From an uncultured Bacteroidales bacterium (GTDB lineage Bacteria; Bacteroidota; Bacteroidia; Bacteroidales; Bacteroidaceae): a stretch of 41,033 nt of DNA. Positions 1-41,033 of this stretch are shown piece by piece (the stretch's first letter is position 1; each line of letters begins with the position of its first letter). The position numbers and the translations under genes are program-made. The stretch spans positions 1-41,033 of the forward strand of contig CACWTR010000020.1 of assembly GCA_902763865.1 (NCBI GenBank). The letters are read 5' to 3'. The notes beneath the pieces were generated by a model, which was not told the DNA's origin, did not search any database, and saw only the letters and a list, made by a program, of their open reading frames with translations.

Positions 1-81
1 AAATAGACGAAATTTTAAATGCTTGAAATCATGCGATTTACAAGCCATATTTGCATATAGTATGCTTTTCTTTGCAAAAAA

Positions 82-1431
82 TCACTTTCCCACGCAGAAG
101 GTTGAAAAGATGGTTTGTAGGATGGTGTCGGAGGTGATTTCTCTGCCGGTGATTTCGGCGAGGTGATGGAGGCATTGGCGAAGGTCCTCGGCAACTATGT
201 CGGTCGGGACCGCATCGGAGAACGATTGCTTGGCGCGGCGTATCGCTTCGAGCGATTTCATGAGGGCATTGTAATGGCGCACGTTTGTCACGACGGTCTG
301 GTTCGTGTCCATGTTGGATGGCAGGGATACTTCACATACCAAAGCTCGACGGAGGAGATCCATGCCGTCGCCGTTGGCTGCGGAAATATAGAATAGCCGT
401 CCTGTGTGCTGGCGATGGTAGAGGTAGGAGTTCTTGGGTTGCGAAAGATCGCATTTGTTTATGACTTGCAGGACGATTTGGTCGTCCCTGAAATAAACGT
501 CGGGGAACTGTTGGGGCTTGTCTGTCACCAGAAGAATGATTTTCGCCTTTTCTGCTGCTTGCAGTGAACGTTCTACTCCTATGCGCTCCAGCTTGCTGTT
601 TGTCTTGCGTATTCCTGCGGTGTCAATGAATCGGAATGTTATTCCTCCAATCTGTATGGTGTCTTCTATGAGGTCGCGAGTGGTGCCTTGTACGTTTGAG
701 ACGATGGCTCTTTCCTCGCCGACGAGGGCATTGAGGAGGGTCGATTTTCCTACGTTTGGTGCTCCGATGATGGCAACGGGAATGCCGTTCTTGATGGCAT
801 TGCCCGTCTGGAAGGAGTCTGCCAGCTGACTGATGTGCCCGTCTATCTTATCCATCAGTTCAGAGAGTTGTTCGCGGTTGGCGAACTCTACGTCCTGGTC
901 GTTGAAGTCGAGTTCAAGTTCAAGCAGCGATGTGAGTCTGATGAGTTGGTCTTGCAGGTCTGAGAGTTCTTTGCTGAACTGGCCGCGCATTTGACTTATT
1001 GCCACCTGGTGCGCTTGTTTAGTGGAGGATGCAATGAGGTCTGCCACGGCTTCAGCCTGACTGAGGTCCATCTTGCCGTTCATGAAGGCCCGCATGGTGT
1101 ATTCGCCGGGTTCGGCCTGACGTGCACCGCTCAGGATGAGCGATTCCAGCAGCCGCCCGACGATGTATGGGCTGCCGTGGCAGCTGATTTCTGTGCTGTC
1201 CTCGCCCGTATAGGAATGCGGGGAGCGGAAGACGGAAACGAGGACTTCGTCGAGTTCCTTGCCGTCGGCATCTATGACGTTGCCGAAGTGTATAGAGTAC
1301 CCCTTAGCCTTCTTCAGGTTTCCCGAGAAGATGCAGTCAGTGATGCCTACGGCCTCCGGTCCGCTGACGCGAACAACGGCAATGGCTCCTCCGGGAGGAG
1401 TGGCAAGTGCGCAAATGGTGTCTTGTTCCAT
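82..1431 (-). CDS. mnmE: tRNA uridine-5-carboxymethylaminomethyl(34) synthesis GTPase MnmE
   Basis: MnmE works with MnmG to modify the wobble uridine (U34) of certain tRNAs, in the cytoplasm. The 449-residue product has the whole family layout. An N-terminal formyl-tetrahydrofolate-binding domain opens with ATPPGGAIAVVRVSG. A helical domain follows, with an inserted G domain: P-loop GAPNVGKS at about 223-230, GTTRD, DTAG at about 270 and NKCD at about 325. The protein ends in FCVGK, matching the C-terminal C-x-G-K whose Cys is needed for modification. The reading frame is open 15 codons further upstream (to 1476), but homology begins at MEQDTICALATPPGG, so I chose 1431. A possible -7 box (TACCTTTG, 1444-1437) lies only 5 bases before this ATG, so the mRNA may be almost leaderless. 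No clear -33 box is seen. Confidence 0.96.
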   Translation of the reverse strand: MEQDTICALATPPGGAIAVVRVSGPEAVGITDCIFSGNLKKAKGYSIHFGNVIDADGKELDEVLVSVFRSPHSYTGEDSTEISCHGSPYIVGRLLESLILSGARQAEPGEYTMRAFMNGKMDLSQAEAVADLIASSTKQAHQVAISQMRGQFSKELSDLQDQLIRLTSLLELELDFNDQDVEFANREQLSELMDKIDGHISQLADSFQTGNAIKNGIPVAIIGAPNVGKSTLLNALVGEERAIVSNVQGTTRDLIEDTIQIGGITFRFIDTAGIRKTNSKLERIGVERSLQAAEKAKIILLVTDKPQQFPDVYFRDDQIVLQVINKCDLSQPKNSYLYHRQHTGRLFYISAANGDGMDLLRRALVCEVSLPSNMDTNQTVVTNVRHYNALMKSLEAIRRAKQSFSDAVPTDIVAEDLRQCLHHLAEITGREITSDTILQTIFSTFCVGK

Positions 1432-1444
1432 GACTGCAAAGGTA

Positions 1445-1776
1445 TGAAAAATCATCGAAGAATGGGCGTTGAACATGGATTTTTTATGCCAATCGATGAA
1501 AATACGTCCGCAGCCATCGTTTTATTGCTGGAATAAGATTCAGAGACGCTTGTGAGCGACGCATCCACGAGACGTTGAATGTTTGTTTACTAAAGTTTTA
1601 ATTTTTGTCTATAGCATCGTTACTCTGCCCCGACATCCTCCAGAGAGAGTCAGATGGCAGCTGCCAAAGTCGGCAGGTCGCGATTCATCCAGCCAATCAC
1701 TATGAGTATCCCGGCATGAATCTCTTCGACCTGTGTCAAACAACAGGTGGACTCGTGTCTGCTTGTTTATGATAGT
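1445..1776. other. Intergenic stretch with no recognised gene
   Basis: This is the spacer between the threonine aldolase stop and mnmE. I see no plausible ORF, no tRNA-like fold and no strong terminator. A weak 6-bp inverted repeat (ACCTGT/ACAGGT) occurs near 1729-1748. The right end (from 1777) is the palindrome array listed separately. Confidence 0.5.
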
Positions 1777-1854
1777 GTATCACATGAGAAACTTTTTGTT
1801 TCCACAGGGGAAACAAATTGTTTCGCGTGGGAAACAATACGTCGAGACGTGTCG
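1777..1854. repeat. Palindrome array R1: three GTTTC-N6/7-GAAAC units at 21-22 bp period
   Basis: The arms are GTATC (1777) / GAAAC (1788), GTTTC (1798) / GAAAC (1810) and GTTTC (1820) / GAAAC (1831). The left arm of the first unit has one mismatch. Successive GAAAC arms are 22 and 21 bases apart. A CG-rich tail with GACGTGTCG (1846-1854) follows. By hand count 48 of 62 bases match the array near 15734, and most differences fall in the loops. It lies just past the stop of the threonine aldolase gene and well before mnmE. Function is unknown; a 3'-end or chromosome-structure element is possible. Confidence 0.75.
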
Positions 1855-1868
1855 TGCGGGGTGAAGGG

Positions 1869-2930
1869 TCAGAGCTTTGCCAAGGCTTCTTTCAGGGCTT
1901 CGAGGTCGCGGTCTGTTGTGGCCCAGCTGGTGACGAAGCGGCAGAGGGTGCGATTGTCGTCGAGGTTTTTTTCGCTTTGCTCAGGCTCAGGCGTAGCCCA
2001 GGTCTCGAAGAGGATGCCTGGCAGAAGGGCTTGCATCTGCTCGTTTGTGAGCTCGACGAACTGCTGGTTAGTGCTGGAGTCGCGAAGGGGTATGCCTGCT
2101 TCCGAGAAGAGCTTTCGCAGCTTCATTGCCATGTCGATGGCGTGTCGGGCGATGTTGAAGTAAAGGTTGTCGGTGAAGAGTGCATCGAACTGAACGCCAG
2201 CGAGTCGGCTCTTGGCGAGCAATGCGCCATGACGCTTCACGATGTTCATGAAGTGACGGGGTGCACCGGCCCGTGGGAAGACGACTGCTTCGCCGCAAAG
2301 TGCGCCGACCTTTGTGCCTCCGATGTAGAAGACGTCGCAGTGACGGGCGAGCCAGGGGAGGTCGAAGTCGCACTCGGCGGATGCCAGTCCGTAGCCAAGA
2401 CGTGCGCCGTCGATGAAGAGGCGGAGCTCGTAGCGCTGGCATACATTATATATATATGCTATCTCTTCGGAGGTATAGACTGTGCCGAGTTCTGTAGGGA
2501 AGGTGATATAGACCAGTCCGGGTATGACCATGTGTTCGAGCGTAGGGTCGGCGTGGAAAGCTTGGAGCCAGGCTTCGAGCTCCTTGCCGTCGAGCTTGCC
2601 GCAGTGAGAGGGTAGGGGAATGACTTTGTGTCCGAAGGCTTCGACGGCTCCCGATTCGTGGACGTTGATGTGGCCTGTCTGGGTGGCTATCACGCCTTCG
2701 TAGGACTGGAGCATGCCGTCGATGACGGTTGTGTTAGCTTGTGTGCCGCCTACGAGGAAGAAGATGTCGGCCTCGGGGCACTGGCAGGCGGTCCTGATTT
2801 TCTGTCGTGCCTGTTCGCTCCATTCGTCGAAGCCGTAGGACTGGCTTTGCTTGTCGTTAGTTGCGAGCAGGTGCTGCAGAACGAGTGGGTGCGCTCCGTT
2901 GTTGTAATCGCTTTCGAAAGAAGTCTTCAT
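1869..2930 (-). CDS. Low-specificity L-threonine aldolase family PLP enzyme
   Basis: This is a 353-residue fold-type I PLP enzyme of the beta-eliminating lyase/threonine aldolase family, which splits L-threonine or L-allo-threonine to glycine and acetaldehyde in the cytoplasm. Visible landmarks are GGTQANTTVI near residue 61, LFIDGARLGYGLAS near 171 (the Asp that holds the PLP ring nitrogen) and FYIGGTKVGA with Lys207 as the likely Schiff-base lysine. The frame is open for 7 more codons to 2951, but those would overlap the DUF3784 gene. MKTSFESDYNNGAHP at 2930 is the natural start and lies 2 bases after that gene's stop. It is the last gene of the run starting at 8160. The exact substrate cannot be read from sequence. 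Confidence 0.85.
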   Translation of the reverse strand: MKTSFESDYNNGAHPLVLQHLLATNDKQSQSYGFDEWSEQARQKIRTACQCPEADIFFLVGGTQANTTVIDGMLQSYEGVIATQTGHINVHESGAVEAFGHKVIPLPSHCGKLDGKELEAWLQAFHADPTLEHMVIPGLVYITFPTELGTVYTSEEIAYIYNVCQRYELRLFIDGARLGYGLASAECDFDLPWLARHCDVFYIGGTKVGALCGEAVVFPRAGAPRHFMNIVKRHGALLAKSRLAGVQFDALFTDNLYFNIARHAIDMAMKLRKLFSEAGIPLRDSSTNQQFVELTNEQMQALLPGILFETWATPEPEQSEKNLDDNRTLCRFVTSWATTDRDLEALKEALAKL

Positions 2931-2932
2931 CG

Positions 2933-3235
2933 CTATTTCTTTTTGCACCAAGTGTTGGCTATTATGATGAATATCCCAGCGAGGAATACCAATACAGCAA
3001 TCATTACATATTGCAGCATCTGCGAGGCGAAAGGCAGAAAAGCGACAAAAATGCTGGAAAGCAGAAGCATAGTGACGGTCGCAAGTCTCAGTCGCTTGAT
3101 GTTTACCTTCTCTTTCTCTTCCTTGCTTGCAGTGTTGTACCCTGCAATGAGGTTATCGCCCTTTCCAAAGGCAATGATTATGCCCATTATTAGAGGAATA
3201 AGGGCAAAGATTATTGATATTGTTATTTCTGCCAT
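2933..3235 (-). CDS. DUF3784-type small membrane protein
   Basis: The 100-residue protein has an N-terminal membrane segment (about 4-22), a short charged cytoplasmic loop rich in Lys/Glu (about 35-50), and two further hydrophobic helices (about 52-70 and 74-94). It ends in a basic tail (CKKK). This arrangement fits the DUF3784 family, whose function is unknown. It sits 8 bases after the nucleoside phosphorylase gene and 2 bases before the threonine aldolase gene, so it is almost certainly cotranscribed with both. The family call is from general pattern and is less certain than the existence of the gene. Confidence 0.75.
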   Translation of the reverse strand: MAEITISIIFALIPLIMGIIIAFGKGDNLIAGYNTASKEEKEKVNIKRLRLATVTMLLLSSIFVAFLPFASQMLQYVMIAVLVFLAGIFIIIANTWCKKK

Positions 3236-3243
3236 TACCTTAA

Positions 3244-4134
3244 TTAGATTCTGTCGAGTACGAGTTGGATGAGGTGGTCGATTGAGCCTTTGTAGTCGGT
3301 GTTCATCTCCTTGGCATAGCGGTTGGCGATGACCATGCAGCAGGTCATTGCCCTATGGCCGAGCAGTGCTGAAAGGCCGGCGAGGGCCGACGACTCCATC
3401 TCGAAGTTGCATATCTTGAGCTCGCCTTCGCTTGTCTGATAGCGGAAGGACTGGACTTTCTCGTTCTGCCTGGGGTCCTGTATGCCGATGCGAATCAGTC
3501 GGCCTTGGGGTCCGTAGAAGCCGCCGCAGGCAATGGTGATGCCGCGGAGCATTTCACGGCCTGCCACTTGCTCGATGAGTGAGGGGTCGGCGGTTGCCAC
3601 ATAGGGCGCTCCCTTCTGGGGGCACCAGTCCATGTGGCGGACGAAGGCCCGTTCCATGTCGAGGTCGCAGACGTCGTCGCGTCCGGCATAGTAGTTGAGC
3701 AGTCCGTCGAAGCCGATGCTCTTGACACTGGCAATATACGTGCCGATTGGCGCTTCGGGTTGCAGGCTGCCGCAGGTGCCGATGCGGACTACGGTGAGTG
3801 TGCGGTGTTCGGGTTTTTCTGTGCGTGTCTTGAAGTCGATGTTGGCCAGCGCATCGAGCTCGTTCATGGTGATGTCGATGTTGTCGCAGCCGATGCCCGT
3901 GGAGATGACTGTGATTCGTTTTCCCTGGTACAATCCGGTGATGGTGTGGAATTCGCGGTTCTGAATCTCGCATTCCTGCTGTTCGAAGTGGCTGGCTACG
4001 ATATCCACACGGCCCGGGTCCCCTACGAGGATTACTTTATCTGCAAGTTGTTCCGGTTTTACATGTAGGTGGAAGATGCTTCCGTCTTCGTTGATGATAA
4101 GTTCGGATGATTCGAATTGGTTCATTGTTTTCAT
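3244..4134 (-). CDS. Nucleoside phosphorylase (uridine/purine phosphorylase family)
   Basis: A 296-residue member of the PNP/UDP phosphorylase family, which uses phosphate to split nucleosides into base and ribose-1-phosphate. LVGDPGRVDIVASHFE near residue 36 is the phosphate-binding Gly-Asp-Pro-Gly-Arg motif. STGIGCDNIDITMNEL and VVRIGTCGSLQP are the usual family signatures, and CNFEMESSAL near 243 carries the Glu-Met-Glu that grips the ribose. Its ATG overlaps the stop of the upstream gene (ATGA at 4134-4131), implying translational coupling. Longer than E. coli Udp (about 253), as is common in Bacteroidetes. Substrate (uridine versus purine nucleosides) is not settled by sequence. Confidence 0.88.
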   Translation of the reverse strand: MKTMNQFESSELIINEDGSIFHLHVKPEQLADKVILVGDPGRVDIVASHFEQQECEIQNREFHTITGLYQGKRITVISTGIGCDNIDITMNELDALANIDFKTRTEKPEHRTLTVVRIGTCGSLQPEAPIGTYIASVKSIGFDGLLNYYAGRDDVCDLDMERAFVRHMDWCPQKGAPYVATADPSLIEQVAGREMLRGITIACGGFYGPQGRLIRIGIQDPRQNEKVQSFRYQTSEGELKICNFEMESSALAGLSALLGHRAMTCCMVIANRYAKEMNTDYKGSIDHLIQLVLDRI

Positions 4135-5399
4135 GGGTTAAGTTCCAGTCTCCTTATTTCCTTTTCGAGGGTAAGCTTTTCGGCTCCGAGACGCTCGAAG
4201 GCCGTTTCCGTGAGCCGTATCTGTGCAGCTATCTGGGAGCGCTGAGCCTTGTTCATTGCTGCATACTTGGTGCGGAGGGACTTCAGCTCTCCCTGCTTTG
4301 TGGTGTACTCGTTCTGCGTTTCCAGCCATATGGCTGCTTTCTTCTTTGCTTGCGGATTCTTGAAGTTCGACAATGTGTAGTATGTCTTGCTGTCATTGAC
4401 GACGAATGTGAAGTCGCGGTGTTCCACTGAGTTTGTGGCCCTCAGTCCGGCGCCCCTGGCTTCTGCAAGACGTTGCTTCGCAGCATCAACGGCAGCCATG
4501 TCCTTCCACGTGTCCTTGATAGAGGCGATGCGGGCAAGCGAGGCAAGTTTTTCCTTGCCGATGTCGTTCTCGTTGTAAATCTGGCGTGTCTCGGTGGGGA
4601 TGAATGTGTAGAGGCAGACGGTGTCGGCAGGCTGCCATCTGTCCGTCACGAACCAGCCGAGTTGTTGGAATTCGTCGATGACCATGAGGTAGTCGTTGGC
4701 CGGTGAGTTGAAGGGCATTCCGATGTTTTCGGGTGCCAGGAACTGCTGGCTGTCGGCATCGAAGCGAGTCATGAAGATGTCGTAACCGCCAAGACTTTCC
4801 TCGTTTTGGGCAGCAAAGTAGAGGGTGATGCCGTCCGTGAGCATGAAGGGGAAGTTGAGGTTGTCTCCTTCTTCCTCTCCGAATCCGGTCAGCTGCTTCT
4901 CCATAGACCATTCGCCCCCGATGTAGGACTTCTCCTTCAGGCGCAAGCGACCGTTGTCCTTGACGGGCTCGGCATAGACGATGCGGTTGCCCAGCTCGTT
5001 GAGGAAGAGTGTGCCTTCATTGTCTTTTCCCGTCTTGAAGAAGTCTTTGCAGCTCATGATTGAGCCGCATTCCCGCGAGAGTTTTATTTGCTGCAGGACT
5101 TGCTTCTTGGGGAGTATCAGGCTGTCGATGATTGTCACCTGCTCTGTGGCTCGCAGGCTGATTTGCGACTTACGTGCCGTCTCCAGCATCTCTTCTTCCT
5201 GAATGGTCGGTTGCTTCTTTTTCGTCAGCTTGGCAATCTGCTGTACCAGTATCTCTTCGGCAAGTGCGAAGTCGTATGCAGCCATTGCCTCCTGGGGCGT
5301 GACGGATGGTACGGGTTCCTTTGCCCTGTTGCTCCTGCGCTGTGCAGAGGCGGTAAGGGAGAGGAACAGGACGGCTAATAGGAGAATCGGTTTCTTCAT
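4131..5399 (-). CDS. Secreted WD40-like beta-propeller (PD40) protein with coiled-coil tail
   Basis: The 422-residue product begins with a clear signal peptide (MKKPILLLAVLFLSLTASA, cleavage near residue 19), so the upstream in-frame codons to 5438 are not used. A helical region (about 35-105) is followed by PD40-type propeller strands: FPFMLTDGITLYFAA near 189 and GGYDIFMTRFD near 211, the repeat type seen in TolB-like and Bacteroidetes OmpA-associated proteins. The last 80 residues are charged and predicted helical. No OmpA domain is present. It probably acts in the periplasm as a structural or binding protein. The gene starts 7 bases after DUF486 and overlaps the phosphorylase. Specific role unknown. 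Confidence 0.8.
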   Translation of the reverse strand: MKKPILLLAVLFLSLTASAQRRSNRAKEPVPSVTPQEAMAAYDFALAEEILVQQIAKLTKKKQPTIQEEEMLETARKSQISLRATEQVTIIDSLILPKKQVLQQIKLSRECGSIMSCKDFFKTGKDNEGTLFLNELGNRIVYAEPVKDNGRLRLKEKSYIGGEWSMEKQLTGFGEEEGDNLNFPFMLTDGITLYFAAQNEESLGGYDIFMTRFDADSQQFLAPENIGMPFNSPANDYLMVIDEFQQLGWFVTDRWQPADTVCLYTFIPTETRQIYNENDIGKEKLASLARIASIKDTWKDMAAVDAAKQRLAEARGAGLRATNSVEHRDFTFVVNDSKTYYTLSNFKNPQAKKKAAIWLETQNEYTTKQGELKSLRTKYAAMNKAQRSQIAAQIRLTETAFERLGAEKLTLEKEIRRLELNP

Positions 5400-5406
5400 G
5401 TTATCT

Positions 5407-5772
5407 CTATTTGAATGTGAAATAAACGGCGAGGACAAGGCAGATGAGTGCCGCGAGGTGGTTCCAATGCAGTTGTTGTCCCTGAAAGAAGATGTTGGCG
5501 ATGATGCAGAAGACGACCAGTGAGATGACTTCCTGGATGACTTTCAGCTGCATCAGTGTGAACGGTCCGCCGTTCTCGACGAATCCAATCCGGTTGGCCG
5601 GCACCGAGAAGCAATACTCGATGCCGGCTATCATCCATGAGAAGCCAATCACGGCAATCAGAGGCCAGTTGGACGAGATGCCGGCCTGATTCAGCTTCAG
5701 ATGTCCGTACCAGGCAAGTGTCATGAAGACATTGCTGCATACCAACAACAGTATGGTATAGAGTCCGCTCAC
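5407..5772 (-). CDS. DMT-like (DUF486) four-helix membrane protein
   Basis: A 121-residue inner-membrane protein with four hydrophobic helices (about 3-22, 36-55, 75-95, 103-120). VCSNVFMTLAWYGHL near the N-terminus and the central WMIAGIEYCFSVPANRIG segment match the DUF486 family of the drug/metabolite transporter group. Homologues in Bacteroidetes are widespread and uncharacterised. It follows the oxidoreductase gene by 6 bases and precedes the PD40 gene by 7, so it belongs to the same transcript. No substrate can be inferred. Confidence 0.82.
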   Translation of the reverse strand: MSGLYTILLLVCSNVFMTLAWYGHLKLNQAGISSNWPLIAVIGFSWMIAGIEYCFSVPANRIGFVENGGPFTLMQLKVIQEVISLVVFCIIANIFFQGQQLHWNHLAALICLVLAVYFTFK

Positions 5773-5778
5773 GGCAAA

Positions 5779-8160
5779 TCAGTCTTTAGAGAGATACTCG
5801 TGCATGGCTGCTGCAGCGCGGCGACCGTCGCCCATTGCAAGGATGACGGTTGCACCGCCGCGCACGATGTCGCCGCCGGCAAAGATGGTCGGGATGTTGG
5901 TCTGCATGCCTTCGTTGACGACGATGGTGTTCTTGCGTCCGAGCTCCAGTCCCTGTATCGACGTGGGCACGATGGGGTTGGGGCTGACGCCTACAGCCAC
6001 GATTGCCTGGTCGATGGCTATGGTCTCCGTGGCACCGGGAATGGGTACCGGCGAGCGGCGTCCGCTGGCATCCGGTTCGCCGAGTTCCATCTTCTGGAGC
6101 ACTACTTCGCAGACGTTGCCCTTCTCATCGGCATGATACTCGATGGGGTTGTGCAGGGTCAGGAATTCGATGCCTTCCTCCTTGGCATGCTTCACCTCTT
6201 CCAGTCGGGCTGGCATCTCTTCTTCGCTGCGACGGTATGCGATGAACACGCGCTCGGCACCGAGTCGCTTGGCTGTACGGCAGCTGTCCATAGCGGTGTT
6301 GCCGCCGCCTACTACCATCACGTTCTTTGCCTTCTTGATGGGCGTTGCATAGGCTGGGTTGCTGGCATTCATGAGGTTGATGCGGGTCAAGTATTCATTG
6401 GAGGACATGATGCCGTTGCTGTTCTCGCCTGGAATGTTCATGAAGTTGGGCAGACCGGCGCCGCTCCCGACGAAGATGCCTTTGTAGCCTTCCTTCTCGA
6501 GGTCGGCCACCGTGATGGTCTTGCCTACGATGCAGTCCTTGACGAACCGCACGCCGATCTTCTCCAGGTTGTGTATCTCGACATCGACAATTGCGTTGGG
6601 CAGTCGGAACTCGGGTATGCCGTACTTCAGCACGCCGCCAATCTCGTGCAGAGCCTCGAAGACGGTCACGTCGTAGCCCGCTTTTGCCATGTCGCCGGCA
6701 AAGCTCAGTCCGGAAGGACCGGAGCCGATGACGGCAATTTTCTTGCCGTTCTTCTCTGCCACTTCGGGCAGTGACATTTGTCCGCTCTCGCGCTCGTAGT
6801 CGGCGGCGAAGCGCTCCAGGTTGCCGATGGCGACGGGCTTGGAGTTCATCTTCAGGTGGATGCACTGTGCCTCGCACTGCTTCTCCTGAGGGCAGACGCG
6901 TCCGCAGACGGCAGGCAGGGCCGAGGTCATCTTCAGCACTCGGGCTGCATTGAGGAACTCGCCGCGCTCGATGTTCTTGATGAACGACGGGATGTTGATG
7001 CCTACGGGACAGCCCTGCATGCAACTCGGGTTGGCACAGTCGAGGCAACGCTTTGCTTCCGTGAGGGCCTGTTCCTTGGTCAGGCCCTGGTTGACCTCTT
7101 CGGTGCGGGTTGTGGCACGATAGACGGGGTCGAGTTCGGGCATCTTCTGGCGCTCAATCTGGGTGCGCTCCTTTGCCCTCATCGATTTGCGCAGTTCCTC
7201 GCGCCAGGGAGCGTTGCGGTCGGTCAAAGATGCAAGAGAAACCTCTTGGGGGGCAGGGGACGAGGTGATGGGGGCTGAAGAGTCGCCTGGGCAGGATGAT
7301 GTGTTCTCTTGCTCCTTGCCCCTTGCTCCTTGCCCCTCTAATGCTGTCTGATAGGCAGCTATGGCTTCCAGTTCCTCGGCCTTGAACGCACCGGCTCGCT
7401 GCATCATCTCGTTGAAGTCAACCTGGTGTCCGTCGAATTCGGGACCATCGACGCAGACGAACTTCGTCTTGCCGCCTACGCTGACACGGCAGGCTCCGCA
7501 CATGCCTGTGCCATCCACCATGATGGTGTTGAGGCTGACGTCGGTCGGTATGTCGTACTTCTTGGTGAGCAGACAGCAGAACTTCATCATGATGGCGGGG
7601 CCGATGGCAAAGCACTTATCGACCTTCTCGCGCTGGATGACTTGTTCCATGCCGACTGTCACCACGCCCTTGTTGCCGTAAGAACCGTCGTCGGTCATGA
7701 TGATGACCTCGTCGCTCGAGGCACGCACTTCGTCCTCCAGGATGATGAGGTCCTTGCTGCGACCTGCTATGACGCTGATGACGCGGTTGCCCGCAGCCTT
7801 CAGAGCCTGTATGATGGGCAGCATGGGGGCTGTGCCGACTCCGCCGCCGGCACACAGCACGGTGCCGTAGTTCTCGATGTGGGTGGCGCGTCCGAGTGGG
7901 CCTACCACGTCGGCAATGTAGTCTCCTTCATTCAGGGCACAGAGCTGGGTGGTGCTTGCACCAACCGTCTGGATGACGAGGGTGATGGTTCCCTTCTCCT
8001 TGTCGCTTCCGGCAATGGTGAGGGGCACTCGCTCGCCTTTCTCGTCAACGCGCACGATGACGAAATGTCCGGCCTTGCGAGCCTTTGCAATCAGAGGGGC
8101 TTCAACGTCCAGACGGAAAACCTTCTCGCTGAACTGAACTTTTTTGATGATTTTATTCAT
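5779..8160 (-). CDS. Fused NADH-dependent ferredoxin:NADP+ oxidoreductase / GltA-type glutamate synthase small subunit
   Basis: The 793-residue protein joins two parts that are separate NfnA and NfnB (SudB/SudA) subunits elsewhere. Residues 1-265 are a ferredoxin reductase-like FAD/NAD domain with a [2Fe-2S] site (CGACRVSVGG and FVCVDGPEFD). Residues 310-793 are the GltA-like part: CLDCANPSCMQGCPVGINIP and CGRVCPQEKQCEAQC for iron-sulfur clusters, IAVIGSGPSGL for FAD and VVGGGNTAMD for NADPH. It either bifurcates electrons between NADH, ferredoxin and NADPH or supplies electrons for glutamate synthesis. Bacteroides genomes commonly carry this fusion. Odd feature: the linker (about 272-305) contains repetitive DNA. 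It is the first gene of a six-gene run with a TAnnTTTG box 46 bases upstream. Confidence 0.9.
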   Translation of the reverse strand: MNKIIKKVQFSEKVFRLDVEAPLIAKARKAGHFVIVRVDEKGERVPLTIAGSDKEKGTITLVIQTVGASTTQLCALNEGDYIADVVGPLGRATHIENYGTVLCAGGGVGTAPMLPIIQALKAAGNRVISVIAGRSKDLIILEDEVRASSDEVIIMTDDGSYGNKGVVTVGMEQVIQREKVDKCFAIGPAIMMKFCCLLTKKYDIPTDVSLNTIMVDGTGMCGACRVSVGGKTKFVCVDGPEFDGHQVDFNEMMQRAGAFKAEELEAIAAYQTALEGQGARGKEQENTSSCPGDSSAPITSSPAPQEVSLASLTDRNAPWREELRKSMRAKERTQIERQKMPELDPVYRATTRTEEVNQGLTKEQALTEAKRCLDCANPSCMQGCPVGINIPSFIKNIERGEFLNAARVLKMTSALPAVCGRVCPQEKQCEAQCIHLKMNSKPVAIGNLERFAADYERESGQMSLPEVAEKNGKKIAVIGSGPSGLSFAGDMAKAGYDVTVFEALHEIGGVLKYGIPEFRLPNAIVDVEIHNLEKIGVRFVKDCIVGKTITVADLEKEGYKGIFVGSGAGLPNFMNIPGENSNGIMSSNEYLTRINLMNASNPAYATPIKKAKNVMVVGGGNTAMDSCRTAKRLGAERVFIAYRRSEEEMPARLEEVKHAKEEGIEFLTLHNPIEYHADEKGNVCEVVLQKMELGEPDASGRRSPVPIPGATETIAIDQAIVAVGVSPNPIVPTSIQGLELGRKNTIVVNEGMQTNIPTIFAGGDIVRGGATVILAMGDGRRAAAAMHEYLSKD
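7232..7345 (-). repeat. In-frame low-complexity repeat in the oxidoreductase linker
   Basis: Read on the coding strand, this stretch has two near-perfect copies of a GGGCAAGGAGCAA unit (plus-strand 7311-7338), then Ser/Pro/Ala-rich codons. It encodes the linker around GQGARGKEQENTSSC. It joins the two enzyme halves and is not part of either conserved domain. Similar unit repeats occur in spacers of Bacteroidetes genomes; here the unit keeps the frame open. Confidence 0.6.
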
Positions 8161-8205
8161 ATCCGTTGTTTGTTATCCTGTTCTAAGCAGTTTATAATTC
8201 GCGGG

Positions 8206-8213
8206 CAAAGTTA
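8206..8213 (-). promoter_or_regulatory. Likely -7 box for the oxidoreductase operon
   Basis: TAACTTTG on the minus strand fits the Bacteroidetes TAnnTTTG consensus, 46 bases before the ATG at 8160. I see no good TTTG at the expected -33 position, so the promoter may be weak or activator-dependent. Confidence 0.5.
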
Positions 8214-8305
8214 CAAAAAAAATGCGAGACTCGTAGTCCCCTTTCCGATATTTATTCTCTTTTGGTAGCAGAATGTATGCGCTTAGGTCAGGTTTTTGCC
8301 CAAAT

Positions 8306-8338
8306 ACTTGTCTGTTCAGATAATTCTTGCTAATTTTG
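8306..8338 (+). promoter_or_regulatory. Promoter of the HA-domain microprotein gene
   Basis: ACTTGTCTGTTC (8306-8317) supplies a TTG-type -33 box. After CTTG, 20 bases lead to TAATTTTG (8331-8338), which matches TAnnTTTG. The same 12 bases at the same spacing occur before the next plus-strand gene (8848-8880). The leader of about 80 bases can form an imperfect hairpin (ACAGCTCCC at 8370 with GGGAGC at 8393 and GCTGT at 8400). Confidence 0.65.
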
Positions 8339-8425
8339 CTTGCGAGAACAAACAAACGAAATCGGCCTGACAGCTCCCAACGAACATTAAGCGGGAGCGG
8401 CTGTTAAACGAATTTACACGGGAAG

Positions 8426-8659
8426 ATGACGCAAGATGAACTCTGGAACGCTAAGTGGTGCGAGGTGAAAGCCTTCATGGAGGCCAATCGCCGAAATCCG
8501 TCGAAGTACGATGATACCGAGCGCGGACTGTATCTGAACTGGATAAAACACAACAAGAGACGGTATAGCTCGGGGGAGCTGAAAGAGGACAGAAGGGCAA
8601 GGTTCGAGGAACTGCTTGCCCTGAGCGAGCGATACCGGCGAAAGAACCAGTGGGAATGA
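8426..8659 (+). CDS. Helicase-associated (HA) domain microprotein
   Basis: The 77-residue, highly charged protein resembles a single helicase-associated domain. An aromatic-rich first helix (ELWNAKWCEVKAFME) is followed by RNPSKYDDTERGLYLNWIKHNKRRY and a basic helix ending in RYRRKNQWE. Family members in tandem are found at the C-terminus of some bacterial helicases, where they are thought to bind nucleic acid; here it stands alone without any helicase. It has its own promoter and leader, supporting a real gene. The opposite strand also has an open frame (8414-8686), but it lacks family resemblance. Function unknown; an RNA- or DNA-binding role is inference. Confidence 0.7.
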   Translation: MTQDELWNAKWCEVKAFMEANRRNPSKYDDTERGLYLNWIKHNKRRYSSGELKEDRRARFEELLALSERYRRKNQWE

Positions 8660-8694
8660 CGGGCGATTCAGCGGCCCGGGGAGCACGGCATGTC

Positions 8695-8788
8695 ACGACG
8701 TCTTCATTGCTTCATCGCGAACAAGCAATTGCTTCATCGCGATGAAGCAATCACTCCATCGCGATGAAGCAATCAACACGACGCGTCG
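8695..8788. repeat. Palindrome array R3: three ATTGCTTC/GAAGCAAT units at 22 bp period
   Basis: The core CATCGCGA recurs at 8713, 8735 and 8757, exactly 22 bases apart. The middle unit is a perfect 24-bp palindrome (ATTGCTTCATCG with its complement). The first has a changed right half and the third a changed left arm. CG-rich flanks ACGACG (8695-8700) and ACGACGCGTCG (8778-8788) bound the array. It lies after the HA gene stop and before the promoter at 8848. It resembles the arrays at 1777, 15723 and 30001 in layout but not in arm sequence. Confidence 0.75.
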
Positions 8789-8847
8789 GGTCTGCCACGG
8801 ACATTGTTTGCCATTTTCTCGTTTTCCGTGATGTTTTTGGAGAATAG

Positions 8848-8880
8848 ACTTGTCTGTTCGCATAAAACTTCCTATCTTTG
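8848..8880 (+). promoter_or_regulatory. Promoter of the DUF4595-like gene
   Basis: ACTTGTCTGTTC (8848-8859), then TATCTTTG (8873-8880), with 20 bases between CTTG and the -7 box. The layout is identical to the promoter at 8306. The leader is about 66 bases and shares CACGGGAAG (8913-8921) with the leader of the HA gene (8417-8425). Confidence 0.75.
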
Positions 8881-8952
8881 CTGACGATTTACTTGCATTT
8901 CATAACAACCTTCACGGGAAGCCGGAGGGCAAATGATAAAAAAAGAAGAACT

Positions 8953-9840
8953 ATGAAAAACAAACGTATCCTTGCAGCTTTGCTCATGATGGCAGCAGGC
9001 CTGCAAATGCTTTGGGCTCAGACGATGACCGTGCGATTGAACAACAATGCATCGCAAGTGTACAAATTGGCTGACGTGGCAGAAATCACCTTCTCGGAGG
9101 AAAGCATCCCTCAGACTGACTTCCAGGGTGCCAGACGTGTGTTCGGCAACAATTTGGCCAAAAGTTTTGGCGAGGAAGGAGACAAAATCTACAGCCTGAC
9201 CTATGACGAGAATGGATTTGTCACAAAGGTTTCCGTTGCCGACCATTACACACCCGACAGAAAGACGGAAGTCCTGCTTACCTATGGGAACACGGTTACA
9301 GCCGAGACACGGGTGAACGGCATCTCCCGCAGTCGTCAGACAATCAACCTGAGCAAGGAGGGCTTTTTCGGCAACATAGAGATTGTGGATGACAAAGGCC
9401 ACACAGACCGCTTCGAAGCGACATACAGCTCCGACGGGCACATCGCCACGTGCCGATGGTCGGATGATGACGGCGACTTTGAACTCCACGAGTTCACCTG
9501 GCAAGACGGCGACATAGTGCGCATCCGCCGTACAGACGATAGCGGGAAGACCAAAATCACCGACATCTTCTATACCTCCGACGCCCAGCCCACGCCGCTT
9601 GAGAACAAGGGATGCGTGATGGAGTTGGACAATATCTTCGACGTGGATGTTGACGACCTCGGCGATATGCTGCATTATGGCGGTTTTTTAGGCTTTGCCA
9701 CCAAGCATCTGCCCATCAGCGTGAAAAGCGGTTCAGATATCCTCGTGTGCACCTGGACACTGAACGCCGACGGCCTGCCGACCCGTATGGCACGCACTGA
9801 GAACGGCTACACCCAGTACCCCCTTGTGTGGGAGTGGTAA
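8953..9840 (+). CDS. Secreted DUF4595-like protein
   Basis: The 295-residue protein starts with a signal peptide (MKNKRILAALLMMAAGLQMLWA, cut near residue 22), which fixes the start at 8953 and not the upstream in-frame ATG at 8878. A short N-terminal motif, VRLNNNASQVYKLADVAEITFSE, is one often seen at the start of secreted Prevotella proteins. The rest is beta-rich with repeating YDENGFVTKV / YSSDGHIATCRW / LNADGLPTRM strands, in the style of DUF4595 and RHS-like hairpin repeats. The product should be periplasmic or surface exposed. Function unknown. It is one of only two plus-strand genes and ends convergently with serS. Confidence 0.75.
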   Translation: MKNKRILAALLMMAAGLQMLWAQTMTVRLNNNASQVYKLADVAEITFSEESIPQTDFQGARRVFGNNLAKSFGEEGDKIYSLTYDENGFVTKVSVADHYTPDRKTEVLLTYGNTVTAETRVNGISRSRQTINLSKEGFFGNIEIVDDKGHTDRFEATYSSDGHIATCRWSDDDGDFELHEFTWQDGDIVRIRRTDDSGKTKITDIFYTSDAQPTPLENKGCVMELDNIFDVDVDDLGDMLHYGGFLGFATKHLPISVKSGSDILVCTWTLNADGLPTRMARTENGYTQYPLVWEW

Positions 9841-9860
9841 GAAATCCAAATTTATGGCAG

Positions 9861-9889
9861 AAAAAAAGTAGGAGCGGCGGCTCCTACTT
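9861..9889 (-). terminator. Rho-independent terminator between convergent genes
   Basis: A perfect 10-bp stem, AAGTAGGAGC (9866-9875) with GCTCCTACTT (9880-9889), surrounds the loop GGCG. On the minus strand it is followed by seven T residues (plus-strand A at 9861-9867, partly within the stem), as expected for serS. On the plus strand the following bases are TCTTG, so it may also end the DUF4595-like transcript, less efficiently. Confidence 0.88.
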
Positions 9890-9921
9890 CTTGTCTGTAG
9901 TTTGATGTAATTCTACTTTCT

Positions 9922-11268
9922 TCAGTCAATCATGTCGCAACCCATGTAGGGGACAAGCACCTTGGGGACGCGGATGCCTTCCGGCGTCTGGTTGTTCTCC
10001 AGGATGGAAGCCACGATGCGGGGCAGGGCAAGGGCCGAACCGTTGAGGGTGTGGCAGAGCTCCGTCTTGCCGGTGGCGGTGCGGCGGACGCGACACTTCA
10101 GGCGGTTGGCCTGATAGGTGTCGAAGTTCGAGACAGAGCTGACCTCGAGCCAACGCTTCTGTGCCTCGCTATAGACTTCGAAGTCGTAGCAGATGGCACT
10201 GGTGAAGCTCTGGTCGCCACCGCAGAGACGCAGGATGCGATAGGGCAGCTCGAGCTTCTGCAACAGGCCCTCCACGTGCTGGAGCATCTCCTTGTGGCTC
10301 TCGGCGCTGTGCTCCGGCGTGTCGATGCGCACGATTTCTATCTTGCTGAACTCATGGAGGCGGTTCAGTCCGCGCACGTCCTTGCCGTAGCTGCCAGCCT
10401 CGCGGCGGAAGCACTGCGTGTAGGCACAGTTCTTGATGGGCAGGTCCTTCTCGTCGAGAATCACGTCGCGGTAGATGTTGGTCACGGGCACTTCAGCCGT
10501 CGGGATGAGATAGAGGTCATCCACCTCAGCGTGGTACATCTGGCCTTCCTTGTCGGGCAGCTGTCCCGTGCCGTAGCCCGAAGCGGCATTCACCACCGTA
10601 GGCGGCATGATTTCGGTGTAGCCGGATTGACGTGCCTCGTCGAGGAAGAAGTTGATGAGAGCGCGTTGCAGCCTTGCTCCCATTCCGATATAGACAGGGA
10701 AGCCGGCTCCGGTAATTTTAACGCCCAGGTCGAAGTCGATAAGGTTATACTTCTTGGCAAGTTCCCAATGGGGAAGAGCCTCCCCCGGCGCCTCCAAAGG
10801 AGGGGTGATAGGTTGCCAAACTTTGTTGAATTCTGCTACGGTAAGGAACTTCTCCCCTCCTTCGGCGGGGGCGGGGGCGGCCTTCACTACAAGATTGTCC
10901 TCAGCCCCTGTGCCTTCGGGCACCTCGTCGTAGGGAATGTTGGGAATCTGGCAAAGCAGACGCGTCATCTCCTGTTCAGCGTTCTCCTTCTTTTCCTCCA
11001 GCTGTTTGCTGGTTTCCTTCAGGACGGCCACCTTAGCCTTGACAGCTTCTGCCTCTTCGCGCTTGCCCTGCTTCATGAGCATGCCAATCTCGGCAGCCAG
11101 CTTCTTGGCAGCTGAGAGGTTCTGGTCGAGTTCTGTTTGTGCTTCGCGACGTGTCTTGTCAACGGCTATGACTTCGTCTATTGCCTGACGTGCACCTTCG
11201 AAGTGCTTCTTCTCCAGTCCGGCGATGACTCGCTCAGTCTGTTCTGTAATGAGTTTTAGTGTAAGCAT
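9922..11268 (-). CDS. serS: Serine--tRNA ligase
   Basis: SerRS charges tRNA-Ser (and tRNA-Sec) with serine. The 448-residue protein has the N-terminal coiled-coil arm that grips the tRNA (about 1-108) and the class II catalytic core. Motif 2 is FRREAGSYGKDVRGLNRLHEF, PTAEVPVTN is the seryl-adenylate region, and motif 3 is NGSALALPR near the end. It is longer than the usual 420-430 residues. The extra residues (about 129-163) lie between the arm and the core and are encoded by repeat-like DNA, described separately. CPBP protease and menA lie upstream with gaps small enough for cotranscription, and rplU-rpmA are just beyond. A strong terminator follows. Confidence 0.97.
   Translation of the reverse strand: MLTLKLITEQTERVIAGLEKKHFEGARQAIDEVIAVDKTRREAQTELDQNLSAAKKLAAEIGMLMKQGKREEAEAVKAKVAVLKETSKQLEEKKENAEQEMTRLLCQIPNIPYDEVPEGTGAEDNLVVKAAPAPAEGGEKFLTVAEFNKVWQPITPPLEAPGEALPHWELAKKYNLIDFDLGVKITGAGFPVYIGMGARLQRALINFFLDEARQSGYTEIMPPTVVNAASGYGTGQLPDKEGQMYHAEVDDLYLIPTAEVPVTNIYRDVILDEKDLPIKNCAYTQCFRREAGSYGKDVRGLNRLHEFSKIEIVRIDTPEHSAESHKEMLQHVEGLLQKLELPYRILRLCGGDQSFTSAICYDFEVYSEAQKRWLEVSSVSNFDTYQANRLKCRVRRTATGKTELCHTLNGSALALPRIVASILENNQTPEGIRVPKVLVPYMGCDMID
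10771..10884 (-). repeat. serS: In-frame palindromic-element-like insertion inside serS
   Basis: On the coding strand GGAGGGG and CCCCTCC form 7-bp inverted ends around about 44 bases that encode the residues around FLTVAEFNKVWQ. GC-rich flanks encode APAPAEGG and TPPLEAPGEA. The segment sits between the tRNA-binding arm and the catalytic core, just before PHWELAKKYNLIDFD. It accounts for most of the extra length of this SerRS over the family norm. It resembles dispersed GC-rich elements I know from Bacteroidetes genomes. Confidence 0.6.
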
Positions 11269-11298
11269 ATATTTGATTTAAGATTTGACGTTTTTCTG

Positions 11299-11949
11299 TT
11301 AAAAGGGTAGCCACACGAAAGCGGCTGCATCCCAAAGGGCGTGGCTCACGATGATGGCCTTCAGATGGTTCGGCATGAGCCAGTAGAGTCCTCCCCAAAA
11401 GATGCCGCAAACCATTGCTGCCATGATGAGCATGAAGTTGGCCGAGGGCAGATGGACAGCTGTGTAGCATGCCGTGGTCAGCACGAAGGCTGCCAGGGGC
11501 GAGCGTCTGCCTGCGAGCGTCCGCTGCACATAGCCTCGCCAGAATATCTCCTCCGCAGGTCCGATGACGAAGAGCAGAAGGAGGGCAATCAGGGTAGGGG
11601 AGGTTTCGCCCTTTATATTATATATAAGGTTCACCTGTGCGCGTGAGAAGGAGAAAATGAGTTGCGACACCTTGTCACCGACGTAGAAAACTCCCCATAG
11701 CAGGGTTGCGAGGACCAGACCCAAGGCAAGGGACTTGAGCAGTGACGTGCCGCTGCCTGTTCCCATGCTGGCCTTGCCGCCAAACCAAAGGGCAAGGGAG
11801 GTGAGCACTACGGCAGAAGCTGTCATGCAGGCCCAGAAGTTCACCAGCGGTGCTGTCCAAGGCGAGAACATGACGAACCAGAGCATGGCCGCTGTCACCA
11901 GCGATGGGTAGAGGCTTCTCGTCAGACTTATGTGAACATCGTGGCGCAT
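11299..11949 (-). CDS. CPBP (Rce1-like) intramembrane metalloprotease
   Basis: The 216-residue polytopic protein has about six membrane helices and the CPBP/ABI family motifs. GPAEEIFWRGYVQR near residue 130 gives the paired Glu and Arg. A His follows in TACYTAVHLP, and the last conserved helix has HALWDAAAF. These residues form the active site in Rce1-type proteases. Substrates in bacteria are mostly unknown. The start overlaps the end of menA by 22 bases, so the two are probably translated from one mRNA, and serS follows after 30 bases. Confidence 0.85.
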   Translation of the reverse strand: MRHDVHISLTRSLYPSLVTAAMLWFVMFSPWTAPLVNFWACMTASAVVLTSLALWFGGKASMGTGSGTSLLKSLALGLVLATLLWGVFYVGDKVSQLIFSFSRAQVNLIYNIKGETSPTLIALLLLFVIGPAEEIFWRGYVQRTLAGRRSPLAAFVLTTACYTAVHLPSANFMLIMAAMVCGIFWGGLYWLMPNHLKAIIVSHALWDAAAFVWLPF

Positions 11950-12821
11950 AGCAGTCCGGTTATGAGTGTAAGGCTGAAAAAGAGTTGCAGCTTGGCTGTC
12001 GCTTCATCCAAGCTTGCAATGGCGGGGAGGCCCACCTCGTAATAGGCAAGGGCGCTGCGTATGTTCTTCATGGCAACGGGTAGGGTGATGAGAGCCATGA
12101 GTGTCCAAGGGGAGACGATGTGCAACGCTGCCAGCAGTGCCAGCCAAAGGTAGGGGAGAAGCAGTTCGACGACATACAGGCCGATGGCAAAGCGGCGGCC
12201 TGTCAGCATGGCAAAGGTGTGTATGCTGGCTCGCTTGTCGGTCTCGATGTCGCGTGTGTTGTTGATGTGAAGGATTGCTACCGTGATGCTTCCGACGGGA
12301 ATGGCAAGCCAAAGCACCTCGGGGACGATGTGGCCCGAGCAGATGAATGTCGTGCCAAGCATAGGCAGCAGGGCATAGCAGGCCATGATGACGAGGTCGC
12401 CCAGTGCGGCATACTTCAATGGCGGATAGAGCAGGGAGAGGGCGATGCCGGCCAGCCCGAACCAGAGCAGGGTGATGCCGGTGAGCCAGACCATGAGCAG
12501 CCCAAGGGCTATTGCTGCTGCCTGCAATGTGAGGGAAAGGGCATGAATCTCTTTCGGCGTGAACTGCGCGTCGGTCAGGATGTGCACGCCGTAGGTGTCC
12601 TTGGCATCCACGCCGCGCCGGTAGTCGTGGTAGTCGCTCCAGACGTTGCCGGCTGCATGGACCAGGACGATGTTCACCAGTGCCATGATGCCCAGCCACC
12701 ACGTCACCTCGAAGCCGGCGCTCCAGAGGTATGTCATTGCCACGAGTACCGGCATTGTCGATGCGGGGAAGGACCACGGCCTTGTTGCCAGCACCCATTC
12801 CTTAAAAGTATGTCCCTTCAT
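11928..12821 (-). CDS. menA: 1,4-dihydroxy-2-naphthoate polyprenyltransferase (MenA-like UbiA family)
   Basis: MenA attaches the polyprenyl chain to 1,4-dihydroxy-2-naphthoate, the membrane step of menaquinone synthesis. The 297-residue protein opens with FKEWVLATRPWSFPAST, typical of MenA. It has the UbiA prenyl-diphosphate/Mg2+ motif NVWSDYHDYRRGVD at about 59-72 and the second Asp-rich motif DIETDKRASIHTFAM near 200, plus eight or nine hydrophobic helices. Menaquinone is the standard respiratory quinone of Bacteroidales, which fits. The region just upstream is an AT-rich repeat; no standard promoter was found there. Confidence 0.9.
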   Translation of the reverse strand: MKGHTFKEWVLATRPWSFPASTMPVLVAMTYLWSAGFEVTWWLGIMALVNIVLVHAAGNVWSDYHDYRRGVDAKDTYGVHILTDAQFTPKEIHALSLTLQAAAIALGLLMVWLTGITLLWFGLAGIALSLLYPPLKYAALGDLVIMACYALLPMLGTTFICSGHIVPEVLWLAIPVGSITVAILHINNTRDIETDKRASIHTFAMLTGRRFAIGLYVVELLLPYLWLALLAALHIVSPWTLMALITLPVAMKNIRSALAYYEVGLPAIASLDEATAKLQLFFSLTLITGLLCATMFT

Positions 12822-12837
12822 GAATAATTCTTAATAG

Positions 12838-12876
12838 TCAATTCATAATTTATAATTCGTAATTCATAATTATTTC
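12838..12876. repeat. menA: AT-rich tandem repeat upstream of menA
   Basis: Degenerate copies of an AATTCATAATT unit (AATTCATAATT, TATAATTCGT, AATTCATAATT) fill the first bases upstream of the menA ATG. Each unit is close to self-complementary. Similar repeats occur in spacers of many Bacteroidetes. It may lie in the menA leader. Confidence 0.6.
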
Positions 12877-12910
12877 CTTCGCGATGGGCGTGGACTTGTT
12901 ATGAACGCAT

Positions 12911-12955
12911 TATCATAAAAGCATAGTCCCCTCAATGCGTGAAGCATGAGGGGAC
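12911..12955 (-). terminator. rpmA: Hairpin terminator after rpmA
   Basis: A 9-bp stem, GTCCCCTCA (12926-12934) with TGAGGGGAC (12947-12955), has a 12-base loop. On the minus strand it comes 46 bases after the rpmA stop, and a TTTTAT stretch follows about 6 bases on. The T run is short and offset, so termination may be partial. Confidence 0.65.
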
Positions 12956-13001
12956 CTTAATTTGAGTTGTGATTGTCTGTTACTGATGAGCGTGGATGCC
13001 C

Positions 13002-13265
13002 TTATGCCTCAGCTGCGGGTACGACACTTACAGTGCTGCGGTCAAGGCGACCTTTCTTGAACTGTACTGTGCCGTCAACGAGGGCATAGAGTGTGTTGTC
13101 CTTACCCATAGCTACGTTAGTGCCGGGGTAGTGACGTGTGCCGCGCTGACGTACGATGATGTTGCCTGCAATGCACTTCTCGCCACCGAAAATTTTAACA
13201 CCTAATCTTTGAGCAGCCGATTCGCGACCGTTCTTAGAACTACCTACACCTTTTTTATGTGCCAT
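13002..13265 (-). CDS. rpmA: 50S ribosomal protein L27
   Basis: L27 is a small protein near the peptidyl-transferase centre. The 87-residue product starts [24 protein letters not shown], has the usual [27 protein letters not shown] core, and matches the family length. The N-terminal residues that reach the tRNA acceptor ends are present from Met1, with no cleaved extension as in Firmicutes. It follows rplU by 28 bases in the conserved rplU-rpmA order. Confidence 0.98.
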
Positions 13266-13293
13266 GTTGTTAAGTCTTTTAGAGTGTTAAACA

Positions 13294-13608
13294 TTAAGCG
13301 TTGATTCCCTTGATGGTCAGTTCTGTGAACTGCTGGCGATGTCCGTTGAGCTTGCGATAGCCCTTGCGACGCTTCTTGTGGAAGACGAGGACCTTGTCGC
13401 CCTTCACCAGGGGTGAAACAACTTCAGCCGTAACCTTTGCTCCTTCGACGGTGGGGGTGCCCACTGTGATGGTGCCGTTATCGACCAACAATACATTCTC
13501 AAATTCAACAGTCTGGCCGGCTTCTGCGTCGGCAATGTGGTGCACGAAGAGCTTCTTGCCTTCCTCCACTCGGAACTGCTGACCGTTAATCTCTACGATT
13601 GCGTACAT
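13294..13608 (-). CDS. rplU: 50S ribosomal protein L21
   Basis: The 104-residue product begins [19 protein letters not shown], the standard L21 start; eleven further in-frame codons upstream (to 13641) are not conserved and are left out. The basic C-terminal part [21 protein letters not shown] binds 23S rRNA. It is the first gene of rplU-rpmA. A consensus promoter lies about 93 bases upstream, leaving a GC-rich leader that could carry autoregulation, though no known leader motif was recognised. Confidence 0.97.
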
Positions 13609-13700
13609 TTGTTTATTTAAGTTTTTATAACGGGTTTCCACCGCGGGGCGGGGCCATCTCGTGGCTCACTTCTTCAGGCCTCTGCGGCATAAATCGGCTG

Positions 13701-13731
13701 CAAAGGTACGACTTTTAATTCAAACTGCAAA
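13701..13731 (-). promoter_or_regulatory. rplU: Consensus promoter of rplU-rpmA
   Basis: On the minus strand TTTG (13731-13728), exactly 19 bases, then TACCTTTG (13708-13701). This matches the major sigma consensus of Bacteroidetes at both boxes and in spacing. Confidence 0.85.
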
Positions 13732-13781
13732 ATAATTCAGCTGCAAAATGATTCTTTTTCCTTAAAATGTGGTTCTTGTTG

Positions 13782-14705
13782 CTATTCTACGTAGCTTTCG
13801 AGGAGCTTGGCGTTCTCGTCGGGGACGATTGTGACCTCTTTCATGGCGGCGGGCACGACGATGGATTCTCCCTGTCGCAGGAAGATGCCTTGTCCGTTGG
13901 GGCTGAGGAAGCAGCTTTGTCCGCTGAGGCACATATAGACGCGGAAGCTGTCGATGCCCGTGTAGTCGCGCTTGAAGGCTCGTGTGAGCTTCAGTTCGTT
14001 GGTGGTGAAGAAGGGGCATTCGACGAGGGGGACGATGGTGTCGCGGCTCTCGGTATAGACGACTTTGGGGTCGGTGGTGATGTCCTGGAAGTTGATGGCT
14101 TCGAGGGCGAGGTCGGTGTGGAGTTCGCGGAGGTTGCCGTCGCGGTCGCGGCGCATGTAGTCGTAGATGCGGTAGGTGACGTCGCTGGTCTGCTGTATTT
14201 CGGCGATGACCATGCCTGCTCCGATGCCGTGGACGCGCCCTGCGGGGATGTAGAAGCAGTCTCCTTCGTTGACGTTGACTTTGTTGAGGTCATCTTCGAT
14301 GCTGCCGTCGGCCACTTTTTGTGCGTAGTCGGCTACTTCGAGCTTCTGGCGGAAGCCTGCTATGAGCTGGCTGCCGCGGTCGGCATCGACGACGTACCAC
14401 ATTTCGTTCTTACCCATCTTGCCGTGGCGTTTGGCGCTGAGTGCGTCGTCGGGGTGTACTTGGATGGAGAGGTCCTGGCGTGCGTCGATGAACTTGATGA
14501 GCAGGGGGAAGTCTGTGCCGAACTTCTCGGTGTTCTTCATGCCCAGGAATTCGGCTCCGTAGCGTGCGACGATTTCGGGAAGTGTCAGCCCCTTGTCTGC
14601 TCCGTTGAGTGCGACGGACTCTGAGCCTTTGACTGCCGAGACTACCCATGTCTCGGAGCCCCACAGCGTGGGCTTGAAGATTGGATTAAATTTCAGTATT
14701 TCCAT
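13782..14705 (-). CDS. manA: Mannose-6-phosphate isomerase, short type I
   Basis: The enzyme interconverts mannose-6-phosphate and fructose-6-phosphate, linking glycolysis to GDP-sugar synthesis. The 307-residue product has the cupin zinc site of the family: Gln and His in LSIQVHPDD near residue 78, Glu in GKNEMWYV near 98, and His in IPAGRVHGIGAG near 158. The short length and these spacings match the Bacteroidetes/Firmicutes ManA form. An upstream in-frame extension to 14864 is not conserved; MEILKFNPIFKPTLWG at 14705 is the start. It lies 17 bases after the RecQ C-terminal-like gene, so the two are probably cotranscribed. Confidence 0.94.
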   Translation of the reverse strand: MEILKFNPIFKPTLWGSETWVVSAVKGSESVALNGADKGLTLPEIVARYGAEFLGMKNTEKFGTDFPLLIKFIDARQDLSIQVHPDDALSAKRHGKMGKNEMWYVVDADRGSQLIAGFRQKLEVADYAQKVADGSIEDDLNKVNVNEGDCFYIPAGRVHGIGAGMVIAEIQQTSDVTYRIYDYMRRDRDGNLRELHTDLALEAINFQDITTDPKVVYTESRDTIVPLVECPFFTTNELKLTRAFKRDYTGIDSFRVYMCLSGQSCFLSPNGQGIFLRQGESIVVPAAMKEVTIVPDENAKLLESYVE

Positions 14706-14722
14706 GACGTTGTTTTTCGTTC

Positions 14723-15448
14723 TTATTTTATTTGTTTCATTCTGAACACGATGCGGGCCAGCCGGAGTTCTTCTTCCTTGTAGGTGTCGCCGTACTCTTC
14801 GAGGGCTGACTCCATGTCGTCTGACTTTGCGCTGTCGAAGTATTCGAGCAGTTCCTGCATGCATTCGCTTCCGAGCACTTCGTCGGTGAAGTATGTGATG
14901 TCGAGGTGGCGCTTTTGTTGTGCCAGCATCTCGAGGTCGTCCAGCACTTCGTCGAGCCCGAGTCCTTCGCTTTCGGCAAAGGCGTCGAGTGCGATGTGGC
15001 GGTCAATGGCCGTGATGAGCTTGATTTGTTGCTTGGCGAGGGGCGATACGGTGTGACCGCTCATGAGGCGTTCCTTTTGGGCTTGTTCCAGCAGGGAGTC
15101 TATCTCGGGTACGTCGGAGTCGGTTTCGTTGATTTCGTCGTCGGGAATTACGACCGATGTGGGTTTCTTGGTGAACTTCTTTCCGGCAGGTGTGTGGACG
15201 AGTGCGTTGTTCTTGGAGCCCATCTGCTTGATGAGTCCGGCTTCGTATGCGGCATCGATGACCGAGGACCAGAAGTCCTCGTCGTGCGTTTCTCCGATGC
15301 CGTACATTTCCTTGTCGGAGAGCTCGAGTTCCTCTATCTGTCGGCTCCTGCGCCCCATCATGAAGTCTATGAGCAGCTGTCGCTGCACGGGCTTGTCTAT
15401 TTCTATGAGTGCTTTTATCAGCTTGACTATCGGTTCTTTAACTTCCAT
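14723..15448 (-). CDS. RecQ C-terminal-like protein (RQC winged helix plus helix-turn-helix, no helicase)
   Basis: The 241-residue protein resembles the C-terminal third of Bacteroidetes RecQ helicases as I recall them. An RQC-like winged helix occupies about 1-93 (VKLIKALIEIDKPVQRQLLIDFMMG, later ALVHTPAGKKFTKKPTS). An acidic linker is followed by a C-terminal helix-turn-helix region (about 136-241; QQIKLITAIDRHIALDAFAE, then ALEEYGDTYKEEELRLARI). The helicase motifs, the Zn-binding Cys cluster and the HRDC domain are absent. It has its own consensus promoter and reads as intact, so it does not look like a decaying fragment. It may bind structured DNA. It sits upstream of manA with no obvious functional link. 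Identification is by memory of the family, not by search. Confidence 0.65.
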   Translation of the reverse strand: MEVKEPIVKLIKALIEIDKPVQRQLLIDFMMGRRSRQIEELELSDKEMYGIGETHDEDFWSSVIDAAYEAGLIKQMGSKNNALVHTPAGKKFTKKPTSVVIPDDEINETDSDVPEIDSLLEQAQKERLMSGHTVSPLAKQQIKLITAIDRHIALDAFAESEGLGLDEVLDDLEMLAQQKRHLDITYFTDEVLGSECMQELLEYFDSAKSDDMESALEEYGDTYKEEELRLARIVFRMKQIK

Positions 15449-15548
15449 ACATTATTATATATGTCTTTTTCTCAGTTCCCCATTCCGGCGTTGTGGCTGC
15501 TCTGTCCTTCGGGGCGGGGATTGGCTGGGACTTTTTCTTTTCGCGGTG

Positions 15549-15579
15549 CAAATATAGAACATTTATCTATTGCAGCAAA
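15549..15579 (-). promoter_or_regulatory. Promoter of the RecQ C-terminal-like gene
   Basis: Minus strand TTTG (15579-15576), 19 bases, TATATTTG (15556-15549). The leader to the ATG at 15448 is about 95 bases. Confidence 0.8.
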
Positions 15580-15681
15580 GGAAATGCCGATTTTTTTTTG
15601 TTGTATTTTCCGAAGAGGCTGTTTCTTTAACTTCTTTTATCTTTTCGCCAAACTTTCCGGGTCGGGTGCTGTTTTCCCGTT

Positions 15682-15800
15682 CAACGCGTCATAATACTCG
15701 ACTCGACACGTTGACTCGGTTTGTTTCCCACGTGAAACTTTTTGTTTCCTGCATAGAAACAGTTTGTTTCGCACGGGAAACAACCCGCCGTGACGCGTTG
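15682..15800. repeat. Palindrome array R2: three GTTTC/GAAAC units bounded by inverted CAACGCGTCA ends
   Basis: Units are GTTTC-N6-GAAAC (15723-15738), GTTTC-N7-GAAAC (15744-15760) and GTTTC-N6-GAAAC (15766-15781), with left arms 21 and 22 bases apart. The array is enclosed by a perfect 10-bp inverted repeat, CAACGCGTCA (15682-15691) and TGACGCGTTG (15791-15800). Bases 15734-15795 align without gaps to 1788-1849 (48 of 62 identical by hand count), with differences concentrated in loops and spacers. It lies beyond the rprY terminator and before the next promoter, so it is probably untranscribed most of the time. Confidence 0.8.
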
Positions 15801-15841
15801 CCTGATGCCGAAGTGCTGGGATGTCGAAGTTATGTGGCATG

Positions 15842-15874
15842 AAAAAGGGGCAGACCATGTGGCCTGCCCCCTTT
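15842..15874 (-). terminator. rprY: Rho-independent terminator of rprY
   Basis: Stem GGGGCAG (15847-15853) with CTGCCCC (15864-15870), extended by A-T pairs. On the minus strand it is followed by TTTTT (15846-15842). It lies about 32 bases after the rprY stop. Confidence 0.85.
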
Positions 15875-15906
15875 GTGTGGGTATGCGTGAGGGAGGGTCA
15901 TTCCCC

Positions 15907-16611
15907 TCAGTCCTGCATCATGTTGGGCACGATGAGGCGGTAGCCTCGACCGTGTACGTTGTTGATTTCGATTTCGGGGTCTCCCTTGAGGAGCTTGCGC
16001 AGCTTGGTGATATAGACATCCATGCTGCGGGCGTTGAAGTAGTTGTCGTCCATCCAGATGGTCTTGAGTGCCAGGTCGCGCTCGAGCACGTCGTTGACGT
16101 GGACGCAGAGGAGTGTGAGCAGTTCGCTTTCCTTCGTGGTGAGCTTGGTCTGCTCTTCGCCGAGGATGAGCACCTGTCGCTGTGTGTCGAAGATGAACTT
16201 GCCGAGCTGGAAGCGGGTGACATTCTTCTGTTCCTTCGACTTGACGCGGCGCAGGATGGCTTCCATGCGATAGACGAGTTCGTCCATTGAGAAGGGCTTG
16301 GTCAGATAGTCGTCGGCACCGAGCTTGAAGCCTTCGAGGATGTCTTCCTTCAGGTTCTTGGCGGTGAGGAAGATGATGGGTACTTCGCTGTTGACGAGCC
16401 GTATTTCCTTGGCCAGTGCGAATCCGTCCATCTTCGGCATCATGACGTCGAGCAGGCACATGTCGAATTTTCTCTTCATGAATGCGCGGTAGCCGGCTTC
16501 TCCGTCGAGGAAGAGTTCGGCTTCGTAGCCTTTAGCTTCGAGGTATTCGCGTACGAGCATGCCGAGGCTCTCTTCGTCCTCGCAAAGCAGAATGTGCAGT
16601 TTCTGTTCCAT
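15907..16611 (-). CDS. rprY: Response regulator, OmpR/PhoB family (RprY-like)
   Basis: The 234-residue protein has a receiver domain (about 1-120), with acidic residues at 11-12 (CEDEES), the phospho-acceptor Asp55 in FDMCLLDVMMPKMDGF, and the conserved Thr and Lys in FLTAKN and YLTKPF. A winged-helix DNA-binding domain (about 135-230) ends in INNVHGRGYRLIVP. It is cotranscribed with the kinase upstream (20-base gap). The pair matches RprX/RprY of Bacteroides fragilis in order and architecture. Its targets cannot be read from this window. Confidence 0.9.
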   Translation of the reverse strand: MEQKLHILLCEDEESLGMLVREYLEAKGYEAELFLDGEAGYRAFMKRKFDMCLLDVMMPKMDGFALAKEIRLVNSEVPIIFLTAKNLKEDILEGFKLGADDYLTKPFSMDELVYRMEAILRRVKSKEQKNVTRFQLGKFIFDTQRQVLILGEEQTKLTTKESELLTLLCVHVNDVLERDLALKTIWMDDNYFNARSMDVYITKLRKLLKGDPEIEINNVHGRGYRLIVPNMMQD

Positions 16612-16631
16612 AGTTCTGATTGTTTAGGTGT

Positions 16632-18131
16632 TTATACTGAGAGTGGAATTGTTATGGTGAATTTTGTTCCCTTGCCGATTTCGCTTGTCACCTTGATGGT
16701 GCCGTGGTGGAGTTCGACCATTTTTTGCACGTAGGCCAGTCCGAGTCCGAAGCCTTTGACGTTGTGGCGGTCGCCGGTGTGGACGCGGTAGAACTTGTCG
16801 AAGATGCGCTTGAGGCTGTCCTTGGCTATGCCGATGCCGTTGTCGGCAATGCTGATGCAGAAGTGTGTGTCGCCCTGGTTGTAGGTGTGGACCCGTATGG
16901 CGAGCGGTTCTTCTTCGCGGCGGTACTTGAAGGCATTGTCCAGGAGATTGAAGATGATGTTGGTGAAGTGCATTTCGTCGGCATTGATGAAGGGGTTGTA
17001 GGCTTCTACCTTCATGTCGAGGGTGCCGCCGCTCTGCGAGACTTTCAGCGAGAAGGTATCCACGACGTTGCCGATGATTTCGTTGGCGTCGAGCTCCTGC
17101 ATCTTGAGGGCGATGTTGTTGTTCTCGAAGAGGCTCATCTGCAGCACCTTCTCCACCTGGTAGCGGAGCCGGCGCGTCTCGCTGGTGATGACATTGCCCA
17201 GCCGCTCGTAGGTTTCGGCGTTCTTGTTGACGGACTTGTCGGCCAGCATCTGCGAGGCGATGGAGATGGTGGAGATGGGAGTCTTGAACTCGTGCGTCAT
17301 GTTGTGGATGAAGTCGTTCTTCATTTCGCTGATGCGCTTCTGCCGGACGACGAGGTAGATGGTGATGAGCGAGGTGATGAGCATGATGACTGTGAAGCCC
17401 ATAGCCGGTGCAACGTATCGGGCCACGCCGCGTATGTACTTCTGCTGGTCGGGGAAATGGATGACGACGGTGCCCATCTGTCCCGTCGGGTCGCTGCGGA
17501 AGAGCATCTGCTGGTAGCACTGCTCGGCTCCCACGTCGCTATAGTCCTCGCACCGATAGACTTCGCGTCCGTCGCTGGTATAGACGATGAAGTGGAAGGG
17601 CAGTGTGATGCCGTTGGCCTGCAGTGCGTTGCGCAGGCATCCGTCGAGGACTGCGGGGTTAAGCCGCTCCTGCAGGCGCTGCTCGCTGGCCGTGTACATG
17701 ACAGCGTAGATGACTTCGTCGAGCACTTCCTGCTCGTAGATGAATGCTTCGCGCACGTGTTTCTGCAGGTTGGCGATGGTCTGGGCCACGCGATTGTAGC
17801 GGTTTATGTTGAGCGAGCCGAGGGCCATGTTATTCTTGCCGGGGAAGATGGTGTCGAGCGACGGCATATAGTCGGCGATGCGCAGGCTGTCGGGGTGTAC
17901 GGCATCCCACTTCTTCGAGTCGTGCTGTGCGAGCACCGTCTGCAGGTAGCGGAAGGTCTCGGCCTTCTCCAGGTCGCGCGATGCCTGGTCGATGCTGCGC
18001 AGTACGTTCTCGTCGAACTGTTCCTGTCGCATCCTGACCATTGCCCCTGCATAGCTCCCCTGCAGGTAGAGCAAAGCAATGAAGGCGATGCATACGATAA
18101 GGCAGATAAGCCAGATATAACTCCTTTTCAT
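16632..18131 (-). CDS. rprX: Membrane sensor histidine kinase (RprX-like)
   Basis: The 499-residue kinase has two membrane helices (about 4-22 and 243-262) that enclose a periplasmic sensor region of some 220 residues. The dimerisation/phosphoacceptor domain has HNMTHEFKTPIST with His280 as the likely site. The ATPase domain has NLLDNAFKYR (N box), ADNGIGIAKD (G1), FDKFYRV (F box) and GFGLGLAYV (G2). The partner regulator follows directly. The -7 promoter box ends 4 bases before the ATG, suggesting a leaderless mRNA. The signal sensed is unknown. Confidence 0.9.
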   Translation of the reverse strand: MKRSYIWLICLIVCIAFIALLYLQGSYAGAMVRMRQEQFDENVLRSIDQASRDLEKAETFRYLQTVLAQHDSKKWDAVHPDSLRIADYMPSLDTIFPGKNNMALGSLNINRYNRVAQTIANLQKHVREAFIYEQEVLDEVIYAVMYTASEQRLQERLNPAVLDGCLRNALQANGITLPFHFIVYTSDGREVYRCEDYSDVGAEQCYQQMLFRSDPTGQMGTVVIHFPDQQKYIRGVARYVAPAMGFTVIMLITSLITIYLVVRQKRISEMKNDFIHNMTHEFKTPISTISIASQMLADKSVNKNAETYERLGNVITSETRRLRYQVEKVLQMSLFENNNIALKMQELDANEIIGNVVDTFSLKVSQSGGTLDMKVEAYNPFINADEMHFTNIIFNLLDNAFKYRREEEPLAIRVHTYNQGDTHFCISIADNGIGIAKDSLKRIFDKFYRVHTGDRHNVKGFGLGLAYVQKMVELHHGTIKVTSEIGKGTKFTITIPLSV

Positions 18132-18135
18132 ACCG

Positions 18136-18165
18136 CAAAGATACAGTTTTTATGTTAACAACAAA
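18136..18165 (-). promoter_or_regulatory. rprX: Promoter of rprXY, abutting the start codon
   Basis: Minus strand TTTG (18165-18162), 18 bases, TATCTTTG (18143-18136), then only CGGT before the ATG at 18131. Transcription would start at or within a base or two of the ATG. The -33 box lies in the T tract of the preceding terminator. Confidence 0.75.
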
Positions 18166-18194
18166 AGAAAAACGCCAGCACTTTCGTACTGACG
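18163..18194 (-). terminator. Rho-independent terminator of the EF-G paralogue gene
   Basis: On the minus strand a 9-bp stem with two G-U pairs, CGTCAGTAC (18194-18186) and GTGCTGGCG (18181-18173), closes a GAAA tetraloop and is followed by TTTTTCTTTTG. It ends the gene at 18259 before the rprX promoter. Confidence 0.88.
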
Positions 18195-18258
18195 TTTAAC
18201 TTATTTAATAATTAGGGCGGTTCCTGATTGTCGTTTCGACAACTAAGGGTCTGTTTCG

Positions 18259-20415
18259 TTATTCTTCCTTCAGCGTTGCCTGGTAGTCGGCTACGAGCTT
18301 CTGCTGTACGTCGGCAGGAACGAGTTCGTAGCTCGAGAACTTGGTGTTGAAGCTGGCCCGTCCACCGGTGAGGCTGCTCAGTGCTGTGCTGTAGCTGGCC
18401 ATCTCCTTGAGCGGAGCCTTGGCTGTCAGCTTCTCGTAACCGTTCTCGCTGCTCATGCCCATGATCATGGCACGTCGGCCCTGCAGGTCGCTCATGACGT
18501 CACCCATCTTGTCGCTGGGAACGAGCACCTCCACGTCGTAGATAGGTTCAAGAATCTTCGGACCTGCCTCCTTGAAGGCTTGGGCGAATGCCTGACGGCC
18601 TGCCAGCATGAAGGAGAGTTCGTTGGAATCGACGGGGTGCATCTTGCCGTCATAGACGATGACGCGTACGTCGCGGGCATAGCATCCGGTCAGGGGACCC
18701 TGTTCCATGCGCTGCATGACACCCTTGAGGATGGCCGGCATGAAGCGTGCGTCGATGGCACCGCCCACTACGCTGTTGATGAAGACGAGCTTGCCGCCCC
18801 ATTCCAGGTCGATGACCTCTTCGCTCTTGGCATTGATGCGGTACTCCTGGTTGCCGAAGCGATAAACATCGGGAGCCGGCATGCCTTCCGTGTATGGCTC
18901 GACGATGAGGTGTACCTCGCCGAACTGACCTGCGCCGCCTGACTGCTTCTTGTGGCGATAGTCGGCACGTGCAGCCTTCGTGATAGTCTCGCGATAGGGT
19001 ATCTTGGGCTCGTCGAAGACGATTTGTATCTTCTCGTTGTTCTCCATGCGCCACTTGAGGGTGCGCAGGTGGAACTCGCCCTGTCCGTGCACGAGAATCT
19101 GACGAAGCTCCTTGCTCTGCTCAATCTGCCACGTCGGGTCTTCCTCGCGCATCTTCTGGAGGGCGTTCATCATCTTCTCGGTCTCGCTCTCGTTGACGGC
19201 ACGGATGGCACGTGAGTACTTGGAATTGGGGTACTTGATGAAGTTGAAGGTGTTCTCGCAGTCCTTACCGTTGAGGGTGTTGCCCGTCTTGACGTCCTTG
19301 AGCTTCACGCTGCATCCGATGTCGCCGGCTGAGAGCTCTTCCACCTTGATGCGGTTGGCACCTGCACAGACAAATATCTGGGCGATGCGCTCCTTGCTGC
19401 CGCGGTTGGCATTGGTCAGGTCCATGCCTTCCTGCACCTTGCCGCTCATCACCTTGAAGTACTGCACTTCGCCGATATGCGGTTCCATAGCTGTCTTGAA
19501 GAAGAAGAGGCTTGTGGGGGCCGATGAGTCGGGAGCTACCTCCTGGCCGTTGGCGTTGGTCACGACGGGCATCTCGTCCACGAAAGGCACTACGTTTGTG
19601 ACAAACTCCATGAAGCGGCGCACGCCCATGTCCTTCACTGCATCCACGCAGAAGACGGGGAACATGCCGCGGCTGATGAGTCCCTTGCGGATTCCCTCGC
19701 GCATCTCGTCCTCTGTCAGGTCCTCGCTTTCGAAGAACTTCTCCATCAGTGTCTCGTCGTGCTCGGCGGCTGCCTCGATGAGGGCCTTGTGCATCTCCGT
19801 TGCCTTCTCCATCTGGTCGGCAGGAATGTCCTCAATCTTGGGCTCGCCTCCGTCGGGTCCCCACGAATACTTCTTCATGAGCAGCACGTCGATGAGGGAG
19901 TTGAAGTTCGGGCCTGTCTCTAATGGATACTGGATGGGGACAATCTTCGAGCCGTAGATGCTGTTGAGTTGCTCAAGGAGCTGGTCGAAGTCGCAGTTCT
20001 CGTCATCAAGCTGGTTGATAAGGAAGATGACGGGCTTGCCGAGCTTCTCCGTGTAGCGGAAGTGGTTCTGGGTGCCCACTTCTACGCCGGCTGCACCCTT
20101 CAGCATGATGACGGCGGTGTCGGTGACATTGAGGGCGGTAATGGCTCCTCCGGCAAAGTCGTCACTGCCCGGGCAGTCGATGAAGTTGATTTTCTTTCCG
20201 TTCCATTCCACATGGCAAACCGTGGAGAATACGGAATAGCCGTATTCATGCTCTACGGGGAAATAGTCGCTGACGGTGGTGTGCTGGCTGACTCTGCCGC
20301 GACGCTTGATGATACCTGCCTCGTAGAGCATGGCTTCAGTCAAGGTCGTCTTGCCCGCTCCGTCGTTGCCGAGAATGGCAACGTTTTTAATCTCATTTGT
20401 CTTGTAAGTCTTCAT
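18259..20415 (-). CDS. Elongation factor G paralogue (EF-G2-like) with altered GTPase motifs
   Basis: The 718-residue protein has the full EF-G domain order (G, II, III, IV, V). The P-loop is intact (GNDGAGKTTLT, 16-26), but other switch residues differ from canonical EF-G. The RGITI region reads EYGYSV (57-62). DTPGHVDF reads DCPGSDDF (80-87), so the catalytic His is Ser84. NKxD reads NQLD (134-137). Bacteroides thetaiotaomicron has a known EF-G2 paralogue that supports translation without GTP hydrolysis and is needed for gut colonisation. This protein fits that description, though orthology is inferred. The 24-codon upstream extension is discarded: MKTYKTNEIKNVAILG at 20415 is the start. 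It has its own promoter and terminator. Confidence 0.9.
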   Translation of the reverse strand: MKTYKTNEIKNVAILGNDGAGKTTLTEAMLYEAGIIKRRGRVSQHTTVSDYFPVEHEYGYSVFSTVCHVEWNGKKINFIDCPGSDDFAGGAITALNVTDTAVIMLKGAAGVEVGTQNHFRYTEKLGKPVIFLINQLDDENCDFDQLLEQLNSIYGSKIVPIQYPLETGPNFNSLIDVLLMKKYSWGPDGGEPKIEDIPADQMEKATEMHKALIEAAAEHDETLMEKFFESEDLTEDEMREGIRKGLISRGMFPVFCVDAVKDMGVRRFMEFVTNVVPFVDEMPVVTNANGQEVAPDSSAPTSLFFFKTAMEPHIGEVQYFKVMSGKVQEGMDLTNANRGSKERIAQIFVCAGANRIKVEELSAGDIGCSVKLKDVKTGNTLNGKDCENTFNFIKYPNSKYSRAIRAVNESETEKMMNALQKMREEDPTWQIEQSKELRQILVHGQGEFHLRTLKWRMENNEKIQIVFDEPKIPYRETITKAARADYRHKKQSGGAGQFGEVHLIVEPYTEGMPAPDVYRFGNQEYRINAKSEEVIDLEWGGKLVFINSVVGGAIDARFMPAILKGVMQRMEQGPLTGCYARDVRVIVYDGKMHPVDSNELSFMLAGRQAFAQAFKEAGPKILEPIYDVEVLVPSDKMGDVMSDLQGRRAMIMGMSSENGYEKLTAKAPLKEMASYSTALSSLTGGRASFNTKFSSYELVPADVQQKLVADYQATLKEE

Positions 20416-20457
20416 GAATTCTATTGTTTTTTGTTGTTTAATACATAATTTCGGACG

Positions 20458-20488
20458 TAAATTTACTATTATTTCCCTTAATGGCAAG
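20458..20488 (-). promoter_or_regulatory. Likely promoter of the EF-G paralogue
   Basis: Minus strand CTTG (20488-20485), 19 bases, TAAATTTA (20465-20458). The -7 box differs from TAnnTTTG in the last base only. The leader is about 40 bases. Confidence 0.5.
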
Positions 20489-20519
20489 GGATGAAAGATA
20501 TGTTAAACAACATAAAGCC

Positions 20520-21626
20520 TCATTTCATCAGGTCGCTGATGATGTCGTTGGAGGTAAAGATGCCTTTCGGCGTAAGGCAAAGACGGTCTCCGTCGAGGCG
20601 AAGCAGACGACGCTGGAGGTGGGGCGCTGCCTGGGAGAGACAATAGCGGCGGTCGGCATCGGACAGTCCGTCGAGGGGTATGCCGGCAGAAGTCCTGAGG
20701 CGCGTCATGATGAATTCGTCGTAGAGCTCGTCGTCGCTGAGCAGTTCAGTTTCGTGGGGCACGTCGCCGCTGGCAGCAATATAAGCCTTGATGTCGGGAA
20801 GGTTGGCCCGCCTGGAGCGATGTCCGTCGTAGGAATGGGCTCCGGCTCCAAGTCCCAGGTAAGGCACTCCCTGCCAGTAACCGCTGTTGTGACGCGAATG
20901 AAAACCGGGCAGGGCAAAGTTTGATATCTCGTAGTGAACGAAGCCGGCCTGACTTGTTGCAGAGATAAGATACTCGTACATGCGGCAGGACAGCTCTTCG
21001 TCTGCCTCACGGACAAGTCCCTTCCTCAGCATCAGGTCGAGACGCGTCCCTTCCTCGTAGCTGAGGGAATATGCGCTGAGGTGGGTAATGCCGAGGCCCA
21101 GGGCACACTCCACGTCGTGTTGCCAGTCCGACATCGTCTGTCCGGGCAGCCCGTATATGAGGTCGAGGCTGACATTGCTGATGCCAGCCTCCTGGCAGGA
21201 TTGTACCGCCTCAGTGATTTGCCTTGCATTATGGCGACGCCCAAGGAAGTTCAAAAGCTGGTCGCTGAACGTCTGTGCTCCCATGCTGACGCGGTTGACC
21301 GGAGTATGGGAAAGGTTTTTCAGCCATTCGGGGGAGACGTCGTCGGGATTAGCCTCAATTGTCACTTCAGCTTCAGACGAAAGAGAGAAATGGCGGTTTA
21401 AGGCTTCAAAGATGTCTGACAGCACGGACTGTGGCAGCAGGCTTGGCGTACCGCCTCCCAGATACATGGTCTCTACGCGCGTACATTTAATATAATGACG
21501 GCGCAGCAACATCTCTTGCTCAAGAGCACGAGCATACTGCTTCATCACATCCTGACCGAAAGTGGTGGAGTAGAAGTCGCAATAGATGCATCGCGACCGA
21601 CAGAATGGGATGTGAAGGTAAACCAC
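20520..21626 (-). CDS. hemW: Radical SAM HemW-like heme chaperone/coproporphyrinogen-related protein
   Basis: The 368-residue radical SAM protein has the N-terminal CRSRCIYC cluster motif (Cys9, Cys13, Cys16) with the aromatic CDF following, MYLGGGTPSLLP near 55, and VNRVSMGAQTF near 110. The C-terminal HemN-like region has YEISNFALPGFHSRHNSGYWQG. The short N-terminus, without the extra residues of HemN, identifies the HemW branch, now seen as a heme chaperone and not an oxygen-independent coproporphyrinogen oxidase. It starts 4 bases after the DUF4827 lipoprotein gene and is probably cotranscribed with it. Confidence 0.92.
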   Translation of the reverse strand: MVYLHIPFCRSRCIYCDFYSTTFGQDVMKQYARALEQEMLLRRHYIKCTRVETMYLGGGTPSLLPQSVLSDIFEALNRHFSLSSEAEVTIEANPDDVSPEWLKNLSHTPVNRVSMGAQTFSDQLLNFLGRRHNARQITEAVQSCQEAGISNVSLDLIYGLPGQTMSDWQHDVECALGLGITHLSAYSLSYEEGTRLDLMLRKGLVREADEELSCRMYEYLISATSQAGFVHYEISNFALPGFHSRHNSGYWQGVPYLGLGAGAHSYDGHRSRRANLPDIKAYIAASGDVPHETELLSDDELYDEFIMTRLRTSAGIPLDGLSDADRRYCLSQAAPHLQRRLLRLDGDRLCLTPKGIFTSNDIISDLMK

Positions 21627-21630
21627 GCTT

Positions 21631-22329
21631 TCAGTCTCTCATCTTCTGGAAGGTGAGTTCGTAGAAGCAGGGATAGACGTTTGCCGAGGCACTGGCCTGG
21701 CCCTCGCTGTGGGGAACGATGAGGCGAACCTGTGCAATGCCCTCATCCTCTTTCTCCTGACGACCTATGCGGATGTAGCTGAAGGGAATGAGCCATCCGC
21801 TCGGCACACTGGTGCTGCCGTACTGGAGATACATGGCTCCCCCGCCGTTAATTTCCGTGTCGAAGTTGGCCGTAAAGCTGCCGTAGTTATTCGATATCTT
21901 CATGATGTCCGGCTTGGGGTGCCAGACGTTGACATCGTTGCGAAGCTGGATGCTGTCGCCAAGAATGTTGAATTCGATGAAGCGGCAGATGACGCGTGCC
22001 GTCTGTCCCCATTCCAGCTTCTCGCCTGTCCCCATTCGCCTGATCTGCATATACACACCGGAGTTGCCGAAGAGGACGTACTCGTTCTTGCTTGTGTCGG
22101 TCTTGCAGTCCTGCTCGTAGAACTGCTCTTCCGATATCTCATTTATCTTGCCTACGTTGCAGACAACTTCGCCATTGATGTCGCGCACGACGATGTCACG
22201 GTCGAGGAAGGAAGTGATAGCCTTGAGTTCCTTATCTTTCTGATCTGCGTAGGTCTCGCCATTGCTGCATGATTCAATCAGACAGCTCACAAGCAGCAGA
22301 ATGGGCAGTATGAAAGGTGTTTTTTTCAT
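21631..22329 (-). CDS. DUF4827-type lipoprotein
   Basis: The 232-residue protein begins MKKTPFILPILLLVSC, a lipoprotein signal with LVSC as lipobox; eight in-frame codons upstream are left out because they would precede the signal. The mature part is beta-rich (FNILGDSIQLRND, GWLIPFSYIRIGR, VRLIVPHSEGQA), and the last segment looks FKBP-like (VPSGWLIPFSYI, CFYELTFQKM). It matches the Bacteroidales DUF4827 family, probably periplasmic or outer-membrane anchored. Molecular function is not known. It leads the transcript with hemW. Confidence 0.8.
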   Translation of the reverse strand: MKKTPFILPILLLVSCLIESCSNGETYADQKDKELKAITSFLDRDIVVRDINGEVVCNVGKINEISEEQFYEQDCKTDTSKNEYVLFGNSGVYMQIRRMGTGEKLEWGQTARVICRFIEFNILGDSIQLRNDVNVWHPKPDIMKISNNYGSFTANFDTEINGGGAMYLQYGSTSVPSGWLIPFSYIRIGRQEKEDEGIAQVRLIVPHSEGQASASANVYPCFYELTFQKMRD

Positions 22330-22350
22330 TATTAAGCCTTGTTTTGCGTG

Positions 22351-22381
22351 CAAAGTTACGATTTATATTTCAAAACTCAAA
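22351..22381 (-). promoter_or_regulatory. Promoter of DUF4827-hemW
   Basis: Minus strand TTTG (22381-22378), 19 bases, TAACTTTG (22358-22351). The -33 box overlaps the last codons of the GH76 gene. Confidence 0.82.
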
Positions 22382-25300
22382 ACTTAACAACAACCTTCTT
22401 GCCGTTTTTGACGTATATGCCTCGACCGAGGTTTGCTTTGTCGTTGACGCGCTGACCGGAGAGGTTGTACATCTGTCCGTCTTGTTTCAGGGTCTGATTG
22501 CCGGCGTCATGCATGCAGCTTATGCCCGTCGGGTCAGAGGAGGCGATGGAAAGCATCTGTATTTCTCCTATCTGTATCTGGTTGGCTCCGTCTGTTGCTG
22601 TGACGGTGAGGCGATAGGTGCTGTATGCTTCTTCGGAATCTACGGAATAGAACTGAGTGGCATAGCGTTGGGAGAAGGTTTGGCCGCTGCGCTTGTCGAG
22701 CTGCGTCCATGTGGTTCCGTCGTTGCTGCCTTCAAGTGTCCACTCCGCAGGGTCGCGCGTGGGTTCACTCTTGCTCGACGTGATGGCATACGTGTTGATG
22801 CTGACAGGCTGGTCATAGCTTAAGCTGATGCTGACAGGTTTGTTGAATGCAGCACGGTAGCATGTTGTTCGGCTCCCGTCGTTGACGCGACCGATGAGTT
22901 CTGTGCTGGAGAGTCCCTCGGCAGATGCTTCGACTGAGGCAGGAACAAGCATGGCAGGATCATCTGTCTCTGCTATTGCTGTCCCATAGAGCTCGAAGTC
23001 GGCCAGACGCACGGTTGATGCGGCAGCTTCGGTGACGGCAAGGCGGAAATGCTTGAACTGCTTTGCCGAGGACGAGACATAAGTGAGGCGCGAACCGCGG
23101 GCAGGGAAGGAGGGTGATTTGCTGGTGATTTGTGTTTCGGTGCCCTCATCGTTGTAGCCGATAAGTGCGATGCCTTGAGGGTCAAGGCTGGCATCGTCGG
23201 CACTGACCATTGAGAAGCCAAGTGTCCGGACAGGAATTGGGACGTGGATATCCCAGTAGGGACTGTTGCCGTCGAGCGTGGCATAGGTTGCACCATTGTC
23301 ATCGGTGAGCGCTTCCGTCTCGCTCCCATTGCTGGCCTGAATAGTTGCGATGCTTGTGATGTCGGCATAATATGTGCCGTAGTCGGGCTGGCCGAAGAGT
23401 TGCCACTGCGTGAGCTTTGCGTTCTCATCTGAAAGCGTCAAGCGGTAATAACGGTAAGAGGTGGCGGGCTTGACACGATAGATATTTGTGCAGTTGTCGT
23501 AGGGGAAGGTTGCTTCCGTCTGCTGGTCAATGAGCTCGAACTTCGTGCCATTGGCCGAGCCTTCAAGTTTCCAGGCAACGGGAGCTTCCTGGGCTGCATC
23601 TGCGGTAATGCTGTATGCAGTCAGTGTGTAGTTGCCTCCAGGTTGATACACGGCGGTGAGGGGAGTCGTGAAGACTGTTGTCCCGACGTGGTCCGTGAGT
23701 GCTTCGCAGCCTTCCGAGATGGTGCCACCATCGGCTGTCAAATCATGGTCGTTGACATATCTGCCGAGCAGTTGCCATTCAGAGACGGAGAGGCGTGTCT
23801 GGTCGTCCTGGCAAAGGAAGAGCAGACGGTAGTGTGTGTAGGCTTTGGCTGTCTCGACATCGGCGCTGTATCGTTGGGCGAAGACGCTGAAGGCAGTGTC
23901 CGGTTCGTTGTGGAGTGTCTCCCACTCTTTGCCGTCGTTGGAGGCTTGCAGAGACCATCCTTTCGGGTTGCCTGATTCGTCGTTGCCGGAGAAGAACTGG
24001 TAGCCGTAAATTCGCATTGGCGAAGGACTCACGTATTGAACCCAGGTCTCTGCATCCGGCTCAATGTTGGCATTGACGGCTGTTGTAAGGTTGTCATCGA
24101 TGAGAGACGTGATGTCATCGGAGGCAGTGAAGGATGCCGTGACATAGCCGCCAGCGTTGGTGAGGTCAGCAAAGACGGGATTGAGGCTTTGGAACTGCCA
24201 CCAGTTGATGTTGGTCTGTCCTGTGCCTGTAGAGACGAAATAGACATTGTGCATTCCCATGACGGGCTGGCTGAGTGCCTTGCGGATGGTGTCCCAGGTC
24301 TTGGTGGCCGTGAGCTCGTTGCCCTTGACGGAGCATAGAAGAATGCCTTTCGATGCGTTGGGCTGGTCGAGAAAGACGTTGATGCCGGATGTGCCGAGAC
24401 TGATGTTTGCACGCAGGTCAAGGTGTGAGGCAGGCTTGTTGCCGAAATCAACCCGGTGGTAGCCGATGTAGTTGCCATTTCTCATGGGTCCGACCATCCC
24501 GCTGCCTTCTCCGTCGGTTCCCGAGTCGTAGGTGACGGGTGCGTTACGGATGAAGTTGAAGTCCTCTGCTTCGTTCATGGTATAAGCATCGTGATTGTCA
24601 ACGGCCCCGAGGTGGCAGTTGAAGGCTGCAGAGACGCAGGTCATGTTGCCCTCGTGTCCGAAGTCCTTTAACTCGTCTCCCTCTTTGTGCTTGAAGTTTT
24701 CCTCCGCCTTGGTGAGCCAGGCCGATGAGGTAATGCCTGCGGAATTGCGGTTGTTCCATGCGTGGTAAGCGTTCTTGGCTATCCAGGCATAGTGCGATGG
24801 CGCATTGAAGGTCTCGGCATACATACGGAGGTAACGCAGCATGATGCCCTTGAAGCCGCAGAGGTCTCCCCGTACCGTCTGGCAGACGTGAATGATGCCC
24901 TTTGAGTTGGCCATGTTTGCCTCGGACCATTTGATGATGGCATCGGCATCGTCCTTGAACATCTGATCGCCGTAGTGGTTGTAGAGCATGATGGCTGCTC
25001 CGAGGTTGGTTCCCTGGTTGTAGGTAGAGGCCCAATAGTTGTAGTTGCCTGAGCCTTGGTCGTAGCTGTCCCAGATTTTGCCGGTAGGTTTGCCGTTTGA
25101 CATCTCAAAGAGCTTGCCTCGCTCGGCCATGTATGTCTTGCGTGCTTTCTGGTAATAGCTGGTGTCGGCTTGGGCAATGGCAAGATAGCAGGCGCAGACG
25201 GCGGCGGGGCCGTTGATGCAGCTGTTGGTGCCTTGTCCGCTGTTGTGTTTCCATTGCAGCAGGTCATTGCCATAGCAGTCGGCGCGTTTGAACATGCCGT

Positions 25301-26165
25301 CGAAGTTGGTTTTTGCCGTGCTTCGGTACTTCGCGGTTCCGGTGAGGAGGTATGCCCGCACACAAGCAATGCACATCCATGCGATGTCGTCGTTGTACTC
25401 GTTGTATCCGCTGACGCCTTTCTGGTACCATGTGTTTCCGTTTCGGGAGATGAAGTTGGTGTAGAGGTTCTCGAACATCGTGGCATATTTCTGGTCGCCC
25501 GTCGTCTCGAGAGCATCGAGTACGACTTCAAACATTTCTGCGTCGCCCCACCATCCGCCGTTACCGATGACGTAGCCTGTGCCGGCCTTCTTGTAGGCGC
25601 GTTTCATCCATTTCTGCATCATGTCATCGCGCTTGTCCTTTGTGAATGCCTGCTCCATCGGTTCTACGACTTCTACGGTCCAGGTGATTCGTGCCGCATC
25701 GATGTTTCCTGTTGTGGTGTTGACGATTGTCAGGGTGCTACCTTCCACGGGGTCGGTTGCAGCAGCCAGCGCATATTTGCGTGTCGTGCCCTGATAGATG
25801 ATGTATCGGTCGGTTGTGTCTTCTACGGGCACGAACTCCCATGAGCCTTTGCTGTTTGCGGCATTCCTGCCTGTTTGTCCCACGTTGCCTCCGCTTCCGG
25901 ATGTGAGTCCTGCCAGGAAGTAGCCGGTGTAGTCATTGGAGAGCAGGAAGGTGCCGTTGGTCTTGGCGTTGAGCGTCCAGCGCTGTGCATTGACGTTTGT
26001 TTCTGTCCAAAGGACTGCCTTGGCGTTCTCGTCGAGCGAAGAGTTCTCGACGAAGACGGACTTGCCGCCATTGACGAGTCGGATGGTCTGTCCGTCGTCG
26101 AAGGCTTGGGCGCACAATGTGGCTGCCAGCATGATGAGGCCGAAGAGGGAGCGTAATGGTTTCAT
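22377..26165 (-). CDS. Secreted multidomain GH76 (alpha-1,6-mannanase family) protein
   Basis: The 1262-residue protein starts with a signal peptide (MKPLRSLFGLIMLAATLCAQA). Residues 25-170 look like a ricin/lectin-like domain (VNAQRWTLNAKTNGTF). The GH76 alpha/alpha barrel spans about 178-545 with the catalytic Asp pair at 259-260 in YNEYNDDIAWM. A CBM6-like module follows (MNEAEDF, then NGNYIGYHRVDFG). Three to four F5/8 type C/CBM32-like sandwiches cover about 695-1205 (GWSLQASNDGKEWETL, EWTLEGSNDGTTW). The end, YNLSGQRV then GIYVKNGKKVVVKF, is a C-terminal tail typical of secreted Prevotella proteins, probably a sorting signal. GH76 enzymes cut alpha-1,6-mannan. No SusCD pair is nearby. 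Consensus promoter upstream. Confidence 0.88.
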   Translation of the reverse strand: MKPLRSLFGLIMLAATLCAQAFDDGQTIRLVNGGKSVFVENSSLDENAKAVLWTETNVNAQRWTLNAKTNGTFLLSNDYTGYFLAGLTSGSGGNVGQTGRNAANSKGSWEFVPVEDTTDRYIIYQGTTRKYALAAATDPVEGSTLTIVNTTTGNIDAARITWTVEVVEPMEQAFTKDKRDDMMQKWMKRAYKKAGTGYVIGNGGWWGDAEMFEVVLDALETTGDQKYATMFENLYTNFISRNGNTWYQKGVSGYNEYNDDIAWMCIACVRAYLLTGTAKYRSTAKTNFDGMFKRADCYGNDLLQWKHNSGQGTNSCINGPAAVCACYLAIAQADTSYYQKARKTYMAERGKLFEMSNGKPTGKIWDSYDQGSGNYNYWASTYNQGTNLGAAIMLYNHYGDQMFKDDADAIIKWSEANMANSKGIIHVCQTVRGDLCGFKGIMLRYLRMYAETFNAPSHYAWIAKNAYHAWNNRNSAGITSSAWLTKAEENFKHKEGDELKDFGHEGNMTCVSAAFNCHLGAVDNHDAYTMNEAEDFNFIRNAPVTYDSGTDGEGSGMVGPMRNGNYIGYHRVDFGNKPASHLDLRANISLGTSGINVFLDQPNASKGILLCSVKGNELTATKTWDTIRKALSQPVMGMHNVYFVSTGTGQTNINWWQFQSLNPVFADLTNAGGYVTASFTASDDITSLIDDNLTTAVNANIEPDAETWVQYVSPSPMRIYGYQFFSGNDESGNPKGWSLQASNDGKEWETLHNEPDTAFSVFAQRYSADVETAKAYTHYRLLFLCQDDQTRLSVSEWQLLGRYVNDHDLTADGGTISEGCEALTDHVGTTVFTTPLTAVYQPGGNYTLTAYSITADAAQEAPVAWKLEGSANGTKFELIDQQTEATFPYDNCTNIYRVKPATSYRYYRLTLSDENAKLTQWQLFGQPDYGTYYADITSIATIQASNGSETEALTDDNGATYATLDGNSPYWDIHVPIPVRTLGFSMVSADDASLDPQGIALIGYNDEGTETQITSKSPSFPARGSRLTYVSSSAKQFKHFRLAVTEAAASTVRLADFELYGTAIAETDDPAMLVPASVEASAEGLSSTELIGRVNDGSRTTCYRAAFNKPVSISLSYDQPVSINTYAITSSKSEPTRDPAEWTLEGSNDGTTWTQLDKRSGQTFSQRYATQFYSVDSEEAYSTYRLTVTATDGANQIQIGEIQMLSIASSDPTGISCMHDAGNQTLKQDGQMYNLSGQRVNDKANLGRGIYVKNGKKVVVKF

Positions 26166-26195
26166 ACTTTTCCGATGTTTCAAGTTAACTTTGTG

Positions 26196-26226
26196 CAAAG
26201 ATAGTATTATTTGCTGAAACATCAAA
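26196..26226 (-). promoter_or_regulatory. Promoter of the GH76 gene
   Basis: Minus strand TTTG (26226-26223), 19 bases, TATCTTTG (26203-26196), 30 bases before the ATG. All positions match the Bacteroidetes consensus. Confidence 0.85.
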
Positions 26227-26240
26227 GGATGCCGCCCGAT

Positions 26241-27182
26241 TTATCTGTTCTCTGCTCCGCAATAGGGGCATTTGCCCAGTTCCCGAAGCCTTTTGCCGCA
26301 CGAGCCGCAAAGGTAGCGTGCCTTGGAACGGCGCGAATAGCGCAGAACGAGGACAAGGACGAAGAGGGCGAAGAGGATGTAGCTGATGCCGGGACTGAGT
26401 GCTGCCAGCGTGAAGAGCAGGTAGCAGAGGATGCAGCAGCCGAGCAGGGAGAGCAGGTACAGGACTGCCTCGCCGGTGGGGAGTTGGCGGCAGACCTCGT
26501 CTGTCGTGGCGATAGCCAGTACGAGCAACAGCCAGACGGTGCACAGGAAGAGGCTCAGGACGGGGGGAAGCACGAATGGGTTGAGCGTAGGATGGTAATA
26601 GTAGAGCAGCCAAGTCTCGGGCACATAGTGCTGGATGCCGGCATAGAGCAGGGCGGAGGCAGCCAAGGTGATGAGCAGGAAGGTGGGGTAGGGCGAGAGG
26701 ATGTCGCGCAGGAAGAAGACGTGCGGCTGCCGACGGCTGAACACCTGAAAAAGCAGCGCTACCAAGGAGATGACGAAGCCGACGGCAAAGAACCACAGAT
26801 GGCGCATGCTGAAGAGGTGGATGAACTGCGAGATGGGATCGTCGGGCACGACGCTTGCCATGAAGTCGCGTTGGTGTATCCAGCCCATCGTGAACTGGTC
26901 GTGTGCCAGCTTCACCCAGACGCTGTCCGTGGTGTCTTCGGGGATGACAAGCATTTCGGCCACGACGAGCGGGTCGCCCAGGCAGACGGTTATCCGCTCG
27001 CAGAGCGTATCGACAGGCAGGTTGTGGAGGGGTCGGTTGCTTTGCAGTTTTAGGCTGTCGGCGGAGAGTATGAAGTTGTCTCCCACCTCAAAGAGCGTTG
27101 CGTCCTCTTCCTGATAGTAGCATGAAGTGAGGAGCAGCATACAGGCCACGATTGCGAACAACGGTTTCATTTGCAGCATCAT
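26241..27182 (-). CDS. Lipoprotein-signal, multi-helix membrane protein with C-terminal zinc ribbon
   Basis: The protein (313 residues from the ATG at 27182, which overlaps the U32 stop as ATGA; ATGs at 27179 and 27170 are alternatives) starts with a lipoprotein-like signal (FAIVACMLLLTSC). A beta-rich extracytoplasmic segment (about 25-125) resembles an SH3-like domain. Six or so hydrophobic helices follow (about 132-290). The end is a zinc ribbon: CGSCGKRL, then CPYCGAENR. The lipobox on a polytopic protein is unusual but recurs in Bacteroidetes families of this kind. No function is known. It is the last gene of the metA operon. Confidence 0.7.
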   Translation of the reverse strand: MMLQMKPLFAIVACMLLLTSCYYQEEDATLFEVGDNFILSADSLKLQSNRPLHNLPVDTLCERITVCLGDPLVVAEMLVIPEDTTDSVWVKLAHDQFTMGWIHQRDFMASVVPDDPISQFIHLFSMRHLWFFAVGFVISLVALLFQVFSRRQPHVFFLRDILSPYPTFLLITLAASALLYAGIQHYVPETWLLYYYHPTLNPFVLPPVLSLFLCTVWLLLVLAIATTDEVCRQLPTGEAVLYLLSLLGCCILCYLLFTLAALSPGISYILFALFVLVLVLRYSRRSKARYLCGSCGKRLRELGKCPYCGAENR

Positions 27183-28972
27183 GTCGGGGAATTGCCTTGT
27201 CTGTTCTGAGCGGCCCATACTGTCATTTCGCACTTTCGGCAGTCGAATTCCAGTCGGAAGCGTCTCCCGTCGCCCAGGACAAGGAAAAGCGGCTCGGTCC
27301 ATTTGCTGCCAGGTTTGCTGCTTGCCCGGTCCTTCTTGCACATTCCCCAGGCGTGGCGCAGACAGAAGCGGCAGGTCATGAGGGGGGAGGATTCATTGAC
27401 CGTTGAGCATTGACCATTGAGTATTGACCGTTGGGCATTGGGCGTTGGGCGTTGGGCATCTTTCGGTAAGGCCGAATGTTCATTGTTCAATGGTGATTGA
27501 CGGGTGGTTTCCCTTCTCCATTCTGCCAAGAGGCTTCTGGGGATGAACCAGGGCTGGGAGAAGCGCACCTCTACGTCGGTGCATCGGTATGGTGTGTCGC
27601 CGAGCTTGCTCAGGACGTCGCGGACGGAGGCGGTCTGGTCGTTTCGTGCCGGCTGATGCTCCGCCGCGAATTCCTTGCTGCGGTGTGTGCCGTCCTGTGC
27701 CGTAAAGGTCAGGCGGAAGCCTTTTTCTGTTTCTTCGAGCAGGAAACGGGCTTCGATGCGTCGCTCTGCCGTCTGTCCCTCCATGAGGCGCTCCCATTGT
27801 CGGTCGTAGCTTCGCCACAGGACAGACCCCTCCCGGCCTCCTCGTAAGGGGAAGGTTTGGTGGGGGTCAGCCGTGTAGAGATGGTTGCCCTCGGCCCTGT
27901 TCACGCGGAAGCCTTGCAGTCGTCCTTCTGCATCGAGGAAGCAGAGGCCGTCGCCGTTGCTGAAGGATTCGGTGGAGCTGACGATGATGCAGTTGCCACG
28001 CACCTCCTTCACGTGACCGACCTCGCGTCCGCGGCTCTTCGGCGTGTCGGGCGAAGCCATGTCGTCGGTCCTGCCGAAGAGGAAATAGTCGGTATAGCCT
28101 CGCGAGAAGCTGCGCGAGAGGTCGGGCTGAAAGGTGTAGGACGAACTCCCGAAGGAGGAGCGGACAAACTCCGGCCTGCGCTTTAGGATGCTGTCGATGG
28201 CCTGCCGGTAGGCGGCAGTGACGTTCTTGACGTAGGCCGCGTCCTTCAGTCTTCCTTCTATCTTGAAGCTCCCGACTCCGGCATCCATCAGGGCCTCGAG
28301 ATGTTTCAGGCGGTTCATGTCCTTGAGCGAGAGCAGGTACTTGTCCCTGATGAGGGTGTTGCCCTCTGCCGTTTGCAGCGAGAAGGGCAGACGGCAGAAC
28401 TGTGCGCACTCGCCGCGATTGGCCGAGCGACCGAAACAGTACTCCGAGGCATAGCACCTTCCGCTCAGCGAGACGCAGAGTGCGCCGTGGACAAAGACCT
28501 CGAGGCAAGCCTCCGGCACCGCCTTGTGGATGCTGCGAATCTGTTCAAGTGAAAGTTCGCGTGCTAAAACTATCTGATTGAATCCAAGTTCTTTGAGCTT
28601 CGATACTTTCTCTGCTGTTCTGTTGTCCATCTGGGTGCTTGCATGCAGGGGGATGGGCGGCAGGTCCATTCCGAGGAAGGCCATGTCCTGTACGATGAGA
28701 GCATCCGTTCCGCCCCGATAGAGCTCCCATGCCAGCCGGCGGGCATCCTCCCTCTCGTGTTCATGCAGCAGGGTGTTGAGGGTGACATAGACCTTGGCTC
28801 CGTAGCGATGGGCATAGTCGCAGAGACGTGCGATGTCGTCGGTGGTGTTGCCGGCAGCTGCCCTTGCCCCGAATCGCGGCGCACCAATATAGACGGCATC
28901 CGCCCCGTGGTCGATGGCCGCCAGCCCGCACTCGAGGTTCTTGGCAGGGGAGAGTAGCTCAATGTATTTCAT
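27179..28972 (-). CDS. U32 family peptidase (RlhA/YhbU-like)
   Basis: The 597-residue protein has the U32 signature: ELLSPAKNLECGLAAIDHGADAVYIG at the start, HASTQMDNRTA near 111, and the Cys-rich segment GALCVSLSGRCYASEYCFGRSANRGECAQFCRLPF around 165-200, thought to hold an iron-sulfur cluster. Several characterised U32 proteins are not peptidases but tRNA/rRNA hydroxylation factors; E. coli RlhA hydroxylates 23S rRNA. A C-terminal Cys-rich unit (TCRFCLRHAWGMCKKD) follows a repetitive linker. It overlaps metA by 14 bases and the zinc-ribbon gene by 4. Which reaction it performs is not settled. Confidence 0.88.
   Translation of the reverse strand: MKYIELLSPAKNLECGLAAIDHGADAVYIGAPRFGARAAAGNTTDDIARLCDYAHRYGAKVYVTLNTLLHEHEREDARRLAWELYRGGTDALIVQDMAFLGMDLPPIPLHASTQMDNRTAEKVSKLKELGFNQIVLARELSLEQIRSIHKAVPEACLEVFVHGALCVSLSGRCYASEYCFGRSANRGECAQFCRLPFSLQTAEGNTLIRDKYLLSLKDMNRLKHLEALMDAGVGSFKIEGRLKDAAYVKNVTAAYRQAIDSILKRRPEFVRSSFGSSSYTFQPDLSRSFSRGYTDYFLFGRTDDMASPDTPKSRGREVGHVKEVRGNCIIVSSTESFSNGDGLCFLDAEGRLQGFRVNRAEGNHLYTADPHQTFPLRGGREGSVLWRSYDRQWERLMEGQTAERRIEARFLLEETEKGFRLTFTAQDGTHRSKEFAAEHQPARNDQTASVRDVLSKLGDTPYRCTDVEVRFSQPWFIPRSLLAEWRRETTRQSPLNNEHSALPKDAQRPTPNAQRSILNGQCSTVNESSPLMTCRFCLRHAWGMCKKDRASSKPGSKWTEPLFLVLGDGRRFRLEFDCRKCEMTVWAAQNRQGNSPT
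27388..27500 (-). repeat. In-frame tandem repeat in the U32 peptidase gene
   Basis: On the coding strand near-copies of CCCAACG(C) and GGTCAATACTCAAT-type units run from about 27460 to 27400, preceded by TTGAACAATGAACATT. They encode a linker with DAQRPTPNAQRSILNGQ. It is inserted just before the conserved TCRFCLRHAWG segment. Such 'CAATGG/CCCAACG' unit repeats are otherwise spacer sequences in Bacteroidetes. Confidence 0.7.
27826..27876 (-). repeat. Possible second in-frame GC-rich element in the U32 gene
   Basis: The coding strand here has CCCCCACCAAACCTTCCCC, then a GGCCGGGAGGGG part, resembling GC-rich dispersed elements of Bacteroidetes. It encodes DPHQTFPLRGGREGS. Length gain over homologues seems small, so chance similarity is possible. 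Confidence 0.35.
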
Positions 28973-29876
28973 TGATGTCGAAGGGCGTTTCTTGATAGAC
29001 GTAGTAGTTGAGCCAGTTCTGGAAGAGCAGGTTTCCGTGTCCGCGCCAGGTGACGAGCGGTCCCTTCTCCGGGTCGTCGTCGCGATAGTAGTTGTAGGGC
29101 TTGTGTATGGGCAGGCCCTTGCCGAGGTCGCGCCTGTACTCCGTGTCGAGCGTCAGGGGAGAGTATTCCGAGTGGCCCGTGATGAATATCTCGCGTCCGT
29201 TGCGTGCCATCACCATCGAGACTCCGCTGATTTCGCTTTCTGCTATCAGCGTCAGTTCGGGTGCGGCCAGTATGTCCTCCCTGCGGATTTCGGTGTGACG
29301 GCTGTGGGGCATGTAGAAGATGTCGTCGAAGCCGCGGAATATAGGCAGGCGGGGCAGGAGCGGCACCTGCGGAAAGATGCCGAACATCTTCTCGGGAAGC
29401 GGGTACTTGGGAATGCCGTAGTGGTAGTAGAGCCCGGCTTGTGCCGCCCAGCATATATACATTGTGCTGGTCACGTGTGTACGGGCCCATGCAAATATCT
29501 CCGTCATCTCGTCCCAGTAGTTCACTGCTTCGAAGTCAAGGTGTTCCACGGGAGCACCGGTGATGATCATGCCGTCGAACTTCTCGGGCCGCATCTCTTC
29601 GAAGTCGCGGTAGAAGGCCCGCATGTGCTCTATGGGCGTGTTCTTGCTCGTATGGGCTTTCACCTTCATCAGGTGTATTTCGAGCTGCAGCGGACTGTTC
29701 GACAGCAGACGGACCAGGTCTGTCTCTGTCGTAATCTTCAGGGGCATGAGGTTCAGTATGGCGATGCGCAACGGACGGATGTCCTGCGTGTCGGCGCGTT
29801 GGCTGCCCAACACGAAGATGTTCTCTTCACGCAGAAATTCTATGGCCGGCAGCCTGTCGGGGAGTATAAGGGGCAT
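28959..29876 (-). CDS. metA: Homoserine O-acyltransferase MetA, probably acetyl-CoA specific
   Basis: MetA acylates L-homoserine, the first committed step of methionine synthesis. The 305-residue protein has the family catalytic set at canonical positions: Cys142 in ICWAAQ, His235 in FITGHSEY and Glu237. In characterised MetA enzymes residue 111 sets acyl-CoA choice: Gly gives succinyl-CoA (E. coli) and Glu gives acetyl-CoA (Bacillus cereus). Here GAPVEHLDF puts Glu at 111, so O-acetylhomoserine is the predicted product. The gene leads an operon with the U32 peptidase and the zinc-ribbon protein. A -7 box (TACCTTTG) lies 42 bases upstream. No SAM riboswitch fold is evident. Confidence 0.95.
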   Translation of the reverse strand: MPLILPDRLPAIEFLREENIFVLGSQRADTQDIRPLRIAILNLMPLKITTETDLVRLLSNSPLQLEIHLMKVKAHTSKNTPIEHMRAFYRDFEEMRPEKFDGMIITGAPVEHLDFEAVNYWDEMTEIFAWARTHVTSTMYICWAAQAGLYYHYGIPKYPLPEKMFGIFPQVPLLPRLPIFRGFDDIFYMPHSRHTEIRREDILAAPELTLIAESEISGVSMVMARNGREIFITGHSEYSPLTLDTEYRRDLGKGLPIHKPYNYYRDDDPEKGPLVTWRGHGNLLFQNWLNYYVYQETPFDINEIH

Positions 29877-29917
29877 GGACTATTTCAGGATTTGACGATT
29901 CACTCTTATTTTCCCTG

Positions 29918-29925
29918 CAAAGGTA
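29918..29925 (-). promoter_or_regulatory. metA: -7 box of the metA operon
   Basis: TACCTTTG on the minus strand. At the -33 position there is TTCT (19 bases upstream), a poor match to TTTG. The region just upstream carries a short direct repeat, GTGAAAACTGA (29935 and 29950). Confidence 0.6.
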
Positions 29926-30000
29926 CGAATAAAAGTGAAAACTGAGAAGTGAAAACTGAAGAAATTAAACCAGAAAGTTGCATCTCCACGTCATAAAGTT

Positions 30001-30082
30001 ATTTTCACGTCATGAAAATCTATTTTCAAGCTTTGAAAATTAATTTTCACGTCATGAAAATCTATTTTCACGTCATGAAAAT
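30001..30082. repeat. Palindrome array R4: four ATTTTCA-N5-TGAAAAT units at 21 bp period
   Basis: Units at 30001-30019, 30022-30040, 30043-30061 and 30064-30082 are each 19 bases with perfect 7-bp arms ATTTTCA/TGAAAAT. Three have the centre CGTCA and one has AGCTT. Two-base spacers CT, TA and CT give an exact 21-base period. A partial unit (CCACGTCAT) lies near 29986. GAAGCGTTG follows at about 30091. The array is 27 bases past the stop of the polytopic protein gene and upstream of the metA promoter. Confidence 0.85.
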
Positions 30083-30109
30083 AGTTTTATGAAGCGTTGA
30101 TTCGGGTTT

Positions 30110-31615
30110 CTATTGCAGGGCTGGCCGCTTATTGCGGGCGTAGATACAGATTTTCATCATCTGTATCATGGAGTGGGAATGATAAATCAGGTGATAGTTC
30201 TGCCTGATGAAGGCTAACTCAGCTGCTTTGCCTTCGTTCTCCGGCGCATTTGCGGGGATGCGTTCCTCCCGCATGGTTTCGCCATCCGCCAGGATGACTT
30301 CGGGGCAAGTCTCGGTCAGCCCTTTCGTTTCTGCAACGCCGTAATCGCCCTTCGACTGGAAAGGCAGGAAGATGCGGTTGCACTGAACCAGCCCCGAGCG
30401 TTGCAGAACGTTGGCACCAGCCGTCATCGTGTTGTAGTTCCAGATTGAAGCCTTTTGCTTCTCGTCCAGCGCGTTCAGCACTTCGGAGCACTCGGCAATC
30501 GCCTTCTCGCGACGTACGAGGTTGTCGGCCTTTTGCATGACAGCCTTGCGGAAGATACCCGCCAGCCCTGCCGTCAGGACTAACAGAACCAACCCGGTCA
30601 GTCGCCAGTCAAGCTTCTTTATGCTGAAGACGCTGTTGCCCAGTGCAAGGGACAGGGAGACGACTATGAGCGGAGAGAAAAGCGTAAAGTAATGGGCATA
30701 ATAGGCTCTGCCTGTCGTCAGAAGCGTGAGAAGAAAAGCCGAAAGTGTGAACCATACGAGCTTCTTGCCGCGGTTCCAGCCGCAGCAGAGCATCATGGTC
30801 AACGACAGGGCGGGGAAGTAAAAACCGCTGGCCCGCCACAGCGGTTCGTGCGCGAACCGGTCAACATAGAGCAGGTTGAAGCCGATATTTCCGAACCAGT
30901 AATCCCCCATGTGCTGTAGGCCGTACAGCCCGGCATACAGTCCGCCCACAGACAGGACAACCAGGCACCCTCCCAAGAACACCAGCCAGGTTTCCTTGGC
31001 CAGCTTCGTGAATTCCTTCCGGTGCAAAAGGTCGAGGAATATGTACAGGCAGACTGCAAACGCGGGCATGATATTGTTCAGCCGGAAATGTGCAACGATG
31101 CCAATGCAGACACCGATGCAGAAGCAGTCGCGAAGGCTTATCTCCTGCCCCTTGAACTCCTGCCTGACAAGGTAGTATATCGGTATGCTCAGTGGAAGAA
31201 GGCTCCATGTCTCGGTCATGTTGCCCCCCTCCCGCAGGCAAGCAAAGGACATTGCCAACAGCGCGGGAAGATACCTCAGGGCATGGTTCCCCATCAGGAA
31301 GGCGGAGATACGGAGCCAACAAAGGAAGGTGGCCGACAGACAAAGACTCAACAGGCAGTATAGACCGGTGTGCCCGGGCGAGAGCCACAAGCCGATGGCA
31401 TTGACGGCATAGAGCAGGAAACCCTTGTGGTCGAACAAATCGACATAGGGGATGCGCCCTTGCAACATGCCAAGTCCCACCTGTTGGAAAATGGCGGGGT
31501 CGTAACCACTGTACGAGGTAAAGGGATTGAGCGCAAGGGCGTAGCTGAAGAAGCAACAGGCGAACCCTGCAGCTATCGACAACGCTATGTCGTTCCTCAA
31601 TCCACTTCGCATCAT
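30110..31615 (-). CDS. Polytopic GT-C-like glycosyltransferase
   Basis: The 501-residue protein has about eleven hydrophobic helices, then a soluble C-terminal part (about 365-501). An early loop, SGYDPAIFQQVGLGMLQGRIPYVDLFDHKG, with acidic residues in the first extracytoplasmic loop, is typical of GT-C enzymes, which transfer sugars from polyprenyl-phosphate donors outside the membrane. Its ATG overlaps the stop of the GT2 gene (ATGA). With gtrA and GT2 it forms the usual three-part set: donor synthesis, flipping and transfer. The acceptor glycan is unknown. Assignment as GT-C is by topology and context, not by a diagnostic motif. Confidence 0.7.
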   Translation of the reverse strand: MMRSGLRNDIALSIAAGFACCFFSYALALNPFTSYSGYDPAIFQQVGLGMLQGRIPYVDLFDHKGFLLYAVNAIGLWLSPGHTGLYCLLSLCLSATFLCWLRISAFLMGNHALRYLPALLAMSFACLREGGNMTETWSLLPLSIPIYYLVRQEFKGQEISLRDCFCIGVCIGIVAHFRLNNIMPAFAVCLYIFLDLLHRKEFTKLAKETWLVFLGGCLVVLSVGGLYAGLYGLQHMGDYWFGNIGFNLLYVDRFAHEPLWRASGFYFPALSLTMMLCCGWNRGKKLVWFTLSAFLLTLLTTGRAYYAHYFTLFSPLIVVSLSLALGNSVFSIKKLDWRLTGLVLLVLTAGLAGIFRKAVMQKADNLVRREKAIAECSEVLNALDEKQKASIWNYNTMTAGANVLQRSGLVQCNRIFLPFQSKGDYGVAETKGLTETCPEVILADGETMREERIPANAPENEGKAAELAFIRQNYHLIYHSHSMIQMMKICIYARNKRPALQ

Positions 31616-32343
31616 AGTCCGTCGGTATCTTGGAGGTTACGGTTAATTTCCCGGAAATCGCTCAGTGCTTTCCAGCCAATCCGGAAGATGCGTCGCATGT
31701 TGATGGAGTTAACGCCGCCCTGCCGGGGCTTAAAGGTAATCTTGTGCCACCCGATGCGGTAGTTCCATTTGGTGGCGATGGCGGATATGGCTACGTTGCA
31801 CAGTCCGTAGTCAGCGGGGATGACATCCATGATTCGTTGCAGCTTGTCCGTCCGCATCAGGCGGAATGGAGTGTTGGCATCCGTCACCCATACGTGGAAC
31901 ATGAGCCAAACGACCATCCGAAGCGTTCTTGCCACGAAGACCCGGCCTATTCCGTCGCGCCTCCCTGTCCGGTGCCCGATCTGGAAGTCATACCTGTCCC
32001 TGTCCTCCCACATCTGCCAGAACTCGTCCGGACTGGTCTGTCCGTCGCTGTCCGTCTGGAAGACGTAGTCTGCACCGTTGATGATGGCATAGCGATACAG
32101 GTAGAGCACCGTCGCGCCATGTCCGGAATTGGGTTTGTCCAGCGGTTCGAACAGCGGATGGCTGACTTTCAGTCGCTCCATGATTCCGAAGGTGTCGTCC
32201 CGGCTGCCGTCGTTGGCGATGACGAGCCTGGCATCGACACCCGCCCCGTGGAGCTTTTCTGCTACAGGATACCATTGCCTCACCGTCGTCTCTATATTCT
32301 GAGCCTCATTATAGGCAGGCATAACGATGTAAACTCTACTCAT
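31612..32343 (-). CDS. GT2 glycosyltransferase (DPM1/GtrB-like, soluble form)
   Basis: The 243-residue protein has a GT-A fold with VYIVMPAYNEAQNIE at the start, NDGSRDDT near 49 and the metal-binding Asp-x-Asp in FQTDSDGQTSPDEFWQMW near 95. It resembles dolichyl-phosphate mannose synthase-type enzymes that load a sugar onto undecaprenyl phosphate. It lacks the two C-terminal membrane helices seen in GtrB, as in DPM1 proteins. It overlaps gtrA by 8 bases and the next gene by 4. The sugar donor is unproven; glf in the same operon suggests UDP-galactofuranose. Confidence 0.85.
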   Translation of the reverse strand: MSRVYIVMPAYNEAQNIETTVRQWYPVAEKLHGAGVDARLVIANDGSRDDTFGIMERLKVSHPLFEPLDKPNSGHGATVLYLYRYAIINGADYVFQTDSDGQTSPDEFWQMWEDRDRYDFQIGHRTGRRDGIGRVFVARTLRMVVWLMFHVWVTDANTPFRLMRTDKLQRIMDVIPADYGLCNVAISAIATKWNYRIGWHKITFKPRQGGVNSINMRRIFRIGWKALSDFREINRNLQDTDGL

Positions 32344-32794
32344 GGTCTTCTTTTTGAGGTTGCAGCATTGCAGTATGATTCCCTTGTCCTGCCTTCTTGA
32401 ATGATATGAACTTGTTCAGCAGGAACTGTACGATGCCCACTATCAGGATGGTGATCAGCTTTGAAACGGTCCGCTCTATGTTCAGGCTCTCGATGCAGAA
32501 ACGAAGGATGGCTGAACTCAGGAACAACCCGAAGATGCCAACCGAGAAAAACAGAATCATACGCCGGACAGGATGGTCCGTCACCCTGAAGTTGTATTTC
32601 CGGTTCAGCAGGAAACTGCACAAAATACCCGTGGAGCAACTTAGTGCGTTGGCCAGCAGGTAATGCAGCGGAGTCCAAAGAGTGAGTCCGGAGAACAGCA
32701 GGAAGTCGAGCATGGCGGTACAGCTTCCTATGATGCCGTACAGGACGAGGCTCTTGGAGAGCGACCAGAACGTATGGATTCGTGGGATGAGCAT
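32336..32794 (-). CDS. GtrA-like membrane protein, putative polyprenyl-phosphate-sugar flippase
   Basis: The 152-residue protein has four membrane helices and GtrA hallmarks: FGIIGSCTAMLDFLLF-like start (YGIIGSCTAMLDFLLF near 19), LLNRKYNFRV near 62 and a final helix ending FLLNKFISFKK. GtrA proteins are thought to flip undecaprenyl-phosphate-linked sugars to the outer face. It starts 17 bases after glf and overlaps the GT2 gene, so the four genes form one unit. Confidence 0.88.
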   Translation of the reverse strand: MLIPRIHTFWSLSKSLVLYGIIGSCTAMLDFLLFSGLTLWTPLHYLLANALSCSTGILCSFLLNRKYNFRVTDHPVRRMILFFSVGIFGLFLSSAILRFCIESLNIERTVSKLITILIVGIVQFLLNKFISFKKAGQGNHTAMLQPQKEDHE

Positions 32795-32811
32795 TGTCGG
32801 GCTGAGGCTGA

Positions 32812-33939
32812 CTATTCAAACAAACGAAGGACCTTCTCAATTATCGGTGCCATGTCGTAATACTTGTATTCTGCCAGACGTCCGCCAAACAGAACGTTCT
32901 CCTCCCGTTCTGCCAGGCTGGAGTAAGCCTTGGCCAGAGCATTGTTGCGCTCGTCGTTTATCGGGTAGAAAGGCTCCTGGCCGGGACGGCATTCGGAAGA
33001 ATACTCCTCCGAGACTACAGTCTTGGGATTGCGATACACCTCTTCCCCAAACATCTCAAAGTGCTTGTGCTCAATCGTGCGAGTGTATGGAACGTCGTGG
33101 CTCGTGTAGTTGACGACGGCGTTGCCCTGAAGGTTGGGCGTGTCGCAGACGTGTGTCCGGAAGCTGATTGTGCGCCAGTCTAACCTGCCCAGCCGATAGC
33201 CGAAGTATTCATCTATGGCGCCGGTATAGACCAGGTTCCTTGCCTTGTTCCTCCAGTTCCTGTAGTCCGTGCACGAGAAATCGGTGCCGGTCCTGCACTC
33301 TATGCCCTCCAGCAACCCTTCCGTCAGTTTGTTGTACCCGCCGATAGGGATGCCCTGATACGTGTCGTTGAAGTAGTTGTTGTCGAAAACCATGCGCACG
33401 GGCAGTCGCTTGATGATAAAGGCCGGAAGCTCGTGACAGGGCCGTCCCCATTGCTTCTCGGTATATTCCTTGATGAGCGTCTCGAATATATCCTTGCCGA
33501 CAAGCAGGAGAGCCTGCTCCCGGAGGTTGCGTGGCACGGAAACGCCTGCCTTCGTCATCTCTGTGCGGGCTTCTGCTTTCTGCTCCTCGATGATAGCCAT
33601 AGCCTCTTCCGGTGCAGTGACACCCCACATCTGGCAGAAGGTGTTCATGTTGAAGGGCAGGTTGAAGAGCTTGCCGTGATAGCATGCGACAGGGCTGTTG
33701 GTATAGCGGTTGAATGGCACAAACCGATTCACATAGTCCCACACCTCCTTGTTGTTCGTGTGGAAGATATGTGGGCCGTATTTGTGTACGTTGATGCCCT
33801 CCACACGCTCCTGGTAGATGTTACCGCCAAGGTGCGGGCGTTTGTCTATAACCAGGCATCTCTTTCCCCGACGCGTGGCTTCGTGGGCAAACGTAGCTCC
33901 GAACAGGCCGGAACCAACTATGAGATAGTCGTACATCAC
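32812..33939 (-). CDS. glf: UDP-galactopyranose mutase
   Basis: Glf converts UDP-galactopyranose to UDP-galactofuranose using reduced FAD. The 375-residue protein begins with the FAD-binding motif YLIVGSGLFGATFAHEA, followed by VIDKRPHLGGNIY. Further family marks are KYGPHIFHTNN near 54, WGRPCHELPAFIIKRLPVRM near 160, and FGGRLAEYKYYDMAPII at the end, which contacts FAD. Length and motifs are normal. Its presence implies galactofuranose in a surface glycan. It lies 59 bases after thiG with no visible promoter. Confidence 0.96.
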   Translation of the reverse strand: MMYDYLIVGSGLFGATFAHEATRRGKRCLVIDKRPHLGGNIYQERVEGINVHKYGPHIFHTNNKEVWDYVNRFVPFNRYTNSPVACYHGKLFNLPFNMNTFCQMWGVTAPEEAMAIIEEQKAEARTEMTKAGVSVPRNLREQALLLVGKDIFETLIKEYTEKQWGRPCHELPAFIIKRLPVRMVFDNNYFNDTYQGIPIGGYNKLTEGLLEGIECRTGTDFSCTDYRNWRNKARNLVYTGAIDEYFGYRLGRLDWRTISFRTHVCDTPNLQGNAVVNYTSHDVPYTRTIEHKHFEMFGEEVYRNPKTVVSEEYSSECRPGQEPFYPINDERNNALAKAYSSLAEREENVLFGGRLAEYKYYDMAPIIEKVLRLFE

Positions 33940-33998
33940 TTTCTGGGATGAGGCTAAGGAGTCTGGATGCTTGAAGGAATAGCTTATCTCGGGCAGGT

Positions 33999-34766
33999 TC
34001 AGAGGAAGGCGGTCAGCGGAGAACTGGCCTCGGCTTCGTTGCTGACAGCTCCGAGGCCTGCTTCGTAGGCTTCGCGACCTGCTATGACGGCCTGCCGGAA
34101 AGCGTCGGCCATGCGCACAGGGTCGCCGGAGACAGCGATGGCAGTGTTGACGAGACAGCAGTCTGCTCCCATCTCCATTGCCTCGGCAGCATGGCTGGGG
34201 GCTCCGATGCCGGCATCAACCACGACGGGCACCGTGGCTTGTTCGATGATAATTCCAAGGAAGTCCTTCATGCGCAACCCCTTGTTCGTCCCGATGGGAG
34301 CTGCAAGCGGCATCACCGTGGCAGCTCCTGCTTCCTCCAGATGCTTGCAGAGCGTGGGGTCAGCTTGGCAGTAGGGCAGCACGATGAAGCCCAGCTTGAC
34401 GAGTTCCTCCGTCGCTTTCAGCGTCTCGACAGAATCGGGCAGGAGATAGCGCGGGTCTGGATGAATCTCAAGCTTCAGCCAGTTCGTGCCGAAGGCTTCG
34501 CGAGCCATCTGTGCGGCAAAGACAGCTTCCTCGGCATTGCGGACACCGCTCGTGTTGGGCAGGAGCTGAATGTTGGGGTTCTGTGTGATGTGAGTCAGCA
34601 GGTCGTCGTGGGCATCGTTCAGTTCGACGCGCTTCATGGCAACCGTCACCATCTCAGTGCCCGATGCTTCTATGGCACGGGTCATGAGGTCGTTGTTGTT
34701 GAATTTTCCTGTCCCCAGGAACAGGCGCGAATTGAACTCGCGCCCTGCAATGGTCAGTTTCTTCAT
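33999..34766 (-). CDS. thiG: Thiazole synthase ThiG
   Basis: ThiG forms the thiazole phosphate of thiamine from deoxyxylulose-5-phosphate, dehydroglycine and sulfur carried by ThiS. The 255-residue protein has [10 protein letters not shown] near 16, the Schiff-base Lys98 in [12 protein letters not shown], and the phosphate-binding [21 protein letters not shown]. It follows thiE by 2 bases. The usual partners ThiH or ThiO (dehydroglycine supply) and ThiF (ThiS activation) are not in the window. Confidence 0.96.
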
Positions 34767-34768
34767 GA

Positions 34769-35386
34769 TTATTGGATGATAGCTCTCAGTCTGTTTATCT
34801 CTTCTGCTGGATTGTCTGCCCGCAGGATGGCACCGGAGAGGGCGATGCCGGCAATGCCTGTCTGCATGAGGGCGGAAACGTCGGCGGAGGTGATGCCGCC
34901 AATGGCTACGACGGGAATGTCGATGCCTGCCTCGCGAACTTGCTGCATGATGCGCCGATAGCCATCGATGCCAAGGACGGGCGACAGCTTTTCTTTCGTC
35001 GTGGTGAAACGGAACGGTCCGAGGCCGATATAGTTGGCTGATGCATGGAAGTGCTCTCGGATGTCCTCGAAGGTGTTGGCCGTTCCACCGATGATGGCCT
35101 CAGGTCCGAGGATTCGCCTGGCTTCGCGGATAGGCATGTCATTCTTGCCCAGGTGCACTCCGTCGGCACCGAGCTCGCCAACCAACTCGACGCGGTCGTC
35201 GATGATGAACGTGGCGTGATAGGCGGTGCAAAGCTTGCGTACTTCTGCCCCGACGCGGAGAAAGTCCGTGTCCGTTGCATCCTTCATGCGAAGCTGCACC
35301 CATCTGATTCCGCCTTCCAGGACGAGCCGTATGCCGTCTAGATAGGTGTAGCGTTCCGTATGGTGTGAAATGAATTGTACCATCAT
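34769..35386 (-). CDS. thiE: Thiamine-phosphate synthase ThiE
   Basis: ThiE joins the pyrimidine (HMP-PP) and thiazole phosphates to thiamine phosphate. The 205-residue protein has [13 protein letters not shown] near 31, [25 protein letters not shown] in the middle and [12 protein letters not shown] near 165, all TIM-barrel phosphate or substrate loops of the family. The start is the ATG overlapping the thiS stop (35386-35383, ATGA); the next codon is also ATG and may serve instead. The longer frame to 35449 lies inside thiS and is not used. Confidence 0.93.
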
Positions 35387-35580
35387 CCTCCGCAGGCAGC
35401 TTTGATGACGACGATTTGTTGTCCTTCGCAGAGGGGGGTCTGTTCCCAAAGCTCACGCGGCACCATCTTGCCATTGACGGCAACGGCTACTCCCCTTTCG
35501 GGCAGGGAGAGCTGTGCGGCAAGTGCATTCAGGTTGGACAGCTCGGTTGTCACAGGTTTGTTGTTGATGTATATTTCCAT
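35383..35580 (-). CDS. thiS: Thiamine biosynthesis sulfur carrier ThiS
   Basis: A 65-residue ubiquitin-like protein that ends in the required Gly-Gly (VVIKAACGG), to which sulfur is attached as thiocarboxylate before use by ThiG. GVAVAVNGKMVPRELW in the middle matches the family beta strand. It is 24 bases after thiD, which leaves no room for a TPP riboswitch. Confidence 0.96.
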   Translation of the reverse strand: MEIYINNKPVTTELSNLNALAAQLSLPERGVAVAVNGKMVPRELWEQTPLCEGQQIVVIKAACGG

Positions 35581-35604
35581 TCCGATATTCTTCTTTAGTC
35601 GTTC

Positions 35605-36417
35605 CTATTCAGTTATCTGCCAGAGGTGGTTCACGGGTCCGTGGCCGTGACCAGTCAAGTAGTCGGCACCGGAGAGGATGGCACCGGCAATGAACTTCTT
35701 TGCTTCCAGGGCAGCTTCTTTCGTCGTCATGCCTTTAGCCAGGCATGCGGCCAGGGCCGAGGAAAGCGTGCATCCCGTGCCGTGGGTGTTTTGTGTCGGT
35801 ATTCTCTTTGAGGGCAACTCAAGCAGTTCGCCTGTCTCTGCGTCGTAGAGGTAGTCCGTGAGTTGGTTATCGGAAAGGTGTCCAGCCTTGAGGAGTACCG
35901 ACACTCCGTACATTGACGCGAGTCTTCGGGCAGCGTCGGGCAGGTCTTCCTGCGAATTCAGCCTCTTGCCTCCAAGCAGAATTTCAGCTTCGGGAATGTT
36001 GGGGGTTATGACGCGTGCCAGGGGAATCAAGTCAGCCTGAAGCGATGTGACAGCATCTTCTTCCAGGAGCTGATGCCCGCTTGTCGAGACCATTACGGGG
36101 TCTATGACCAGATTGCTCACCTTGTGCCTTCGCAGCATTTGGCTGACGGCAAGCACCGTCTCAGCAGAATGCAGCATGCCCGTCTTCACGGCATCTGCTC
36201 CGATGTCGCTCAGCACTGCTTCTATCTGACCTCGGATGATGTCAACAGGAACAGGATGGACGGCCTCCACGCCGACGGTGTTCTGCACGGTGACAGCTGT
36301 GATGGCGGTGCTGGCATAGCAACCCAGGGCTGTGATCGTCTTGATGTCTGCCTGGATGCCTGCGCCGCCGCCGCTGTCGCTGCCGGCTATGGAGAGAACT
36401 CGGTTGTAGCGTTTCAT
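35605..36417 (-). CDS. thiD: Hydroxymethylpyrimidine/phosphomethylpyrimidine kinase ThiD
   Basis: ThiD phosphorylates HMP to HMP-PP. The 270-residue ribokinase-fold protein has LSIAGSDSGGGAGIQADIKT at the start (substrate-binding), VIDPVMVSTSGHQLL near 105, and TQNTHGTGCTLSSALAA with the catalytic Asp replaced in the usual ThiD fashion (HGTGC, Cys form). It overlaps the DUF4491 gene by 4 bases and leads thiS-thiE-thiG. Confidence 0.95.
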   Translation of the reverse strand: MKRYNRVLSIAGSDSGGGAGIQADIKTITALGCYASTAITAVTVQNTVGVEAVHPVPVDIIRGQIEAVLSDIGADAVKTGMLHSAETVLAVSQMLRRHKVSNLVIDPVMVSTSGHQLLEEDAVTSLQADLIPLARVITPNIPEAEILLGGKRLNSQEDLPDAARRLASMYGVSVLLKAGHLSDNQLTDYLYDAETGELLELPSKRIPTQNTHGTGCTLSSALAACLAKGMTTKEAALEAKKFIAGAILSGADYLTGHGHGPVNHLWQITE

Positions 36418-36704
36418 GGCTCAGAGCGTTTGGGGTTCTTCGGGAACCAGCCTTTGCGGACACGTTCACGTTGCTGGAAGAGCTCCAGTATGGACCAGAA
36501 GCACGAGAAGCTGAACACGCCGAGAATGACGGAAACATATATGCTCTCGACGTACAGCGAACCAAAGCATCCTGCTATGCCAAGGAGAAGGAACATCGGC
36601 CAGCAGCGTACGCCGAAGTAGTATTCACTCTTGATGACGAGGGGATGAAATACACCGATGCACAGGAAAGTTGCAAGGCCGAGGATGATACCGTGATAGT
36701 TCAT
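36414..36704 (-). CDS. DUF4491-type small membrane protein
   Basis: The 96-residue protein has three hydrophobic helices (about 5-22, 33-50, 53-74). Between the first two lies HPLVIKSEYYFGVRCWPMFLLLG, a conserved DUF4491 segment. The C-terminus is basic and soluble. Common in Bacteroidales, no known function. It overlaps thiD (ATGA) and follows the C69 peptidase by 9 bases; a transport role linked to thiamine precursors is conceivable but unsupported. Confidence 0.8.
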   Translation of the reverse strand: MNYHGIILGLATFLCIGVFHPLVIKSEYYFGVRCWPMFLLLGIAGCFGSLYVESIYVSVILGVFSFSCFWSILELFQQRERVRKGWFPKNPKRSEP

Positions 36705-36713
36705 GTCGTTCTT

Positions 36714-38366
36714 CTACTCTGGCATTTCGTAACGTTTACCTGTCTGCCGGACAATCTGGCGGCGGAAGTTCTCGGGATAGCCTGGGCGCAGTACGGGACG
36801 CGGGTCGCCTCCGGGAGTCTTCTCGTACTGTCCGTTCTCGTCCACGCGCTTGACGGCCATGTCGTTGTACTTCACGATGATGAGCTGTGCGAGTTGGTTC
36901 CATTCGTCCATCATTCCGCCGGCGATGCGATGGCTGTAGGCTGAGAGGAACTTGACGGCATCGGCTTGGCTCATGGCTGCTGCCTTGTTCTCGATGTCGG
37001 CCTGCAGTGAATTGTAGTCTGCCTCGAGGCGGTCACGCACCTTCTGGAGTTCGGGGAAGAGCACGTTGTAGCGCAGATAAACCATGTTGCTGACCCAGTT
37101 CTCCACCCAGTAGGCAGAGCGTGTGGAGAAGTGGAAGGCATCGGCGGTTGACTTGTCATAACATTCCGGGGCTTGCGTCATGTGGCAATAGACGGGCGTG
37201 AAGGCCACCATGTTTGCCTCGTCGTTGGCAAACCATGTCAGTCCGCCGATGTGGTCGGGGAGCCAGGAGCGCATTTGGCTGACATAGACGCATGCTGACT
37301 GCTGGGTGCTGATGGGGCGCTCGTTGAAGTACTTCTTCCCGTCCACCTCGAAGCTCAGCGGGGTGGGGCGGTAGGGCATTTCCCATGCTCCCATGCCGAT
37401 GTCTTCGGTCAGGGACATTGGGGTTCCTTCGTAGTGGTCGCGCATCATGTTCTTTACGTCCTGGGCGGAGAGGGGGGCTTTGGGTTTCATGTAGAGTGGC
37501 ATGACCTTGCCTTTCGTGTCGCCCATTGCATAGGAGAGGTATGGGGCCATGTCCTCGGCTGCGTGGCGGTTGTAGAAGCTCCAGATTCGTGCCTCGCAAT
37601 AGCGCAGGGCGCCAAAGTCGGCGGGAGCGTAAGCATTTGCAAACGAGAAGTCTGCATCTTTGCCGCTGAAGTAGCCCTTTTCGCGGGCAAAACTAATGAC
37701 GTCCTTGGCATAGAGGCAATTCTTCTTGTCCTTGAGCGGGAACTGGTGGATGCGGCTTTGGTTGGCATGACCGCTGATGCAGTCGTCCGGAATGCGTACA
37801 GCCACCCAGACGGCCCCCTTGCGCCCGGGTCCTTTGCCTATCATCTCCAGCACCCAGACCTCGTTGGGATCGGCGATGCTGAAGCTCTCCCCTTCGCTCT
37901 CGTAGCCGTACTTCTCGGTCAGGTCGGTCATGACCTGAATGGCTTCGCGTGCGGTCTTGGCTCGCTGGAGTGTGAGGACCATGAGCGACCCGTAGTCGAG
38001 CAGGCCCGAGATGGTGTCGGTCAGCTCAGGCCGTCCGCCGAAGGTCGTTTCGTGGATGGTGAGCTGGTACTCGTTCATCAGTCCGACGATGCCGTATGTG
38101 TGAGGCACTTCCGGTATTTCACCCAGGTAGTTGCTCGTTTCGTAGTGATAGAGGGGGTGCATTGTTCCGGCAGGGTGGTCGGCGGCTGGAATCACGCGCA
38201 ACGGCTCGTAGGAGCCATAGGAGTCCTGACTGTAGGAAATGATGACGCTGCCGTCCGTGGAGGCTTTCTTGCCGACAATCAGGTTCGTGCAGGCAAGTGC
38301 GGGATTGTACAGGGCGCAGTGGAACGCGATGAACAATGTGCCCAGAGCTATTGATAGGTTTCTCAT
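36714..38366 (-). CDS. C69 family dipeptidase (PepD-like)
   Basis: The 550-residue protein belongs to the Ntn-hydrolase C69 family. A signal-like N-terminus (LSIALGTLFIAFHCALYNPALA) ends exactly at Cys26, which in this family becomes the N-terminal nucleophile after cleavage (CTNLIVGKKASTDGS). Further family segments are GIVGLMNEYQLTIHETTFGG near 92 and SFSIADPNEVWVLEMIGKG near 160. Members cut dipeptides; this one is probably periplasmic. It follows the TPR gene by 27 bases. Confidence 0.9.
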   Translation of the reverse strand: MRNLSIALGTLFIAFHCALYNPALACTNLIVGKKASTDGSVIISYSQDSYGSYEPLRVIPAADHPAGTMHPLYHYETSNYLGEIPEVPHTYGIVGLMNEYQLTIHETTFGGRPELTDTISGLLDYGSLMVLTLQRAKTAREAIQVMTDLTEKYGYESEGESFSIADPNEVWVLEMIGKGPGRKGAVWVAVRIPDDCISGHANQSRIHQFPLKDKKNCLYAKDVISFAREKGYFSGKDADFSFANAYAPADFGALRYCEARIWSFYNRHAAEDMAPYLSYAMGDTKGKVMPLYMKPKAPLSAQDVKNMMRDHYEGTPMSLTEDIGMGAWEMPYRPTPLSFEVDGKKYFNERPISTQQSACVYVSQMRSWLPDHIGGLTWFANDEANMVAFTPVYCHMTQAPECYDKSTADAFHFSTRSAYWVENWVSNMVYLRYNVLFPELQKVRDRLEADYNSLQADIENKAAAMSQADAVKFLSAYSHRIAGGMMDEWNQLAQLIIVKYNDMAVKRVDENGQYEKTPGGDPRPVLRPGYPENFRRQIVRQTGKRYEMPE

Positions 38367-38393
38367 CTTTGTGTTGGTTGTGGCTTTGTCTGT

Positions 38394-39908
38394 TTATGAC
38401 TTGGAAGTGGTGTTCTCTGACTCGGTGTTGTCGGCGGAAAGGCCGCCGTCTTCGCTGAACGACTCGGGGAAGACGCCGTGAATCTCCTTGTAGGCATAGG
38501 CGTAGTAGTCCTCGGGAGGGATGCCGGGGAAGCGGTCGCGGAAGAGAAGGATGGTTGCGTTGCGGTCGCAGTATGGTGACATCTGAAGGAATTTCAGGAA
38601 GTTTTCCATGTCGTTCAGGTGCAGATAGCAGGCGGCGATATGTGGTACGACGAACTTGCCTTCCTGCGTTCCGTAGTACGACCAGATTTCGTCGAACAGT
38701 TCGATGGCGCAGGTGTAGTAGCCTGCATTGCTGTAGATTACGGCGATGTTGAAGAAGGTTTCGCCCTTCTCGGGAGTCTTTTCCATCGCTTTGCAGAAGT
38801 ACTTCTCTGCTTCCTTTATCTTGTGACTCTGGAGGTAGATGTCTGCCTTCGTCAGGTCGTATCTCCACAGTTCCAGGCTGTCGCAGGTTTCCCTTGCCTT
38901 GTCGATGGCCTCCAGTGCTTCGGCGGTCCTGTCCATGCGGCATAGTGCATAGGCCCGCATCTGGAATATCTGCGGCAGGTCGGCCTTGCGCCCGGGCAGT
39001 TTCTGTGCGTACTGCTCTGCTTTGTCGAGCAGGGGCAGCACCTCCTTGTATCGCTCTTCGCTGTTCAGGCAGAGGGCGAGTGAAAGCTGGACGCTGAGGT
39101 CGTCGGGCTGCGCTTCGAGATACTGCTTGTATTGCTCGATGGCGGCATCCATCTGCTCGTCGCGCATATAGGCGTTACCCTTCATGAGGACGGCATTGCT
39201 GTCCTGCGGATTGATGGCGAGTGCGTAGTCGGCGGCTTCCAGTGCCTCGGGGTACATGTCGAGTGCCACGTAGGTCTCGGCCAGGAGATTCCAGGCTTCC
39301 GAGTTGTAGGGGTCGGCTTCCAGTATCTCCTTGAGCATCGGCAGTGCATCCTCGTAGTTGTCGAGCCCCATCAGTATCTCGGCCTCCATGATGGGGAGCT
39401 GCGGATGGGTGGGGAAGGTGTCGCGGAGGCGTCCGAGCCATTCCTCGGCCAGTTCCCATTGGTCGTAGTCCATGAAGATGGAAACGCAATCGTAGAGATA
39501 CGTGTCGAGGCAGTCTTGCATTTCCGCCATGTTCCCGAGCAGGAAGTCGGAGGCGCTGTCGGCCTGCCCTTCCTTGATGAGCAGTTCGGCGCGGATGTAG
39601 ATGACCTCGCTGTCATCCTGCTCCGTGATGGCCTCGATGATGCTGCGTGCTTCGTCAAGCTGGCCGTAGAACATCTTCTGTCGGGCAAGGAAAATCTGCG
39701 GATCGACGCTGTCCGGATGCATGTCGATGGCTGCCTGTATGGCCTGGTTGGCCTTGGCATCCTGCTTCCCGGTCATGTAGTATTCGGCGATGTCGGTCAG
39801 CTCGTCTGCCTCCAGATAGGGCACGTGCCCTTCCGATACGGCTTTCTCGTAGCGGTGCAGGAGACGGAGAAAGTGGCGCGACTGATAGTACTTGTTGTTC
39901 TCTTCCAT
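38394..39908 (-). CDS. Tetratricopeptide repeat protein
   Basis: The 504-residue soluble protein has no signal peptide and is built of about ten TPR-like helical pairs, for example PYNSEAWNLLAETYVALDMYPEALEAADYAL (about 198-230), SNAVLMKGNAYMRDEQMDAAIEQYKQYLEAQP and GETFFNIAVIYSNAGYYTCAIELFDEIW. The last 30 residues are acidic and low complexity. TPR proteins act as binding scaffolds; no partner is evident. It lies downstream of glnS, from which it is separated by a 22-bp tandem repeat. Confidence 0.85.
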   Translation of the reverse strand: MEENNKYYQSRHFLRLLHRYEKAVSEGHVPYLEADELTDIAEYYMTGKQDAKANQAIQAAIDMHPDSVDPQIFLARQKMFYGQLDEARSIIEAITEQDDSEVIYIRAELLIKEGQADSASDFLLGNMAEMQDCLDTYLYDCVSIFMDYDQWELAEEWLGRLRDTFPTHPQLPIMEAEILMGLDNYEDALPMLKEILEADPYNSEAWNLLAETYVALDMYPEALEAADYALAINPQDSNAVLMKGNAYMRDEQMDAAIEQYKQYLEAQPDDLSVQLSLALCLNSEERYKEVLPLLDKAEQYAQKLPGRKADLPQIFQMRAYALCRMDRTAEALEAIDKARETCDSLELWRYDLTKADIYLQSHKIKEAEKYFCKAMEKTPEKGETFFNIAVIYSNAGYYTCAIELFDEIWSYYGTQEGKFVVPHIAACYLHLNDMENFLKFLQMSPYCDRNATILLFRDRFPGIPPEDYYAYAYKEIHGVFPESFSEDGGLSADNTESENTTSKS

Positions 39909-39954
39909 TGGCTGGTTTTTTGGCTTCTCGTGAGTTGTCGGCTGCCGACGGCAC

Positions 39955-40070
39955 GTGAGCCGTTGGCTTGTGACTCGTGAGCCGTTGGCTTGTGACTCGT
40001 GAGTCGTTGGCTTGTGACTCGTGAGCCGTTGGCTTGTGACTCGTGAGCCGTTGGCTTATGACTCGTGAGT
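39955..40070. repeat. 22-bp tandem repeat between glnS and the TPR gene
   Basis: Five full copies of GTGAGYCGTTGGCTTGTGACTC start at 39955, 39977, 39999, 40021 and 40043, followed by a partial copy at 40065. Variation is almost only C/T at the sixth base, plus one G/A. Junctions form GACTC-GT-GAGTC near-palindromes. A diverged copy precedes at about 39929. Confidence 0.92.
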
Positions 40071-40098
40071 CGTTTTGGCGCGACTTGCGTTCCAGTGT

Positions 40099-41033
40099 CT
40101 ATTTCTTAGCCCAGGTGTCCTTCAGGCCAACGGTTTTGTTGAAGACGGGGTGCTGTGGTGTGCTGTCGGTATCGACGTTGAAGTAGCCGATTCGCTGGAA
40201 CTGCAGGTAGCTGAGGGCAGGCATGGTCAGGGCGAACTCCTCGACGTAGCAGTTCTTCAGGACGGTGAGGCTGTCGGGGTTGATGATTTGCTTCATGGCC
40301 GTCACCGCGTCGCAGTCCTGCGCCTCGCGTATTGCAGCCAGTTCGTCGCGCGGGTTCTCAACCTTCCAGAGCCTGTCGTAGAGCCGTACTTCAGCTTGTA
40401 CGGCATGCTGGCAGCTGACCCAGTGCAGTGTCTTGCCCTTGATTTTGCGGTCTGCGCCGGGCATGCCGCTGCGCGTGTCGGGGTCGTAGGTGCACTGAAT
40501 CTCCGTGACGTTGCCGTCGGCATCCTTGGTGCAGCCGGTACACATTATTATATATGCGTTCTTCAGGCGCACTTCCTTGCCCGGGGCCAGGCGCATGAAC
40601 TTCTTCTCTGCCTCTTCCTGGAAGTCGTCGCGTTCTATCCAAAGTTCGCGGCTGAAGGCAACCTGGTGCGTTCCGTCGGCTTCGTTCTCGGGGTTGTTGA
40701 CGGCAGTAAGCATCTCGACCTGACCTTCGGGATAGTTCGTGATGACAACCTTGACGGGATTGAGCACAGCGCTGACGCGGATGGCGCGGCTGTTGAGGTC
40801 ATCGCGGGCGGCACTCTCCAGCAGGGCCATCTCGTTGAGGGCATCGAAGGTGGTGTAGCCAATTTTGCGGATGAAGCCGCGGATGCTTTCCGGACTGTAT
40901 CCGCGACGGCGGAAGCCGCAGATGGTCGGCATGCGGGGGTCGTCCCAACCGCTGACCAGTCCCTCCTTGACGAGGGCCAGCAGGTTGCGCTTGCTCATCA
41001 GCGTATAGCTGAGGTTAAGCTTGTTGAACTCCG
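40099..41033 (-). CDS. glnS: Glutamine--tRNA ligase, 5' end outside the window
   Basis: GlnRS charges tRNA-Gln. The frame continues past the ATG at 40998 to the window edge and reads EFNKLNLSYTLMSKRN, with LMSKR as the KMSKS-type ATP loop, so the internal ATG is not the start. What is visible (about 311 residues) is the end of the catalytic core (WDDPRMPTICGFRRRGYSPESIRGF) and the two beta-barrel anticodon-binding domains (IECTYDPDTRSG-like segment, HWVSCQHAVQAEVRLYDRLW). The complete protein is normally about 560 residues. Confidence 0.96.
   Translation of the reverse strand, partial: EFNKLNLSYTLMSKRNLLALVKEGLVSGWDDPRMPTICGFRRRGYSPESIRGFIRKIGYTTFDALNEMALLESAARDDLNSRAIRVSAVLNPVKVVITNYPEGQVEMLTAVNNPENEADGTHQVAFSRELWIERDDFQEEAEKKFMRLAPGKEVRLKNAYIIMCTGCTKDADGNVTEIQCTYDPDTRSGMPGADRKIKGKTLHWVSCQHAVQAEVRLYDRLWKVENPRDELAAIREAQDCDAVTAMKQIINPDSLTVLKNCYVEEFALTMPALSYLQFQRIGYFNVDTDSTPQHPVFNKTVGLKDTWAKK

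Follow-up and report, generated by a model that had tools for sequence, protein, structure and literature searches.

What kind of element repeats one palindrome four times at a fixed interval between two genes of an uncultured Bacteroidales bacterium, and does it act as DNA, as RNA or as a mobile passenger? The locus occupies positions 30001 to 30082 of a stretch of 41,033 nucleotides, which was analysed whole and is called the window here. It consists of four 19-bp palindromes of the form ATTTTCA-N5-TGAAAAT with a period of 21 bp (spacings 21, 21 and 21), and the arms ATTTTCA and TGAAAAT are perfect in 4/4 units. A sequence-only reading of this DNA had described four 19-bp palindromes with perfect 7-bp arms, two-base spacers and a 21-bp period, and that description is exact. 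The array and its neighbours are laid out as follows.

28959..29876, minus strand: downstream gene metA, homoserine O-succinyltransferase (PF04204, E 6e-133), with its start 124 bp from the array
29987..30000, no strand: left flank, CACGTCATAAAGTT, resembling the family flank consensus (..ACGCGTCATAAAAGTT)
30001..30019, no strand: unit 1, ATTTTCA-CGTCA-TGAAAAT, G-type loop
30020..30021, no strand: spacer CT
30022..30040, no strand: unit 2, ATTTTCA-AGCTT-TGAAAAT, A-type loop
30041..30042, no strand: spacer TA
30043..30061, no strand: unit 3, ATTTTCA-CGTCA-TGAAAAT
30062..30063, no strand: spacer CT
30064..30082, no strand: unit 4, ATTTTCA-CGTCA-TGAAAAT
30083..30099, no strand: right flank, AGTTTTATGAAGCGTTG, resembling the family flank consensus (AGTTTTATGACGCGTTG)
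30110..31615, minus strand: upstream gene, a 501-aa ORF, with its stop codon 27 bp from the array

The 501-aa ORF (30110-31615) has no Pfam family at E 0.001, and relatives of its protein are absent from genome_contigs. About 75 bp from the array, TACCTTTG (29918..29925, minus strand) resembles the Bacteroidetes -7 promoter box TAnnTTTG. Minisatellites with 7-bp units occur at 27394-27459, 12824-12871 and 29931-29960 of the window, the last between the array and metA. At up to 2 mismatches, the unit pattern has 4 matches in the window, all in the array, against 0.10 expected, and 0/100 dinucleotide shuffles of the window reach that number. Arrays of at least three palindromes with 7-bp arms are likewise absent from one shuffled copy of 441 kb of the organism's own genome, in which bases were permuted inside 100-bp blocks.

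The array belongs to a family of dispersed intergenic elements that only one species of the genus has so far been seen to carry. In the own genome (2.91 Mb in 75 contigs, 84% complete), BLAST with the array returns at least 83 matches on both strands (40 of 84 candidates scored), and pattern searches find 66 four-unit arrays at up to 3 mismatches of 56 as well as 282 exact units and 206 adjacent unit pairs. The reversed control pattern has 0 matches there in each pattern search. The clusters found number 62, comprising 58 of four units at 21 bp, one of five, two of two and one weak single unit; base-by-base reading covered the 58 four-unit arrays, all of which are distinct. In 838 kb of own DNA not centred on arrays, a looser limit yields 24 four-unit arrays, one of three units and one of two. 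Unit number is therefore near-constant in this genome, nearly always four. One unit sits at a contig end (G000:C3:15-33) and one array near another (G000:C30:45223-45304, L005); contigs that end in or near arrays suggest that the arrays may break assembly and that 66 may be an undercount. A different tandem repeat, about 5.5 copies of the 22-bp CGTGAGCCGTTGGCTTGTGACT, lies at 39954-40074 of the window, and similar arrays with other copy numbers occur elsewhere in the genome (L038 14660, L044 2412, L054 11348).

Conservation within the units extends beyond the arms. Arm positions are invariant in 3246/3248 cases over the 58 arrays, and the loop rule N-R-N-Y-N is obeyed by 232/232 loops, which makes the half-site roughly ATTTTCAHR (H, any base but G; R, purine), present twice in inverted orientation around 1 bp. 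The earlier remark that arms matter and loops do not thus keeps its first half and loses its second, since the loops are restricted too. Loops are drawn from nine types, grouped as G type (CGTCA, CGACG and their complements) or A type (the remaining loops), and 54 oriented arrays hold 47 distinct cores. Read in either direction, the order of loop types is AAGG in 31 of the 58 arrays, AGAG in 13, GAGG in 10 and something else in 4.

Loop complementarity exceeds within-array permutation between units 1 and 2 (z 5.0) and between units 3 and 4 (z 4.1), whereas the loops of units 2 and 3 are less complementary than permuted (z -4.3). Adjacent loop pairs match at 0.519 of positions against 0.343 in permutations, while nested pairs, those opposed in one long hairpin, match at 0.228 against the same 0.343, with 0/2000 permutations as low. 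This pairing pattern indicates that the array is polar, has two dyads and avoids forming one long perfect palindrome. The complementarity of units 1 and 2 and of units 3 and 4 is not what a plain row of four operators predicts, and it could also reflect a pair of neighbouring DNA hairpins or cruciforms.

Near the core, both sides share a flank consensus (..ACGCGTCATAAAAGTT [core] AGTTTTATGACGCGTTG..). Farther outward, A or T tracts recur about every 22 bp and then fade, and the flanks are loosely inverted. Over 30+30 flanking bases, the 41 array pairs whose cores agree at 97% or more are 54% identical, compared with 48% for the other 1390 pairs. Near-identical cores in such unlike flanks indicate that conservation or copying acts on the core independently of the adjoining sequence.

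The features of an operator array, namely dyad-symmetric conserved half-sites and helical phasing, are present throughout, in the arms, the R/Y rule and the 21-bp period alike. Invariant arms, a symmetric R/Y rule, two-turn phasing and near-fixed number together point to sites for a putative dimeric protein. We hold with about even confidence that the arrays are dispersed intergenic recognition arrays acting on the DNA level for such a protein; the phased recognition array proposed by the sequence-only reading remains the best-fitting candidate from sequence. In each element, four 19-bp sites with dyad symmetry follow one another at intervals of exactly two helical turns, an arrangement that would let four dimers of a putative sequence-specific DNA-binding protein occupy one helix face in a row, perhaps as two pairs. 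The uniformity of the arms could come from copying or gene conversion instead of binding.

Positions of the arrays were assigned with a home-made simple gene caller, which placed 54 arrays with both neighbours; 4 more are too near an end. Placement inside genes as often as behind stop codons, which the sequence-only reading had named as speaking against it, is not seen: 0/54 arrays are inside a gene by strict gene calls, with six falling inside short low-scoring ORFs under looser calls. The 54 placed arrays lie in 29 tandem, 17 convergent and 8 divergent gaps, against 74.6% tandem, 9.6% convergent and 15.9% divergent expected from intergenic length. Arrays are over-represented in convergent gaps (17 against 5.2 expected, p 7e-6), and their share in divergent gaps (8/54 against 15.9%) does not depart from expectation (p 1.0). 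Among the tandem arrays, 23/29 are closer to the upstream stop than to the next start (p 0.002). The earlier claim that arrays lie behind stop codons survives as a bias, with 46/54 downstream of at least one gene; it fails as a rule because 8/54 stand between divergent genes, as chance predicts.

Array polarity relative to tandem genes is 18 one way and 9 the other. A Pfam scan covered 98 of the 108 neighbours of the 54 arrays, incomplete ORFs being dropped, and no family occurs in more than two of the 98 proteins, so no regulon is visible; a common regulon or carrier gene was accordingly set aside. The element would act on the DNA level in intergenic gaps, more commonly behind stops and between convergent genes, and a chromosome-organising or DNA-topology role would fit better than control of particular genes.

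The family is patchily distributed. A two-unit pattern at up to 3 mismatches is found in 0/36 congeners and 0/24 other genomes of the order, with the own genome positive. Across 393 surveyed genomes of the order, the family occurs in number in the own genome only; a single match, with 2 mismatches, turns up in each of two further genomes, and the control pattern matches once in a third. An exact scan of 84,980 species genomes, from which the own genome was apparently left out, returns 12 stretches in 7 genomes. Their pair counts are 182 in RGIG6784, 26 in RUG12472, 24 in RGIG7992, 41 in RGIG6215 and 13 in RGIG6899, all Bacteroidales-type MAGs, and 2 in UBA3734 and 1 in Erysipelatoclostridium An173. 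Four of the five Bacteroidales-type MAGs come from sheep or buffalo gut according to their titles. The An173 pair, a lone exact two-unit match in an AT-rich genome (L081 1012-1051), is taken as chance. The exact pattern has 0 matches in viral_contigs, and a phage origin was rejected.

RGIG6784 shows the same architecture, with four units at 21 bp in 10/10 arrays fetched and N-R-N-Y-N in 44/44 loops of 11 arrays. Its arms vary at positions 4 and 5 only (16 and 7 of 88 half-sites), and the internal loop order of the own genome is not seen in these 11 arrays. MetA identity to the own protein is 90% in RGIG6784 and 88% in RGIG7992, on par with the nearest congeners, and the congeners nearest by MetA are without the four-unit family. 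This closeness points to the Bacteroidales as the order of the window's organism. Because the family is missing from 36/36 congeners, nothing essential to the genus depends on the arrays. The 66 arrays of near-fixed size with identical arms, missing from the searched congeners, are a strong sequence signal. If a protein binds them, they would make up a recognition system dispersed over the chromosome in a little-studied group, the Bacteroidales, and their turnover between relatives would be a natural experiment in which genome-wide sites and their protein change together.

The window also holds a second element, which the sequence-only reading had suggested to be of one class with the first.

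8707..8772, no strand: three 22-bp palindromic units of the TTGCTTCATCGCGATGAAGCAA type, a separate, architecturally similar family

That grouping does not hold, as the array at 8707-8772 belongs to a family with other arms and mostly three 22-bp units. Unit pairs of this second family are most numerous in the close congener G019, with 184; the own genome has 77, and the 39 other genus members searched have 0 to 8. In the own genome, a first set has three units in 10/10 arrays, and a larger set has three in 13/17, four in two and two in two. G019 has exactly three units in 32/35 arrays over 698 kb, many with another core, ACATGT; in the same 698 kb, no ATTTTCA array of at least two units was found. 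Scanned without bias for palindromic arrays of 20-23 bp, 838 kb of the own genome contain 25 arrays of the first family, 14 of the second and 2 that belong to neither; 695 kb of G019 contain 32 second-family arrays and 2 of neither family. The same scan, run over 291 kb from four further congeners, detects none.

Mixed second-family arrays, in which one unit has the G019-typical ACATGT core, occur at L049 15010-15075 and G000:C4:9046-9089. Three imperfect GTTTC..GAAAC palindromes at about 21 bp lie at 15719-15782 of the window, with a similar place at L046 2805; their centre resembles parS. The imperfect array at 15719 was missed by the unbiased scan.

Upstream of metA, G019 carries a three-unit array where the own genome has its four-unit array. 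Neither family has an array at metA in 28 other congeners, although three of these loci hold a single second-family-like unit, and the metA loci of RGIG6784 and RGIG7992 are likewise without an array. Over all own loci, which were partly picked for arrays and include a metA locus picked for the window's array, an own array stands at 5/11 array-bearing gene ends of G019 against 15/128 array-free ends (p 0.010); a less biased subset gives 2/4 against 3/40 (p 0.057). For gaps of at least 120 bp at all loci, the counts are 5/7 against 8/37 (p 0.017), or 4/6 against 8/37 without metA (p 0.042).

A further version, which used own DNA not centred on arrays, omitted metA and applied slightly looser orthologue limits, finds an own array at 4/19 array-bearing and 7/159 array-free ends of G019 (p 0.019). 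Controlled for gap length, it gives 4/10 against 4/36 at 120 bp or more (p 0.055) and 4/6 against 2/17 at 200 bp or more (p 0.021). Two of these four shared ends flank one array, leaving three independent gaps, two of them with a family change. The shared-slot counts are 0/1 against 2/7 for G062 compared with the own genome and 1/2 against 1/17 for G019 compared with G062. The coincidence of G019 array ends with own array ends at orthologous genes is no more than suggestive. A bolder and rather doubtful proposal is a fast-evolving chromosome-marking system of Bacteroidales in which some intergenic slots are kept between sister species while the array class and its presumed cognate protein are exchanged (four 21-bp ATTTTCA units versus mostly three 22-bp TTGCTT units) and unit number stays near-fixed per class.

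Two observations, the lack of the family in congeners and the near-identity of cores whose flanks differ, require some process of copying or homogenisation, by which the cores may have been spread or made uniform, and they make a selfish repeat the main rival to protein recognition. Such a repeat would resemble REP/BIME elements or MITEs, being non-autonomous, moved by a transposase in trans and tolerated behind genes without host function. We consider it possible, though on the unlikely side. Copying from few sources would explain both the limited loop types and the uniform arms, and 66 dispersed copies with none in genes by strict calls, a patchy presence among close relatives, a gene-end bias and near-identical cores in unlike flanks are all as a selfish repeat would have them. 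The metA locus is also without an array in G061 and G062, though both genomes carry the family.

The arms, however, are invariant while the flanks diverge, unlike a decaying copy. Y1 transposases (PF01797), the only transposases compared, occur in 2/7 array-bearing genomes (own and G062) against 2/9 array-poor congeners, in a set of incomplete genomes of which G019 is only 62% complete, and no transposase appears among 25 of the 132 families found in the 98 neighbour proteins. Four orthologous gaps were compared for empty sites; none was alignable and no empty site was seen. Were the family mobile, it would be a class of repeats that retain their symmetry and count when the unit is copied.

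An RNA hairpin, serving as a bidirectional terminator or 3'-end stabiliser and folding as one long hairpin or as two adjacent ones (units 1-2 and 3-4), is a clearly less probable reading. Folding itself is strong: the minus strand of the array with its flanks reaches -40.4 kcal/mol (z -7.7, 0/200 shuffles as good), AGTTTT follows the last unit, and both the enrichment behind stops and in convergent gaps and the excess complementarity of adjacent loops agree with a hairpin. The loops that would be opposed in one long hairpin are nevertheless less complementary than permuted, and divergent gaps show no shortage of arrays. In the 29 tandem arrays, read on the transcript strand, G.U is not above A.C inside loops (16 against 22), nor in the two-hairpin pairing (36 against 46) or the long hairpin (58 against 62). 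Since neither pairing prefers G.U to A.C, DNA rather than RNA is favoured, and pairing kept on the transcribed strand is not seen. By a crude detector, a terminator-like hairpin already precedes the array at 4/26 array gene ends, against 9/203 other ends, and no Rfam family reaches its gathering score in the window.

The weakest candidate, and a very improbable one, is a curved-DNA or topoisomerase (gyrase-like) site, at which phased A/T tracts would bend the DNA in regions behind genes that collect supercoils. A4/T4 tracts do continue outward in the flanks with a spacing of about 22 bp, the convergent bias agrees, and bends predicted from wedge values are raised over shuffles in the left flank (41 against 32 degrees, 39/54 above), the right flank (44 against 33, 37/54) and the 172-bp span (70 against 56, 36/54). 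The core, however, is predicted to bend less than its shuffles (30 against 43 degrees, only 13/54 above), the mean bend of the 172-bp spans, 70, hardly differs from the 69 of 59 other gaps, and curvature leaves the sequence-specific arms unexplained. With the core not bent and the flanks mildly raised against shuffles and no higher than other gaps, curvature was discarded.

Putative recognition arrays for a dimeric protein can be set beside several known systems. Noc, SlmA and ParB (at parS) recognise tens of palindromic sites over the chromosome, mostly as single sites. The likeness of parS to the arrays extends to a TTTCAC half-site, with a dyad spacing 3 bp shorter in parS. CRISPR is excluded by spacers of 2 bp here, against unique spacers of at least 20 bp. 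Among the open-licence papers searched on tandem palindromes, REP, intergenic repeats of Bacteroidetes and rumen Bacteroidales, and Noc-like sites, no listed title or abstract opening describes such arrays.

REP/BIME elements with their RAYT proteins (GTAG and CGTC families) are short intergenic palindromes present in many copies in some species, in which tandem groups occur (PMC3733652). The present arrays are likewise intergenic, multi-copy, palindromic and species-restricted (66 arrays, 0/54 in genes). Unlike REP palindromes, which carry a conserved GTAG or CGTC tag at one end, the core here has no end tag: CGTC occurs in loops only, and in the 54 oriented arrays mostly GTT or ACT precedes the core and AGT, AAG or AAC follows it. 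Also unlike REP/BIME elements, the arrays are practically always tandem, nearly always of four units and of one period. Membership in the REP/RAYT system was rejected on the absent end tag and on cognate Y1 (IS200-like) tyrosine transposases that do not track the arrays.

BrickBuilt, a MITE of Porphyromonas gingivalis, is reported to consist of 23-nt direct repeats with a leader and a tail that has small inverted-repeat ends, in 19 copies in one strain (PMC4596501). Its host and the window's organism probably belong to the same bacterial order. Both elements are tandem repeats of similar period with flanking segments, always intergenic and species-specific. The units here differ in being palindromic, in their 21-bp period and in numbering four in 58 of 61 clusters of at least two units, and the main text of the BrickBuilt report (PMC4596501) has no word starting with "palindrom". 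Although two tested REP features, the end tag and a Y1 transposase that follows the arrays, are not borne out, the arrays resemble dispersed intergenic palindromic repeats of the REP/BIME and BrickBuilt kind.
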